From positions 1,302,001 to 1,366,000 of the forward strand of contig NZ_CP027860.1 in the NCBI RefSeq assembly GCF_003015185.1: a stretch of 64,000 nucleotides of DNA, read 5' to 3'. Numbering within the stretch: position 1 is the stretch's first letter; every line of letters begins with the position of its first letter. The DNA is from Ahniella affigens. Lineage in GTDB: Bacteria; Pseudomonadota; Gammaproteobacteria; Xanthomonadales; Ahniellaceae. The translations under genes were made by a program, and so were the position numbers. The notes beneath the pieces are model-generated. The model had not been told where the DNA came from, ran no database searches, and saw nothing but the letters and a program-made list of their open reading frames with translations. Positions 1-64,000 of the stretch are shown piece by piece.

Positions 1-104
1 GAGGGCTACTTGCGACAGTGCGCTATGGTAATAATCGCGCACCGGCATTGACCCTTAGACGCGCGCATCAACGCACCTTCGTTACGACCACAACTCCCAA
101 CGCA

Positions 105-749
105 TCATTGTGTGGTGACGCTGTAACTGATCGCGCCGGTGTCCGCACCGTGCGGGTCGCTGCAGCGGAAGCTGTGCGTCTGCAAACCGACGCTGGTCGG
201 CTGGATGCGCTTGACAGCGAAGAACGTCTTGAACGTCGCGATCGGGTAGTCCAGATTGGCCTGAACGAGTGTCCGAGAGCCGCTGCTGACCGTTATGTCG
301 GCATGCGTTGGCAGGCTCAGGAACCGGCAACTGAGCGCATCGTGATCGGGGTCAATCACGCTCAGATCCCGAAACATGGGCACCCATTGGGTGATGCCCG
401 TGGTCAGGAACTTGCGGACACCGCTGACGAACTGTGGCGCGCTATTCACCAGTGTGACGGTGAGGGCAAAACTGCGGCTGGTGATCGCACCTAGTGCATC
501 CGTGACGCTGACTGTGATGTTGGTATTACCAAACGCGCCATCGCGCGGTCGGATCCGGAGACAAGGTGTGTTGCCGGGTTCGAAAATCAGCAAGCTGTTG
601 GCGCTGCCGTGAGCGACCAATCCGGGATTGCTCGAGACCGCTGCGATGGTTAAGGCCTGCGCTTGCTCGTCTGTGCCGCCGCCTGGTCCAAGCCCCGTGA
701 GCGGTACACACACAGATTGGTTCTCCTGAATGGTCTGGGCGTGGATCAT
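105..749 (-). pseudogene. Frameshifted C-terminal part of the metalloprotease-like secreted protein
   Basis: These 214 residues continue the cadherin-like repeats of the preceding frame, for example SFALTVTLVNSAPQF and VIDPDHDALSCRF. The join is at a run of five G on the + strand (759-763). With six G the text would read INDPPSLN straight into this segment, matching the repeat pattern, so a one-base loss (mutation or sequencing error) separates the two parts. Joined, the protein would be about 935 residues. No ribosome-binding site suits an independent start at 749. Confidence 0.65.
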
Positions 750-751
750 GT

Positions 752-2908
752 TCAGGCTGGGGGATCGTTGATCGCGGCGATGGTGACGAACAGGTTGTTG
801 CTGACGATCGAGCTCAGGTCATCAAATGCCCTGACGGAGAACGCACCGACATTGCCGCTTAGATTGCTGGGTGGCAGCCAGGTGAAGTGTTGGTCTGAGG
901 TCAATACGTCGCCTACGTTGATGAGTGTCCCGTCACCACGACGGAGACTGCCGCTCGTGATGGCGTTGATCTTGAGCGCCAGGGGCTGTCCATCAACGCT
1001 GAGCGCGCGGAGTGCGGTGAGCAAGTCGCCGCTCGACAACTGCAATGCGCTGTCTTCGTTGATGCTATAGGTCAGCATGGTGGGAACGATGGTCGGTGCG
1101 TCGTCATCGACATTTTGAATCTCAATCGGCAGCGTGACTGGGCCCGTGCTGCCCTGACTGTTACGCGCTTCAAATGTCAACGTTCGAAGGCCGGCGACGC
1201 CGGTCGATTGCAGATAGAAGCAGCGGCCGTTCCGCTGCGAGAGCCCGTCGGTGAGCTGCACGTGGGCCGGTGGGCTCAGAATAATCTGTTCGGCGACACC
1301 GCCGTCCGGGTCGTCGACCGGCAGACACGTTACCCAAGTCGAGTCGTTTTCAGACAAGATGACGCGCCGTTCGAAGACGCGTGGCAGATCAGGCTCTGGG
1401 CTCAGATTGACGCGGATTTCGGTGGGGTTGATGGCGCCGGTGGTTGGGTTCCGCGCTTGCAGCAAGAACGCTGGGATCTCTGCGCCATGCATGTTGAGCG
1501 GCGGCGTCCAATACCAAGTCTGTCCGGGCAACAACTGGCTCTCATGATTCACCGCTTCGCCCGCTTCGGTCATCAGCTTGCCGCGAAACTGGCGCAGCAA
1601 GCGAAAGTGTATTGGTTGGTCAAACGGGTCGATGAGGCTCGCACGGTTTGCAAGGTCCTGATAGGACACGGTCACGGGTGAATCTTCGGCGCCTACCATC
1701 GTGACGTTGGCGGCGGCAAATGGCGGCAGGTCCGTCCCTTCAAAGTTCAGGCGGACTGTCAATGTATCGCGACCAAACAAAAGCTTTTCTTCATTCGCAT
1801 CGAAGATGTTGAGCCAGCGAACGACTGGTTGTTCTGTGGGGTCATTGGGCCAAGCTTTGATCAACAGCCACGTTTGAAGTCCGAGGTCATTGGGCGGCGT
1901 GATCACCCAGTTCTGCGTGTGGCTACCATCGTTGGCCGTGTAGCCGTCAAACAAGAGCGTCACGTAGTTGTTGGTGTGCGCACTCATCGACCAAATCATC
2001 ATCCGAACAGCCCCCGGACTGCTGACGCCGTCGGCTTTGCGGACACGAATGTCGACGGCGCTCAAGTCTGGTGTCGGAGCGTAGGTCTCCAGGACATCTT
2101 CGCGACGCAAGCCATTGGCACGCAACCGCGTCAGTTCCGCTAACTCAAAATCGGCAATGCGTTCGTCGATACTGCGGTCGCTGCGCTCAGTTCGCCCCAT
2201 GGGATCAACATCATAGTCGCGATGCTCCAGCCAGTATCGATGCACGGTCTGGTCATAAATGATGTTGGCATGAATGATCGGTTCAACGCCTGTCGGATCG
2301 TCGCGGTTGTTATAAGCATAGTATTCAGGGGCTCCGGCGCCAAAACCATGCAGAATCTCATGGCTCAGCGCTATCAGCGTGCTCCAGTAGTAGTTCAGGC
2401 TGCTAAGGCCGGTTCCGGGAATGATATTGGTGCCGAGGTTGTCCCGGTCCAGCAGACTGTACAAACGCAGGCCCACCTCGGTGTCGCCGTTTTCAGCAAT
2501 GCTCATCGAGCTGTGCCCTGGGTCCATGCGTAGCCAGACCTGCACGCCATAGCTTCGATATCGATAGAGGCCAATTGCCTCGCCCGAGAACGTTGAGCTT
2601 GGAGCGGTATCGGTGAAGGTGAATCCGGTCTGCGGATCGAGAACGAACCGTCTGATCGTGCGGCGCGCGAATACCGCGTTCAGATCCCCAACCATTTTGG
2701 TCAGACGCAGCTTGACCTCGTCGGCGCTACTGCCCTGCAGGTATGCTGTGGGAATGATGAAGCGGATCGGATGCTGCTGGATACCGGCGAGGTCGCGAAC
2801 GTCTTCACCGGTCTCGCTCGCAGCATTCGCCAGTTCGGACCATGTGCAAAAGCACCACACAAGTAACAGCAGCAAGCACTGATTGAAGCGGCCGGTAGGC
2901 AAGCTCAT
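752..2908 (-). CDS. Secreted metalloprotease-like protein with cadherin-like repeats, main part (frameshifted)
   Basis: Residues 1-29 form a signal peptide (hydrophobic CLLLLLVWCFCTW, likely cleavage after ELANA). A zinc-metalloprotease signature HEILHGFG lies at residues 183-190, with a DPMG that could be a Met-turn at 235-238; this resembles metzincin peptidases, but the third His of HExxHxxGxxH is not in the usual place. The C-terminal half is Ig/cadherin-like, with phrases such as INEDSA and AINDPP. I start at 2908 because GGGAGAG precedes it; an in-frame upstream ATG at 2947 adds 13 non-signal-like residues. The frame stops at 752 right after AINDPPA, and the same domain type resumes in another frame. 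Function as a secreted peptidase is inference; it could be an inactive adhesin-like protein. Confidence 0.75.
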   Translation of the reverse strand: MSLPTGRFNQCLLLLLVWCFCTWSELANAASETGEDVRDLAGIQQHPIRFIIPTAYLQGSSADEVKLRLTKMVGDLNAVFARRTIRRFVLDPQTGFTFTDTAPSSTFSGEAIGLYRYRSYGVQVWLRMDPGHSSMSIAENGDTEVGLRLYSLLDRDNLGTNIIPGTGLSSLNYYWSTLIALSHEILHGFGAGAPEYYAYNNRDDPTGVEPIIHANIIYDQTVHRYWLEHRDYDVDPMGRTERSDRSIDERIADFELAELTRLRANGLRREDVLETYAPTPDLSAVDIRVRKADGVSSPGAVRMMIWSMSAHTNNYVTLLFDGYTANDGSHTQNWVITPPNDLGLQTWLLIKAWPNDPTEQPVVRWLNIFDANEEKLLFGRDTLTVRLNFEGTDLPPFAAANVTMVGAEDSPVTVSYQDLANRASLIDPFDQPIHFRLLRQFRGKLMTEAGEAVNHESQLLPGQTWYWTPPLNMHGAEIPAFLLQARNPTTGAINPTEIRVNLSPEPDLPRVFERRVILSENDSTWVTCLPVDDPDGGVAEQIILSPPAHVQLTDGLSQRNGRCFYLQSTGVAGLRTLTFEARNSQGSTGPVTLPIEIQNVDDDAPTIVPTMLTYSINEDSALQLSSGDLLTALRALSVDGQPLALKINAITSGSLRRGDGTLINVGDVLTSDQHFTWLPPSNLSGNVGAFSVRAFDDLSSIVSNNLFVTIAAINDPPA

Positions 2909-3274
2909 GAGTTCTCTCCCCTTTGGGCTGGATCGACGTCCAAGCATTCGGGCCGCGCGGACGCAGAGTGAGTTCGGCCCGGATTGCGGCGTTGCAGCTA
3001 AGCGTCGGATATTGGTGATGCTGGGCGGCCCATCCGTGGATTGCGTGAATCGTGCACGAGTTCACTGTTTCCTGAGTCAGGGAGAAACGTAGTCCCGTTA
3101 GTCCGGACTGTCTGCTATCCAGAGATAGGGGGCTGACCTGTCTTTCGTCAGGTGGCTCGATTGGCGCCGAGGCGTCAGCGTCGACGGAATACGGGCGACG
3201 CGTTCATGAGACTCTGAACAAGCACAGAGTCGATGTGCGTCTGAAAGTCCAAGATGGACCAATTCAGAGCCGCC
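2909..3274. other. Intergenic region with two hairpins
   Basis: No convincing gene. The part next to 2908 must hold the promoter of the metalloprotease-like gene. The other end, just after the stop of the GAF gene, holds two consecutive inverted repeats (3210-3231 and 3238-3270). Confidence 0.5.
3210..3270. repeat. Double hairpin, member of a dispersed palindrome family
   Basis: Stem 1 pairs GACTCTG (3210-3216) with CAGAGTC (3225-3231). Stem 2 pairs TCTGAAAGTCCA with TGGACCAATTCAGA (3240-3268). Stem 2 nearly matches hairpins at 61646-61676 and 9009-9043. It begins 5 bases beyond the stop of the GAF gene, so it may also act as its 3' end or terminator; there is no clear T run. Confidence 0.55.
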
Positions 3275-4855
3275 TTACGGATGGTGGGCGTCGAGCCAGG
3301 ACAGCACGCCATCAGGCAGCTCGTCGAGTTGCGCCAGGGCGTGATCGAGGAAGCCCTCTGGGTCTTTGGCTTGGCTGAGCTTGCAGAGCACCACGAGATG
3401 TGACGGCTCGGCCCGCATAAGCTCTGTGTCACCAACATATGAACGGTGCAACGCTTGCAGACATTCTTCGATTCGCTTTCTTGAATCAACTGACGGTGCG
3501 CCCGAGAGTAGTACGCCGAGCGAGCGTGGGCGCAGTTGGCACATTGGGATATTGGCGTCGACCAGAAAATTGGCAATGCGTGCTGCGTAGGGCGTGATGA
3601 TTTCATTCAGGCGAATGGCGTCGACATAGCTGTGCGGATTGATGCGGATCAACCACAAGGCCATGCCCCTGCCACCGCGCGAGACGGCTCGGCACTGGGC
3701 CTTCAACTGTTTTCGAAACTGCGTCGAGCTGCTCAACCCAAATACCGCTTGCTCGCCTTGGCGGCGATCGAGCTTGCCAGTTGCCCGGCGCAGATTTTCC
3801 CGGGCGCGGCCCAGCTCCACCGCCTGGCGCTCAGCCCGGGCCTGGCTTTGCTGCAAGCGGTGAGCGGTCGATAGCAGGTGAATGGCGCCAGCGACGGCGT
3901 CAGCCAGAGCACGCAGCAAGACCCGATTTTCGCCCGAGAACGGCTGGCTTGTCTCGGCTTCCAGATTGAGCACACCAAACACGCGGCCCTTCAGCGATAT
4001 TGGCAGTGCGAGCTCCGCGCGCACGCTGGGATTGACGGTACTGTAGTGCGGGTCTTTGCTGACGTCGTCCACGTAGATCAGCACCCCTTCGCGGAAGCAT
4101 CGGCCAACCACGCCCTCGTTGATTGGCCACTGCTTGCCGCGATACGTGATGTGCGGTGACGCGCCGAGGTGTGCCGCGACTTCCAGGTGCCCGACTAGAT
4201 CGCCCTCCAACAGGACCGTTGATTCGACCGTTTGGAAGCGGGCGGCCAGCGATCGCAAGACGAAGCCGAGCAGCGCATCAAGGTCTTCCGATTCCATCGC
4301 CTGGCGCGTGAACTCCGCGACCACTTCCAGTAATTGCGTGCGCCGCGTCAGTTCTTCGACGCGGCGCGCACCAGCGATCGTGCCGGCGATCTGTTCGGAA
4401 ATGGTTTTCAAGAGGTCCAGGGACCCGTCAAAGGTGCCGACCTCCGTGCTCTCCAGATTCAGAACGGCGATCACGGTACCCCGAAACAGAATCGGCACGC
4501 AGAGTTCGGATTGCCCGCCGGGCAACGTGTGGACGAAGTTTGGATACTGGCTCGCGTCGCTGACCAACACGGGTCGGCCTGTGGCGGCGACCTCACCCAC
4601 GACACCAGAGCCCAGTTCGCGGCTGTAGCCGACATGGATGTCGGTCGGCAACGACGTCGACAACGCTTCGCAGACGAATCGATTGCTCTGGCGGTCGATG
4701 CTTACCAGGGCAACGAGCTGCCATTGAAAGTAGCCCGCCAACGCGTCCGCTACGCGTTGCAGCATCGGGCGCAGACTCAGATCCTCGGTGGCCAGGCGGG
4801 CCAATTCGGCAAGAATCTCGGGTAATGGCTGTGTGGATCGGGTTCGACGACTCAT
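3275..4855 (-). CDS. GAF-GAF protein with degenerate GGDEF-like C-terminus
   Basis: 526 residues, no membrane segment, so cytoplasmic. Two GAF domains lie at about 12-160 (SGVVGEVAATGRPVLVSDAS) and 172-322 (NEGVVGRCFREGVLIYVDDV), followed by a helical linker. The last 150 residues keep the GGDEF fold pattern (ALWLIRINPHSYVDAIRLNE resembles the metal-binding strand of cyclases), but the signature position reads RPRSL, so cyclase activity is unlikely. GAF domains bind small ligands or sense redox; a regulatory role in cyclic-di-GMP signalling is inference. The ATG at 4855 overlaps the stop of the upstream gene (ATGA), indicating translational coupling. The in-frame extension to 4969 is Arg/His-rich and lies inside that gene. 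Confidence 0.8.
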   Translation of the reverse strand: MSRRTRSTQPLPEILAELARLATEDLSLRPMLQRVADALAGYFQWQLVALVSIDRQSNRFVCEALSTSLPTDIHVGYSRELGSGVVGEVAATGRPVLVSDASQYPNFVHTLPGGQSELCVPILFRGTVIAVLNLESTEVGTFDGSLDLLKTISEQIAGTIAGARRVEELTRRTQLLEVVAEFTRQAMESEDLDALLGFVLRSLAARFQTVESTVLLEGDLVGHLEVAAHLGASPHITYRGKQWPINEGVVGRCFREGVLIYVDDVSKDPHYSTVNPSVRAELALPISLKGRVFGVLNLEAETSQPFSGENRVLLRALADAVAGAIHLLSTAHRLQQSQARAERQAVELGRARENLRRATGKLDRRQGEQAVFGLSSSTQFRKQLKAQCRAVSRGGRGMALWLIRINPHSYVDAIRLNEIITPYAARIANFLVDANIPMCQLRPRSLGVLLSGAPSVDSRKRIEECLQALHRSYVGDTELMRAEPSHLVVLCKLSQAKDPEGFLDHALAQLDELPDGVLSWLDAHHP

Positions 4856-5520
4856 CGGCCCGAGTTTACGGGTTTGCGCGTGGGGATGGTGTTCACGGTG
4901 ACGCTCGGGGTCGTTCCCACGGTGTCGATGAGCGCGGGGAGCACGGCGATCTCGACGAGTTGCTGCCAACGCGGTTCGGCGGTGAACCCGACGCAGGCCT
5001 CATTGGCGGTACTGAGTGCGTATTGAACGTTCTGCTCCAAATGCCAGGTGACCAAGGTGCGATACTGGGGCTGCTTCTGCCCAAACGGCGAGAAATGGGC
5101 GTCCAGACGCTCCGGGCGGGCGGGGCAGTCGGTGTTGAGTTCCCACTCCACCAGCGTCGCGCTCGCCGCACGTTCAACATTGAGCCAGCGCACCTTGCAG
5201 AACTGGCCATCTGCCACCAAGCTGAAATCCTGAGCCAGCGCAGCCCCCATCTCGGCGGGGCTGATGGGGTCTGGGAAGCGCCGATCGAGATTGACGCGCG
5301 GGATCTGCAGGCGACCACGCAGCTGCTTGCCTGCTGCTGTAAAGCTCAGGAATCCGGTTTGGGTCGTTAGCCCCGCCTTTGGTTGGGGGGCAGCGGATGC
5401 CTGCGCTGACTTGGCCGCGGCCACTGGGGCGACCAGGGCGATCAAAAGAGCAGCGCAAGAGGTGATTGGCCGCAGGCTGACTTTGTGTGGGGCGTTGGTT
5501 CGCGGAATACTGGTTCGCAT
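4852..5520 (-). CDS. Secreted hypothetical protein coupled to the GAF protein
   Basis: 222 residues starting MRTSIPRTNA. The signal-like hydrophobic stretch SCAALLIALVAPVAAAKSA suggests export to the periplasm. I recognise no domain. The mature part has two Cys pairs (KVRWLN near FCK, NTDCPARP, NEACVGF) that may form disulfides in the periplasm. The stop overlaps the ATG of the GAF gene, so the two are made together, and this may be an envelope input for it (inference). An upstream in-frame ATG at 5586 would prepend 22 residues without signal character, so 5520 is preferred. Confidence 0.7.
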   Translation of the reverse strand: MRTSIPRTNAPHKVSLRPITSCAALLIALVAPVAAAKSAQASAAPQPKAGLTTQTGFLSFTAAGKQLRGRLQIPRVNLDRRFPDPISPAEMGAALAQDFSLVADGQFCKVRWLNVERAASATLVEWELNTDCPARPERLDAHFSPFGQKQPQYRTLVTWHLEQNVQYALSTANEACVGFTAEPRWQQLVEIAVLPALIDTVGTTPSVTVNTIPTRKPVNSGR

Positions 5521-5707
5521 TGCCCAATCATTCGATGCTTCACGTGAATAGAATGTCGAAAAACTGTGAGCGGTGAAAATAATCACGGGTTGTGTCGGGT
5601 TCCGGGACGCTTACGCGAATGCCCGAGGTCCATGTCGCGCAAACCGGCCGGCCAATCTGCGAACATTGCGCCGCCGCGCGGTAACGCGTGTTCGGTTCGA
5701 GGCTGCC
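5521..5707. promoter_or_regulatory. Divergent intergenic region
   Basis: 187 bases between two divergent genes for exported proteins; promoters for both must lie here. No recognised operator was seen. Confidence 0.3.
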
Positions 5708-6349
5708 ATGGTGACTCAACTCGGCTGCGTGTTCGGGATTGTCTTGGGTGGGTTTGCGCTGGTGAACGCGCGTTCGGTAGCGGCGGACCCCGGCGTCGGC
5801 ATCGTTGTGGATGCGAACGAACGCGTCTATATCGCCGATCCTGGGAGCAATCGAATCTGGCGGCTCCAACCTGATGGTCGGGCTGAGGTGTTACTGGAAG
5901 ATCGCCACTCGCATTTGCTCCAACTCGGGCCAGACTCCGTGCTTCGGGGTGAGCATTTGGCGTATCGGCCTGATCAGCGTTGGGACAGCCGATTCTGGGA
6001 ATTTGATCTCAAGCACAACCACTTCCGCTGGGCCGGACCGGCGCTCACGGATCTGAATCCCTTTCCTGATGGCCAAACGTTGCATTTGGACGGGCAAGGA
6101 AACGCCTACAGTTGGTTGTGGGCAGGGCCCGATCGCGCGAGCCAGGTTCTGCGCCGACGATTGCCAGAGGGGCAGATCGAAATCCTTGGGCATGACGCTT
6201 GGCTGCCAAGCAAATCCGTGACACCGACCGCTGCGCTGATGGCGCAAGGGCGGCCGTTTCATCAAATTGTCAGCATCGCCTTTGCGCCCGACGGCGGCAT
6301 GCTCGTTGTCCAGTTAGATCAAGCCGATTGGTTAAATGCTGAATTGAAC
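5708..6349 (+). pseudogene. Secreted NHL/propeller-like protein, 5' part interrupted by IS21 element
   Basis: The first 214 codons of an exported protein: signal peptide MVTQLGCVFGIVLGGFALVNA, then repeats typical of NHL/SMP-30-type propellers (GIVVDANERVYIADPGSNRIWRLQPDG; SIAFAPDGGMLVV). Start chosen at the ATG preceded by CGAGG at about 5698; the frame is open further upstream but without signal character. The frame is cut at codon AAC (6347-6349) by the insertion sequence. Removing the element and one target copy joins it in frame to 8319-8669, giving about 330 residues, so the break is recent. As it stands, the reading frame runs into the element and stops at 6529. Confidence 0.8.
6344..6349. 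repeat. Target-site duplication, left copy (TTGAAC)
   Basis: Identical to 8313-8318 on the other side of the IS21 element; IS21 elements usually duplicate 4-8 bp. Confidence 0.85.
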
Positions 6350-6409
6350 TGTCAACGCCGATTGAATCCTGACCCACCCTGCCGAAGTAATGCTGACCCA
6401 CCCACCGAG

Positions 6410-8220
<1,811 letters not shown>

Positions 8221-8312
8221 CGGCGCTTCCGTTTCCTAGGAAGCACCTGCCGTATACACAGATGAGTCAGTTTTCAACCGGCAGGTGGGTCATTTTCCAA
8301 CTGGCGCTAACA

Positions 8313-8318
8313 TTGAAC
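8313..8318. repeat. Target-site duplication, right copy (TTGAAC)
   Basis: Second copy of the 6-bp duplication made by the IS21 insertion. Deleting the element plus this copy restores the reading frame of the host gene. Confidence 0.85.
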
Positions 8319-8669
8319 CATCGAACCATTCTCCGGCGCAGCCAGATCCCCTTCCGCGACAACATCATCCCCGTCCCCGAGTTCATGAATCGGTTCTTTG
8401 GCGGATGGATACGAACGAACGACGAGGTGTTGGTTGCCGATGCCGGTACGCGGCAGGTGATTCGAATGGACCGCAATGGCCGAGTTGGCGCCATCAGTCC
8501 GTTGACCGATGCCTACTTTCCGGTTGGTCTGACCGAACGACGCGATGTGCTTTATGTGCTGGAGTACCCAGATCCCGGAAACAACAAACCGCTGCGTGTT
8601 CGTCGCATAGCGGACTTGCGAACGGGATTGGGAGTGATCATGGGCGACCTACACGTGGCCGGGTTCTAG
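8319..8669 (+). pseudogene. Secreted NHL/propeller-like protein, 3' part beyond the IS21 element
   Basis: 116 codons plus stop continuing the interrupted propeller gene, with repeat phrases DEVLVADAGTRQVIRMDRNGRVG and DVLYVLEYP. The codon phase at 8319 matches that of 6347-6349 after excision, so the ancestral text read AELN then HRTILRR. It has no start or signal peptide of its own and is probably not translated alone. No other gene follows closely that would be affected in polarity. Confidence 0.8.
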
Positions 8670-9193
8670 CTGGTGCGGAATGCGTTCCAATAGTGGCCTC
8701 GCGTCGACGGATAACTGGCCACGATCTGGCGGCACCGGTTGATGCGTGAGTCTGTCGAAAGCCTGTGCTACCCATTGATCCTCGCACCGAGCGCTTGGCC
8801 GGAAGTCGCACGATGATTCAGTTCCCTGGAATGATTTCTAGCGAGGTCTAGCAGCAGGCACGAAGCGCGGCCCGAAGAAGCTGGCGACGCCTTGTGAGCC
8901 GCTGAACAAGTTCAGGGGCGATGCCGGCTATGGATGGCTTGCCCAGAATCAAGCACGCTGGTGCTTGATTCTGGAGCACGGAATCCGGACATGCGCCGGA
9001 CTCGGTGTGGGTCTGAAAAACCAGAATGAGCATATTCAGACCCTTCCAAACAAATTATCGCGGCTCATCGCAGCTTACGCTCGTGGTGGTGAAATCAGCG
9101 ATGCCAGTTGCACCGTGCGCGCCTATGATCTCTGGAACAGCGATGCGATAAGTGCGAGGAATAGAAGAGCGACTTTGGACTGCACATGAACAT
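8670..9193. other. Intergenic region with compound hairpins
   Basis: No supported gene. It contains the palindrome cluster at 8943-9043. The stretch next to 9193 is the 3' end of kinase A. Confidence 0.5.
8943..9043. repeat. Compound hairpin repeat (three palindromes)
   Basis: Three consecutive inverted repeats: a perfect 14-bp stem CCAGAATCAAGCAC (8943-8956) with its complement (8961-8974); TCCGG/CCGGA (8984-9000); and GGGTCTGAA (9009-9017) with TTCAGACCC (9035-9043). The same ordered parts recur at 61552-61676, and single parts at 3238-3270 and 34210-34228, so this is a dispersed family rather than chance. Role unknown: REP-like element or bidirectional terminator. Confidence 0.65.
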
Positions 9194-11722
9194 TCACAGA
9201 CTTCTCCTAGGAGTGGAAAGATCGGGATGTAATCCCTCGGACAGCAAGCGACGAAATGGGTCGCTTGGATATGCACAAATCACTTTGCGGGCGTTGTGGC
9301 AAAGGCTGTCAAGTCTCGGGAAGCTCTTGCACACCTCGCTGCGACCAAAAAAGCCCGAATCGTCCTTTGAGCAGGATGCTGCCCAGTAGTTCTGGATGAG
9401 AAACTCAATCCGACGACCCTTGCTGTCGCTGCTTGTTTGGGCAAGTATCGAAGGAGGTATGGATAGTGCGACGCGCAGCGCCTGCTCGGACTCGCCCTGG
9501 TTCGTTAACCAACGGACATACTCTGTTCTGACGAATCCTGGCATTGCCTCGAGTCCTGGCTGATCAGTGCGGGCAATGAGATCCTCGAAATCTGTGCGAA
9601 CTGTCTGGGTAGGAGCACCAGCGAACGCTCTCCAAACTACCAAATTGGCCCTAATCTTCAATGTTCTGAGATGATCCGGGCCAAACATGGCGTTATAAAT
9701 TTCGTGCGCGCGCTCAAAATGGGGTACAGCAGCGGAGTGCTCTTCAAGCGTTCCGAAGTAACTTCCTACCGTGTTCTCTGCGGTCGCAACGGGCGCAGAA
9801 ATCTCGCCGAAGCGAGTTCGCATTGTTTGCAGGACCTCAGGAATCCGTGCTTCAAAATCAGCACGCCTGCCTGAACGGGCTAAAGCATGAAACTCGAGCA
9901 ATTCAAGTCTAGCGATGGTCACATGATTGGGTCCCAGCTCTTGCTTAGCCTTCTCAATTGCCGCGCCAAGTAAATTGAGCGCTTCCGCGACTCTGCGCTG
10001 GTTGAGAAGCATCACTTTCTGGTTGGTCACGGACAGGAGCCAGTCCGGATGTGAAGCCGGCAATGTCTGCTGCGCTTCTTGAAACAGCTTGAAGGCCTCC
10101 GCGATTCTGTCCTGATAGCGAGCAATTCGCGCGCTTGCGATCAATTCAATGTTGGCTTCGTCTGGGGTAGCTGGCGTGCAATGCGAGAGCCGTTCAGCCG
10201 CTTCCGAGGAGCGATCCTGCTCAACTAACAATCGCGCGCTCAGCAAGCAAATCCTTGAATGGTATCGATAAGAATCTTCGCCAAGTCTTTGGTAAGTGCG
10301 CTGGGCGTCATCAAACAGCCCCATCGAAATCTGTACCTCAAAGAGCACCGTTGCGAGGTCAAGAAATGATTGGTCGTTTGAGGCTATCAGCGCGTCGAGA
10401 TTCTCCGCTGATTTCTGCAGAATCTGTCTGGCAGTCACTTCCCCGCCCGCCTCACCGCCAGGATCCGCCCCCAAGAACGCCTGCTTCATCGCATCGAGCG
10501 CCAGATTCGCGCGGTCGCGCTCAGCGCGGATCTCGCGGTTCTGTTGGAGGGTGATGACCAGGCCGCTCAGGACGGCGATCGCGATCAGGGCGGTCAGGCC
10601 GCTCGCCAGCTTGTTCCGGGACAAGAACTTCTGGGTGCGATACAAGAAGCCGTTTCCGGAGACGGACACGGGCTCGTTGTTGAGCAGGCGTTCGAGATCG
10701 GCATCAAGTTGTTCGACGCTGCCGTAGCGGCGATTCGGCTCCTTGCGGATCGCCTTGGCAACGATGCGTTCGAGGTCGGTCGGGATGTCGGTGCAGCCGA
10801 GGTCTGGGTGAACGCGGCTCTTCATGTCCGGCGGTGGGACATTCAGCACTAGGTTCTCGAACTCGCCGGGGGTCTTGCCTTCGGTATCGAAAATCGACTT
10901 GCCGGCGATCAACTCATACAGCAACACGCCGAGCGCGTAGACGTCGGTCGTGACATCGCAGGGTTCGCCGCGGATTTGTTCGGGCGCGGCACAGGTCGGC
11001 GTGTACAAACGCTCGATCGTGCCGGTCATCTGTGACTGGTCTTGCAAGAGCTTGGCAATGCCGAAGTCGAGCAGTTTGACGACGCCATCGGCCGTGACCA
11101 GTACGTTGGCCTGCTTCAGGTCACGATGGATGATCAGTTGGCGATGGGCATACGAGACGGCTGAGAGCAATTGGCGGAACAGTGCGACGCGCTGCTTGGC
11201 ATTCAATTGCTGGGCTTTGGCGTAGTCCAGCAGACGCTGGCCCTGGACCAGCTCCATCGCAACATAAACATGCCCGTAAGTATCCGAACCGGAGTCAATG
11301 TAGTGGGCGATGTTCGGGTGGTTCAGGCGGGCAAGGAACTGCTGTTCTGCCAGGAATCGTGACTCAGATGCAGCATTGAACAAACCGCGGCGCATCAGCT
11401 TGAGCGCGACCCAATGTTCCGGGCCATCGACACGACGGGCGCGATAGACCTGACCCATCCCGCCTTCGCCGAGCACTTCGAACAGTTCGAACTTGCCAAC
11501 GCGGCGACCCTGAGCCAGCGGTGCAGCTTCGGCATCGGCCATCGCCTGTACACCTTGTAAGGTGTGAATCTGCGGCTGCTCGTCCAAGCCCATCAGGCGG
11601 AGGACCTCGGTGGCGATCGCCGGATCAGAAGCGTGCATGCGGACAAATGCTTCACGCTCCGAAGCTGGTTGCTCCAGCGCCAATGCAAACAGTTCGCGGA
11701 CCTGACTGAAACGATCAGACAT
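9194..11722 (-). CDS. Membrane Ser/Thr protein kinase with TPR-like periplasmic tail (kinase A)
   Basis: 842 residues. The N-terminal ~70 residues (VRELFALALEQPASEREAF) are the short helical region seen in kinases often paired with ECF sigma factors. The kinase domain has a glycine loop GEGGMGQV, VALK lysine, catalytic HRDLKQAN, DFG and a CAAPEQ APE-like motif, so it should be active. A single membrane helix follows (LASGLTALIAIAVLSGLVITL, about 375-395), then a long helical TPR-like region ending in a Cys-containing tail. It is a paralogue of the gene at 13475-15952, with about 22 differences in the first 430 residues and little similarity after. Ser/Thr signalling across the membrane is the likely role; ligand and substrates are unknown. 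Confidence 0.9.
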   Translation of the reverse strand: MSDRFSQVRELFALALEQPASEREAFVRMHASDPAIATEVLRLMGLDEQPQIHTLQGVQAMADAEAAPLAQGRRVGKFELFEVLGEGGMGQVYRARRVDGPEHWVALKLMRRGLFNAASESRFLAEQQFLARLNHPNIAHYIDSGSDTYGHVYVAMELVQGQRLLDYAKAQQLNAKQRVALFRQLLSAVSYAHRQLIIHRDLKQANVLVTADGVVKLLDFGIAKLLQDQSQMTGTIERLYTPTCAAPEQIRGEPCDVTTDVYALGVLLYELIAGKSIFDTEGKTPGEFENLVLNVPPPDMKSRVHPDLGCTDIPTDLERIVAKAIRKEPNRRYGSVEQLDADLERLLNNEPVSVSGNGFLYRTQKFLSRNKLASGLTALIAIAVLSGLVITLQQNREIRAERDRANLALDAMKQAFLGADPGGEAGGEVTARQILQKSAENLDALIASNDQSFLDLATVLFEVQISMGLFDDAQRTYQRLGEDSYRYHSRICLLSARLLVEQDRSSEAAERLSHCTPATPDEANIELIASARIARYQDRIAEAFKLFQEAQQTLPASHPDWLLSVTNQKVMLLNQRRVAEALNLLGAAIEKAKQELGPNHVTIARLELLEFHALARSGRRADFEARIPEVLQTMRTRFGEISAPVATAENTVGSYFGTLEEHSAAVPHFERAHEIYNAMFGPDHLRTLKIRANLVVWRAFAGAPTQTVRTDFEDLIARTDQPGLEAMPGFVRTEYVRWLTNQGESEQALRVALSIPPSILAQTSSDSKGRRIEFLIQNYWAASCSKDDSGFFGRSEVCKSFPRLDSLCHNARKVICAYPSDPFRRLLSEGLHPDLSTPRRSL

Positions 11723-12230
11723 GGCGCCGTCCTAGCGTCAGGAAGCAGGGATTTGCGCTGAGCCAGTGAGCGACAACAGCGACAGGGCAGGGCCCTGGCC
11801 CATAGTCCAACACAGCAGCGATGGTAAAGACGGCACCCGACATGCCCATTCCTTCCCAAAACACAGTTTGCCGACAGCCGCCTGCCGGGCGCGTGCCTGC
11901 CAGAGAGCAGCATTCAAAGAATTGCGCGCAAGTCGATGTCGCCGCGCCCTGGCCTGGGCCGCGCAATCCGTGCGTCGGCTTCAAGCTGGCTGGTCGGACT
12001 GGGCGGCAGACAGGACGAATGAATCGTCTCTTACCGCGCCCAAACCGCCTCTGGCTCATCGCATGTTTCAAGCTGACTCGGGGTCGCCTAGCTGGAATAT
12101 CCGACCGGGAACCCTGATGGCTCAAACTTTGCGCCATTCCTCTATGACTCAAAAGGTTACAAGGGTGTCCCAGTGTGTGCAATTTCAATAGTGCGCGGAT
12201 GACTCATGAGACATTGAGACGAAGCGGCAC
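11723..12230 (-). repeat. Duplicated upstream region of kinase A (copy 1)
   Basis: About 500 bp preceding kinase A closely resemble the region before kinase B (15953-16445). The strongest block, 12125-12215, includes GTGTGTGCAATTTCAATAG and is almost identical in both; it probably holds the promoter and a long leader. Some of the region is open in the minus frame, but conservation there is patchy, so I do not call a gene. Confidence 0.6.
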
Positions 12231-12835
12231 CGATGGGCGCTTTTGTCGCAGGGACGCGGCTCACCATAATCGATGATCTGCTCAGGTAAGCGCTTGCTGA
12301 GCAATTTCGTCAACGGAGTCAGCCCCAACAAACTGTTGGTTGTCCGGTATTTCGCTAACCAGTGGCGTCCGTCAGTGCCATGCAGCGCTGTCTGCAGATG
12401 CTAATGCCCGTTTTGGATTGGGGCTCGGGCCAAGTGACTGTGGCGCCGGCAGCGCTTTGCTCAACATGAACACTATGCGTCTTGGTATGCCCGTGTGATC
12501 CGAACCCTGCAGAACGTTTTGCGATCGCGCAAAGGGAATTGAAGCCAGATTGCACACGTCGGGCAGGTCAGTAACGCTTTGACGGGCCACCTGAAGAAGG
12601 GTGGCCCGTCAGTACCAGAGGGTTCGTAGCGTCCGTGGTCAGCTGATTTGGTTGGTTTCGATCTACGAGTTAACCATTGATTTTCGGCGTTGAATATCGC
12701 ACGTGTGCGAACCAACGATGCTGCGCTGCGACGGATGTCGGTCAGTCATCGAGATCAGCACTAGACAGCCAGGCCCTACTTGTTAAAGCAGAGCAAGGCG
12801 TCATTGGATTCAGGTTTAAGACCCTATTGGCAGGT
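12231..12835. other. Non-coding gap with a perfect palindrome
   Basis: No supported gene. It holds a perfect 11-bp-stem hairpin at 12581-12610 (GACGGGCCACC and its complement around an 8-base loop), without a T run on either strand. It lies between the small secreted protein gene and the kinase A leader. Confidence 0.45.
12581..12610. terminator. Perfect 11-bp stem hairpin, possible transcription end
   Basis: GACGGGCCACC (12581-12591) pairs with GGTGGCCCGTC (12600-12610), loop TGAAGAAG. It lies about 225 bp beyond the stop of the minus-strand gene 12836-13426. No poly-T follows, so intrinsic termination is uncertain. Confidence 0.35.
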
Positions 12836-13426
12836 TCAGTCAAGCTTAGGGTCGAGAAGGCTGATCTCGGACACACTACCGCTTGTGCAAGTGATCTCGC
12901 GTGCCACCGCATTGGCATGCGTGGCAGTATCAGTCCAAACTGAGAACAGAATCATGCCCACGCCGCTTTCCTCAGTACACGAAATGCTTACGTTCCTTCC
13001 AAATGTGTCGCCCTTCTCGAACTGAAGTTGAATGGGACCTTGGACTTTCCATTCCGAATAGAGCCGAACGTCGGACTCAAAAGGGCTGCCGTTGCAAGTC
13101 ACTGTGCCGTCGGCTTCGTCCGCGCAAGACAACACTGCTCGAACCGGTCGATCATACTCGACTTTGAGCGTCCACACGTAAAATCCATCTTCGATAATCA
13201 CTGACGATGGAGGATAAGTTCCGCTGGGGCATGGTGCCATCGTGACCGGGTTCGCTCGGCTTCTGTAGGTATAGCTGACGTCTCCAAAAACTGTCGGATT
13301 GCTGGGTGACGTGCAGCTGTTATCTGGTGGGTCATCGCCCGCTGACGCGTCAGCACGTGCATCAGGGACGATCGCGATGCTGGCGCTGACCAGCAAGAAG
13401 AACGGAAGAATGGATGAATGCTTCAT
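12836..13426 (-). CDS. Small secreted hypothetical protein between two kinases
   Basis: 196 residues with a clear signal peptide (MKHSSILPFFLLVSASIAIVPDARADA). The mature part has about six cysteines (SCTSPS, APCPSG, VLSCADE, VTCNGS, ISCTEE, ITCTSG), suggesting a disulfide-bonded beta-rich periplasmic or secreted domain. I do not recognise the family. It sits between the two kinase paralogues, all on the minus strand, 49 bp downstream of kinase B. A functional link to the periplasmic parts of the kinases is possible but only positional. Confidence 0.7.
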   Translation of the reverse strand: MKHSSILPFFLLVSASIAIVPDARADASAGDDPPDNSCTSPSNPTVFGDVSYTYRSRANPVTMAPCPSGTYPPSSVIIEDGFYVWTLKVEYDRPVRAVLSCADEADGTVTCNGSPFESDVRLYSEWKVQGPIQLQFEKGDTFGRNVSISCTEESGVGMILFSVWTDTATHANAVAREITCTSGSVSEISLLDPKLD

Positions 13427-13474
13427 GACTTGTGATACTCCGGTTGTGGGTAGTGATCGTCTAGTTAAGTTTGC

Positions 13475-15952
13475 TTAGCGAAAAAGGTCTCGCGTACCGC
13501 AGATCGCTCGCTTCGCTGCATGGCAGACCTGATTCTCAAGGATGAGAGATCGGCAAATACGTGCCCTCGATTCCTCGACACTTGATTCGCTCGTGCATCT
13601 GGACTTCCAAAAGGCTCGATTAGCAGACCTCTGAAAGCGTTCGTACTCAACTGAATCGACCCGGAAGAGGTTCTCGGGGCTCTCAGCTGTCTTGATCGCG
13701 ACACGAAGCGCCAACTCGTCCATGTCGATGTTTGTCAAGTACTGAATGTAAGAGATCTGGATGAATGTTTGCAGATCGTAATTCCCGCTAAAGTCTGATT
13801 CTATGATCAGACTTTCAAACATAGGTACGAGCTTGGTGGGTGGCCGTTTAAGCTTGGACATCGCCATAGCAACATTGAACTTAGCTCTTATTGTCTCGCG
13901 ATGGCCACTACCGTATACGTCAGCATATATGTTGCTTGCAATCTCGTAGTGAGGCAGTGCGCTGGCGTAGTCCGCCACACTAGAGTAGCCAAAAGCCAGC
14001 CAAGAGTTTGCCTCAGCGGTAAAAGTTGATCGTGCGCCATGCTGCTGTTCGATTCTTTCCAGAATCTTTGGCGCGAGTTGCAGGAATTCCTCATGGCCAG
14101 TACCCGCCTGAAGCACCTTGATACGAGCGAGATCCAGTCTTGCGAATCGGGCATGATCTGGTGAAAACGCCTTGGTTGACATCTCGGTGGCTTTGTCGAT
14201 GAGTTGGATAGACTGTTCGGGCCTTCCAGCTCGCGAAAGAGAAAAACTCTCTCTTTCCAATGCGTAAATCCAAGCGTGATCTGACGTATCAAGTCCTTTT
14301 CGAAATTCCCTATAGAGCTCGGCTGCCTTTAGGAATTCTTTGTTTGCTTCAGCAATTCTTGCTTGTGTAATGCTGCGGAGCCTCGATTCGTTGGGGCCCG
14401 ATGTGCAGGAGCTGATTTGAGCCTTGGCCTGGTCGGGTAGGCCTCGATCTGCATACAAGCGCGCTTGCAGCAAGCACAGCGTCGGATGAGACCTGATAGT
14501 GTCTTCGGGAATTTCGGAGAAAGTCTTGGCGGCATCGTTGACCATTCCCATTGACAGCTCAACCTCTAGGAGCGTGGCTGCTAGTTCAATAAACTGGGTG
14601 TCGCCGCGGCGAATCAATGGCAGGAGATTCTCGCTCGATTTATTGAGAATGTCTTTGGCTTTGACCTCACCGCCGGCCTCACCCCCAGGATCCGCCCCCA
14701 GGAACGCCTGCTTCATCGCATCGAGCGCCAAATTGGCGCGGTCGCGTTCGGCGCGAATTTCGCGGTTCTGTTGGAGCGTGATACCCAATCCGGTCAGCAC
14801 AGCGATCGCGATCAGGGTGGTTAGGCCGCTGGCCAGTTTGTTGCGGGACAGGAACTTTTGGGTTCGATACAAGAAGCCGTTGCCGGAGACGGAGACTGGC
14901 TCGTTGTTGAGCAGGCGTTCCAGATCGGCATCGAACTGTTCAACGCTGTTGTAGCGGCGGTTCGGCTCTTTGCGGATGGCTTTGGCGACGATGCGTTCGA
15001 GGTCGGTCGGGATGTCGGCGCAGCCGAGGTCCGCGTGAACGCGGCTCTTCATGTCCGGTGGTGGGACATTCAGCACTAGGTTTTCGAACTCGCCGGGGGT
15101 CTTGCCTTCGGTGTCGAAGATCGACTTGCCGGCGATTAGTTCGTAGAGCAACACGCCGAGCGCGTAAACGTCGGTCGTGACATCGCAAGGCTCGCCGCGG
15201 ATTTGTTCGGGCGCGGCGCAGGTCGGCGTGTACAAACGCTCGATCGTACCGGTCATCTGCGACTGGTCTTGCAGGAGCTTGGCAATGCCGAAGTCGAGCA
15301 GTTTGACGACGCCATCGGCGGTGACCAACACGTTGGCCTGCTTTAGGTCGCGATGAATGATCAGCTGGCGATGGGCGTAGGAGACGGCTGCGAGTAATTG
15401 CCGGAACAGCGTTACGCGTTGTTTCGCGTTCAGCTCTTTGGCTTTGGCGAAGTCCAGCAAGCGCTGGCCTTGGACCAATTCCATCGCGACATAAACATGC
15501 CCATCCGCATCCGAACCGGAGTCGATGTAGTGGGCGATGTTTGGATGATTGAGCCGAGCGAGGAACTGCTGCTCGGCCAGGAAGCGGGTCTCGGACGCGG
15601 CATTGAACAAGCCACGTCGCATGAGTTTGACGGCGACCCAGTGCTCCGGGCCATCGACACGACGGGCGCGGTAGACCTGACCCATGCCGCCTTCGCCGAG
15701 CACCTCGAACAGTTCAAACTTGCCGACGCGACGGCCCTGCGCCAAGGGCGCGGCTTCGGCATCCGCCATCGCCTGCACGCCCTGTAGGGTGTGAATCTGC
15801 GGCTGTTCGTCCAAGCCCATCAGGCGGAGGACTTCGGTGGCGATCGCCGGGTCGGAAGCGTGCTCGCGGACAAATGCCTCACGCGACGCAGCCGGCTGCT
15901 CCAGCGCCAGTGCAAACAGTTCGCGGACTTTGCTGAAATGATCAGACGACAT
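13475..15952 (-). CDS. Membrane Ser/Thr protein kinase with TPR-like periplasmic tail (kinase B)
   Basis: 825 residues from the ATG at 15952, preceded by AAGGACGG and matching the start of kinase A. It has the same domain order as kinase A: helical N-terminus, kinase with GEGGMGQV, VAVK lysine, HRDLKQAN and DFG, one membrane helix (LASGLTTLIAIAVLTGLGITL), then a TPR-like region that differs from kinase A from about residue 430 onward. The C-termini share a Cys pattern (RARICRSL...CHAAKRAIC here; CKSF...CHNARKVIC in kinase A). The longer frame up to 16147 runs into the duplicated leader and is not favoured. Likely an active sensor kinase; signal and substrate unknown. Confidence 0.9.
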   Translation of the reverse strand: MSSDHFSKVRELFALALEQPAASREAFVREHASDPAIATEVLRLMGLDEQPQIHTLQGVQAMADAEAAPLAQGRRVGKFELFEVLGEGGMGQVYRARRVDGPEHWVAVKLMRRGLFNAASETRFLAEQQFLARLNHPNIAHYIDSGSDADGHVYVAMELVQGQRLLDFAKAKELNAKQRVTLFRQLLAAVSYAHRQLIIHRDLKQANVLVTADGVVKLLDFGIAKLLQDQSQMTGTIERLYTPTCAAPEQIRGEPCDVTTDVYALGVLLYELIAGKSIFDTEGKTPGEFENLVLNVPPPDMKSRVHADLGCADIPTDLERIVAKAIRKEPNRRYNSVEQFDADLERLLNNEPVSVSGNGFLYRTQKFLSRNKLASGLTTLIAIAVLTGLGITLQQNREIRAERDRANLALDAMKQAFLGADPGGEAGGEVKAKDILNKSSENLLPLIRRGDTQFIELAATLLEVELSMGMVNDAAKTFSEIPEDTIRSHPTLCLLQARLYADRGLPDQAKAQISSCTSGPNESRLRSITQARIAEANKEFLKAAELYREFRKGLDTSDHAWIYALERESFSLSRAGRPEQSIQLIDKATEMSTKAFSPDHARFARLDLARIKVLQAGTGHEEFLQLAPKILERIEQQHGARSTFTAEANSWLAFGYSSVADYASALPHYEIASNIYADVYGSGHRETIRAKFNVAMAMSKLKRPPTKLVPMFESLIIESDFSGNYDLQTFIQISYIQYLTNIDMDELALRVAIKTAESPENLFRVDSVEYERFQRSANRAFWKSRCTSESSVEESRARICRSLILENQVCHAAKRAICGTRDLFR

Positions 15953-16445
15953 AGCGCCGTCCTTCTGTCTGGACACGGGCGTGCGACCTGCACAGACGCG
16001 CGACCACCGAGGCAGGGCAGGGCCCAAGCCCATGTTCCAACACAGCAGCGATGGTAGAGACGGCACCCGACATGCACATTCCTTCCCAAAACAAAGTTCG
16101 CAGACAGCCATCTGCCAAGCAGGCGCTGGGCAGGAGGCGGTAGTCAAAGAATTGCGCGCAAGTCGATGCCGCCGCGCCCTGGCCTGGGCCGCGCAATCCG
16201 TGCGTCGGCATCAAGCTGGCTGGTCGGGTCAGGTCCGTGATGACACGTGGATCGTCATCTATCGCGCCCATCCCGGCGTTTGGCACATCGCATGGTTCGT
16301 GCCTACTTGGTGTTGCCAAGCTCGAACATCTGAGCTGGAACCCGTGTTGCCGAAGTCTTGCGCCATTCCCCTATGACTCAGAAGGTTACAAGGGTGTCCC
16401 AGTGTGTGCAATTTCAATAGTGCGCGGATGACTCATGAGACACTG
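15953..16445 (-). repeat. Duplicated upstream region of kinase B (copy 2)
   Basis: Counterpart of 11723-12230. Near-identical blocks include the 16351-16442 region with GTGTGTGCAATTTCAATAG and the GC-rich stretch around 16155-16215. The conservation suggests a shared promoter and leader copied with the kinase half of the gene. Confidence 0.6.
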
Positions 16446-16805
16446 AGAACGCAAGATATCAAGAGCTAATAATATCAACGGTTTAGCGTATTTCGTCTTA
16501 GGCGCTGGGTTACGGCACGCGTTTCTGGCTGAATCACAGCTGGCTTCGCATTAGCGCGTTGGCCCAATAGGTTTGTCCTCAGCTTTTAAGCATGAAGGCA
16601 GCGTTGGGGCCGACATTGGGTACATCCGACCGAAATCTGGGGTTCGGAGCGTGCTTACCGCAATCAGGCATCGCCAGTTTGGTTCCGGACAGGGCAAACA
16701 CGGCCCGCCTCGTCTCTGAACTGGTTCAGACGCTCTGCAATCTGTCGCCAATCTTCAGACGCAGCCATAGCGGTAGGTGAGCGCGTGCGCAGAACGCTTG
16801 GACAA
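16446..16805. other. Gap without recognised features
   Basis: 360 bases between the duplicated kinase leader and the end of the tail-sheath gene. No gene, repeat or convincing terminator was seen. Confidence 0.4.
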
Positions 16806-17954
16806 TCAAGACGCCGCCTGTGCAGCAATCTGCAATGGCATCACCGTGAACTCGGCGGGGCGAAACGCGTCATAGAGTACGTTCAAGTTGATCAAGCCCC
16901 GCTCAATGTCGGCAGATGAATTGGTCGTTGCATCACATTGAACCGCGAACTGATTGAATGCGCCTTGCTGCATCAAGGTGTTCATGAACACGCTGATGCT
17001 TGCCTGCAATGAGGCCCAGACAACCGGCGTGCTTGGCTCGAAAACGGCCCAGCGCGTGTTGTCCAGGATCGAGCGCCGAATCCAGTGATACAGCCGGTAT
17101 TGCGGGACATACTTGAAATCGTCGGCGAGCACATCGGCACCCCTTGCCGTACGTGCGCCCCAAATCACTGGCCCGAAATTTGAAAAACTTCGGAGCGCGT
17201 TCGTACCAAGTCCGGTGAACTGCTCCTGATTCTGATCGGTCAGTTGAATTTCGAACCCTGCGATCCCCTGCAAGCTCGCCAACGTTCCTGCCGGCGCGAT
17301 CCAAACGCCGGAATCTCGATCAAACCGGGAGAAGATACCGGCGATCGCGCCACTCGGCGGATACGCTTTTGTCGTTTCTGGATACAGTAGATCGGCGCGC
17401 ATGATACGAGGGAAGTAGACGGCTGTTGCGCGCGCTGGTTCACCGCTGACAAGTGTCGACGGGTCGAGCTGATCCCATTGACCGGCCTTCGCAGCGGCAA
17501 GCCAGGATGGTGGCGGATCGAGAATCAACATGGCATCTTGATCAAGACAGCATTGCGCCGCCGCTGCAATGACTGATTCGGACAGGGCGCCATCTGCCTG
17601 GTCTGGGGGAATGCAGAGTAAGTTGAATCCGCCCTGGTTGGCGAGTAGCGCCAAGCCAGTGTTGGGGCTCGATACACCCAACAAGTCGGCGTCTGAAAGG
17701 CTCGTAGTTCCCGCGCCAACTCGCACAATCAATGCTTGCGTGCCACCGTTGTTGAAGAAGTCGTAGACTGAGTCAGTTAACGGGTAGCCAGTGGTGATCG
17801 GACCAAAGGTTGACGAGAATTCGGCAAAGCTGGCGACGGCTTGCAGCGTATCGGTGGGGCCTGTTGGCGTGCGCCCAAGAAATGCTGTGATCGACGTACT
17901 AGCGCCACTAATCGGCGAGGCAGATGGTTGCGAGCGAGCAGCTTCTCTGGTCAT
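16806..17954 (-). CDS. Orphan contractile-tail sheath protein
   Basis: 382 residues from the ATG at 17954, preceded by GGGGA; a GTG four codons upstream (17966) is an alternative. The N-terminus (SITAFLGRTPTGPTDT, ASFAEFSSTFG, VYDFFNNGGTQALIVRV) and C-terminus (RLYHWIRRSILDNTRW, FEPSTPVVWASLQASISVFMNTL) match the phage tail sheath family used by myophages and extracellular contractile injection systems. No tube, baseplate, spike or AAA+ assembly gene lies nearby, so it is either a domesticated single gene, a relic, or one piece of a dispersed system. Neighbours are a kinase and a phosphoesterase. Confidence 0.88.
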   Translation of the reverse strand: MTREAARSQPSASPISGASTSITAFLGRTPTGPTDTLQAVASFAEFSSTFGPITTGYPLTDSVYDFFNNGGTQALIVRVGAGTTSLSDADLLGVSSPNTGLALLANQGGFNLLCIPPDQADGALSESVIAAAAQCCLDQDAMLILDPPPSWLAAAKAGQWDQLDPSTLVSGEPARATAVYFPRIMRADLLYPETTKAYPPSGAIAGIFSRFDRDSGVWIAPAGTLASLQGIAGFEIQLTDQNQEQFTGLGTNALRSFSNFGPVIWGARTARGADVLADDFKYVPQYRLYHWIRRSILDNTRWAVFEPSTPVVWASLQASISVFMNTLMQQGAFNQFAVQCDATTNSSADIERGLINLNVLYDAFRPAEFTVMPLQIAAQAAS

Positions 17955-18302
17955 GTCATTCCCCACGAGTACGGTTGAAGGCGGAGTCTATGTCCCTGTG
18001 CAGGAAATGGATAGCACAACAAGCTGAAGACCACGGCGTTGAGGCAGCGTAAGACCCTTCAGTCGGTGTGTCTGCTGCCATCAACGGGGCCCGTACTTTC
18101 GCGGCACGTACGGTGCTTCGTATGCGTTCCATTGCCAGGCATCGCAGCGCGACGACGCCGACTTCGGGTAAGGTCCGTCTTGAACCTCATTTCGGATGAC
18201 TGATCGCTGGACTGCAGAAGCCTCGCTATTGGTGTGGGGACTAAGCCAGTATTACTTGCGAATCAACCGTGCTCAATTGTCCGCTTAGACACTACGCCTG
18301 CC
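17955..18302. other. Divergent intergenic region
   Basis: About 350 bases between the sheath gene and the phosphoesterase gene, so promoters of both must be here. No clear operator or repeat seen. Confidence 0.35.
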
Positions 18303-18812
18303 ATGACCTCAACCACCCGCCTAGGCATCATCTCTGATACGCATGGTCTGATGCGCCCCGAAGCGCTGGCCTTACTTGCAGGGTGCGAGCACATCGTGCA
18401 CGCCGGCGATATTGGCAATGCGGGGATCTTGGATCAGCTCTCAGCCATCGCTCCGGTTACCGCGGTTCGGGGCAACAATGATTACGGCGACTGGGCCGAG
18501 GCCCTGGGCGCGAGTGCCCTGTTCCCGTTTCATGGGCAATGGATCTATGTGATTCACGATCTGAGCGAGCTCGATATCGACCCCGTGGCGGCTGGTGTGC
18601 ACGTGGTGATTTCCGGGCACTCGCACAAGCCGTTGGTGGCGTCGCGCAACGGTGTGTTGTATGTCAATCCGGGCAGTGCCGGGCCGAGACGGTTCTCGTT
18701 GCCGATAGCGCTTGCCGATTTAGAGGTGCACGGCGCGCATGTGGAGGCACGCATCATTGATATTGAGACAGTGAGCCATGGTGCTCGCGATGGGCGTCGA
18801 TCGCGGCGGTGA
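18303..18812 (+). CDS. YfcE/MJ0936-type metallophosphoesterase
   Basis: 169 residues. All calcineurin-like metal ligands are present: D12 and H14 (ISDTHG), D36 (HAGDIG), N59 (GNND), and the GHSHKP motif near the end. The length fits the YfcE family of small manganese-dependent phosphodiesterases acting on unidentified phosphodiester substrates. The start is the ATG at 18303; the open frame extends to 18234 but without family character. It is monocistronic and convergent with the PLP enzyme downstream. Confidence 0.88.
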   Translation: MTSTTRLGIISDTHGLMRPEALALLAGCEHIVHAGDIGNAGILDQLSAIAPVTAVRGNNDYGDWAEALGASALFPFHGQWIYVIHDLSELDIDPVAAGVHVVISGHSHKPLVASRNGVLYVNPGSAGPRRFSLPIALADLEVHGAHVEARIIDIETVSHGARDGRRSRR

Positions 18813-18823
18813 TGCGTTGGAGA

Positions 18824-18839
18824 GGCAGGTGGGTCATTT
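18824..18839. repeat. 16-bp match to the IS21 right end
   Basis: GGCAGGTGGGTCATTT here is identical to 8280-8295, inside the terminal repeat zone of the IS21 element. It may be a remnant of an old insertion; no transposase fragment is near. Confidence 0.3.
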
Positions 18840-18959
18840 CGTGCGCGAACGTAGCCTGGGCAGACACAGCGTCTAGAGCGTTGTAGTTCCGCGCTTCGGC
18901 TGAGCCAGGGCAGACACAGGGGTCTTCCCCTACGGAAATGCTCAACGCGAAGATGCCGC

Positions 18960-20135
18960 TTAGATTGCTTGGAATGCCTGTTCCAAATCGGCAATCAAGA
19001 CGTCCGATGATTCAAGGCCAATCGAGAATCGGATCAGCCCAACGGGGACTGATGCAGGGAAGTCCAACGATGGCCAATTGCGGACGCCCGCAACCGGAAA
19101 GACTAGGGACTCGTAACCACCCCAGCTCGCGGCAATCAGGAAGCGGTCGAGGCGGTCGACAAATTGATCGACTTGCTCGACGCGATCGGCTTTCAACTCG
19201 ATCGACAGCAGGCCGCTGCCATGGCGTAGCTGCTGTTGCGTCAAACCGAATTGGCTGTAGCTCTGCGCCCATGGCGAATGCACGCGGGCGACTTTGGGAT
19301 GTCGCTCCAAATAGCGAAGCACTGTATCGGTGGTTTCGGCAATCTGCTTCAAGCGAACGGGTAGGGTTCTGAGACCACGCAACAGCAGCCACGCATCGTG
19401 CGGCGACAGAATCGCGCCGAGCGTCATGTACGGCCCATGAAACAGGTCACGAATGAGTTTTTCGGATCCCGCAACCACACCAGCCAAAACGTCGCTGTGG
19501 CCGTTCAAGTACTTCGTCGCCGAATGCGCCACCAGATCAATGCCGAGTTCGATTGCGGACTGGCCAAGCGGCGTCGCAAAGCTGTTGTCGAGCAGGGTAA
19601 AGATGCCACGCGCTCGTGCGATGCGTGCGATCGCGACCAAATCCTGTTGCTCGAACGTCAACGAATTCGGACTTTCGAGGATGATCAACCGGGTCTGGTC
19701 GGTGATCGCAGCCTCGACTTCGGCCGGATCGCGCGCATCGAGTAAGCGACCGTTGACACCGAAACGCTGTAGATGGGACTTCACTAGCGTACGTGTCCAC
19801 GCATACGGCTTGTCGACGCACAGCACCTCGTCGCCAGCGCGGAGCACCGACAGTGCCGCAGCGGCCATGGCCGCTGCGCCCGAACCGAACATCAGCGCGG
19901 CTTCGGCGCCTTCCAGAGCGGCGATCTTCTTCGCGACGATCTCGACTGTCGGGTTCTGCCCACGGGTATAGACGTGGCTCGAAAACTCATCGGCGACGCG
20001 GGTGCGCATCGTGGCTACATTCGGATGCGCGAACATCGCGCTTTGCACGATGGGTGGAATCACCGCGTCGAAGTACTGCGCCCGATCCTCGCCCAGATGG
20101 GTCAGGATGTACGACAGATCCTTAGGTTCGCTCAT
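18960..20135 (-). CDS. Trans-sulfuration PLP enzyme (cystathionine gamma-synthase / beta-lyase family)
   Basis: 391 residues, full length for the Cys/Met-metabolism PLP family. The PLP lysine is K208 in SATKYLNGHSD, with the upstream YTRGQNPTV and ALMFGSGAAAM phosphate-binding elements and the LLDNSFATP aspartate. These enzymes carry out elimination or replacement at the gamma or beta carbon of Cys/Met precursors in the cytoplasm. The exact reaction (cystathionine synthase, lyase, or methionine lyase) cannot be settled from motifs. Downstream of galU on the same strand, 27 bp away. Confidence 0.85.
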   Translation of the reverse strand: MSEPKDLSYILTHLGEDRAQYFDAVIPPIVQSAMFAHPNVATMRTRVADEFSSHVYTRGQNPTVEIVAKKIAALEGAEAALMFGSGAAAMAAAALSVLRAGDEVLCVDKPYAWTRTLVKSHLQRFGVNGRLLDARDPAEVEAAITDQTRLIILESPNSLTFEQQDLVAIARIARARGIFTLLDNSFATPLGQSAIELGIDLVAHSATKYLNGHSDVLAGVVAGSEKLIRDLFHGPYMTLGAILSPHDAWLLLRGLRTLPVRLKQIAETTDTVLRYLERHPKVARVHSPWAQSYSQFGLTQQQLRHGSGLLSIELKADRVEQVDQFVDRLDRFLIAASWGGYESLVFPVAGVRNWPSLDFPASVPVGLIRFSIGLESSDVLIADLEQAFQAI

Positions 20136-20162
20136 CCTGAGTGCCTCACTGAATAGTCGGTG

Positions 20163-21038
20163 TCACTCGCGGGCCAATCGTTCGCGCATGAGTTCGACGA
20201 CGGGCGCGTGCAATTCGGGATCTTCGAGCGCCAGATGCACCGTGGCCTGCACCATGCCGAGGCGATTGCCGCAGTCAAACCGACGTCCGGTGAACCGGTA
20301 CGCGAAGACGTCGCGCTCACGGAGCAGCGTCTGGATCGCATCGGTCAATTGAATCTCGCCGCCGCTACCGGCACCGGTAGTCTCAAGCAGATCAAAAATG
20401 CGGGCATCGAGGACGTAGCGACCCACAATGGCCAGTGTCGACGGTGCCGCTTCCGGCTTCGGTTTTTCGACCACGCCACGCATTTTTGCCAACGCATCGG
20501 TGACCGGCTCGGCGGACACGATGCCGTAGCGGTTCGTGTGTTCCTTCGGCACATCTTCGACGGCAATGACACTGGCGCGGCGATCCTCCGCGATCTCAAC
20601 CATTTGCCGAAGTGCACCGTGGCCACGATTCCAAATCATGTCGTCTGGGAGCATCACGGCAAACGCTTCGTTACCGACCACAGGCTTTGCGCACAACACC
20701 GCATGACCAAGGCCCAGGGCTTCAGGCTGGGTCACGAATACGGCGCGGACACCCTTCGGCAACAGGTTGCGGACGGTATCTAGTAGTTCGTGCTTGCCGG
20801 CTGCTTCGAGCTTCGCTTCGAGTTCGTATGACTTGTCGTAAAAATCCGCGATCGAATGCTTGTAGCGGTTGGTGACAAAGATCAGCGTGTCGCAGCCTGC
20901 GTCCACGGCTTCCTCGACCGCATACTGAATCAACGGTTTGTCGATCAGTGGCAGCATTTCCTTGGGCACGACCTTGCTCGCCGGCAGAAAGCGGGTGCCC
21001 AAACCCGCAACCGGGAATACCACTTTACGGATTCGCAT
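20163..21038 (-). CDS. galU: UTP-glucose-1-phosphate uridylyltransferase
   Basis: 291 residues, typical GalU length. The nucleotidyltransferase loop GLGTRFLPASK and PKEMLPLIDKP are at the N-terminus, with VMLPDDMIW as the metal-binding Asp region and VEKPKPEAAPS later. It makes UDP-glucose from UTP and glucose-1-phosphate for lipopolysaccharide, exopolysaccharide and trehalose synthesis in the cytoplasm. The start overlaps the end of the capD-like gene by 14 bases, so both are in one envelope-sugar operon. Confidence 0.95.
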   Translation of the reverse strand: MRIRKVVFPVAGLGTRFLPASKVVPKEMLPLIDKPLIQYAVEEAVDAGCDTLIFVTNRYKHSIADFYDKSYELEAKLEAAGKHELLDTVRNLLPKGVRAVFVTQPEALGLGHAVLCAKPVVGNEAFAVMLPDDMIWNRGHGALRQMVEIAEDRRASVIAVEDVPKEHTNRYGIVSAEPVTDALAKMRGVVEKPKPEAAPSTLAIVGRYVLDARIFDLLETTGAGSGGEIQLTDAIQTLLRERDVFAYRFTGRRFDCGNRLGMVQATVHLALEDPELHAPVVELMRERLARE

Positions 21039-22920
21039 GCGTCAACTTATGAATGGAAACCACGTCGGCCGATTCGTTCCGGTCGCTTTCGAACTCGGGC
21101 ACGAGCGCGCGCAGACAGCGCAGGCACTCATCCTCGTCAAAGCGCCGCACGGCGGCATCAATTCGATTGAGCCACTGCATGAGCTCGGTCCAGGGCACTT
21201 CGCGCGACTGTGCGAGGAAGATCTTCCGGTGGCCCGTGCTTTCGTAGTTCTCTTGCTCGTGGAAGAGTTCTTCGAACAATTTCTCGCCTGGGCGAAGGCC
21301 TGTGTAAACGATCTCGATCTCTTTGCCCGGCACTTTGCCGGCAAGCAGAATCATCTGTTCGGCAAGATAAGAGATCTTGACCGGCTCGCCCATATCGAGT
21401 GCGAAGATTTCGCCGCCACGGCCAAGTACCGCCGCCTGCAGGATCAGCTGACACGCTTCCGGAATAGTCATGAAGTAGCGCGTGATTTCTGGGTGCGTCA
21501 CCGTGACCGGGCCGCTCCGACGAATCTGCTCGCGGAACAACGGGACCACACTGCCGGCGGAATCGAGCACATTGCCGAACCGAACGGTGATGAAGTGCGT
21601 CCGGGATCGGAGTGACAAAGCCTGGCAGAAGATCTCAGCGGCGCGCTTGGTGGCGCCCATCACGCTGGACGGGTTGACCGCTTTGTCGGTCGAGATCAAC
21701 ACAAAGTTCTCGACGTTGTGGCGGTCACACGTCAGCGCCAGCGTTTGCGTGCCGCAAAGATTGTTGCGCAGGGCCTCGCGTGCTTGGCCCTGCAGCAGCG
21801 GTACGTGTTTGAACGCGGCGGCATGAAACACCGCATGCGGCCGGTAATGGCTGAAAACGCGCTCGCATGTGGCGCTGTCACCGCAGTCGCCAAGTACCGG
21901 GTTCATCACGAGCTCCGGGAATTCGCCGCGGAGTTCCTGTTCGATCCGATACAGGTTGTACTCGCTGAGCTCCAGGACGGTCAGGGAATCGCAACCGAGC
22001 CGGGCGACCTGGCGGCACAGTTCTGCACCGATCGAGCCGCCGCCGCCCGTCACGAGCACGCGCTTGCCCGCGAGGCCCGTGCGGATCGCCGTCCAGTCAA
22101 GCGACACTGGGTCACGACCTAGCAAATCTTCGATTGCCACTTCCTTCAGCTCGTTGAAGTTGGAGCGGCCCTCGACCACATCCTGCAGCCGCGGGATGGT
22201 CCGGAATGGCAGTTGCGAGGCCTCGCACAGCGTCACGATCCGCTGCATCTGCTGGTTGTTCGCCGACGGCACCGCAATGACGAGCATGTCGGCAGCTACT
22301 TCCTTGGCGAGCTGCGGCAGCTCCTCGATCGGGCCGATCACCGGCACGCCATGAATCTTGGTGCCGCGCAGGCCCACGTTGTCGTCAACGAAACCGACGG
22401 GCCGATACAGGTTCTCGCGCCGGATCTCGCGGACCAGATTTTCGCCGGCACGCCCAGCGCCCAGAATCAGCACCCGCAGCGTTGGTTTGTTGCCCACCAT
22501 GTCGGTGCGGCTGTCCTTCCAGAACCGATACAGCATGCGTGGTGCGGACAAGAACAACATCAGCGCCAGCGGATAGATGACGAGTACCGAACGCGGCGTG
22601 CCCGCGAGGCGGTCGTAGACGAACAGGCCAATGGCGATGCCGATGACGCCGAGCACCGAGCCGCGGGCGATATTGACGAGATCGGGCATGCTGGCAAACC
22701 GCCAGAGGCCCTTGTACAGGCCAGTCCAGATCAGGACGAGCCCCTGCACCCCGAGGACGACCCAGTATTCCTGGCTCCAGAGCGGAATCTCGGGCGGCGC
22801 CGTTTGGACGTTGTAGCGCACCCAGTTGGCGCCGAACCAAGCCAGCCAGACCATGGTCAGGTCATGGGCGACCACTGCAATGCGTGGGTGGATCACGCTG
22901 ATCAAGGTGCGTAGTTTCAT
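21025..22920 (-). CDS. CapD/WbpM-type membrane nucleotide-sugar dehydratase
   Basis: 631 residues. The N-terminal third has about four membrane helices, followed by a Rossmann region (RVLILGAGRAGENLVREI, about 150-170), then a second SDR domain with GGGGSIGAEL near 290. The active site has SSVMGATK, where Met replaces the usual Tyr, as in WbpM and FlaA1-like 4,6-dehydratases. It would convert UDP-N-acetyl-hexosamine to a 4-keto-6-deoxy sugar at the inner membrane for O-antigen or capsule. It overlaps galU (14 bases). Confidence 0.92.
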   Translation of the reverse strand: MKLRTLISVIHPRIAVVAHDLTMVWLAWFGANWVRYNVQTAPPEIPLWSQEYWVVLGVQGLVLIWTGLYKGLWRFASMPDLVNIARGSVLGVIGIAIGLFVYDRLAGTPRSVLVIYPLALMLFLSAPRMLYRFWKDSRTDMVGNKPTLRVLILGAGRAGENLVREIRRENLYRPVGFVDDNVGLRGTKIHGVPVIGPIEELPQLAKEVAADMLVIAVPSANNQQMQRIVTLCEASQLPFRTIPRLQDVVEGRSNFNELKEVAIEDLLGRDPVSLDWTAIRTGLAGKRVLVTGGGGSIGAELCRQVARLGCDSLTVLELSEYNLYRIEQELRGEFPELVMNPVLGDCGDSATCERVFSHYRPHAVFHAAAFKHVPLLQGQAREALRNNLCGTQTLALTCDRHNVENFVLISTDKAVNPSSVMGATKRAAEIFCQALSLRSRTHFITVRFGNVLDSAGSVVPLFREQIRRSGPVTVTHPEITRYFMTIPEACQLILQAAVLGRGGEIFALDMGEPVKISYLAEQMILLAGKVPGKEIEIVYTGLRPGEKLFEELFHEQENYESTGHRKIFLAQSREVPWTELMQWLNRIDAAVRRFDEDECLRCLRALVPEFESDRNESADVVSIHKLTHANP

Positions 22921-23079
22921 CCCCCTATTGTGCCGGAAAGGCGTGAAAAGTTCTGGTTAAGCCGCACAGAACGCACGTTTTGGGGGCACGGCCACGGCAA
23001 TCAGGAGCGCAAGTCCGGCATCAACACAGGGCGTTTCCGCGCCCAGAGGGTCACGGGCTGCAGGTGTTGCCGCAGCCTA

Positions 23080-23109
23080 GTGACGCTGGACCCTGTGACG
23101 CTGGACCCT
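23080..23109. repeat. Two adjacent 15-bp direct repeats
   Basis: GTGACGCTGGACCCT occurs at 23080-23094 and again at 23095-23109, in the short gap between the capD-like gene and the gamma-carbonic anhydrase gene. Meaning unknown. Confidence 0.6.
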
Positions 23110-23132
23110 GCATGCAGATCAACCCGGGCTTG

Positions 23133-23669
23133 TCAGCCTTGCAGGTACTCGTTTTTCAGACGCACGTAGTGCTTGGCGGAGTAGTAGAGCATCTCGATTT
23201 CTTTGTCGCCCAAACGGCGCACACATTTGCCTGGGTTCCCAAGCCACATCTCGCCACTTTGGACGACTTTTCCGGGCGGCACCAAACAACCGGCGCCAAC
23301 AAAGCCGTGCGTCATGACGCGGGCGCCGTCCAGTACCGTCGCGCCCATGCCAATGAGGCAGGCATCTTCGATCGTGCATGCATGCAGAATGGCGCCATGA
23401 CCGACAGTCACATCGGCGCCGATCAGCAGCGGAAAGCCGCCAGCGGTGACCGGGCCATCGTGCGTCACGTGCAGAATGGCGCCGTCCTGGATATTGGTGC
23501 GGGCGCCGATGCGGATGTAATGCACATCGCCACGCACCACGCACATCGGCCAAATTGACGCGTCCTCACCCACCTCGACATCGCCAATCACCACCGCTGC
23601 CGGATCGACATAGACACCGGCAGCGAGGCGAGGCAGCTGGCCCTTGTAGGGGCGGATCGACGTGCTCAC
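23133..23669 (-). CDS. Gamma-class carbonic anhydrase family protein (YrdA-like)
   Basis: 178 residues with left-handed beta-helix hexapeptide repeats (VYVDPAAVVIGDVEVGEDASIW). Metal-binding histidines are in LHVTHDGP, VTVGHGAILHAC, matching the gamma-CA trimer interface. Such proteins bind zinc or iron; not all hydrate CO2. The start is GTG at 23669, immediately after the desaturase stop (23672), implying an operon. Confidence 0.88.
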   Translation of the reverse strand: MSTSIRPYKGQLPRLAAGVYVDPAAVVIGDVEVGEDASIWPMCVVRGDVHYIRIGARTNIQDGAILHVTHDGPVTAGGFPLLIGADVTVGHGAILHACTIEDACLIGMGATVLDGARVMTHGFVGAGCLVPPGKVVQSGEMWLGNPGKCVRRLGDKEIEMLYYSAKHYVRLKNEYLQG

Positions 23670-23671
23670 CG

Positions 23672-24871
23672 TTAGACTGCCTGCGGCGCCAAGGACCAGC
23701 CGCGAAGATCCGCCGCAAACTGCGCCAGCGCTCGCGAGCCCGAGGCTTCGGCCTCACTGCACCAAGCCCGCAGGGCTTCCAGCCGTTCCTCAGCGTTCTT
23801 GCTGGTTCGGGCGAGAATCTCGTTCAAGCGACGGCGGTGCTCCACCAACGTTGCGAGCGACGGGCGCGTTGCCAGCCAGGTTTCCATGGCTTCGCGCTGC
23901 TCGTTGCTGAGCCAACGGCCATCGCTCGCAATACCGCGGCGCAAACGGCCAGAGAGCCGGATCCCGGCGCGTTTGGCCGCTGCCAGTTCGTCGTGCAGGG
24001 TAGGTCGGATCACTTCGCGGAAGTAGCGTTTGGACAACTCGAAGCGCACCGTCATCGCCGCCTTCAGGGTCTCCGCATCGGGCAGCTGAATATTCGGGCG
24101 AACGTGCAGTGTCGGCGCAATACGCAGCACCTTGGCCAAGCCAAGCCGGCGCAGCAACGAGATCACCGACCAGCCGATATCCCACTCATACCGGCGCAGC
24201 TGAAACTTGGCCGAGCTCGGATAGGCATGGTGGTTGTTGTGCAATTCTTCGCCACCAATGAAAAACGCCCAAGGTGTCAGATTGGTCGAGCGATCGTCCG
24301 TCTCGAAATTGCGATAGCCCCACCAGTGGCCCAGGCCATTGACAACACCTGCGGCCATGACTGGAATCCAGAGCATCTGGAACGCCCAGATTGCGACCCC
24401 GATAAAGCCGAACAATGCGAGGTTGATGAAGAACATCAAGGACGGGCCCCAGTTGGGGTGCGCGGCGTAGAGCTTGCGCTCGATGAAATCGTCTTCCAGG
24501 CCTTGCGAGAACTGCATGATCATCTCGCGGTCCTTCTTCGCTTCCTGATAAAGCGTCACGCCGTGAAACACCACTTTCCAGATACCGTGCGCAACCGGGC
24601 TATGCGGATCTTCCTCAGTCTCAACGCGGGCGTGGTGCTTGCGGTGAATGGCAACCCAGTCGCGGGTGACCATGGCCGTTGTGAGCCAGGTCCAGAAGCG
24701 AAACACGTGCGCGATCAACGGATGGAACTCGACCGAGCGATGCGCTGCCGAACGATGCAGAAACAGCGTGGTGCCGAAGATGGTGAGCTGCGTGACCGCG
24801 AAGAAATAGGCAATGACCAGCCAAGTGGGTGAGCCGGTGAGGCCATGAGCCAGAAAATCAAGAATCGACAT
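23672..24871 (-). CDS. Acyl-CoA (delta-9) fatty-acid desaturase
   Basis: 399 residues with the three histidine boxes of membrane di-iron desaturases: HRSAAH (39-44), HRKHH (76-80) and HNNHH (about 212-216), plus four or so membrane helices. It introduces a double bond into acyl chains at the inner membrane using O2 and an electron donor, adjusting membrane fluidity. The C-terminal ~130 residues are soluble and Arg/Glu-rich. Its neighbour, the gamma-carbonic anhydrase gene, is co-directional with a 2-base gap. Confidence 0.92.
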   Translation of the reverse strand: MSILDFLAHGLTGSPTWLVIAYFFAVTQLTIFGTTLFLHRSAAHRSVEFHPLIAHVFRFWTWLTTAMVTRDWVAIHRKHHARVETEEDPHSPVAHGIWKVVFHGVTLYQEAKKDREMIMQFSQGLEDDFIERKLYAAHPNWGPSLMFFINLALFGFIGVAIWAFQMLWIPVMAAGVVNGLGHWWGYRNFETDDRSTNLTPWAFFIGGEELHNNHHAYPSSAKFQLRRYEWDIGWSVISLLRRLGLAKVLRIAPTLHVRPNIQLPDAETLKAAMTVRFELSKRYFREVIRPTLHDELAAAKRAGIRLSGRLRRGIASDGRWLSNEQREAMETWLATRPSLATLVEHRRRLNEILARTSKNAEERLEALRAWCSEAEASGSRALAQFAADLRGWSLAPQAV

Positions 24872-24928
24872 GAGCGAGTCCTAGTCAGTCAGATTTGGAT
24901 TATTGCGGCAGTCGCCGGCTCAGTCCAA

Positions 24929-24946
24929 CAAACAAACGGTTGTTTG
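24929..24946. promoter_or_regulatory. Inverted repeat upstream of desaturase, possible operator
   Basis: CAAACAA and TTGTTTG flank a 4-base spacer ACGG, 58 bases before the desaturase start. TetR-type regulators (DesT, FabR) control desaturases in related bacteria, but this sequence does not match a known consensus, so the role is a guess. Confidence 0.3.
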
Positions 24947-25146
24947 GCACTCGGTGCCACTTTTTGTGGCGATCTGATGGACCACGGGGGCCTGCCAGGT
25001 TCACATTACGGCGAGCCCGGAGCGTGTGCGGGGCACACTGACTGACAAGCCGTGGCCATTGCCAAGCCTCCCGTCTTCCGGAATTCTGTTGCACAGCGTT
25101 GGCGCAGGGCCGCAGGCGAACGGGCACATTCGCGGGCGCGGACCTG

Positions 25147-26388
25147 ATGAGGATTGTGAACTGGCGACCGAGCAACTTGCGAGCCGCGACAGGCCATGGT
25201 AACGCTGCGGTCGTGGACCCGCGATCGATCTTTCTGACCCTCGCGATGCTGAGCCTGCTCACTGGCGGGGTCTTGGGGCTGATGCATCGGAGCCTGCTGC
25301 CTGATGTGCAGCGGGCGGCTGTGCTGTGGCGCCAGGGAACGTTGATGGTGGCCATGTCGGGTGCGATGTTCGCGTTTCAGGACCTGCTGCCGCGATGGCT
25401 CGGTGTCATTGTGGCCAATGGTCTGCTGCTGTTCGGCCTAACCACTTATCTACACGCCTTACGCTCCTTTTTTGCGTTACCCAGTCCTCGTTTGGCCTAC
25501 CTGCTCGCGGCAGTCGTGATCGCGCTGCTGGGTTGGTTCGTGCTCGTTGTCGATCTGTACGCGGTCCGGGTGGGCTTGTCGTCGGTCCTGATTGGCGGAT
25601 TGTTGTTAGTGTCGGCGCTGACGGTTCATCAGAACCGACGTTCCGACCTCGAAACGTCGGCACGGATCATGGCTGGTATCTTGTTTTTCTCGGCACTGGT
25701 AATGGCAGCACGGATGTTGAGTGCGCCGTTCCTGAATGGCCCCAACGTGTTGGTGCCGAATGTGATGAATATTCTTGCAGGCTTGGTTGGCGCGATATTC
25801 CCGGTGGTCGGCACTACCGCGTTCCTGATGATGTGCTCCGATCGCGCCAGGCTGCGGTTACTGAAGGCTTCGGTTACCGACGAGCTCACCGACTTGCCCA
25901 ATCGGCGTGCCTTGGCCGAGTTTGCTGCCACCCAGAGGCGTCAGCTCGGCGCTGGCCGCAGTGTGGCATTGCTATTGTTCGACCTGGATCGCTTCAAACT
26001 GATCAACGACACCTATGGGCACGAAGCAGGTGACCGCGCGCTGATTCATGTTGCCGGCATCTTGAAGCGTCTGGCACCCAACGACGCTCTGGCCGGACGG
26101 TTTGGCGGCGAGGAATTTCTCTGTGTGTTGCCCGTGACATCGATTGACACCGCGATGGCACTTGCCGAAGCCATTCGCGCCGAACTCGCCCGATCGCCGA
26201 TGCAATTGGGCCAAGAGCGCATGACGATCACGGCGTCTTTCGGCGTCAGCCTGATGGAATCGAATGCTGACGCGCTCGATCGGGCGTTGGCGAAAGCCGA
26301 CCGGGCGATGTACCGCGCCAAGGCCAGCGGGCGCAATCGCGTCGAACTCTTCGATCAGGTGGGGCAGGCCTCGGCGAATCTCAAGTGA
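25147..26388 (+). CDS. Membrane-bound diguanylate cyclase
   Basis: 413 residues from the ATG at 25147. Seven or so hydrophobic helices in residues 20-230 form an unrecognised membrane sensor. The GGDEF domain follows: FDLDRFKLINDTYGHEAGD for metal and GTP, then the active-site FGGEEF, so it should make cyclic-di-GMP. No RxxD-type inhibitory site was evident before GGEEF. Monocistronic; divergent from the desaturase and convergent with the oxygenase downstream. Confidence 0.92.
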   Translation: MRIVNWRPSNLRAATGHGNAAVVDPRSIFLTLAMLSLLTGGVLGLMHRSLLPDVQRAAVLWRQGTLMVAMSGAMFAFQDLLPRWLGVIVANGLLLFGLTTYLHALRSFFALPSPRLAYLLAAVVIALLGWFVLVVDLYAVRVGLSSVLIGGLLLVSALTVHQNRRSDLETSARIMAGILFFSALVMAARMLSAPFLNGPNVLVPNVMNILAGLVGAIFPVVGTTAFLMMCSDRARLRLLKASVTDELTDLPNRRALAEFAATQRRQLGAGRSVALLLFDLDRFKLINDTYGHEAGDRALIHVAGILKRLAPNDALAGRFGGEEFLCVLPVTSIDTAMALAEAIRAELARSPMQLGQERMTITASFGVSLMESNADALDRALAKADRAMYRAKASGRNRVELFDQVGQASANLK

Positions 26389-26453
26389 CCGTCGCCGGAC
26401 TGGCTTGCCGAGAGCGCTTGCTGCGATTCCGGCGCCGATTGCGACTCGAACGC

Positions 26454-27170
26454 CTACAGCGCGCGAAAGGTCAGCACTAGAACGTCGCGCCAAGCCGGCT
26501 CTTCAATGAGCAGCGGCGACACCGGGGTGACGCCATGCAAGCAGCGGTGGTCATTCAGCACCACCAGATCGAAGGGGTCGGTCAACACGAACGCGTCAAG
26601 GAGACGGCCGTCGGGTGCGTGAATGGTGGTGGTCCCGCGTTGAATGTTTTGGCGTTCGATCAGCATGACCAATACGTAATCAACGCCATCCCGGTGCACG
26701 CCCTCGGGCGTGGGCTTGCCGGGGGAATTGCGCCCCGCCTCGATCCGGAATTGATGCGCCTCGATATGCCAATGCGCGCGTCCGTGCGACTGGTTCAACA
26801 TGTCGAGTGCAAATCCGAGTACACGACGCACAACGGGATGCGCCAGCACCTCGGACGAGATCGGCGCAAACCATCGCTCAATGCCGCCATTCAACCGGTT
26901 GTATTGAAGACTCTGATAGTGCGGTTGCTCGGGCTCAATGACGAGATCATCGAGATCGTGCGCGTTCATTACCGCATAGCGTCGGCGCCGATAGCGCCCG
27001 GCATCGGCCATATACTCGTCGCGCGGCATGTCCTGCCATTGCGCGCGCAGCACTGGCAGCGTGGCGGTTTGCAGGTCGAGTGCTTCGATGGCATCGGCGG
27101 CAGGCAGAAAGCAAAAGCCTTGTTCGCCGAGCAGAGTTTGGCAATGCTCAAGAATGTTCATCGTCGCCAT
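26454..27170 (-). CDS. 2OG-Fe(II) dioxygenase family protein (BsmA/isoleucine-dioxygenase-like)
   Basis: 238 residues. An iron-binding HRDG (EGVHRDGVDYV) and a distal HGVTPV supply the His-Asp-His triad, and the fold resembles the 2OG-Fe_Oxy_2 family (BsmA, L-isoleucine dioxygenases). These hydroxylate amino acids or are linked to biofilm stress responses; the substrate here is unknown. The start at 27170 is preceded by GGTGA; ATG at 27161 is an alternative. It overlaps the end of yoaA by 23 bases. Confidence 0.82.
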   Translation of the reverse strand: MATMNILEHCQTLLGEQGFCFLPAADAIEALDLQTATLPVLRAQWQDMPRDEYMADAGRYRRRRYAVMNAHDLDDLVIEPEQPHYQSLQYNRLNGGIERWFAPISSEVLAHPVVRRVLGFALDMLNQSHGRAHWHIEAHQFRIEAGRNSPGKPTPEGVHRDGVDYVLVMLIERQNIQRGTTTIHAPDGRLLDAFVLTDPFDLVVLNDHRCLHGVTPVSPLLIEEPAWRDVLVLTFRAL

Positions 27171-29106
27171 TGTTCATGGTCACCGTGGCATTGGCAAAGA
27201 ACGCTTGGACATCAGCCAATGACCGCGTGGGCCGCATCGGCGGCAAAGAGTTTAAAAATATCCGGCCATAACTCGATGCCGTCAAGCGTGGATCACCGAG
27301 CACGAGCACGCCGCGATCACTGGAATCGCGGATCAATCGGCCGGCGCCTTGCTTCATGGCGATGGCAGCATTCGGAATCTGGATCTCACCAAATGGGCTG
27401 CCGCCTTCATCCTTGCAGCGCTGCATTCGCGCTTCCAGGATGGGATCATCGGGCGGCGCAAACGGCAGTTTGTCGATGACGACCACCGACAACGCATCGC
27501 CTTGCACATCGACGCCCTCCCAGAAACTCGCGGCCCCGAGCAACACGCCGTTGCCGGATGCCCGGAACTGCTCCAGCAGACTGGTTCGAGTGGCGGTGCC
27601 TTGCACGAACAGCGGGAAGGGCAGGTCAGACAGGAGTTCGGCCGCCCGCTTCAAGGCGCGGTGCGACGTAAAGAGCAGAAACGCGCGCCCACCTGATGCC
27701 GCCAGCACCGGCCGCACGGCATCGATCAGGGATTGCGTGTGTTCGAATGAGTTGGGCGCCGGCAGACTTGGCGGCAGATACATCAAGGCTTGGTTGCGGT
27801 AATCGAATGGGCTCGGCAGCAGCAGCGTTTCTGGATCCCATAAGCCAATGGAACGCGTAAAGTGTTCGAAGCGCTTGCCGACACTCAATGTCGCTGACGT
27901 GAACACCCAGGCGGCGCGCAGTCGTTGCCGGAACTCGGTCAATGGTTTGGCGACATCAAGCGGCGTGGCGGTAATCGTGACGCTCCGCTCACCGACTTCG
28001 TACCAAACGATGCGATCGCGATCATCCAGCGCCTCAGTCACATCGAGTCGCTGCAACAGCAGCTCGGCGCGATCCCGGCAGCTTTCGAGACCCGGACTCG
28101 CTTCGGCGATTTCGCTCAATTGCAGATGCAGGTCGTGCAAGTATTGGCGCAGTTCGGTCATGGCCTTCTGCACGTCCGGTCGGCCCGCAACGGTGACCCA
28201 AGCCGCGCGCGCGTTTTGGCCATGCAGTGCGAGACGCAGGTCGCGCATCGCAAGATCCAGATTGGCGCCTGCGAGCTTGATTGCCGCCTTGGTACCTGCG
28301 GCTGCGGCGGCCTCACGTTCCGCATCGGATTTCAGTTCGGCAATTTGGCGGGTCGACACACTCTCGCCAAAGAATTGTCCCGCTAGTTCGGGAATCTGAT
28401 GCGCCTCATCGATGATGAACACATTGGCGCCAGGCAGGATTTCACCGAAGCCCTCGCGACGGATGGCGAGATCGGCGAACAGCAGATGATGGTTGACGAC
28501 GACGAGGTCGGCTTCCTGCGCGGCGCGCCGGGCGCGCACCACAAAGCATTCGTTGAAATGTGGGCAATCGCTGCCCAGGCAGTTGTCACTTGTTGATGTC
28601 ACGCGCGGCCAGATCGGCGAGTCTTCCGCCACGGTGTCCATTTCGGCGATATCGCCACTGAGGGTACGCCCCGACCAAGCCTGGATCCGCATCAGTTCGG
28701 CGACTTGCATCCGGCTTTGCAACTGACCTTCGAGTCGCGTCTTCTCCAGACGGTCTTTGCAAAGGTAATTCGCGCGGCCTTTCAGCAAGGCCACTTTGGC
28801 CCGACTCCCGAGCGCCTTCCGCACGCGAGGCAAGTCGCGATGAAACAACTGGTCCTGAAGCGCCTTGGTGCCGGTTGACACAATGACCTTGATACCGGAT
28901 TGCAGCGCCGGCACCAGATACGCGAATGTCTTGCCAGTGCCAGTGCCGGCCTCGACGACCAATTCGCCCGTCTGCTCAATCGTCCGCTCGATCGCGCGGG
29001 CCATGTGGATCTGCACATCGCGAACGCGAAAGCCGACGATATTGGCGGCCAGTGCACCGTCCTGATCGAGCGCGATTTCGGCGAGCGTCCTGGCCTCGGC
29101 TTCCAT
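27148..29106 (-). CDS. yoaA: ATP-dependent DNA helicase, DinG/YoaA type
   Basis: 652 residues from the ATG at 29106, which overlaps the upstream stop (TGATG). Walker A EAGTGTGKT at 52-60, DEAH box IIDEAHQIPE, and four cysteines (NYLCK, DNCLGSDCPHFNEC) for the XPD-like iron-sulfur cluster. The late motif GAGRLIRDSSDRGVLVLGD is helicase motif VI. It unwinds DNA 5'-3' and acts in damage tolerance; YoaA is the closest E. coli type. The N-terminal extension to 29226 lies inside the lipoprotein gene. Confidence 0.92.
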   Translation of the reverse strand: MEAEARTLAEIALDQDGALAANIVGFRVRDVQIHMARAIERTIEQTGELVVEAGTGTGKTFAYLVPALQSGIKVIVSTGTKALQDQLFHRDLPRVRKALGSRAKVALLKGRANYLCKDRLEKTRLEGQLQSRMQVAELMRIQAWSGRTLSGDIAEMDTVAEDSPIWPRVTSTSDNCLGSDCPHFNECFVVRARRAAQEADLVVVNHHLLFADLAIRREGFGEILPGANVFIIDEAHQIPELAGQFFGESVSTRQIAELKSDAEREAAAAAGTKAAIKLAGANLDLAMRDLRLALHGQNARAAWVTVAGRPDVQKAMTELRQYLHDLHLQLSEIAEASPGLESCRDRAELLLQRLDVTEALDDRDRIVWYEVGERSVTITATPLDVAKPLTEFRQRLRAAWVFTSATLSVGKRFEHFTRSIGLWDPETLLLPSPFDYRNQALMYLPPSLPAPNSFEHTQSLIDAVRPVLAASGGRAFLLFTSHRALKRAAELLSDLPFPLFVQGTATRTSLLEQFRASGNGVLLGAASFWEGVDVQGDALSVVVIDKLPFAPPDDPILEARMQRCKDEGGSPFGEIQIPNAAIAMKQGAGRLIRDSSDRGVLVLGDPRLTASSYGRIFLNSLPPMRPTRSLADVQAFFANATVTMNNGDDEHS

Positions 29107-29651
29107 CAGAAGCGCTGCTGGATTGGTGGGAAGCAGTCTTTGGCTTTGGTTCGCAAACTGTTGGCACCGGCAGGATCGGCCGACTCTTCGCGGGCTGCAG
29201 CCTGGGTCAGACGGATTCGCACACAAAGCTCGCCGAAGTCGATCCCCAAGCCTTCGGCCGTCTTGGCGTGCGCTTCGGCGTCGGTGAAGTTCCGCTTCGC
29301 GAGCGCAATCTCGGCGCGCTGCTGCCAGAGCGCTGGGTCGTCCTGGCGGAGACTGAGCGCTTCGCGAAGAACCGTCTCGGCCTCATCGAACTTGCGCTGT
29401 TCCACAAGCGTCAGCGCGCGCTTTCGAAACCACAGCACGTCGGCATCCGCGAGCGGATAGGCGCCGCCACCTTGGTCGACCTTGGCGGCTTCGGCACGGA
29501 TCTCGCCCACCCAATCACGTGGGGGTGGTTCGGGTGGCGGTGGCGGTTCGACCGGTGCGGGCGCGGTTTGGCACGCGCTGAGCGACACCAGTGCGAGCAG
29601 CAGCGCCGGTCGATGCCAGCCCCGTCGACACCAGAGGGTGAGCGGATTCAT
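29106..29651 (-). CDS. TPR-containing outer-membrane lipoprotein
   Basis: 181 residues with lipoprotein signal (LALLLALVSLSACQ, lipidated Cys near residue 27), a proline-rich linker, and two TPR-like helical pairs (KRALTLVEQRKFDEAETVLREAL, AEIALAKRNFTDAEAHAKTAE). It lies 7 bases after mrcB and overlaps yoaA by a TGATG. An interaction with the PBP1B-type synthase next door, as outer-membrane activators do, is attractive but purely positional. Confidence 0.78.
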   Translation of the reverse strand: MNPLTLWCRRGWHRPALLLALVSLSACQTAPAPVEPPPPPEPPPRDWVGEIRAEAAKVDQGGGAYPLADADVLWFRKRALTLVEQRKFDEAETVLREALSLRQDDPALWQQRAEIALAKRNFTDAEAHAKTAEGLGIDFGELCVRIRLTQAAAREESADPAGANSLRTKAKDCFPPIQQRF

Positions 29652-29658
29652 TGCAGGA

Positions 29659-32001
29659 CTATCCATGTCGGTCTATCACCTCATCGTCACGCGAGAACCG
29701 TTCGCGCAGCCAGTCATCCAATTGAAACCCGCCACAGTTGGAAAATTCAACTGGTTGGTAATCACGAATAAACGGGATGGCACGCGCCCCGTCGCAATCG
29801 GGCTCGGTCAGCATTTGGGTACTCGGGTTCACCCAGTAGACTGCCGGATCGTGGCCGAGGTCCAGTCGAAGCGGCTCGGTCGGCAGCTTCTCGAACAAGC
29901 CCGCCCAGAGCCGCATCGCACCCGTGGCGCCATAAAAGCCGGCCTTGTCGTTGTTGTCCCGACCAAGCCAGACCACGGCCAAGTGCGAGCCCGTATAGCC
30001 CGCAAACCAGGAGTCGCGCTTGTCGTCGCTGGTACCGGTCTTGCCGGCAATTTCCAAGTCCGCCAGGCCGAGCTGGGTCAGGCTCGCGGCGGTGCCGGTG
30101 CGGGCGGCCTCCTGCAGCGCATACGTGACCAAGCGCGAAGCCTGGACCAGATCCCCCGCGTTTTGCTGACTGGCGTAGCGGCTCAAAGGTCGGCCATGGG
30201 CGTCGATGACCGCCCGAACAGAGTTCAGCGCCACCAAGTGGCCGTCGGCGGCGAGGTACTGATAAGCCTGCGCGACTTGCAATGGTGAGAGTTCGGTCGC
30301 ACCCAGCAGCAAGCTCGGATGCGGTGACACCTTGGCACCGGGAATCAGTGCTTCCAGCACGCGCCGGACCTTGTTCACATCGAGCCCCACACCCAGGCGG
30401 ACCGTAGCGATGTTGTACGAGCGGGCGAGCGCATCGATCAGGGGAACGGTGCCGTGTTCCTGATTGTCGGAATTGCGCGGTCGCCAATCGGGTGCGCCGC
30501 GTTGGCGAAGCACGAACTCGGTGTCGTCGAGCGGGGTGATCAGCGAATAGCGATCGGGTTGGGCGAGCGCGACGAGATACACGAACGGCTTGACCAACGA
30601 ACCGATGGGCCGGGCCGCATCCATCGCCCGATTGAATCCGGGCTCATCCGGATTGCGACCACCGACCATGGCCTCGATGCTGCCCGTTGCCGCATGCGTC
30701 ACGACCATGGCCGCCTCTAAGCCGGAGGTGTCCTTCGCCAACGTCTTGATCTTTTCGCTGACGGCCTTCTCGGCGTATTGCTGCGTGGAAGGGGCGAGCG
30801 AGGTGAAGATGCTCAAGCCTTCCGTGGCCAGCGCCTGGCTGTCAAAATCGCTCGACAGCTGTGCCCGAACGAGCGCCATGAAGGCCGGGTACCGATTCTG
30901 TGGCAGTGCACCGCCTCCGACCACGCTGAGGCCCTGGCGGCGCATCGTCTCGGCATCGAACGGGCTGATGAGCTTGGCCTCAGCCATTTCTTGCAGCACC
31001 AGATTGCGACGCTTCAGCGCAGCGAGGGACGCGCGCCTTGGGTCGTAGACCGACGGGCCTTTGATGATCCCGACGAGCAGGGCGATCTCGTGCGGTCGCA
31101 GGGTGTTCAGATCACGGCCGAAATAAAACTCCGAGGCGGCGCCGATTCCGTGCACGGCCTGCGCGCCATGTTGGCCCAGATAGACCTCGTTGAGGTAGGC
31201 CTCGAGAATCTTGTCCTTGCTGTAGCGGTGCTCGATGGTGAGCGCAATCGCCATTTCATTGAGTTTGCGGGCCAGCTTCTTGCGCCGATCGAGAAACAAG
31301 TTGCGCACCAACTGTTGTGTCAGCGTAGAGCCGCCTTGACTCAGCTCGCCTTGGCTTGCATTGACCCACAGCGCGCGCATCAATCCTTTTGGGTCCACTC
31401 CATGATGGCCGTAGAAGTTCTTGTCTTCGACTGCCAAAAGCGTCTGCACGAACAACGGCGGCACTTCGCTCAATTTGACGAGGCGCCGTTCCTGGCGCGA
31501 CTTTCCGTATAGCGTTGCGATGCGGGCGGGATCGATCAGCGCGGACTCAAGATCGGTGTCAGTGCCGAGTTCGCGGAGCTCATTGACGCGACCACGATTT
31601 ATGCCAACCAGCAACCGCGATTCGCGATGCCGACCATCGCCGTCGATGAATTCGCGGGTATGGATTTCGAAGGTTTGGTCCCGTAACGAGAACGTGCCGG
31701 GCTCGATAACCGGATCGGCCTCGGCATAGCGCGCGGCGGCGAGTTCCAGTTTCAGCGTGGCGAGGTCCATGCGCTGGCCGCGTTCGAGACGAAGGGGGCG
31801 TGCAAAGACGCGACTCGGCAGCTCGTACGTCAGGTTGTCGAATCCGGCCTTGACGAGGCGGTCGAGGTACCAGAAGTACGGCAGCGCAAAGCCGAGACCG
31901 ATGCCCAGCAGCAGCCAGCCGGGAATACGCAGCCAGTGATACAGGATTGCGAGCGCCGGCTGGACCTTGTCTGTCCAAAGGGTTTTATTCAAAAAAGACA
32001 T
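29659..32001 (-). CDS. mrcB: Bifunctional penicillin-binding protein 1B
   Basis: 780 residues from the ATG at 32001. One N-terminal membrane helix (WLLLGIGLGFALPYFWYL), a UB2H-like region, then the glycosyltransferase domain with GGSTLTQQLVRN. The transpeptidase domain has active-site SLVK (PIGSLVKPF), SYN and KTGT (AGKTGTSDD). It polymerises and crosslinks peptidoglycan in the periplasm. The frame extends upstream to 32085, but the initial residues lack a family match. The downstream lipoprotein gene is probably co-transcribed. Confidence 0.94.
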   Translation of the reverse strand: MSFLNKTLWTDKVQPALAILYHWLRIPGWLLLGIGLGFALPYFWYLDRLVKAGFDNLTYELPSRVFARPLRLERGQRMDLATLKLELAAARYAEADPVIEPGTFSLRDQTFEIHTREFIDGDGRHRESRLLVGINRGRVNELRELGTDTDLESALIDPARIATLYGKSRQERRLVKLSEVPPLFVQTLLAVEDKNFYGHHGVDPKGLMRALWVNASQGELSQGGSTLTQQLVRNLFLDRRKKLARKLNEMAIALTIEHRYSKDKILEAYLNEVYLGQHGAQAVHGIGAASEFYFGRDLNTLRPHEIALLVGIIKGPSVYDPRRASLAALKRRNLVLQEMAEAKLISPFDAETMRRQGLSVVGGGALPQNRYPAFMALVRAQLSSDFDSQALATEGLSIFTSLAPSTQQYAEKAVSEKIKTLAKDTSGLEAAMVVTHAATGSIEAMVGGRNPDEPGFNRAMDAARPIGSLVKPFVYLVALAQPDRYSLITPLDDTEFVLRQRGAPDWRPRNSDNQEHGTVPLIDALARSYNIATVRLGVGLDVNKVRRVLEALIPGAKVSPHPSLLLGATELSPLQVAQAYQYLAADGHLVALNSVRAVIDAHGRPLSRYASQQNAGDLVQASRLVTYALQEAARTGTAASLTQLGLADLEIAGKTGTSDDKRDSWFAGYTGSHLAVVWLGRDNNDKAGFYGATGAMRLWAGLFEKLPTEPLRLDLGHDPAVYWVNPSTQMLTEPDCDGARAIPFIRDYQPVEFSNCGGFQLDDWLRERFSRDDEVIDRHG

Positions 32002-32182
32002 ACCCGTGAGTTTAGCGAAGGGATTTGCGCGGATGAGGGCGATTTGCTGAATGAGCGAGGCGGCGGCCGGGTGGGTTGGTATCATGAAAGGCTGGTGGAC
32101 CCATGTTGTTCGGGTCTGACGTGTCGTCCCGGGGCCTTCAGAATTGCTAAATGGGGCCTCTGTCTTGAGTTGGAGCTTCGGA
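32002..32182. promoter_or_regulatory. Divergent promoter region mrcB / S9 peptidase
   Basis: 181 bases between divergent starts. No specific operator recognised. Confidence 0.3.
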
Positions 32183-34150
32183 ATGAAAGAATTGTTGGCG
32201 TCCCTCGCGCTGTCGTGCTGCTTGCCGGTCCTGGCTCAGCCACCCGAACTGGAGTCCTTGTTTGCCAAATCGGTGATGACCAAGGCGCGGTTGTCGCCCA
32301 GCGGCTCGCATTTTGCTGCCCTGACCACCATTGAGGGGCGGCAGACGCTGAAAATGCTCGATCTGGAGACGCGAACGCCGTTTTTCGTCAACGGCCCGGA
32401 TAACGCCGAAATCGCCGATTTCGAATGGGTCAGTGACCAGCGTCTGATATTCACGCTGTCTGATCAAATCGGTGGCGAGAGTGGCTATTTCCCGACTGGC
32501 GAATGGCTGGCCATCAACGCCGATGGCAGCAAGCAGAAGTACTTGTTCGGTTTTCGCGGCGAGGATAGCGCCGGCACGCATATCAACAAAGGGACTGCCA
32601 GCATGGCCGGTGCCGACATAGTCGACACCTTGGAACAGGACGACCGCTATGTGCTGTTGCAGGTCTACCCATGGGGGTCTGGCGATGCGGTACGCGAGAT
32701 CATCCGCGTGGACGTGCGCTCGGGCGCGCGCAAGAAGATTGCCCGCATGCCGGCACGCCGTGCCCGGGTATTGGTTGATTCGAACGGCGAACCGCGCATC
32801 AGTTTTGCGCCGAACCCGGATGGCGTTTCGACCGACGTGTATGCGCGCACGGCCGACCAGCCAGATTGGTCGCCGCTCAAGCTGAGCGCGCTGGCGGGCA
32901 GCGTCGTCCAACCCGTTGCCATGGCACCCGACAACCGGCGGTTTTATGCGACGCTGACGACGAAATCTGGCCCGGATGCATTTGTGCTGGTAGATCCGAG
33001 TGCAGACAAGTATGAGCTCCTGGCGCGGCACGACTACGCCGATCCAGCTTACGTGATCGCGACCCGCCGGACGAAAGGCGAGCCCGTGGCGATTGGCTTC
33101 GAAGAGGCGACGCCGCTGCTGGCGGCATTGACCGACGGTCCTGAAATTCAGGTTATGGCGGCACTCGGCGGCGCATTCAAAGGCGAACACGCGCGGCTGA
33201 TCGATGCGGATCGGGAGGGCAAGCGATACTTGGTCGAGGTTTACAGCGAGCGCCGGGAAGGCGACTACTTCCTGTACGACACCGCCACAAAGAAGGCGCA
33301 GCTTGTTGGTAGTGCGCGCGCGTCGGTCAAGCCGGACACGCTGGTCGCGAGCCAAGCGATCAGTCTGAAGAGTCGGGATGGGCTAACGCTGCGCGGCTAC
33401 CTCACGGCCGCCCCGCGCGGAGCCGATGCCCCTAAGCCGCCGATGGTCGTGCTGGTGCATGGCGGCCCTTATGACATCTACGATCAGCGCCACTATGACC
33501 CTGAAGTGCAAGCGCTGGCCACGCGCGGCTTTGCGGTGCTGCAGGTGAATTTTCGCGGTAGTGGCGGCTTTGGTCGGGCGTTTCTGGAGGCCGGTTCCAA
33601 GCAATGGGGCGGCACGATGCAGGACGACCTGACGGATGCAACGCGTTGGGCGATTGAACAGGGTCATGCCGATCCAAAGCGGATCTGCATCATGGGCGGC
33701 AGCTATGGTGCTTACGCCGCCATGATGGGCGCCGCGCGCGAGCCCGAGTTGTATCGCTGTGCCGTTGGCTCGTTTGGTGTTTACGATCTGGCGATGATGT
33801 TTGAGAAAGGCGACATTGACGACAGCGAATTCGGGATCAACTACCTGAAGAATCGTCTTGGAGCAAACAAGGAGGGCCTTCGCGATCTGTCGCCGGTGTA
33901 CCTCGCCGACCAGATCAAGGCGGATGTGATGCTGATTGCCGGTGGCGCCGATACGCGTGCCCCGGAGGCGCACAGCAAAGCAATGCGCAAGGCGCTTGAA
34001 GCCCAAGGCAAAACAGTGACGTACTTCAGCAAACCCACAGAGGGGCACGGGTTTGGTGATATCGGCAACCAGATCGAGATGATGACCCAGGTGCTCGACT
34101 TCCTGGAGCAGGCCATTGGTGCGGGCGGGGACGCATCCGGCACGCATTGA
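32183..34150 (+). CDS. Secreted S9-family prolyl-oligopeptidase-like peptidase
   Basis: 655 residues with a signal peptide (MKELLASLALSCCLPVLAQ), preceded by TTGGAG. An N-terminal propeller (to about residue 390) precedes an alpha/beta-hydrolase domain with nucleophile GGSYGAY, acid in AGGADTRAP and His in EGHGFGD. This layout is that of dipeptidyl/acylaminoacyl peptidases of periplasmic peptide degradation, common in Lysobacterales. Specificity cannot be predicted. It converges with fumC. Confidence 0.93.
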   Translation: MKELLASLALSCCLPVLAQPPELESLFAKSVMTKARLSPSGSHFAALTTIEGRQTLKMLDLETRTPFFVNGPDNAEIADFEWVSDQRLIFTLSDQIGGESGYFPTGEWLAINADGSKQKYLFGFRGEDSAGTHINKGTASMAGADIVDTLEQDDRYVLLQVYPWGSGDAVREIIRVDVRSGARKKIARMPARRARVLVDSNGEPRISFAPNPDGVSTDVYARTADQPDWSPLKLSALAGSVVQPVAMAPDNRRFYATLTTKSGPDAFVLVDPSADKYELLARHDYADPAYVIATRRTKGEPVAIGFEEATPLLAALTDGPEIQVMAALGGAFKGEHARLIDADREGKRYLVEVYSERREGDYFLYDTATKKAQLVGSARASVKPDTLVASQAISLKSRDGLTLRGYLTAAPRGADAPKPPMVVLVHGGPYDIYDQRHYDPEVQALATRGFAVLQVNFRGSGGFGRAFLEAGSKQWGGTMQDDLTDATRWAIEQGHADPKRICIMGGSYGAYAAMMGAAREPELYRCAVGSFGVYDLAMMFEKGDIDDSEFGINYLKNRLGANKEGLRDLSPVYLADQIKADVMLIAGGADTRAPEAHSKAMRKALEAQGKTVTYFSKPTEGHGFGDIGNQIEMMTQVLDFLEQAIGAGGDASGTH

Positions 34151-34331
34151 CGCGCGTGTCGCGCCGATGGTGGCGGGGCTGATGCGACTTGTGCTGACGA
34201 GGGTTTCAGGTCCGGACGTGCGCCGGACTCGAGACGACGGCAGTGGGACTGGAAGTTCAAAGACCGTCGTGTCGGATCAACCGCCAGCCACGATGACGCT
34301 GGCATCCAGAAGCGAATGCGGAGCGGGTGGA
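34151..34331. terminator. Convergent intergenic hairpins
   Basis: Between convergent S9 and fumC genes: GTCCGG/CCGGAC (34210-34228) around ACGTGCG, which matches one module of the dispersed hairpin family, and ACGACGG/CCGTCGT (34234-34270). They may end transcription in both directions; there is no T run. Confidence 0.4.
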
Positions 34332-35723
34332 TCAACCACCACCCGGGCCCGCCCCGCCGCCACGCGTGAGTGCGGCGGGCGATAGCAATTCGGCCAATTC
34401 CTCGCGACTCAGGCTGGTCATCTCAGCGGCCACGTCCAATACGGACCGCCCCTCGCGATAGGCGCGCTTGGCGATCTCGGCACCGCGTTCGTAACCAATC
34501 TGGGCGTTCAGTGCCGTGATCAGAATCGGGTTTTTCGCCAGCGTGTCATTCAGGCGCGTGACATTGACGGTAAACCCGGCAATGACGCGATCGGCGAGCA
34601 GCATGGTCGCTTTGCTCAACAGGTCGATGCTCTGCAGCAGATTGTCGGCGATCAGGGGCAGCATGACGTTCAGTTGAAAATTGCCCGATTGCCCCGCCAC
34701 GGTAATGGCCATATGCAGTCCCATCACCTGCGCGGCGACCATGCAGACCGCTTCCGGAATGACCGGGTTGACCTTGCCTGGCATGATTGACGAGCCGGGC
34801 TGCAGCGCTGGCAGGGCGATTTCTCCAAGTCCCGCCAGCGGGCCGGAATTCATCCAGCGCAAATCGTTGCAGATCTTCATCAGGCTGCACGCGAGCGTGT
34901 TCAATTGGCCCGAGAGTTCGACGCACTCATCCTTTGCCGAAATTCCTTCAAAATAGTTATCCGCACTCTCAAATGGCACCGTGCTTTCTGCTGCGAGCAA
35001 TTCGGCGACTCGCGGACCGAGTCGCGCATCTGCATTGATACCCGTACCCACCGCCGTGCCGCCCAGCGGCAGGCGCGCGACCCGGCGCGCGCTGTCGGCG
35101 AGGCGCTCGATATTGCTGCGGACCTGCGCGCACCAACCGAGCAGTTCCTGACCCAGGGTAATGGGCATGGCGTCCATCAAATGGGTGCGCCCGGTCTTGA
35201 CCGTGTCCAAGTGCTCGGCGGCCCGCTGGTGCAACAGTGATTTCAGGTGCAGCAATGCCGGAATCAATTGGTCGGACACCGCCTCGGCGGCTGCGACTTG
35301 AATCGCGGTTGGGACGACGTCGTTCGAGCTCTGGCCGAAGTTCACATGATCATTGGGGTGCACTTTGCGCCCGAGCCGCTGGCTGGCCAAGGTCGCGATG
35401 ACTTCGTTTGCGTTCATGTTGCTGCTGGTGCCCGAGCCAGTCTGAAACACGTCGATCGGGAAATGCGCCAAATGGCCGCCGGCGCGAATTTCGGCGGCTG
35501 CACTCGCAATAGCGAGTGCCATGTCTTGGGGCAGATACCCAAACTCGGCATTGGCGCGCGCGCAGGCAGACTTGATCGCGGCCAGAGCCTGGATAAAGCC
35601 GGCCGGCATCGGCCGGCCCGAGACGGGGAAATTCTGCACCGCGCGCTGAGTGGATGCGCCATAGAGCGCCTCAGCTGGCAGCACCATGGGGCCAAAACTA
35701 TCGTGTTCGATTCGCGTGTTCAT
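34332..35723 (-). CDS. fumC: Class II fumarate hydratase
   Basis: 463 residues from the ATG at 35723. The signature loop GSSIMPGKVNP is present, along with TGSGTSSNMNANEV, HPNDHVNFGQSSND and TGRTHLMDA. It reversibly hydrates fumarate to malate in the TCA cycle. The open frame continues upstream past the start to 36689, but that part overlaps yciI and bolA on the other strand and has no family resemblance. Related lyases (aspartase) are less likely because of the overall pattern. Confidence 0.92.
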   Translation of the reverse strand: MNTRIEHDSFGPMVLPAEALYGASTQRAVQNFPVSGRPMPAGFIQALAAIKSACARANAEFGYLPQDMALAIASAAAEIRAGGHLAHFPIDVFQTGSGTSSNMNANEVIATLASQRLGRKVHPNDHVNFGQSSNDVVPTAIQVAAAEAVSDQLIPALLHLKSLLHQRAAEHLDTVKTGRTHLMDAMPITLGQELLGWCAQVRSNIERLADSARRVARLPLGGTAVGTGINADARLGPRVAELLAAESTVPFESADNYFEGISAKDECVELSGQLNTLACSLMKICNDLRWMNSGPLAGLGEIALPALQPGSSIMPGKVNPVIPEAVCMVAAQVMGLHMAITVAGQSGNFQLNVMLPLIADNLLQSIDLLSKATMLLADRVIAGFTVNVTRLNDTLAKNPILITALNAQIGYERGAEIAKRAYREGRSVLDVAAEMTSLSREELAELLSPAALTRGGGAGPGGG

Positions 35724-35889
35724 GAGCGGACAGACCTGGATGGAGGCCGGGGCAGACGGCCGGGCAAGGTCTTCTAGTATTGCATGCGGGTGGTTGCCGG
35801 CCGGAGTCGTTGGATGCTTTGCGCCACGCTTTTCGGGAGACCACAAGACCGCGCTATGCTTCCGCTTTCTGTGAATCAGGATTGGACCT

Positions 35890-36189
35890 ATGTGGTATGC
35901 CATTGTCGGCGAAGATCGCGAGAACAGTCTGGCTGATCGCCTCGCAGCCCGTCCGGCCCATGTGGCCCGGTTGAATGCATTGAAGGACGAGGGGCGCTTG
36001 CTGCTTGCGGGGCCGTTTCCGGCGATCGACAGCGACGACCCGGGTCCTGCCGGATTTACCGGGAGCCTGATCGTGGCCGAGTTTGCCAGTCTGGCGGACG
36101 CGGAGGCTTGGGCCGCGGCGGATCCGTATGTCGCGGCCGGGGTGTATGCATCGGTTCGTGTGCGCCCATTTCGAAAGGTGCTGCCATGA
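35890..36189 (+). CDS. yciI: YciI-family protein
   Basis: 99 residues, full length for the YciI/DGPF fold ([17 protein letters not shown], with H24 in the RPAHVARL segment and D65-like [10 protein letters not shown]). Proposed as small dehydratases or enzymes of unknown substrate. The stop overlaps the bolA start by ATGA, a known Xanthomonadales arrangement. Confidence 0.88.
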
Positions 36190-36455
36190 ACGACGAGCGC
36201 CTTGCCGCCATGCGCGAGCGCCTGGAATCGGCGCTGGCTCCCGAGTTCCTCGACATTATTGATGACAGTCACAAGCATGTGGGCCATGCCGGTGCCCGCG
36301 ATGGCCGGGGCCATTTCACGGTCCGGATTCGCGCCAAGGCCTTGGCGGGTCAAGCCATGCTGGCGCAACACCGCGCCATCTATGCGGCGCTCGGCACGAT
36401 GATGGAGACCGATATCCACGCGCTGGCGATCAAGGTGCTCGGGCCCGAGGCCTGA
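36186..36455 (+). CDS. BolA-family protein
   Basis: 89 residues from the ATG that overlaps the yciI stop. BolA fold with [19 protein letters not shown], the conserved His region that shares an Fe-S cluster with monothiol glutaredoxins, and the C-terminal IHALAIKV typical of BolA. A role in iron-sulfur trafficking or transcriptional control is known for the family. Confidence 0.92.
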
Positions 36456-36688
36456 TCGGGAGTGGTGGTTCCGGATCGGATTCATGAACCAATTCCGTGC
36501 CCTGGCTGGACAAATCGGCCAAACCCGCCTACATTGCGCGTCACGCCGCCCGGTCAGTCTGCCGGCGCGCCGCGCCTCCCCGACTGCCTGAACAAACGCG
36601 TTGCGACATGCAGGGCGGGGGTCTGCCGTTAGGATCGTCCGTCCGAGCGCCTCTGGCGTCCGACTGGTTTCGTGAGTTCGTTGACCCA

Positions 36689-37579
36689 ATGTCCGAAGAG
36701 CTAGACGCGGCCCCTTCAGCCCCTGTGTTGAAAACGCCGCCAGTGCAAACTGAAATGCCCTTGGCGATGGTGCGGGGTGAGCCGGTGCTCACCATGCCGC
36801 AGGACCTCTACATTCCGCCGGATGCCCTGGAAGTCATCCTGGAGGCATTTGAAGGCCCGCTCGACTTGCTGTTGTACCTGATCCGCCGGCAGAACCTGGA
36901 AATCCTCGACATTCCGATCGCCGAAATCACCCGGCAGTACATGGAATACATCGAGCTGATGAAGGACATCAAACTCGAACTCGCCGCCGACTACCTCGTG
37001 ATGGCCGCAATTCTGTGCGAAATCAAGTCGCGGCTCCTGCTGCCCCGGCCGGTCAACGAGGTTGGTGAAGAGGAAGACCCGCGCGCCGACTTGGTGCGCC
37101 GCCTGCAGGAATACGAGCGGTTCAAGAAAGCTGCCGAAGATATCGACCGGCTGCCGCGCGAGGGCCGAGACTTCTACCGAGTCGATGCCCATGTCGTCGA
37201 GCGCAACACCATTTCGGTGCCGCCACCGGTCGAAATGCGCGAGTTGTTGCTTGCCCTGAAAGACGTGATGAAGCGGGCCGAGTTGTTCGGCCGCCACAAC
37301 ATCAAGCGCGAGGCGCTTTCGGTGCGCGCGCGCATGAGCGAAGTCCTGACGCGCGTCAGCGACGGTGAGTTCATCGAGTTCACCCAACTGTTTACGGTGG
37401 AAGAGGGCAGGCTCGGCGTGGTGGTGACCTTTCTGGCCATTCTCGAATTGGCCAAGGAAAACCTGCTCGAAATCACCCAGAACGAATCGATGGCGCCCAT
37501 CTACGTGCGCGCCAAAACCAGTGAAGCCCCGATTCAGGAAACGGCCGCGCTACCAAGCGTGGTGGAGCCCGAAACATGA
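36689..37579 (+). CDS. scpA: Segregation and condensation protein A
   Basis: 296 residues from the ATG at 36689. The kleisin N-terminus FEGPLDLLLYLIRRQNLEILDIPIAEIT is clear; the C-terminus has a winged-helix (DGEFIEFTQLFTV...VVVTFLAILELAKENLLEI). It bridges Smc heads in the chromosome condensation complex. It forms a coupled operon with scpB (overlap) and rluB. The upstream open frame to 36497 is not kleisin-like. Confidence 0.95.
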   Translation: MSEELDAAPSAPVLKTPPVQTEMPLAMVRGEPVLTMPQDLYIPPDALEVILEAFEGPLDLLLYLIRRQNLEILDIPIAEITRQYMEYIELMKDIKLELAADYLVMAAILCEIKSRLLLPRPVNEVGEEEDPRADLVRRLQEYERFKKAAEDIDRLPREGRDFYRVDAHVVERNTISVPPPVEMRELLLALKDVMKRAELFGRHNIKREALSVRARMSEVLTRVSDGEFIEFTQLFTVEEGRLGVVVTFLAILELAKENLLEITQNESMAPIYVRAKTSEAPIQETAALPSVVEPET

Positions 37580-38670
37580 TGTCAGTAGTCCAACACGAAA
37601 ACGAGCATGATGTGCCGGCCGTTAGTGAGCCCAACACCGCGCCGGAACCGGTGCGCGCCGAAGGCGAATCCGTCGTCAATCTCGAAGCCGAAATCGAAGC
37701 CCAGGATGTATTTTCCGATCAGCCGGTGCATGCGGCGCCAGCGCCGACCGAACTCGCCGAACTGAAACCTTTGCTGGAAGCCATCCTGATGGCGGCCGGT
37801 CGGCCGATGACAGTTGAGCATCTGCATGACTTGTTTGGCGAAAAGCAGTCGCCGGGCAAGGAACGGATTCTCGAAGCGCTGTCGGCATTGATGCAAGATT
37901 GCGATGGTCGTGGTGTGGAGTTGGTCGAAGTGGCCAGCGGGTTTCGCTACCAGGTTCGGACCGACACGCAGATCTGGGTCTCGCGACTTTGGACAGAGCG
38001 GCAAACCAAATATTCGCGGGCGCTGCTCGAAACGCTGGCGCTCATTGCCTACCGGCAACCCATTACGCGTGCCGAAATTGAATCGATACGTGGTGTGGCA
38101 GTGTCGAGTTACATCATCAAGACGCTGGAAGAGCGCGAGTGGATTCGCGTGCTCGGCCATCGCGATGTGCCGGGTCGTCCGGCATTGTTTGGCACCACGC
38201 GACTATTTCTCGACTACTTCAATCTGAAGAGTCTCGATCAGCTGCCGCCGCTCGCCGAGCTTCGTGATTTCGAATCGCTGGAGCCGCAGATGCCGCTCGC
38301 TGGCACCACGCTTGATGAGCCAAAATCGGATGGCGTAGCCGCTGAATCCGAAGCGCCGGCGGACACAGCTGACGTGTTGGCCGACGCCGACCCGGTGCTC
38401 CGCGACGATGCGGGTATTGACGAGTCTGCCGATGCCGACTCGGTGCCGTCCGAGCCCATGGCCGCCAATGAATATTCTGAGCAAGGCGATGATGCCCTTG
38501 CCGAGCCCCCGTTTGAATCTGGCGATGTCGATGCCATCGCCGATTCCACCCCCGACCTCGTCGTGAATGACGACGTCGAACACCTCAACGAAGACCTGAG
38601 CGAGCCAACCACCGATGTGGAACGTGCCGACCTCGTCGATCCCAAACCTGAAGCTGATGAGCAATCATGA
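37576..38670 (+). CDS. scpB: Segregation and condensation protein B with acidic tail
   Basis: 364 residues. Two winged-helix domains span about 60-220 (LKPLLEAILMAAGRPMTVEHL; LETLALIAYRQPITRAEIESIRGV; RPALFGTTRLFLDYF), as in ScpB, partner of ScpA and Smc. Residues about 245-364 form a highly acidic, Asp/Glu/Ala-rich low-complexity tail beyond the usual length. Overlaps scpA (ATGATG) and rluB (ATGA). Confidence 0.93.
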   Translation: MMSVVQHENEHDVPAVSEPNTAPEPVRAEGESVVNLEAEIEAQDVFSDQPVHAAPAPTELAELKPLLEAILMAAGRPMTVEHLHDLFGEKQSPGKERILEALSALMQDCDGRGVELVEVASGFRYQVRTDTQIWVSRLWTERQTKYSRALLETLALIAYRQPITRAEIESIRGVAVSSYIIKTLEEREWIRVLGHRDVPGRPALFGTTRLFLDYFNLKSLDQLPPLAELRDFESLEPQMPLAGTTLDEPKSDGVAAESEAPADTADVLADADPVLRDDAGIDESADADSVPSEPMAANEYSEQGDDALAEPPFESGDVDAIADSTPDLVVNDDVEHLNEDLSEPTTDVERADLVDPKPEADEQS

Positions 38671-40022
38671 ATACTGAAAAACCTCGCATGACCCTGTCGT
38701 TGAAGAAAGAGAAGCCGGCAGGGCCGATCATCGAAGAACGCATCCAAAAAGTGCTGGCTCAGGCGGGCCTCGGCTCCCGCCGCACCATTGAAGAACGCGT
38801 CGCAGCGGGGGAAATCCGCATCAACGGCAACAATGCCGCCATCGGCAACAGCGTCAAGACGGGCGATCGCGTCGAAATCGACGGCAAGGCCTTCATGGCC
38901 ACGGTCACGCCCGTTGATGACATTCATTTGTTGCTCTATCACAAGCCGGAAGGCGAGATCAGCACGACCGAAGATCCGGAAGGCCGCCGTACCGTGTACG
39001 AGCGCATGCCGCGTCTGAAGAACACGCGCTGGATCTCGATCGGTCGTCTGGACATGAACACCACCGGCCTGCTGTTGATGACCACCGATGGTGAATTGGC
39101 CAACGCGATGATGCACCCGTCGCGCGAACTGGAACGCGAGTACGTCTGCCGTGTGCATGGGCAGGTGACCGAAGCCATGCTCGACAAGCTCCGCCAAGGC
39201 GTTGAGCTCGAAGATGGTCTGGCCAAGTTTGATGAACTGCACGTGATCAATCTCGGCGATAGTCACAGCTGGTTCCGCGTGATCATCAAGGAAGGCCGTA
39301 ATCGCGAAGTTCGCCGAATGTGGGAAGCCGTGGGCGTTGAAGTCAGTCGCCTGAAGCGCATCCGCTACGGCAAGATCGAACTGCCCCGCGAGCTCCGCCG
39401 CGGCCATTTCCGCGCGATGTCGCTTGATGATGTCCGCGCGTTGCGCGAGGAACTTGGCCTCCAACCGATTCCGGAATCGCTGACCTTGCAGCCCGTGATT
39501 GGGGTGCGACGCGCGTCGAAGGTATTGAACGAATATCGCCCTGAAGGCAAGAGCGAGAGCTACAGCGCCGGCCGTGCCGATGAAGCCCGGGAACTGCGCG
39601 CATTCGATCGCGTTGATGAATTAAAGCGGCCTGGCAAGCGACCGGTTGGCAAGAAGAAGCCGTTCAGCAAGAACAAGCGCGGACCCGGCCAGCCCGTCGA
39701 TCCGAACAGCTTCCGGAGTTTCGGCGATCGCGATGGCAATCGCATGCCGGGCAATCGCAAGCCTGGCGGCAAGGGTCCAGGTAAGGGTCCGGGCAAGGGT
39801 CCGGGCGCAGGTCCGGGCGCAGGTCCGAAGGGACCGGGCAGAGGCGGTCCTGCTGGCAGCAAGGGCCCACGCAAGCCGCGCGAGTTTGTAGGCCCGATGG
39901 ATTCCAACCAGTTTGCCGAACGCCGACCACCGCGTGGTGGCAATGGCAATGGCAATCGCGGTCCAGGCGGTCCAGGCGGCCCACGCGGCCCGCGTGGTCC
40001 GCGCGGCCCGATGGGCATGTAA
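38667..40022 (+). CDS. rluB: 23S rRNA pseudouridine synthase B with collagen-like tail
   Basis: 451 residues. An S4 RNA-binding domain (EERIQKVLAQAGLGSRRTIE) is followed by the RsuA-type synthase domain with GRLDMNTTGLLLMTTDGEL containing the catalytic Asp and the KEGRNREVRRMW motif. RluB modifies helix 89 of 23S rRNA (position 2605 in E. coli). The last 150 residues are Gly/Pro/Lys/Arg-rich, with GKGPGKGP and GPRGPRGP tandem repeats, probably disordered and RNA-binding. Third gene of the scpA-scpB-rluB operon. Confidence 0.94.
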   Translation: MNTEKPRMTLSLKKEKPAGPIIEERIQKVLAQAGLGSRRTIEERVAAGEIRINGNNAAIGNSVKTGDRVEIDGKAFMATVTPVDDIHLLLYHKPEGEISTTEDPEGRRTVYERMPRLKNTRWISIGRLDMNTTGLLLMTTDGELANAMMHPSRELEREYVCRVHGQVTEAMLDKLRQGVELEDGLAKFDELHVINLGDSHSWFRVIIKEGRNREVRRMWEAVGVEVSRLKRIRYGKIELPRELRRGHFRAMSLDDVRALREELGLQPIPESLTLQPVIGVRRASKVLNEYRPEGKSESYSAGRADEARELRAFDRVDELKRPGKRPVGKKKPFSKNKRGPGQPVDPNSFRSFGDRDGNRMPGNRKPGGKGPGKGPGKGPGAGPGAGPKGPGRGGPAGSKGPRKPREFVGPMDSNQFAERRPPRGGNGNGNRGPGGPGGPRGPRGPRGPMGM

Positions 40023-40290
40023 GCGCGCCTAAGGTATGGGGATTGCGGGAGCGGCTGCAGCCGCGAACTGGTCTTGCCGCAAGACTATTTCGGGCCTGAG
40101 GGCCCTCCCGCAATCCGAAAATCCTGTGTTGGTTTTTGTGGGAGCGGGTTCAGCCGCGAACAAGCCTTGCCGCAAGATTGATTCTGGCCTGAAGGCCCTC
40201 CTACAAATGGCTAGATGGGGCCTTGCGGCAAGGTCGATTCGGGCCTGAACGCCCTCCGACATCAAGCGACATGCCTCAGCCCGAGGCGCC
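40023..40290. repeat. REP-type palindromes, two full copies and one partial
   Basis: Two ~75-bp imperfect palindromes: about 40044-40117 (outer stem GATTGCGGGAG with CTCCCGCAATC) and 40134-40209 (outer TTTGTGGGAG with CTCCTACAAA). Both contain GGGAGCGG, CAGCCGCGAA, TTGCCGCAAG and GGCCTGA blocks. A third partial copy lies at 40215-40260. This resembles the REP elements of Xanthomonas, Stenotrophomonas and Pseudomonas. It separates convergent rluB and apaH and may serve as terminator. Confidence 0.75.
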
Positions 40291-41136
40291 TTACTCGCCG
40301 CCTTTCACCATCTGTGCCCGGGCATCACAAGGCACTTGAAATACCTGCGGTTCCGGGCCCAGCTTCAAGGCGGTTAACTTGCCGCCCCACACCGCACCGG
40401 TGTCAATGCTGTAGATGCCGAGGCCCTGGAACAAACCCAGTGCCGACCAATGCCCACATACCACCGGTAGCTCGCGCTTCTTGCCGCCGGGGACTTCGAA
40501 CCACGGATAAAAGCCGCTTTTCTGCGTGCCAGGTTCGGCCTTGAAATCGAATCCAATCCGGCCTTGCACATCGCAGAACCGCATGCGGGTCATGACGTTG
40601 ATGATCGCCCGTAGACGCTCGACGCCAGTCAACTGTTTCGACCAAGCTGCCGGCTTGTTGCCAAACATCCGCTTCATCAGGTTGCGATACTGATCGCCCC
40701 GCAGTGCCCGCTCCACTTCATGCGCGCGCGCTTCGGCCAGTTTGATGGTCCAGCGTGGTGACAACCCGGCGTGCACCATGGCAAAGCCGAGCTCTTGGTC
40801 AACATGCATCAGCGGCCGATGCCGAAGCCAATCGATCAGCACGCTGGCGTCGTCCGCGCGCAAGACCCGCCGAAGGTCGGGGTTCGCCTTATCCTGCTCG
40901 CCCACCGAGCGCGTCGAGATCGACAGCAGGCTCAAGTCGTGATTGCCAAGCACCGTGACCGAATACTGGTCCAGCGAGTGCACGAGCCGCAACGTTTCCA
41001 GGGATTGGCCGCCGCGATTGACGAGATCGCCACAAAACCAGAGCCGGTCTTGGCTCGGATCAAAGCGGATCTTGTCGAGCAGCGCGACCAGCGGGTCGTA
41101 GCAGCCCTGGAGGTCACCGATCGCATAGACCGCCAT
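40291..41136 (-). CDS. apaH: Bis(5'-nucleosyl)-tetraphosphatase, symmetrical
   Basis: 281 residues. Metallophosphatase motifs GDLQGCYD, FCGDLVNRG, LGNHDLSLL and VHAGLSP. ApaH splits Ap4A into two ADP and also removes Np4 caps from RNA. The start overlaps the apaG stop, as in E. coli order. Confidence 0.94.
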   Translation of the reverse strand: MAVYAIGDLQGCYDPLVALLDKIRFDPSQDRLWFCGDLVNRGGQSLETLRLVHSLDQYSVTVLGNHDLSLLSISTRSVGEQDKANPDLRRVLRADDASVLIDWLRHRPLMHVDQELGFAMVHAGLSPRWTIKLAEARAHEVERALRGDQYRNLMKRMFGNKPAAWSKQLTGVERLRAIINVMTRMRFCDVQGRIGFDFKAEPGTQKSGFYPWFEVPGGKKRELPVVCGHWSALGLFQGLGIYSIDTGAVWGGKLTALKLGPEPQVFQVPCDARAQMVKGGE

Positions 41137-41516
41137 CAGTGCAACACTCTTGGCATGGACAGCACGAAGCGTTTGATCGGCGCATCAAACTGATCGCCCT
41201 CATCAGTCACCATCTGGTAGCTGCCCTCCATGGTGCCGACCGGTGCTTCGAGAATTGCGCCTGACGTGTACTCGAATGCTTCGCCGGGCATCAGCCGTGG
41301 CGTCTCGCCAACCACACCCGGGCCGCGAACTTCGTCGATCTTGCCGTTCCCATGGGTGATCAGCCAATGCCGGGACACCAGCTGTGCTGGCGCGCGGCCC
41401 TTGTTGGTGATCGTGATTGTGTAGGCAAACGCGTAACGGTTCTGCTCGGGCGTGCTCTGGTCTGGCAGGAACCGAGTATTGACGTCGATTTGGATGCTTG
41501 GACTGGGTGAATTCAT
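41136..41516 (-). CDS. apaG: ApaG domain protein
   Basis: 126 residues, full length. The fibronectin-III-like ApaG fold is marked by YAFAYTITITNKG, HGNGKIDEVRGPGVVGETPRLMPGEAFEYTSG and GSYQMV. The function is unknown in most bacteria; linked with apaH here by a TGATG overlap. Confidence 0.94.
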   Translation of the reverse strand: MNSPSPSIQIDVNTRFLPDQSTPEQNRYAFAYTITITNKGRAPAQLVSRHWLITHGNGKIDEVRGPGVVGETPRLMPGEAFEYTSGAILEAPVGTMEGSYQMVTDEGDQFDAPIKRFVLSMPRVLH

Positions 41517-41639
41517 CTGCCGATTGTCAGCGCCAGCGGCGCATTCGACAAGTCCTGAAGGATGGCCAATCTGACGCTGTCACCGACCCGCCCCAAACGG
41601 CTATTGTCAGAAGACGCCTCAGATTCATGGGAACGACTG

Positions 41640-42059
41640 ATGAATGCCAAACTGATCTTCTGGCCGCTGCTCATCCAAATCTGGATTACATTCTGCGCCT
41701 ACGTTCTGCTGGCGCGTCGAAAATCGGCTGCGCTGCGGCTCGGGCAGGTCGATCTCCAGCGGCGGGCCTTGCATGAAGACGCGTGGCCCGATGCCGTGGT
41801 GCAAGTCAACAATCACATTCGAAACAGCTTTGAGCTACCGACGCTGTTCTACGCGCTGGTACTCAGCCTGTACGCGCTTGCTGCAGTCGATCGGTTCGCG
41901 CTCGCCTTGGCGGGCATCTTTGTGGTGACCCGGCTCGCGCATGCGTATGTGCATCTGGGCCGCAACATCGTAGCGATCCGGCGCCCGCTGTTCATGGCAG
42001 GCGCAATCACGCTGCTTGCGATGTCCGGCTTGGTGGTACGCGCACTACTGCAACCGTGA
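41640..42059 (+). CDS. MAPEG-family membrane protein
   Basis: 139 residues from the ATG at 41640 with four membrane helices and the RRALHEDAWPDAVVQVNNHIRNSFELP segment found in MAPEG proteins (glutathione transferase-like membrane proteins). Adjacent to gshA, which makes a glutathione precursor, though convergent, so a glutathione link is only suggestive. An in-frame start at 41562 adds a non-hydrophobic stretch. Confidence 0.8.
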   Translation: MNAKLIFWPLLIQIWITFCAYVLLARRKSAALRLGQVDLQRRALHEDAWPDAVVQVNNHIRNSFELPTLFYALVLSLYALAAVDRFALALAGIFVVTRLAHAYVHLGRNIVAIRRPLFMAGAITLLAMSGLVVRALLQP

Positions 42060-42064
42060 AGGCA

Positions 42065-43432
42065 TCAGTAGGCATACTCGGCGAACACCGGGTCCACCCG
42101 GCCTTGCCACGCGCCATGGAATAGGCTCAGTTTGCGCTCGGCCGGCGTTTCGTTGGCCAGGGCGATTTCGATCAGCGGTTCCAGGAACATCGTTTCGTCC
42201 ACGCCGCGGCTGTTGAGGCGTGCCCGCGCTTTGAGACCCTGACCCGCAATCTTCAGTGCCTCCAGCGCCAACTCGCGCACCGTGCCATGTCGGAATGGCA
42301 ATTTAAGACCGTATTTCGGCACGCCATTGCGCAGTGCCTCCCGTTCTTCCAGGCTGAAATCCTTGACCAGATCCCAGGCGGCATCCAACGCGCTTTGGTC
42401 GTACAAGAGACCCACCCAGAAGGCCGGCAGGGCACAGAGGCGATTCCAAGGGCCGCCATCAGCACCCCGCATTTCGAGGTACTTCTTGAGGCGGACCTCG
42501 GGAAAGGCGGTCGTCAGGTGGTCGGCAAAATCCGTCAGCAGCGGCTTTTCGCCCGGCAGGATCGACAGCTTGCCTGCCATGAAGTCGCGGAACGACAGGC
42601 CGGAGGCATCCAGGTACTGGCCGTTCCGGTAGACAAAGTACATTGGTACGTCGAGCAAGTAGTCGACATAGCGTTCAAAGCTGAACCCCGATTCGAACAC
42701 GAAGCCCAACATGCCGGTGCGATCCGGGTCGGTGTCGCTCCACACTTGGGATCGGAAGCTCAGGTAGCCATTCGGTTTGCCATCGGTGAACGGCGAGTCG
42801 GCAAACAGCGCGGTGGCAATCGGCTGCAATGCCAACGAGACCCGGAACTTCTGCACCATGTCGGCTTCGGATTCGAAGTCGAGGTTGGTCTGGACCGTGC
42901 ACGTGCGGGTCATCATGTCGAGCCCGAGGTTCCCGCGCTTCGGCATATAGTCGCGCATGATCTTGTAGCGACCCTTCGGCATCCAGGGCATTTCAGCGCG
43001 GGTCCATTTGGGTTGAAAGCCCATGCCCAGAAAGCCAACGTTCAATTCATCGGCGACACTTCGAACCTCGCGCAGATGACTATCGACTTCGCAACACGTC
43101 TGGTGGATCGTTTCCAGTGGTGCGCCCGAAAGCTCAAGCTGACCCGCGGGCTCCAGCGACACCGACGCCATATCGCGCAGCAACGCAATCGTGTTGCCGC
43201 GATCGTCGAGTTTCTGCCAACCAAAGCGCTCGGCCAGGGTGTTCAGCAACACGCCGATGCCACGCGGACCTTCGTAGGTTGGTGGGCGCAGATCATCCAG
43301 CTGAAAGCCGAATTTCTCGTGCTCAGTGCCAATCCGCCACGCTGATTTGGGTTTGTTGCCCGAGGCGAGATAGTCGACCAACTGCGCCTTGTTTTCGATC
43401 GGCTGCGCGGATGACTGCGTTGGATTCGACAT
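42065..43432 (-). CDS. gshA: Glutamate-cysteine ligase (plant/proteobacterial type)
   Basis: 455 residues from the ATG at 43432, preceded by GAGG. Features of the GCS2 type: [12 protein letters not shown] for glutamate/metal, [22 protein letters not shown]. It joins glutamate to cysteine, the first step of glutathione synthesis, in the cytoplasm. The frame is open upstream to 43747, but that text is Arg-rich and overlaps the LOG gene. Confidence 0.92.
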
Positions 43433-43640
43433 GATCAGGACCTCGATGAACGGATACGACTTGCCATGATGACAGGCTCCGGATTGGGCGAGCGATTGGC
43501 AAACGAGAAGAACGCCAGACATGGTGGCAATCGACACGAAAACAAGTGCAGCTCGCCGCCCTGGCGGAATTGGCCAGATAACTGACGTCCCGCTACCAAC
43601 CCACTGCGGCTCAGCAGACCGACTAGGGCGGCCAAAACTT

Positions 43641-44219
43641 TCAACGTACCGCCGCGAAACTGCGCGCATCGCGCGGCCACGCCGGCGTGCGCGCGATCTC
43701 GGCCAGTACCTGATCTGGGCGATCGACGATTGACCACATTGCCGCATGCGCGTGGCCCATCATCTTTTCGGCAATGCTGTGCTCCAGGAACTGCATCAAA
43801 CCCGTGTAGAAACCGAGCGTATTGACGAACACAATCGGATTGAAATAGAGCCCCAGGCGTTTCATCGTGATGGCCTCGAACACTTCCTCGAACGTGCCGC
43901 AACCACCGGGCAGAGTCACCACGGCATCAGAGTTCGTCAGCAGCAAATGCTTGCGTTCACGCATGTCTTCGACGACTTCCAAAGAGGCGAGGCCCGGATG
44001 CTGCCATTCGACTACGGTCATGAAGCGCGGAATGATGCCGATTACGTCGCCACCTTTGCTTAGTGCGCCGTCAGCAACGGCACCCATCGATCCGACCCCG
44101 CCGCCGCCATACACCAGCGTGTGCCCGCCTTCGGCCAAGAACTGACCGAGTTCGTAGGCGGCTCGATGGTAGGCCGGGTCGCAACTCGCGCTGGACGAGC
44201 AATAGACGCAAATCCGCAT
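43641..44219 (-). CDS. LOG-family nucleotide phosphoribohydrolase
   Basis: 192 residues with [17 protein letters not shown] and the signature [13 protein letters not shown] of the LOG/lysine-decarboxylase-like fold. These hydrolyse 5'-monophosphate nucleotides such as cytokinin ribosides, or AMP, at the glycosidic bond. GAGGAA precedes the start. Followed by gshA about 200 bases further on the same strand. Confidence 0.9.
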
Positions 44220-44228
44220 ACGGGTTCC

Positions 44229-47341
<3,113 letters not shown>

Positions 47342-47449
47342 CTACAGGTAGGTCATGGCGCAGCCGCTGGCAGAGGGGCGTTGCACCAGATGCCGAGCTT
47401 GGCCGGTGGCTGTCTCAGCGTTTGCGATCTGAGTAGTCGGCAGCGCGAA

Positions 47450-48091
47450 TCACTTCCAGAACGTAAACTGATCATAGCCAATCCCGATCAGCCAGCCGGG
47501 GATACCAAACAAGCTAGTCAACAGGTAAACCAAGCCAAACAAGATGCGGGCTGTCGGCCCGAATAGCGTGATGCCGAGCAGGATCAGAATGCCGTACGCG
47601 GCGAACTGGTCCATCTTCGCGCGCAGCGCGGGCGGCAGGTACGGTGAGATCGCGCCATAACCATCGAGGCCCGGAATTGGCAGCAGATTGATCAGTATCG
47701 CGCTTGCTTGCAACAGCCCCAGGAAGGCCAGAGCAGGCGCGATCGGATGACTGGCGACACCCGGGACCTTGAAGGCCAGAGCGAGCACCGCGAGGAGGAT
47801 CAGATTGGCCGCCGGACCCGCCAGCGACACCGCCGATTCCCATTCGCGACTTCGGAGTCGATGCCGCTCGATATAGACGGCCGCACCGGGCAACCCGATG
47901 CCGCCCATGATCAGAATCAGAACCGGAAACAGAACTGAGTTCACCGGATGCAGGTAGTTCATCGGATTCAGGCTGAGGTAGCCCTTGTCGCGCACTGTAT
48001 GGTCGCCGCCGCGATAGGCGACGGCGGCATGGGCGAATTCGTGGAGACAGACCGAGAAGATCCACAGAAACAGGACAAACAGAAACGTCAT
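47450..48091 (-). CDS. Site-2-protease-like M50 membrane peptidase
   Basis: 213 residues from ATG 48091. The zinc motif HEFAH in the first membrane helix and NLLPIPGLDG further on match the M50 rhomboid-like S2P family; five or six helices. Function of this small subfamily is unknown; some cleave membrane regulators. TTG at 48106 (five codons upstream) overlaps the DUF192 stop and is an alternative start. Last gene of the PilZ-DUF192-M50 run. Confidence 0.85.
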   Translation of the reverse strand: MTFLFVLFLWIFSVCLHEFAHAAVAYRGGDHTVRDKGYLSLNPMNYLHPVNSVLFPVLILIMGGIGLPGAAVYIERHRLRSREWESAVSLAGPAANLILLAVLALAFKVPGVASHPIAPALAFLGLLQASAILINLLPIPGLDGYGAISPYLPPALRAKMDQFAAYGILILLGITLFGPTARILFGLVYLLTSLFGIPGWLIGIGYDQFTFWK

Positions 48092-48102
48092 CACAGGCGT
48101 GC

Positions 48103-48555
48103 TCAATCCTCAGACTTGATGCCGGGCGGGATCGCCAGAACGTCGCCAGCTCGGAGATCGAGTCGTTTGCCAACGCCTGCATTCAGTTCGAGCACATACT
48201 TCGCCGGCCCATCGCTCGGATAGCTGGGACACCGATCACCGCCTGCGCACGTGGGCACGTTAAATTGGCCACTGACGAATCGGGCGTCTGCGTCAAAGTA
48301 GAGGATGTCGAGTGGGATCTTGGTGTTCTTCATCCAGAACGACCGTGGTGACTCATTCGGGAAGACGAACAGCATGCCATGATCGTCGGCCATGCTCGTG
48401 CGAAACATCAGGCCGTGCGCCCGGTCCGCATCATTGAGCGCGAGTTCGACCGAATACGCCTGACCCTTCAGTGTCACCGTCGGGAGGTTGGCGCAGCCGC
48501 TGACTAGCGCCAGCAGCATTGCAATCATCGGAAGTTTGAGTCCGGGGCGCGTCAT
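48103..48555 (-). CDS. DUF192 lipoprotein
   Basis: 150 residues from the ATG at 48555. A lipoprotein signal (LPMIAMLLALVSGCAN) precedes the DUF192 domain (VELALNDADRAHGLMFRTS, GMLFVFPNESPRSFWMKNTKIPLDILYFD). Unknown function; periplasmic. The start overlaps the PilZ gene stop, so translation is coupled. Confidence 0.88.
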   Translation of the reverse strand: MTRPGLKLPMIAMLLALVSGCANLPTVTLKGQAYSVELALNDADRAHGLMFRTSMADDHGMLFVFPNESPRSFWMKNTKIPLDILYFDADARFVSGQFNVPTCAGGDRCPSYPSDGPAKYVLELNAGVGKRLDLRAGDVLAIPPGIKSED

Positions 48556-48938
48556 GGGCTTGGCTCCGCGGCGGGTGCTTCGGTGTCGGCCACTTGCATC
48601 ATCGCGTGTGCACGGAGGGTCTGAAAGCGTTCGATCAGTTGCGTCAGGCAAGCGAAATCGCGCGGCGGCATGTCCATGAATTCCACACCAATGGTGTCGG
48701 GATTGGTCCGAACCAGCATGACCTCGGCCGCGAACGGCGCCTGTTCAGGCAACACGAGGTTCATCTTGAACCGACTGCCGTCCGGGGCGCCGAATCCAAT
48801 CGGTTTTTGCATTTTCAGGCCGTTGATCGACAAGTCGATCAAGCTGCCGCGAACGCGTTGCCCGTTGATTTCGACCTCACCTTCACCAACTGTGTCGAAT
48901 CGGGGCTCCTGCCGCCGATCGTCAAAAAACTCTGCCAT
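48552..48938 (-). CDS. PilZ-domain protein
   Basis: 128 residues, start ATG 48938 with AGGAGG. The c-di-GMP motifs RRQEPR (residues 8-13) and DLSINGLKM are both present, so it likely binds cyclic-di-GMP. A receptor for this messenger in cytoplasm; output unknown. First gene of a coupled trio. Confidence 0.88.
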   Translation of the reverse strand: MAEFFDDRRQEPRFDTVGEGEVEINGQRVRGSLIDLSINGLKMQKPIGFGAPDGSRFKMNLVLPEQAPFAAEVMLVRTNPDTIGVEFMDMPPRDFACLTQLIERFQTLRAHAMMQVADTEAPAAEPSP

Positions 48939-49307
48939 GGTTGCCTCCTGGGCCATGGATGCTATCAGGCGACGGCTACGGCTCAATGCGCGAGGGCGCT
49001 CAATTGTGGGTGCACCGGGAGCCAGTCACGGTCGCTCCGGTCGAATCCGATGCGCCCATGCGCGATCCTGGCCAGGAAGGCCAGAAAATCAATCGGTTGG
49101 CACGGGTCGAATTCCCGCGCATTCGGGACAATTCGTGCTTCTTTTCGGGAAAGGGCAATAGATTCAACAGCTTGGTTAACGAAGCCAGGCCGTTTCTGCA
49201 TGCGCCCCCGCCCTGAATAGGGGTCTTCCAGTTAAAGCACTTGATGGTAATCTCGCTGCAAGTCCGCGATTTGAGCGGCATTTCCTGTTGGCAGACCAGA
49301 TTCCGGC
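48939..49307. promoter_or_regulatory. Divergent region between PilZ and kinase C
   Basis: 369 bases holding promoters for both directions. No recognised operator. No gene was supported. Confidence 0.35.
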
Positions 49308-51812
49308 GTGATCGAAATTCCAGGCTACCGAGTAATTAAGCAGCTGGGCCGTGGCGGCATGGCGACGGTGTACCTCGCCTTGCAGGAATCCGTGGACCGG
49401 GAGGTGGCTCTCAAAGTCATGTCGCCGGCCCTGATGGTCGACCCGAATTTTGGCGAGCGGTTCCTTCGGGAAGCGCGCATTGCGGCGAAGCTGCATCATC
49501 GTCATGTGGTGGGCGTCCATGATGTCGGCAAGCACAATGACATTCACTACATCGCCATGGAGTACCTGCCCGGCGGCTCGCTTCGGATCGAAGACAAGAA
49601 GCCGCTGGAGGCAACCTTTGTGCTCCGCATTGTCCGCGAGATCGCCACGGCGCTCGGCTATGCGCACAGCAAAGGGTTCGTGCATCGCGATGTCAAACCG
49701 GACAATATCCTGCTGGCCGATGACGGCTCCGCGGCGCTGACTGACTTCGGCATTGCGCGCGCCAGCGACTCGGCCACGCGCATGACCCGCACCGGCTCAG
49801 TGATTGGCACGCCTTACTACATGAGCCCGGAGCAGGCCCGTGGTCGTCCCTTGGACGGTCGGGCCGATCTTTACTCGTTGGGAGTAGTGCTGTACGAAAT
49901 GCTGACGGGCGGCGTGCCGTATCTGGCTGATGACCCGTTGGCCATTGGCATCATGCATATCACGGAGCCCGTGCCACGCCTGCCGCCAATCCTGCAGCCG
50001 CTGCAAGGCTTGCTGGATCGGATGATGGCCAAGCTGCCCGAGGAGCGCTTCCAATCAGGCGAAGAGATCGCCGAGATCATTCGCGAGATTGAACTCGATA
50101 TCGCCGAAGGGCAATTCCCGCAGATTGCGGTGCCGAGCGACAACTATCGGCGCAAAGTGCTGGCTGAGCATTCCCGCACGCAACGACTGCAGGGCGCTGT
50201 TGCGACGCCAGCGCCTGACAACCGTAACATGCGTTCGGAGCCGTCGCTCGGTCGCGTTGATGAGGTAATGACCGCCGACCGTCGGTCGCGCGGCCAGCAG
50301 CCCGTGGCCCGGGCGGTTCCGGATCGCGGTGGTCGGCCACTGTGGCCGTTGGTCTTGGTAGTCGGTGTCGTGCTGCTCGGAATCGTGGCGATTCTGTTTC
50401 GCGAGCCGCTCGGCGCATTGCTGTCGCCCGGCGACGTCGCCGAGAATCTGGCCAAGGCCGATGCGGCCATTTTGGCAAACCGGCTTTATGAAGGTGAGGA
50501 CAACGCGCTGAGTCTCTTTCAACGGGTCGTAGCCGTTGATCCCGACAATTCCAAAGCGAAGGAAGGCATTCGCAATGTCGCGACCGCCATGTTGCAGCGG
50601 GCCAATGACCGAATCAGCGCAGGCGATTTCATCGTCGCGCGGAAGCTCTTGGTGCAGGCGAAAGAACTGCTTGGCGGTGGCGTTGAGATCGAACAGCTCG
50701 AATCGCATCTGAACGAAAAGGAAGCTGCGGCTCAGAACATCGAACAACTGATGGTGCGTGCGCAGGCCGCGTTGGTCGAGAAGCGTCTGACGGGGGTCGA
50801 CGGTGCGCTTGATCTGTTCAGCCGAATCAGCGAAGCCGATGCCGCGAACATGGATGCCGTCAAAGGCATGAAAGAGGCCTTGAACGCAGTCGCCAATGAG
50901 GCCGAAGCAGCGATCGAACAGAAAGATTATTCGAAGGCCTCCCAACTTGCCGACGAGATTGTTCGGTTTAGCCCGAATTATGCGAGCCTGGCCGATCTTC
51001 GCGCACGCATCTCGAATGGCCAGTCGGACGTCTTTGAGTCGCTTGAATCGGACCTTCGTCAAGCCGAGCAGTTGATCGCCGAACGCGCCTTCTACCAGCC
51101 TGCCAACAACAATGCGCTGTCGCTGCTGCGTTCGGTTCTGACGCGCGACCCTGGCAATCTGCGTGCCAAGAATGACATTGCCAAGATCGCGACCGAGTTG
51201 CTGAAAGACGCACGCGCGTTTCTCGACAAGGGCGATGTGGACGGTGCCAAGCGGTTGATGCAGAAGGCCGAGGAACTTGGCGCGACGGGAACCGAGCTGA
51301 AAAAGTTGAAGTCGGATCTACGCGAATCGGTTGAACGGATCGAGATTCAGTCCAAACAGAAAGTGCTGACGATCAGCGAGATGCAAGACATCGATCGCTT
51401 GCTTGCCGATGCCGAGCGCCTGACCAACTCGGGCAACCTCATCGAGCCAGTCGCTGAGAATGCCAACGACAAGCTGCGGCGTGTCCTCGCGATCGATCGC
51501 AACAACGCCAAGGCCAAAGCAGCGCTGGCGGCTTTGCCAGCCAAGGCCAAAGTGCTGTTCGAGCAGGCGCTAGCCGGCGAGCGCCTGAACGCCGCCTACA
51601 GCTACCTCGACACAGTGCTGTATCTGGCATCGTCTGACCCAACCGGGCCGGATATGCGAACGCGCCTGGCGGTGGCTTATGTGGAGCAGGCCCGGACCAA
51701 GATGGCCGAAGGCCAGCGCGAAGCTGCCCGCGCGGCGTATGAGCGCGCGAAGAATCTTGAGCCCGACGTGCCCGGCATGGCAGAGCTGGCCACCCAGTTC
51801 GCCGGCCAATGA
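49308..51812 (+). CDS. Membrane Ser/Thr protein kinase with periplasmic repeat tail (kinase C)
   Basis: 834 residues starting with GTG at 49308. Kinase domain 1-265: glycine loop GRGGMATV, VALK lysine, HRDVKPDN, DFGIA, and an activation loop TRMTRTGSVIGTPYYMSPEQ with likely phospho-Thr. A membrane helix follows at about 345-365 (LWPLVLVVGVVLLGIVAILF), then roughly 450 residues of helical repeats predicted periplasmic. Unlike kinases A and B it is a PknB-like type. Its stop overlaps the start of the M28 peptidase gene (ATGA), so the kinase, peptidase and TPR genes form one operon. Confidence 0.92.
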   Translation: MIEIPGYRVIKQLGRGGMATVYLALQESVDREVALKVMSPALMVDPNFGERFLREARIAAKLHHRHVVGVHDVGKHNDIHYIAMEYLPGGSLRIEDKKPLEATFVLRIVREIATALGYAHSKGFVHRDVKPDNILLADDGSAALTDFGIARASDSATRMTRTGSVIGTPYYMSPEQARGRPLDGRADLYSLGVVLYEMLTGGVPYLADDPLAIGIMHITEPVPRLPPILQPLQGLLDRMMAKLPEERFQSGEEIAEIIREIELDIAEGQFPQIAVPSDNYRRKVLAEHSRTQRLQGAVATPAPDNRNMRSEPSLGRVDEVMTADRRSRGQQPVARAVPDRGGRPLWPLVLVVGVVLLGIVAILFREPLGALLSPGDVAENLAKADAAILANRLYEGEDNALSLFQRVVAVDPDNSKAKEGIRNVATAMLQRANDRISAGDFIVARKLLVQAKELLGGGVEIEQLESHLNEKEAAAQNIEQLMVRAQAALVEKRLTGVDGALDLFSRISEADAANMDAVKGMKEALNAVANEAEAAIEQKDYSKASQLADEIVRFSPNYASLADLRARISNGQSDVFESLESDLRQAEQLIAERAFYQPANNNALSLLRSVLTRDPGNLRAKNDIAKIATELLKDARAFLDKGDVDGAKRLMQKAEELGATGTELKKLKSDLRESVERIEIQSKQKVLTISEMQDIDRLLADAERLTNSGNLIEPVAENANDKLRRVLAIDRNNAKAKAALAALPAKAKVLFEQALAGERLNAAYSYLDTVLYLASSDPTGPDMRTRLAVAYVEQARTKMAEGQREAARAAYERAKNLEPDVPGMAELATQFAGQ

Positions 51813-53443
51813 CCGTGCGGCATCGGTTCTGGGTAGTCTGCCTGCTGGTGCTTGCGGTATCGGCTTGCCAGGACGATGTGCCAACAGCGCGCGTTGCGTC
51901 CGTCGCCGAACGTGCAGTCGAAGCGGATGTCCGCTTTTTGGCTGACGATCTGCTGGAGGGGCGGGATACTGGCAGCCGTGGTCACGAAATTGCTTCGCGT
52001 TATGTGGCTGCGCAGTTTCAGGCCATGGGGTTGGTGCCTGCCGGAGATGACGGAACCTACTTTCAGCGGCTTGATCTGTTACAAGCGGTCCGCGTCCGTG
52101 AGCAATCGCGATTCGAACTGGTCGCGCCGGGCAACAAGAAGCGGCGCCTGAAGTTTCAAGATGACTATCTGCCTGGGTTGACATTCGAACAGGCGGCGAT
52201 CGAATTGACGGCGCCGATGGTGTTTGTGGGGCAGGCGGTGCAGGCGCCCGAACTGGAGTACGATGATTTCGCTGGCGTCGATGTGCACGGCAAGATTGCG
52301 GTCTCGTTCGGTAACGCGCCGGCGTCGTTTCCTGGCGATGAGCGCGCTTACTACGCGTCTACATTGACCAAAGCCGAGACTCTGGTGCGGCTTGGCGCGG
52401 TGGGCTGGATTCAATTGTCCGATCCAGCCGATGAGGAACGACGCCCTTGGGCCCGCGGCGCGGCAAATTGGCAGCAGCCCAGCATGCGTCTGGTTGAGCC
52501 CGATGGCAATGTGCTCGATACGTTTCCGGAACTGAAAGTGCGGGCCTCGGTCAGCCCCGCTGCAAGCGCCTTGCTGTTTGGTGAGGCCGAGCGTAGTTGG
52601 ACCGACGTGTTGGAGAGCCACCAACGCGGCGAGAACCGCGCGATGGACCTGAATTTGCGCGTGACCCTTGCCAGTCGGCAGGTACTGACCCGGCTGAGCA
52701 GCCACAACGTCGTGGCGCGTCTGCCTGGTTCTGGGCCGTTGGCTGATCAGCATGTGGCGCTGACCTCGCATCTGGATCACATTGGTATCGGTGCCGAAAT
52801 TGCCGGCGATTCGCTGTACAACGGCGCGCAGGATAACGCGGTGGGGATTGCGATCCTACTCGAGACGGCGCGTCAGGCCGCGAGCTTGCCCACGCTTCGG
52901 CGCTCGTTGGTGTTTGTTGCCACCACGGGCGAAGAAAAGGGATTGCTCGGCGCGCATCAGTTTGCGCGGCATCCAACCGTGGGCCGGGTGATTGCGAATC
53001 TGAACATGGACATGCCGGTTCTGCTCGTGCCAACCAAGGACGTGACGCCGATCGGGCTTGAGCACACCAGTCTGGCGAGCGCCGTAAAGCAAGCGGCGAA
53101 AGAGCAGGGCGTCGTTCTATCGCCCGACCCTGCGCCCGACGAAAACACGTTTGTACGTTCGGATCAGTATGCGTTCATCCGGCGTGGGATTCCTTCGGTT
53201 TATGTCGATGGTGGATACGTCGCAGTCGACCCAAAGCACGATGCCAAAGCGCTACAGCAGGAGTTTCTGCGCACGCACTATCACCAACCGTCCGACGACC
53301 TGCGTTTGCCGGTGGTGTGGTCGGATGCAGCGCGCATGGCGCGGTTGAATGCCCGCATCGTCGAGTTGGTCGCTAACAATCCGGTCAATCCGCGGTGGAA
53401 GGACGGCGACTTTTTCGGGCGTCGGTTTGGCGGCGGGCGCTGA
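51809..53443 (+). CDS. M28-family peptidase lipoprotein
   Basis: 544 residues, with lipoprotein signal (FWVVCLLVLAVSACQ). A PA-like insert (about 115-240) precedes the M28 zinc aminopeptidase domain with SHLDHIG, DNAVG, TTGEEKGLLGAHQF, ANLNMD and HQPSDD, all zinc and catalytic residues of the family. Extracytoplasmic aminopeptidase or carboxypeptidase. Overlaps kinase C and precedes the TPR gene by 3 bases. Confidence 0.92.
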   Translation: MTVRHRFWVVCLLVLAVSACQDDVPTARVASVAERAVEADVRFLADDLLEGRDTGSRGHEIASRYVAAQFQAMGLVPAGDDGTYFQRLDLLQAVRVREQSRFELVAPGNKKRRLKFQDDYLPGLTFEQAAIELTAPMVFVGQAVQAPELEYDDFAGVDVHGKIAVSFGNAPASFPGDERAYYASTLTKAETLVRLGAVGWIQLSDPADEERRPWARGAANWQQPSMRLVEPDGNVLDTFPELKVRASVSPAASALLFGEAERSWTDVLESHQRGENRAMDLNLRVTLASRQVLTRLSSHNVVARLPGSGPLADQHVALTSHLDHIGIGAEIAGDSLYNGAQDNAVGIAILLETARQAASLPTLRRSLVFVATTGEEKGLLGAHQFARHPTVGRVIANLNMDMPVLLVPTKDVTPIGLEHTSLASAVKQAAKEQGVVLSPDPAPDENTFVRSDQYAFIRRGIPSVYVDGGYVAVDPKHDAKALQQEFLRTHYHQPSDDLRLPVVWSDAARMARLNARIVELVANNPVNPRWKDGDFFGRRFGGGR

Positions 53444-53446
53444 GCC

Positions 53447-54886
53447 ATGATCAGGCGTAGCATGCGGAATATGCTCGCCTGCGTGTTGATCTGTGCGGCA
53501 CACGTCATCAGCGCGTCGGAACCAGATCCTGATCCTTGGATTGCCTGGCGCGCTGAAATTCAGACCGACCCGGCTGCGGCCGAACAGCGATTCGCGAGCG
53601 AACTCGCCGGAATGCCGGAATCGTCCGAGCCGACGCTGGCGCGTACGATTGTTGAGATCAAACTGCTGTCAGCACAAATTGCGCAGGGCAACGATCAGGA
53701 TGCCGAGCTGTCTCGGCTTGCATCGCTCGCGGATCAAGCAGCGCTGCTTGGCGATCTGCGCGCCGCCATGCAGGCCTGGCGGGAGTGCAGCCGTCGCTAC
53801 TTTGTTCGCGGAGACTACGTTCGTGCGCAGTCTGCGGCGCAGCACTTGCTCGACATGGCACGGCGGTTAGGTGCCCGCAAGGACGAAGCGCAAGCGCTGA
53901 ATGACTTGGGCGTGCTCGCCAAACGCCGGGGTGACATCCGCATGGCGATCGTTCACTATGAAAACGCGCTGGGTATTCGCCGCACCATTGCCGATGAGTC
54001 TGGCACCGCGCAGACGCTCGGCAACCTGGCGCTGATTGAGAAGAATCGCGGTTCCTTGTTACAAGCGCTCAAGTATCAGCGCGAAGCCCATCGCATTCGC
54101 GAGCGACTTGCGCAGGGACCGCTGTTGGCGAACTCCCATGATTCGCTCGGCCTGATCTATCTCGCGATGAACGACGCCGAAGAAGCCGAGCGCGAATTTC
54201 GCGCCGCGCTGGCAGTTGGGGACACGCCCAAGAATCAGGACAACATCAGCAATTCCCGAAACAATCTCGCACTGGCACTAATGAAGCAGGGGCGCGTGGA
54301 TGAAGCGGAGGCAGCGGCGAGGCAAGTTTATGATTATGCCGTTGCCCGTGATCGACGACCCATGCTTACGTCCGCCGCAACGACGTTAGCCAGCATTCTG
54401 CGACGCCGAGGGGAGTTGCGGGATGCCGGTCAGCTCGCGAAGGATGCTTTAGAAATTGGGCGCGAAGTCGGCGACAGCAAAGAGATCATCGAACCATTGC
54501 TGGAGCGCGCGGAATGGCAATTGGCCAGTAGCAATGCGAATGCCGCCGCCGTCGACCTGAGCGAAGCGATGACCCTCGCTCGCCGCGACCAGCTACGTTT
54601 GCTCGAATACCAGGCGCTGGAACTGCAATCGCGCATTCAGTTCGCGCAAGGCGATTCGTCGGCAGCATTCAAGACGCGCCAGGATTATGAGCAAATGGGG
54701 CAGGAATTGCTAGGCGCCGATACGCTGCGGCAGATGGCCGCGCTGCTGAGCGAAGAGGCTTTTGCACATGCATCTGACGCGCAATCGAAAGAAGTGACGC
54801 AGGTCAGAGCGGGCCCTGGCTTGGGCGTGGTGATGCTTGTATTCCTCTCTGGATTGGTGCTCGGATTGTTGCAGCGACGACGCTGA
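53447..54886 (+). CDS. Secreted TPR protein
   Basis: 479 residues. Signal peptide MIRRSMRNMLACVLICAAHVISA, about seven TPR pairs (for example EAQALNDLGVLAKRRGDIRMAI; HDSLGLIYLAMNDAEEAEREF), and a C-terminal hydrophobic anchor followed by Arg (VVMLVFLSGLVLGLLQRRR). A scaffold in the periplasm is likely; partners may be kinase C or the peptidase in the same operon. Confidence 0.82.
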   Translation: MIRRSMRNMLACVLICAAHVISASEPDPDPWIAWRAEIQTDPAAAEQRFASELAGMPESSEPTLARTIVEIKLLSAQIAQGNDQDAELSRLASLADQAALLGDLRAAMQAWRECSRRYFVRGDYVRAQSAAQHLLDMARRLGARKDEAQALNDLGVLAKRRGDIRMAIVHYENALGIRRTIADESGTAQTLGNLALIEKNRGSLLQALKYQREAHRIRERLAQGPLLANSHDSLGLIYLAMNDAEEAEREFRAALAVGDTPKNQDNISNSRNNLALALMKQGRVDEAEAAARQVYDYAVARDRRPMLTSAATTLASILRRRGELRDAGQLAKDALEIGREVGDSKEIIEPLLERAEWQLASSNANAAAVDLSEAMTLARRDQLRLLEYQALELQSRIQFAQGDSSAAFKTRQDYEQMGQELLGADTLRQMAALLSEEAFAHASDAQSKEVTQVRAGPGLGVVMLVFLSGLVLGLLQRRR

Positions 54887-55052
54887 TGTCGTGCTTCCTC
54901 GGGACTTCTGAAGCGGAATTCCAAAGCGCTTCGCGGTCAGTCCCGCCTTGAGTGGTACGTGGAAAGCCGGGGCCGCCGCATTGGCGCGCCGCGACTATTC
55001 CAAGTCAACGTGCAACGTTTCATCGTGTCCGATTATCAACTGGCAGGTCCGG

Positions 55053-58000
55053 TCATTGTTGACGGGGTTTCTCGGTCAGCCCGGTGTAACGCAGCACACG
55101 GTCGATTTCAGCTTCCCGTGTGCCCGCATCCAGTTGCTCGCGCACTGTGTCCATCGTCAGACCCGACTCCTTCACCGCTGCAGCAATCTTGGGCCCCCAA
55201 GACCGAAAGCGGAGTTCGCCCATTCGCCGTTTCAGGACCGTCAGAGATGCCAAAGCGACGAGTTCGATGGTCTGCTGAATATCCCTCTGAACCATGGTCG
55301 GATCAGGGTTTAGCAGTGATTCCCGCGATAGGCCTGCTTCAACGCGAATGGCATTGGCAAGCCGCTTGGCATCGCGTGGCGTCTCGATGGGCAGCAACCG
55401 AAACCACCTGCCATAAGCCTCCCGCAAGTTGACGGGATCCTTGAGCTTCTGGGTGCTCAGCCAATAGACCAGCGCCAAACCAAATAGGGCAAACGGAATC
55501 GCCGCAATCATCCAGACGGATCGCGTTATCGGGAGCGCGTCGATCGACCTGTCCGGCACGTTGAAGCCGCCGCTGCGCTGAACGGGCGGACTAGGTAGCG
55601 CTTCAGGTTGCATATTGGGCGTCTGCTGAGGAGCAATAGATGGTGGCGTTGCGTCAGATTGCAGCTTGGCAGGCGCTTCGGCTGCTAGCGTTTCTGGCCG
55701 CACCTGATATTCGTGTCGATCGAGGTTTGTCCACCAGACAATCGCCACTGAAGTCGCTAGGAACAAGGGTCCAGCCCATTCAAAGCACTGACGCAATAGA
55801 CCCCGATGTCGATAAAGCAAATTCCGAACAACCGCAACGCGATCTCGCCAAGTCCCGGGTTCTGCTGACTGAACTGCGGGCGCGGCCTCTTCAACCACCT
55901 TCGCCGCACTTGCCAAGGGCATGGCGTACACCACATGAATGAGCTTTTGCAGGTAACGCCTTGCGTGCCGGACTTGCGCTTCCCTGAGGGCTTCAGCGTC
56001 TGCGGATCCGTACTTGGCCTTGACTTCCTCTACAAATTGGGGCGCGAGGGTATGCACGACACGCTCATAGTCCATGCCGACGATGTAATAGCCGGCTCGG
56101 TGATCGGTACTTAGGAAGTTCAAGCATTCCAGGAACTCTAATGTGCGCTTGCCATCGAGGCGATCCAAGTCATCGAAGAAGATCAGGAGCGGCCGCCGTT
56201 GCATATGGCGGGCGAGCTCAGCGAGGCCTTGGGCAAATCGATGGCGCAGGCCTGGATCGCCTTCTGGCATGCCGCTAAAGCTGCTTCGGAGTCGTGCGAG
56301 CCACGTTCGTGAGTCACCCGGTAGTGCCCTCAATTGCGGCAGAATCGTCAGCATCAACACGAGTAAGCCCACAACACTCGACAGTTCCAGTCCGTATCCA
56401 GCGGACAGTTTTGCTCCCTGGTGGGAAAGGCTGGCAACACCGGCCTGCCAGCCCTCTAGTCGATACGCGTCATAGCGGTCTGGGCAGGCAGTTGTTCCGG
56501 TCCAGCAGGATTGCGCGCGCGTCAGCCAGTCGATACCTTGATGAAACTCGGCACATGACAACTGTTTGCCAACCCCAGCGTCAGGCCGGGTCCGAGCGCT
56601 GCACGGTGAGTCTTTGTGCAATTCGGCCAACAAGTCTTCCAATTGCTGAAATTGACGTCCCCACACAGGGCGAAGCAACGCCTGGACGACCTCGTGTTGG
56701 GATGGTGGATCTGAGTTCGCCGGCGTGTTGGTTGCCGCAATTTCGGCAGGCTCTGTTGAAGCGAGCCGGGTGTCGATGGATAACGTCTCTGCCGCATTCA
56801 GATCGAACCCGTGGAACTTGCTCAGGCCATCCAGCCAATCCGTGTTGACGACAAACCGACGGCGCTTGCCGGCGTCCGACGCGGTTTCGAAATCTCGCCA
56901 GAACTGTTTGCCGGAATCGACGATCGGCGCGAACCAGGAGTCGCCTGATGACAAACGCAGCGGATAAAGGCTGACAACAAGGATCGCTAGTGCCAAAGCC
57001 AGCAATGCCGCCCAAGTTCCGAGCCGTCTTACTGCAAGCGTCGTGCGAAGCAAGAAACCGCTGGAACACCACCAAGGTGGCACGCCGTCACGTCGAATCG
57101 CGCGCACAAGATTCGTGTAAAGCTGCGCCTCATCCTGCTGATGCCAGAGGTTGATCCAAATAGGGCGAAATCCATCTCGGCGCATTTCGTTCGCTAGAAG
57201 ATTCATCAGGGAGGACTTGCCGGATCCCCATGGCCCGCTAATTGCGAGCGTCAGCGGCGGGTTCGTGCCCGCGTGGTTGAAAAACGCCGCGAGGCGCTCC
57301 GCGTGGCGTTGCGCCTGAAGGCGGTCTTGATCGGGCTTGGCGATGGCTGCATCTGACGCGACTTCGCCACCGCGTTCATCGCGCTGTGGCACAAGGCTGA
57401 GACTTATTGCAATGATCAGCATCAGAGCCGATACGGCCAGCAGCCAATAAGTGGCACTCGGCGGCGTTGAGCGCATTGGTGAGATGGCAGACCAAGACGC
57501 GCCGCCATCCGTGCTCTTGATCATCGTGTAGGGACCAACCGCCCAGCCGCGTTCGGCATCGACAAAGGCCACCGCGGTGAGCGTCGCGTCAGTTCCCGAG
57601 TTCTGTACCGACCAACTCGCCCCCCCATCCCGGGTCGCCACTATCGTGCCCCCGCGACCAACCACCCAACTGCGTTCAGCGTCTGCAAAGGCCACTGCAA
57701 TGAGGTCTGCGTCAGTTCCCGAATTCTTTAACGACCAACTCGCCCCCCCGTCCCGCGTCACCAAGATCGTGCCCTTGTCTCCAATCGCCCATCCCCGTTC
57801 GGTATTCGCAAATGTCACATCAGTGAGCCACTCTTCGGTCTCCGAGGACTGATCCGACCAACTCGAACCGCCATCCTGCGTCGCCAGGATCACACCGTTG
57901 CGGCCGACTGCCCAACCTCGTTTGGCATCGACAAAGGTCAATCCGCTGAGAACAGCAGTGGTCCCCGAGGTCTGAACCGACCAACTCGCCCCGCCGTCCA

Positions 58001-60200
58001 GTGTTGCCAAGATTGTGCCTGCTAAACCAACCGCCCATCCCCGGTCGCGATCCGTAAAAGCCACATCAGTGAGCCACTCGTCGGTCCCCGAAGCCTGAGC
58101 AGACCAACTCGATCCGCCATTCTGTGTCGCCACGATCACACCGTTGCGACCGACTGCCCAACCTCGTTTGGCATCGACAAAGGTCAATCCGTTGAGAATA
58201 GCAGTGGTCCCCGAGGTCTGAACCGACCAACTCGCCCCGCCGTCGAGTGTTGCCAAGATTGTGCCTGCTTCACCAACCGCCCAGCCGCGTTCGGCATCGG
58301 CAAAGGCTACCTCGTAGATCAACGAGTCGGTGCCGGAAGCTGGATCCAACCAGCTCGTCCCGCCATCCTTCGTCGCCAAAATCGTTCCGTTGCTACCCGC
58401 CGCCCAACCATGTTTAGCATCGGCAAAGGTCACTGCTTTGAGCCACACTTCCGTCACTGACGGCTGAGCCGACCAACTGGACCCGCCATCCTGCGTCGCC
58501 AAGATCGTGCCGATGCTTCCAACTGCCCACCCACGTTCGGCATCGGCAAAGGCCACAGAAAAGAGCAAGTCTTGGGTACCGGAAGGCTGAACCAACCAAC
58601 TCGAACCGCCATCCTGCGTCGCCACAATCGTGCCGTTGCTGCCAACTGCCCACCCACGTTCGGCATCGACAAAGGCCACCGCATTGAGATCAGCAGCGAT
58701 GCCCGAGTCCTGAATCAACCAACTCGAGCCACCGTCCTGCGTCGCCACGATCGTGCCCTCAACTCCGACCGCCCAGCCCCGCTGATCATCGGCAAAGGCC
58801 AATCCATTGAGCCACGCTTTGGTCCCCGAATCTTGAGCCGACCAACTCGCCCCACCATTCCGCGTCGCCACAATGGTGCCCTCACGACCGACTGCCCAGG
58901 CATGTTCGGCATTGGTAAATGCCAATCCGTTGATCTCCTGATCAGTTCCTGTCGCCTGAACCAACCAATTCGACCCGCCATCCCTCGTTGCCAAAATCGT
59001 TCCGTTGCTACCCGCCGCCCAACCATGTTTAGCATCGGCAAAGGCCACTGCGTTGAGCCACGCTTCCGTCACCGACGGCTGAGCCGACCAACTGGACCCA
59101 CCATCCTGCGTCGCAAAGATGGTGCCGTTGCTACCAACCGCCCAACCGCGTTTGGCATCGGAAAAGGCCACTGAGGAGAAATGACTCTGGGCCCACGAGA
59201 TCTGAACCGACCACCTCGCCCCGCCGTCCTGCGTCGCCACTATCGTGCCGTCGCTCGCGACCGCCCAAACGCGTTTGGCATCGGCAAAAGCCACCGAGGA
59301 GAACGGGTTGCGGGTGCCCGAGGCTTGAGCGGACCACCTCGCGCCGCCATCCTGTGTAGCCGTGATGGTGCCGTTCATACCAACCGCCCAACCGCGACTA
59401 GCATCGAAGAAGGCAACACCTTTGAAGTCCTCCTCGGTTCCGGAAGACTGGACCGACCAACTCGACCCGCCATCCCGCGTCGCCAAAATTGTGCCCCCAG
59501 TTCCAACCGCCCAGCCATTTTCCGCATCGGCAAAGGCCACGGCAGTGAGCGCCGTGTAGGTCTCCGAGTCCTGAGTCGACCAACTAACCCCGCCATCCCG
59601 CGTCACCAAGATCGTGCCTTGAACTCCAACCGCCCAGCCACTTTCGGCATCGACAAAAGACACTGCAGCGAGATCAGCAGTTGTCCGCGAGTCCTGCACC
59701 GACCAACTCAATCCACCATCCCGCGTCGCTACAATCGTGCCCCTGCGACCGACTGCCCAGCCTCGCTTGGCGTCGAAGAACGCCACCGCGTTGAGCCACG
59801 CGTTGGTCCCTGAAGTCTGAACCGACCAACTCGACCCGCCATCTCGCGTCGCCACAATCTTGCCGTCAAACCCAACCGCCCAGGCATTCTCTGCGCCAAC
59901 AGCTGCAAGTCCAGAAATCGTTGCGCCCGCGTACACGCGCCGAACCTTTTTTCCGCGGACAAGTGATAGTCCTTCTGCGCCGGAGATCAATAGGCTCGTA
60001 CTTTCCAATGTGTCGTTCAGGACAACCACGTCAGAAATATCGGCCAACTGGTCCTTGGCCCACCAAGCGTTGTCAACTTGGCGCTCCCATAGCGCAGGTC
60101 GCTCGGGATCCTTCGGCGTGGGCGCAAGCCAGTACAACCCACCCGCTGTAATCATGGTGATGGCGAAAAACACCAAGAGGGCGTTCCGAAGGTTTCGCAT
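55053..60200 (-). CDS. Giant YCF48-repeat / KAP P-loop NTPase membrane fusion protein
   Basis: 1,715 residues from the ATG at 60200, which overlaps the upstream stop (TGATG) and has GGGGAA before it. Layout: membrane helix 7-24; about 20 tandem 41-residue repeats at about 85-905, consensus WAVGxxGTIxATxDGGxSWS, resembling YCF48/BNR propeller blades; a membrane helix at 915-935; Walker A GPWGSGKS at about 988-995; two membrane helices (1058-1081 and 1268-1291); Walker B LLIFFDDLDRL at about 1337-1347; two more helices (1477-1493, 1559-1580); then a soluble tail. Two membrane helices between Walker A and B are characteristic of KAP NTPases (Kidins220/PifA family), some of which belong to phage-defence systems. 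The topology puts the propeller outside and the NTPase inside, so an external signal could drive an NTP-dependent action. Adjacent divergent gene 60700-61503 looks nuclease-like. The function is unknown. Confidence 0.88.
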   Translation of the reverse strand: MRNLRNALLVFFAITMITAGGLYWLAPTPKDPERPALWERQVDNAWWAKDQLADISDVVVLNDTLESTSLLISGAEGLSLVRGKKVRRVYAGATISGLAAVGAENAWAVGFDGKIVATRDGGSSWSVQTSGTNAWLNAVAFFDAKRGWAVGRRGTIVATRDGGLSWSVQDSRTTADLAAVSFVDAESGWAVGVQGTILVTRDGGVSWSTQDSETYTALTAVAFADAENGWAVGTGGTILATRDGGSSWSVQSSGTEEDFKGVAFFDASRGWAVGMNGTITATQDGGARWSAQASGTRNPFSSVAFADAKRVWAVASDGTIVATQDGGARWSVQISWAQSHFSSVAFSDAKRGWAVGSNGTIFATQDGGSSWSAQPSVTEAWLNAVAFADAKHGWAAGSNGTILATRDGGSNWLVQATGTDQEINGLAFTNAEHAWAVGREGTIVATRNGGASWSAQDSGTKAWLNGLAFADDQRGWAVGVEGTIVATQDGGSSWLIQDSGIAADLNAVAFVDAERGWAVGSNGTIVATQDGGSSWLVQPSGTQDLLFSVAFADAERGWAVGSIGTILATQDGGSSWSAQPSVTEVWLKAVTFADAKHGWAAGSNGTILATKDGGTSWLDPASGTDSLIYEVAFADAERGWAVGEAGTILATLDGGASWSVQTSGTTAILNGLTFVDAKRGWAVGRNGVIVATQNGGSSWSAQASGTDEWLTDVAFTDRDRGWAVGLAGTILATLDGGASWSVQTSGTTAVLSGLTFVDAKRGWAVGRNGVILATQDGGSSWSDQSSETEEWLTDVTFANTERGWAIGDKGTILVTRDGGASWSLKNSGTDADLIAVAFADAERSWVVGRGGTIVATRDGGASWSVQNSGTDATLTAVAFVDAERGWAVGPYTMIKSTDGGASWSAISPMRSTPPSATYWLLAVSALMLIIAISLSLVPQRDERGGEVASDAAIAKPDQDRLQAQRHAERLAAFFNHAGTNPPLTLAISGPWGSGKSSLMNLLANEMRRDGFRPIWINLWHQQDEAQLYTNLVRAIRRDGVPPWWCSSGFLLRTTLAVRRLGTWAALLALALAILVVSLYPLRLSSGDSWFAPIVDSGKQFWRDFETASDAGKRRRFVVNTDWLDGLSKFHGFDLNAAETLSIDTRLASTEPAEIAATNTPANSDPPSQHEVVQALLRPVWGRQFQQLEDLLAELHKDSPCSARTRPDAGVGKQLSCAEFHQGIDWLTRAQSCWTGTTACPDRYDAYRLEGWQAGVASLSHQGAKLSAGYGLELSSVVGLLVLMLTILPQLRALPGDSRTWLARLRSSFSGMPEGDPGLRHRFAQGLAELARHMQRRPLLIFFDDLDRLDGKRTLEFLECLNFLSTDHRAGYYIVGMDYERVVHTLAPQFVEEVKAKYGSADAEALREAQVRHARRYLQKLIHVVYAMPLASAAKVVEEAAPAVQSAEPGTWRDRVAVVRNLLYRHRGLLRQCFEWAGPLFLATSVAIVWWTNLDRHEYQVRPETLAAEAPAKLQSDATPPSIAPQQTPNMQPEALPSPPVQRSGGFNVPDRSIDALPITRSVWMIAAIPFALFGLALVYWLSTQKLKDPVNLREAYGRWFRLLPIETPRDAKRLANAIRVEAGLSRESLLNPDPTMVQRDIQQTIELVALASLTVLKRRMGELRFRSWGPKIAAAVKESGLTMDTVREQLDAGTREAEIDRVLRYTGLTEKPRQQ
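57480..59945 (-). repeat. Array of about 20 tandem 123-bp coding repeats
   Basis: Each 123-bp unit encodes one 41-residue propeller-like repeat. I count 20 WAVG-type starts. DNA copies are recent in part: a two-unit block at about 57804-58049 is nearly identical to 58050-58295 (exact offset 246 bp), and the pair of repeats 7-8 resembles pair 12-13. The last unit is degenerate (WAVGPYTMIKSTDGG). Confidence 0.88.
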
Positions 60201-60469
60201 CAGTGATTCCCCGCTGTGCCTGTCGCCAAACTGGACGACAGTGATAGCCATCGAGTACGAGTCGCCACACCGCTGGACTGGTGTATCCAGAAGACCAGAC
60301 CACGCAACTCATTCGTTTCCTTGAACCCAGAGCCGCTCAGCTCGATCGACTCGTTTTCGCGCCACGCCGGGTCAAGACCAGTTGATTGGAGTAACGCGTC
60401 GGTATAAGCGCAGATTGATGGCGTTGCGGTGCGAAAGGAAACAAGAACTAGGAGATACCGGTATCGCAT
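60200..60469 (-). CDS. Small secreted protein coupled to the KAP fusion gene
   Basis: 89 residues starting MRYRYLLVLVSFRTATPSICA, which resembles a signal peptide, with a mature part of about 68 residues (ESIELSGSGF, NELRGLVFWIHQ). GGGG lies upstream at a usable distance. Its stop overlaps the start of the KAP gene (TGATG), so it is probably translated first and coupled. The frame extends upstream to 60631. No domain recognised; it may be a partner, a leader, or only a coupling ORF. Confidence 0.5.
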   Translation of the reverse strand: MRYRYLLVLVSFRTATPSICAYTDALLQSTGLDPAWRENESIELSGSGFKETNELRGLVFWIHQSSGVATRTRWLSLSSSLATGTAGNH

Positions 60470-60699
60470 GTGAACGCCCCAATCAATTTTCCCCAAGGGG
60501 ACGAAAGGCAGGCTAGGAACTCCAAGCCAGCAAGTCAACAGGATCGCCTTGGTATCGCTATCGAGCGCCACTGAAGCGGAGCATTGCAAAGAACCCAGTT
60601 CTACGGGGACACCTTGAACCGCCCATCCCAAGAGATGTGGTAATTCTGCGTTAGCGATCTACCCTACCGATCGAAGCAACGACGCTCTTGTGAGGCAAA
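60470..60699. promoter_or_regulatory. Divergent promoter region of the KAP / nuclease-like pair
   Basis: 230 bases between the two start codons. Promoters for both sides expected; no operator or repeat recognised. Confidence 0.35.
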
Positions 60700-61503
60700 A
60701 TGAGCAGAGCAACTGCAGATGCGTTGATCCGAAACCTCAAGTTGCTTAACACAAAAGAGCGAGATCATCTGATGCGACTGGCCTATCTTGGTCAGAGCAC
60801 CGACTATTCGACGGCATCGGTGTTCCTTTCGGCCGAGCTAGACCAGTGCCTACGCGAACTGGGTTTGGGGCTCTCATCCCATGCACGGTGCGTCTTTGCC
60901 GGCATGGACTACCACTTGGATTGGCTGTTCGCGGCCGCCTGGCTGGCCATGAAGTCGTCCTCCTGGTCGCCTCCGGAAGCGATTCCGATGATCCCGATAG
61001 AACCGTATAAGGCAGTTGAGGGTATCAAGGCGATATACACCGACTTTCGTCCCATTACCGGCTCCCAAGAGGACATCGACCTTGTGGTGGTCTACGACGA
61101 CGGCACCAAGCTCACACTCCTCTTTGTCGAGGCAAAAGGCAGTGCGGCGTTTAATTGGGTGCAGTTGGCTCGGAAGCTAATCCGACTGGATCGCATACTT
61201 GTCAAATCCAAAATGGCTGCTCAGGGCAACGGTTTATTTGACTTCCACATGATCCTGGCAGCGCCAAAAGGGAAGAAACCGAAGTCTGACGTCTGCCTTG
61301 AGTACGTACGAAGCAAGATTGAAAAGGCTGGCCAACCCGAAGTGTATGGACCCATGTTGAAGGCACTGAACCGTCATGCGAGCGGGCTTGGTCGACGCTT
61401 GCAATTCCTGCCCATCTCGGGCTTCCCTGAGCAAACGTACGCCGTCAGGCGCGTGCCCAAAACGGGCGAGGAAACTCATTGGACTCTAAAAAAGCGCCCA
61501 TAA
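60700..61503 (+). CDS. Putative PD-(D/E)XK nuclease-like protein, divergent from KAP gene
   Basis: 267 residues with GAGG before the ATG. No known family recognised, but residues 124-166 read as a restriction-like core: D127 (EDIDLVVVYDD), then E144-x-K146 (LLFVEAKG), followed by a helix with Q155 (NWVQLARKLIRLDRIL), the arrangement of PD-(D/E)XK nucleases. Residues 60-90 carry MDYHLDWLFAAAWL. The gene sits 230 bp from the coupled small ORF/KAP unit on the opposite strand, so a shared regulatory region is plausible. Nuclease activity is inferred from motif only; the same core also occurs in non-catalytic proteins. Confidence 0.6.
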   Translation: MSRATADALIRNLKLLNTKERDHLMRLAYLGQSTDYSTASVFLSAELDQCLRELGLGLSSHARCVFAGMDYHLDWLFAAAWLAMKSSSWSPPEAIPMIPIEPYKAVEGIKAIYTDFRPITGSQEDIDLVVVYDDGTKLTLLFVEAKGSAAFNWVQLARKLIRLDRILVKSKMAAQGNGLFDFHMILAAPKGKKPKSDVCLEYVRSKIEKAGQPEVYGPMLKALNRHASGLGRRLQFLPISGFPEQTYAVRRVPKTGEETHWTLKKRP

Positions 61504-61551
61504 GGAGCCGCTGATTAAATTCAGAGGTGACGTAGACCATGGCCAAGCGCG

Positions 61552-61676
61552 CACGTGCTTGATTCTGGAGCAGCGAGTCCGGACCCCGGTCTTCGCCGGG
61601 GCAGGCTAGGTGCCGGACTCATTTGCGGGCTGGGACTCATTGCGGGTCTGAAAGTCCAGGATGGACTGATTCAGAC
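61552..61676. repeat. Compound hairpin repeat (second full copy)
   Basis: Shares GTGCTTGATTCTGGAGCA with the element at 8943-9043, then GAGTCCGG/CCGGACTC (61575-61620) enclosing CCCCGG/CCGGGG (61584-61601), then GTCTGAAAGTCCA paired with TGGACTGATTCAGAC (61646-61676). The order of modules is the same as at 9 kb, though here the middle module is larger. Confidence 0.65.
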
Positions 61677-61865
61677 TCTCCCCAGCAGTCCTTCAAGAAG
61701 CCGGGACTTCCGAACAGGCGCCTTGCTTCCTATCGTCGTCAAAGTCTCATGGCGCCGTTGTCCGAGCATCTCCGGGCCGGTCATTCCAATGTGATTGCCG
61801 CACAGGCTGGTCTCGTCGAACGATTTGCAAAAGTTCCGAAATGGGGTCGATTGCCAGCAGGCACT

Positions 61866-61879
61866 TTGACCCAGGTCAA
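61866..61879 (+). promoter_or_regulatory. FNR/ANR-type box upstream of ccoG
   Basis: TTGAC-CCAG-GTCAA is a perfect inverted repeat close to the FNR/ANR consensus TTGAT-N4-ATCAA. Its centre is 32 bases before a possible -10 hexamer AACAAT (61902-61907), which would place the site at -41.5, the class II activation position. This fits oxygen-limited expression of cbb3 assembly genes. Confidence 0.5.
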
Positions 61880-61932
61880 GTCGCGAGCGTTGCGGCGGCA
61901 CAACAATTCGGCCCAGACTAGATGCCAAGACC

Positions 61933-63318
61933 ATGAGCAAACGCGAAAATATTCCGCTGCAGGTGATTGATGAGATGTATGTCTCGGAGCGCAAGATCTA
62001 TCCGCGCGATGTGGACGGGACGTTTCAGCGGCTGCGGCGCTGGGCGGTGTTTGTGTTGCTCGGTCTCTACTACGGCGTGGCTTGGTTCAACTGGGACGGT
62101 CGGCAGGCCGTGTTGTGGGATCTGCCGGCGCGCAAGTTCTATGTGTTTGGTCTGAGCTTCTGGCCGCAGGACTTCATCTTCCTGGCCCTGCTGTTGATCA
62201 TTGCCGGGCTGTCGCTGTTCTTCTTCACCGCACTCGCCGGGCGGCTTTGGTGCGGCTATGCGTGTCCACAGACGGTCTGGACGGAGACGTTCCTGTGGAT
62301 CGAGCACTGGCTTGAGGGCGACCGTCCGCAGCGGATGAAGCTGGATGCTGGTCCTTGGAATGCCAACAAGATCAAGCGCAAGGGCGGCAAACACTTGCTC
62401 TGGATCGTCTTCGCGCTGTGGACTGGTTTCACGTTCGTCGGCTACTTCACGCCTATTCGCGAGCTCGCGGGGCGGTTCTGGCCGTTTGAGTGGAGCAGTT
62501 GGGAAACGTTCTGGGTGCTGTTCTATTCGTTTGCGACTTGGGGCAATGCCGGCTTCATGCGCGAGCAAGTCTGCAAATACATGTGTCCGTATGCCCGATT
62601 CCAGAGCGCGATGTTCGATCGCGATACCCTGATCATCGCCTATGACGAAAAGCGGGGCGAAGACCGTGGGGCGAGAAAGCGTGGAACGGACTACAAGGCC
62701 AAGGGTCTGGGCGACTGCATCGATTGCACGATCTGCGTGCAGGTGTGTCCGACCGGCATTGATATCCGTGACGGACTCCAATACGAATGCATCGCCTGTG
62801 GCTCCTGCATCGACGCGTGCGATGAAGTGATGGATCGCATGGGGTATCCGCGCGGTTTGGTGCGCTATACCACGCAGCACCAACTTGAGGACAAGCAGAC
62901 CCACGTGTTCCGTTGGCGGATTGTCGTATACGCGATCTTGTTGTTGGCCATTACGGTTGGGCTCGGGCTGAGCATTGCCTGGCGCAAGCCGGTCATCATG
63001 GATGTGATCCGCGACCGCAATGCGCTCTACCGCGAGACCTACGAACACCAAATTCAGAACGGCTACATGCTGCGGATCATCAACAAGACCGAATCCGCGC
63101 AGCGCTTCGAGCTGGAACTGGTCGGCCCGCCGAGTTTGACCTTCGCGCGCCATCCCGGCGTGATCGAATTGCCGCCCGAGGAAGTTCGGACGGTGGGCGT
63201 GATGCTGTCGGCACCGGCATCAGATGTGAAAGGCAAGGTCGACATCGAATTTGTGCTGAAATCCGAAGGCAGCGATTTCAGTCTGACCGAGTCGTCGCGA
63301 TTCTTTGCTCCGGAGTAA
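61933..63318 (+). CDS. ccoG: cbb3 oxidase accessory ferredoxin CcoG
   Basis: 461 residues. Membrane helices are interleaved with Cys motifs: WCGYACPQTVW, CKYMCPYARF, and two 4Fe-4S sets CIDCTICVQVCPTG and CIACGSCIDACDE, and an Ig-like C-terminal domain. CcoG (FixG/RdxA) reduces copper for cbb3-type cytochrome oxidase assembly at the inner membrane. First gene of ccoGHI here; ccoNOP were not found in this window. Confidence 0.94.
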   Translation: MSKRENIPLQVIDEMYVSERKIYPRDVDGTFQRLRRWAVFVLLGLYYGVAWFNWDGRQAVLWDLPARKFYVFGLSFWPQDFIFLALLLIIAGLSLFFFTALAGRLWCGYACPQTVWTETFLWIEHWLEGDRPQRMKLDAGPWNANKIKRKGGKHLLWIVFALWTGFTFVGYFTPIRELAGRFWPFEWSSWETFWVLFYSFATWGNAGFMREQVCKYMCPYARFQSAMFDRDTLIIAYDEKRGEDRGARKRGTDYKAKGLGDCIDCTICVQVCPTGIDIRDGLQYECIACGSCIDACDEVMDRMGYPRGLVRYTTQHQLEDKQTHVFRWRIVVYAILLLAITVGLGLSIAWRKPVIMDVIRDRNALYRETYEHQIQNGYMLRIINKTESAQRFELELVGPPSLTFARHPGVIELPPEEVRTVGVMLSAPASDVKGKVDIEFVLKSEGSDFSLTESSRFFAPE

Positions 63319-63321
63319 CTC

Positions 63322-63804
63322 ATGCGTGCTTTTCGTGAACCAATGGTCTGGCTCGTCACCGTGATTCCGGTATTGACGATCGTCGGCGGTATTGTGACCA
63401 TGCGCTTGGCGTCGGCGAACGGCCCGCTGGCCAGTGCGCCGGAAACCGTGTCGCGCTCAGGGCAGATGCAGCTGAGTGATCTTGGGCCGGACGAGCGAGC
63501 CATGACCTTGAATCTGCACGCGGTACTAGAGCAGAAGTCCCCAGGTCGTTGGGTCTTTACCGATTGGCCCAACATCAATTCCCAGGCGGCGACGTTGATG
63601 ATCGTGCATCCCAACGAGCAGGAGCGCGACATGACCATATCGTTGGCCGATTCCGATCACGTCATTGACTTGGTTCCCGACGCGCTGCCTTGGGCGTTGT
63701 GCGAATTTCGGCTACAGGACGAACAAGCTGGCTGGCGGCTGGTTGGGACACTTGATCCGGCCACCCAACAAGTACACTTGCGGTCGAAACTGAGTCGGCT
63801 GTGA
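63322..63804 (+). CDS. FixH-family protein (CcoH-like)
   Basis: 160 residues with an N-terminal membrane anchor (MVWLVTVIPVLTIVGGIVTM) and a periplasmic FixH-like beta domain. FixH/CcoH is needed for assembly of cbb3 oxidase and copper delivery. It starts 3 bases after ccoG and its stop overlaps the GTG of ccoI. Confidence 0.85.
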   Translation: MRAFREPMVWLVTVIPVLTIVGGIVTMRLASANGPLASAPETVSRSGQMQLSDLGPDERAMTLNLHAVLEQKSPGRWVFTDWPNINSQAATLMIVHPNEQERDMTISLADSDHVIDLVPDALPWALCEFRLQDEQAGWRLVGTLDPATQQVHLRSKLSRL

Positions 63805-64000
63805 ATACTTTGAATCCGGCGCTGGCAGGGACCAACGCAGGGTGTTTTCATTGTGGCGAGCCGCTGACGGGGCCCGCCTTGCTGGCCAAGGGGCAGCGCT
63901 ATTGCTGTACCGGTTGTCTTGCTGCTGCCGAGTTCATTCACCAACAAGGGCTGGGCGACTATTACCGGCTCCGCACCGAGCGTGGCTCAAGGCCGGAGCA
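63801..64000 (+). CDS. ccoI: Copper-exporting P1B-type ATPase CcoI, N-terminal part
   Basis: GTG start overlapping the previous stop (GTGA). The first 66 codons encode CFHCGEP and CCTGCLAAAEFIHQQGLGDYYRLR, the metal-binding N-terminus of CcoI/FixI. The gene is cut by the window end. CcoI pumps copper across the inner membrane for insertion in the cbb3 oxidase. Confidence 0.88.
   Translation, partial: MNTLNPALAGTNAGCFHCGEPLTGPALLAKGQRYCCTGCLAAAEFIHQQGLGDYYRLRTERGSRPE

Follow-up and report, generated by a model that had tools for sequence, protein, structure and literature searches.

What is known about proteins that couple a KAP-family NTPase to recognition repeats? Kidins220/ARMS, an animal KAP NTPase with transmembrane (TM) helices and ankyrin repeats, acts as a neurotrophin scaffold, and another KAP protein, PifA, is reported to block a phage or other mobile element. 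In those bacterial immune NTPases known to us that use repeat sensors, the sensing part is intracellular, and we know of no membrane anchors in the STAND-WRAP proteins, a line of work on Npun_R6612 to which the structure 2ymu presumably belongs. Tmn is described as a KAP NTPase with 'two unusual transmembrane domains' that blocks phages by a mechanism left unexplored (PMC11846954). Highly repetitive propellers are tied to bacterial innate immunity in another paper, where a 14-blade propeller in a STAND ATPase protein forms two seven-bladed rings; the main text of that paper holds no word starting with 'KAP' or 'YCF48' (PMC9218822). Some DGR targets use KAP NTPases, and the available part of the corresponding report describes no propeller-KAP fusion (PMC10907252). 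A sequence-only reading of the present DNA held that no system with YCF48 repeats and a KAP NTPase in one chain had been described. Indeed, no description of a fusion of YCF48 or propeller repeats with KAP was found in the open-access literature, and within that literature the family reported here appears to be an undescribed variation on the known KAP NTPases PifA, QatA and Tmn.

The window analysed is the whole stretch of 64,000 nucleotides from Ahniella affigens. Its minus-strand frame 55053-60251 is open, and the start is probably the ATG at 60200, with GGGGAA upstream, which gives the protein laid out in Table 1; a promoter scan found no site. Pfam recognises both halves. PSII_BNR (PF14870) is matched at 6.6e-113 with 377.4 bits against a gathering cut-off of 27, a score into which many repeats sum, and KAP_NTPase (PF07693) at 8.4e-15 with 55.2 bits against a cut-off of 20. 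Since both cut-offs are passed within a single ORF, the initial proposal of about 20 tandem YCF48-like repeats and a KAP NTPase in one chain holds, and we state with high confidence that this architecture lies far beyond chance. The pattern of each repeat includes a DGGxxW-type Asp box; the last of the 20 repeats has 40 residues and the others 41. At the DNA level, Tandem Repeats Finder recovers the same array with a period of 123 and 19.0 copies (57534-59866). Membrane helices had also been expected between Walker A and Walker B, and the hydropathy maxima TM3 and TM4 do sit there, separated by a loop of about 190 residues. The location of the repeats outside the inner membrane, likewise proposed from the letters, agrees with the topology predicted from hydropathy, in which the propeller would be exported and the NTPase would stay in the cytoplasm. 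Beyond Walker B there is probably a second TM pair, near residue 1490 and then at the maximum taken as TM6, comparable to that in two relatives (G508 and L103); the helix near 1490 (TM5) is weaker and falls below the hydropathy threshold used.

Table 1. Features of the propeller-KAP gene, in positions of the window and residues of the predicted protein
Feature	Positions	Strand	Residues	Basis or remark
Propeller-KAP receptor gene	55053..60200	minus	1,715 aa	open frame and Pfam
TM1	60135..60191	minus	4-22	hydropathy; N-terminus presumably in, ectodomain out
Possible degenerate 21st blade	59949..60059	minus	48-84	leader length only; no blade-HMM support
20 clear Asp-box/YCF48 blades	57492..59948	minus	85-903	period 41 aa
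Blades 14-20, modelled as closed seven-bladed ring	57477..58349	minus		pLDDT about 92-98
TM2	57390..57446	minus	919-937	hydropathy
Walker A, GPWGSGKSS	57210..57236	minus	989-997	
TM3, inserted after Walker A	56967..57023	minus	1060-1078	hydropathy
TM4, ahead of Walker B	56340..56396	minus	1269-1287	hydropathy
Walker B, LLIFFDDLDR	56160..56189	minus	1338-1347	DDLDR from 1343
Hydropathy maximum taken as TM6	55482..55538	minus	1555-1573	
Conserved C-terminal TPRxxKR motif region	55344..55382	minus	1607-1619	35-row alignment

Is the fusion confined to this genome? The KAP half was matched in two of 151 near relatives, namely the window itself and one ORF without blades, and in four of 369 genomes of the class. 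Among these four is G508, whose protein (L014:5932-10101) has the same layout and shows 31% identity in the joint local alignment and in the KAP half alike. With an alignment of the window and G508 proteins as query, 84,980 species genomes were scanned; relatives of the NTPase half are encoded in 278 stretches, and the best 80 of these were taken further together with four loci on viral contigs. At least three HMM-detected blades are present in 60 of these 84 loci, and [DE]DLDR follows the blades in 56 of the 60; one exception is cut by a contig end (L066), and three lack the motif as written (L072, L048 and L093). Four of the rows repeat others or G508: L075 (the G508 contig), L077 (L076), L085 and L104 (L103). 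By their labels in the tree, the blade-bearing rows fall into about 11 phyla: Pseudomonadota, Acidobacteriota, Verrucomicrobiota, Planctomycetota, Spirochaetota, Myxococcota, Thermodesulfobacteriota, Gemmatimonadota, Armatimonadota, Tectimicrobiota and KSB1. The sequence-only reading had suggested counting the fused cases by HMM, and this count removes the uniqueness which it had implied. With high confidence, the propeller-KAP fusion is a recurrent family and not a one-off.

Within the class the family is sparse. A 28-row KAP profile matched 14 of the 369 genomes, and matches to the whole profile were found in at least two, G508 at 1e-188 and the window at 1e-146, with the next best at 1e-17; note that up to three candidates per genome were scored, so two of 369 is a lower bound. 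Blades were sought by eye in two of the other 12 matched genomes (G450 and G195), and none was seen. Apart from the gene itself, the 6.12-Mb source genome yielded only a weak match, covering a few blades, and it has two other KAP loci. In the same genome a free YCF48-like protein, recognised by eye, adjoins an RND-type transporter gene. Plasmid and phage records gave no match to the window KAP.

The NTPase keeps the motifs of its family. In a 35-row alignment that includes the window, the P-loop, DDLDR and TPRxxKR columns are invariant, the invariant residues of the TPRxxKR region being P1608, R1609, K1612, N1616 and R1619; the lysine of the P-loop is thus kept in the window. Of the 39 columns that never vary among the other 34 rows, the window has the shared letter at 34 and differs at residues 1006, 1016, 1018, 1021 and 1348, the last directly after DDLDR. 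It is also the most diverged row of the KAP tree, with an end branch of 2.99. The long branch and the five changed columns may indicate that the window KAP has drifted in function. As to its kinship, the PADLOC models for PifA and QatA match the window protein at 1.4e-16 and 7.2e-7, the PifA match being best over a stretch limited to residues 947-1035 (positions 5-96 in a model of 720), and the two models match all 28 KAP parts scanned. QatA had at the outset been named as an example of a KAP protein in phage defence; at 31.9 bits the window protein is far below the NCBIfam equivalog cut-off of 600, and its membership in QatA is not supported. The only STAND NTPase family among the matches is nSTAND3, with 16.9 bits against a cut-off of 27.2. 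The Ycf48 equivalog cut-off of NCBIfam is passed, 448 against 326, yet by summing repeats. A profile of the KAP parts matched no PDB chain.

Do the repeats fold as propellers? A model of residues 577-1715 was built from the 35-row alignment (mean pLDDT 70, pTM 0.51). In it, blades 14-20 (model residues 46-332) form a closed ring of seven with four strands per blade, and blade 13 stays outside the ring at a pLDDT of about 30. In this alignment each relative starts at its own blade seven from the end, and over model residues 3-38 the window is the only row, so the exclusion of blade 13 says little; the stronger part is that the ring closes tightly at seven. The ring superposes on the symmetric seven-blade structure 7bie (TMt 0.86, Z 33.5), on 2ymu (Z 33.0) and on Ycf48 2xbg (TMt 0.74), and complexes of Ycf48 with D1 peptide are among the best solved matches. 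By sequence, too, the nearest solved relatives are Ycf48 and HCF136 (phmmer 3e-26 and 5e-26). Modelling the fold, another check suggested at the start, thus yields a Ycf48-like seven-bladed ring for blades 14-20. The model is also confident around Walker A and Walker B (block means about 79-96), and not in the inserted loops. A single-sequence AlphaFold model of the whole ectodomain (893 aa) reached a pLDDT of 54 and contained no propeller; its top Foldseek rows were beta-solenoids, none at an E-value of 0.001 or better. We take this failed fold as speaking neither for nor against a propeller. The 14-blade relatives align onto window blades 7-20 and all the seven-blade pieces onto one stretch, so no alignment is useful over all the blades.

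The number of blades bears on the same question. In a strict set of 16 rows, those with evenly spaced blades and well-defined TM helices on both sides (14 without the repeats L077 and L104), nine rows have 14 blades and four have seven, while 6, 13 and 20 blades occur once each, the last in the window. The reliable counts thus concentrate at 7 and 14, and each of the other three values in the strict set is one below a multiple of seven. L096 has 12 blades, and the remaining rows show gaps or inserts among their 5 to 14 detected blades, numbers which are not firm. Near sisters can differ by about one ring, as with L037 and L053 from Gallionella (14 against 7) or L026 and L029 (14 against 6). 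The window has a leader of 68 residues before its first clear blade, compared with 31-42 in regular 14-blade relatives, which leaves room for a worn 21st blade. To the blade HMM this segment (residues 48-84) ranks 151 of 596 rows, nearly all of them shuffles, and a longer cut ranks 220th. The 21st blade has no support from the HMM, and three rings of seven, the natural reading, may be proposed from the spacing and from the blade counts of the family.

How were the blades gained? Duplication of a whole seven-blade module was considered as a recent origin of 14 blades, and the comparison of blade identities does not support it: in the window, pairs of blades at a distance of seven show no higher mean similarity than the remaining pairs, and in relatives they differ little either way. 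Recent copying of entire rings is therefore not the simple explanation. What the window does show is short-range copying of single blades: blades 8/13 and 15/17, with 92-94% identical DNA, are recent copies. A median blade identity of 60% is reached by 14 of 53 rows, repeats included, and the window stands at 59%; the mark is like that of PMC9218822, applied here with an identity measure of our own.

The ectodomain appears to be an exchangeable module. Two relatives carry WD40 repeats on the same KAP core, L068 by Pfam (2.5e-68), with a TM1 unseen by hydropathy, and L078 by visual reading, where TM1 precedes the repeats. L065 bears a PASTA domain just under the Pfam cut-off (23.0 against 23.2 bits), and in L061 and L055 Pfam recognised no ectodomain on the core. 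Such swappable ectodomains on one KAP core fit a sensor role. Variation within the blades was compared by loop entropy. The d-a and b-c loops share one propeller face. For 18 blades of the window, the d-a and b-c loops together have 1.73 bits and the a-b and c-d loops 0.92 (permutation p 0.026). The same order holds in all 11 of the hand-chosen proteins, as it does in all 11 for d-a alone over a-b alone. The Asp box alone may keep the entropy of the c-d loop low in this comparison, which was confined to proteins of the family.

Ectodomain identity was lower than KAP-core identity in all 18 pairs scored, of 19 close pairs chosen, some of the 18 carrying non-blade ectodomains. The C-terminal part in these pairs is also less conserved than the KAP core, and lower ectodomain identity also fits relaxed constraint. 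The Gallionella pair L037/L053 goes further, with 49% identity in the ectodomain against 89% in the KAP core and a fourfold-site difference of 0.61 against 0.26, and shows clear ectodomain exchange at synonymous sites; in five of the six close pairs tested this signal is absent or weak. A Siccirubricoccus pair (L084/L085) at first resembled a case of exchange but was set aside, L085 being a near-identical frameshifted copy at a contig end.

Does the gene travel with a partner? In the surroundings of the propeller-KAP gene at 58 blade-bearing loci, each 6 kb or longer, the widest neighbour cluster, of ABC/ATPase type, covers six loci with two near-duplicate pairs among them, and a sensor-kinase-like cluster covers four. 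Three adjacent membrane-protein families beside the gene are common to three tubeworm endosymbionts and L056. A search for defence islands covered 85 near-neighbour proteins, about one per side, hand-picked at the bacterial loci from the closest two that reach 100 aa, and no Pfam or PADLOC family occurred in more than two of them. Neither a fixed partner gene nor a defence-island link is seen at the bacterial loci. The gene at 60700-61503, divergent from the propeller-KAP gene and next to it in the window, is an orphan, found in its own genome only (1 of 185), and in the compared stretches of three relatives neither it nor the propeller-KAP gene lies beside ccoG.

A member of the family is also carried by a phage. 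Two IMG/VR contigs, 3300014489_000164 and 3300037366_000107, encode an intact 14-blade protein of 1,308 residues; they are 99.76% identical over 14.7 kb and, by their sequence, one element seen twice. Here the gene lies between a tail gene (phrog 290, 4e-11) and a tape measure gene (phrog 12506, 4.5e-8) on the same strand and is flanked by unassigned ORFs; a head maturation protease (4e-68) and a major head protein (6e-79) are encoded upstream of it. Past the tape measure gene, a UvrD helicase lies on the opposite strand (PADLOC NERD+UvrD 7e-31). In the KAP tree the phage copy groups with Roseomonadaceae rows (100/99), its position inside the group being weak (93/43). Three viral scans gave no full-length match beyond the two contigs, besides weak matches (L109-L111). 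When the whole phage-borne protein was compared with phage and plasmid records, only its propeller and TM2 parts were matched, in all 17 phage records and the best 40 of 77 plasmid records.

What could such a protein do? We propose a stand-alone transmembrane receptor NTPase whose output most likely blocks phage or another mobile element, a reading to which we give a little under an even chance. Outside the inner membrane the blades would form a series of seven-bladed propellers, perhaps three of them, and the variable loops of the blades would bind a protein, peptide or glycan ligand. The signal might then pass through TM2 and the KAP hairpins to an ATP-driven rearrangement or oligomerisation of the KAP domain, the output of which would act at the membrane. 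A block of phage or another mobile element is reported for the KAP proteins Tmn, QatA and PifA. Our confidence in the receptor mode is moderate, and phage exclusion or defence would be its likeliest role and is our leading hypothesis. The sequence-only reading had suggested a receptor that signals to the NTPase, perhaps on meeting a phage. Its sensor part gains from the swappable ectodomains. Phage sensing, a putative role, draws on kinship with KAP proteins of the PifA and QatA type and on the one phage-borne copy; the bacterial loci, with no defence-island link seen, speak against it, and the phage copy itself is a single element seen twice.

Other roles should be weighed against this one. 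The propellers might bind a cell-wall fragment, a nutrient or a misfolded periplasmic protein, with the KAP ATPase adjusting a membrane process unrelated to phage. Such an envelope sensor would suit the ordinary housekeeping genes nearby, the membrane-protein families shared by the three tubeworm endosymbionts and L056, the PASTA domain just under its cut-off in one relative and the absence of a plasmid match to the window KAP. However, it sits less well with the patchy distribution (at least two of 369 class genomes on the whole KAP profile), with the phage that carries a member, and with a regulator or transporter partner common to no more than six of 58 loci, and we regard it as rather unlikely. 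A role in assembly or quality control of membrane proteins, in which the propellers hold a client as Ycf48 holds the D1 peptide and the KAP ATPase drives assembly, seems less likely again. The best solved relatives, Ycf48/HCF136 and the Ycf48-D1 peptide complexes, point this way, as do the free YCF48-like protein seen by eye beside the RND-type transporter gene and a plasmid match (H30) that spans YCF48 and MMPL features; but no conserved client gene adjoins the fusion, the ectodomain is more changeable than the KAP core and can even be replaced by WD40 repeats, and occurrence is sporadic.

Variable loops and blade turnover would also be expected of fast-evolving propellers in adhesion, kin recognition or contact-dependent competition, and the accessible text on repetitive propellers names self-recognition among their possible uses (PMC9218822). 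Yet two TM helices hold the protein at the inner membrane, no outer-membrane anchor was recognised in it, and the neighbour scans found no toxin or immunity partner, which makes such a receptor improbable. It is hardly credible that the gene is a decaying repeat gene without function, swollen by selfish blade amplification: the recent copies 8/13 and 15/17, the long branch of the window KAP and its five changed columns of 39 could be read so, but all 1,715 codons are open and the residues of the P-loop, DDLDR and TPRxxKR are kept.

The reading as a receptor NTPase that blocks phage can be carried further, to a claim we put forward more tentatively, as possible and clearly short of probable. 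The family would then be an undescribed and widespread class of transmembrane immune receptors, with multi-ring propellers, quickly re-amplified, that lie outside the inner membrane and sense products of incoming phages or other elements, and a KAP NTPase that blocks them from inside. Its repertoire would evolve by blade amplification, by gain or loss of about a ring and by ectodomain exchange, and phages would acquire the gene as a moron that might serve to keep competitors out. If phage sensing is true, the bacterial envelope would have an immunity of the receptor type; otherwise there is still a family of receptor-like ATPases that can be tested in one gene.

How, then, does the locus compare with the described systems? 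Here the repeats appear to lie outside the inner membrane and share one chain with the ATPase; the layout occurs in many phyla, with blade numbers that change in ring-sized steps. With Tmn, PifA and QatA the protein shares a KAP-family P-loop NTPase, Tmn being compared by description only, and it differs in its propeller ectodomain, of which the accessible parts of the sources on them make no mention. Kidins220/ARMS likewise joins a KAP NTPase to TM helices and recognition repeats; its repeats are ankyrins in an animal neurotrophin scaffold, whereas those of the window are bacterial Asp-box blades. Ycf48 and HCF136 share the Asp-box blades and the seven-bladed ring, but each of the solved Ycf48 chains, some 300 residues long, makes a single propeller, in contrast to 20 blades, two TM helices and fusion to an ATPase. 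The STAND-WRAP proteins resemble the window in the ring, as its match to 2ymu shows, while in the available description they combine WD40-superfamily blades with a STAND ATPase, where the window protein has Asp-box blades and a KAP NTPase in a chain that spans the membrane.

Not all proteins that carry this KAP core have YCF48 blades ahead of it. At two fetched loci (L068:4156-8112 and L078), WD40 repeats are found instead, N-terminal to the same core. A Y-x-R-x-PAPW motif stands after the last blade, just before the membrane helix TM2, in the seven relatives inspected; the window protein is without it.

The only multi-gene neighbourhood seen in common among loci beyond near-duplicates is a set of three membrane-protein families, adjacent to one another, which three tubeworm endosymbionts carry next to the fusion. 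Locus L056 has the set too, on the opposite side of the fusion gene from that in the endosymbionts. Features outside the fusion gene are collected in the table.

Features in the window, its genome (G000) and fetched loci (L)
Feature	Location	Strand	Basis
Three adjacent membrane-protein families next to fusion	L038:10202-13309; L056:2-4487		neighbour comparison
Short tandem repeats, 9-24 bases	window 39735-40009		in plus-strand ORF
Divergent neighbour ORF, 267 aa	window 60700-61503	+	database scans, genome search
Separate YCF48-like protein	L020:5248-6456 (G000)		by eye
Two more KAP-family genes	G000:C1:5158679; G000:C1:5461612		
UvrD-type helicase gene	L107:16008-18311	-	PADLOC and PHROG matches

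The separate YCF48-like gene was seen by eye to lie immediately ahead of an RND-type transporter gene, and one plasmid match (H30) likewise has YCF48 and MMPL features within a single match.

The helicase gene is on the same phage contig as the 14-blade member, on the opposite strand and past the tape measure gene. It was matched by the PADLOC models NERD+UvrD (7e-31) and GajB (1e-29), and by a PHROG DNA helicase (1e-39). The divergent neighbour had no match in Pfam (E 0.01) or in PADLOC and NCBIfam (E 0.1), and its own genome was the only one of the 185 searched with a match. Judged by eye, its D...ExK stretch, DLVVVYDDGTKLTLLFVEAK, recalls PD-(D/E)XK nucleases.
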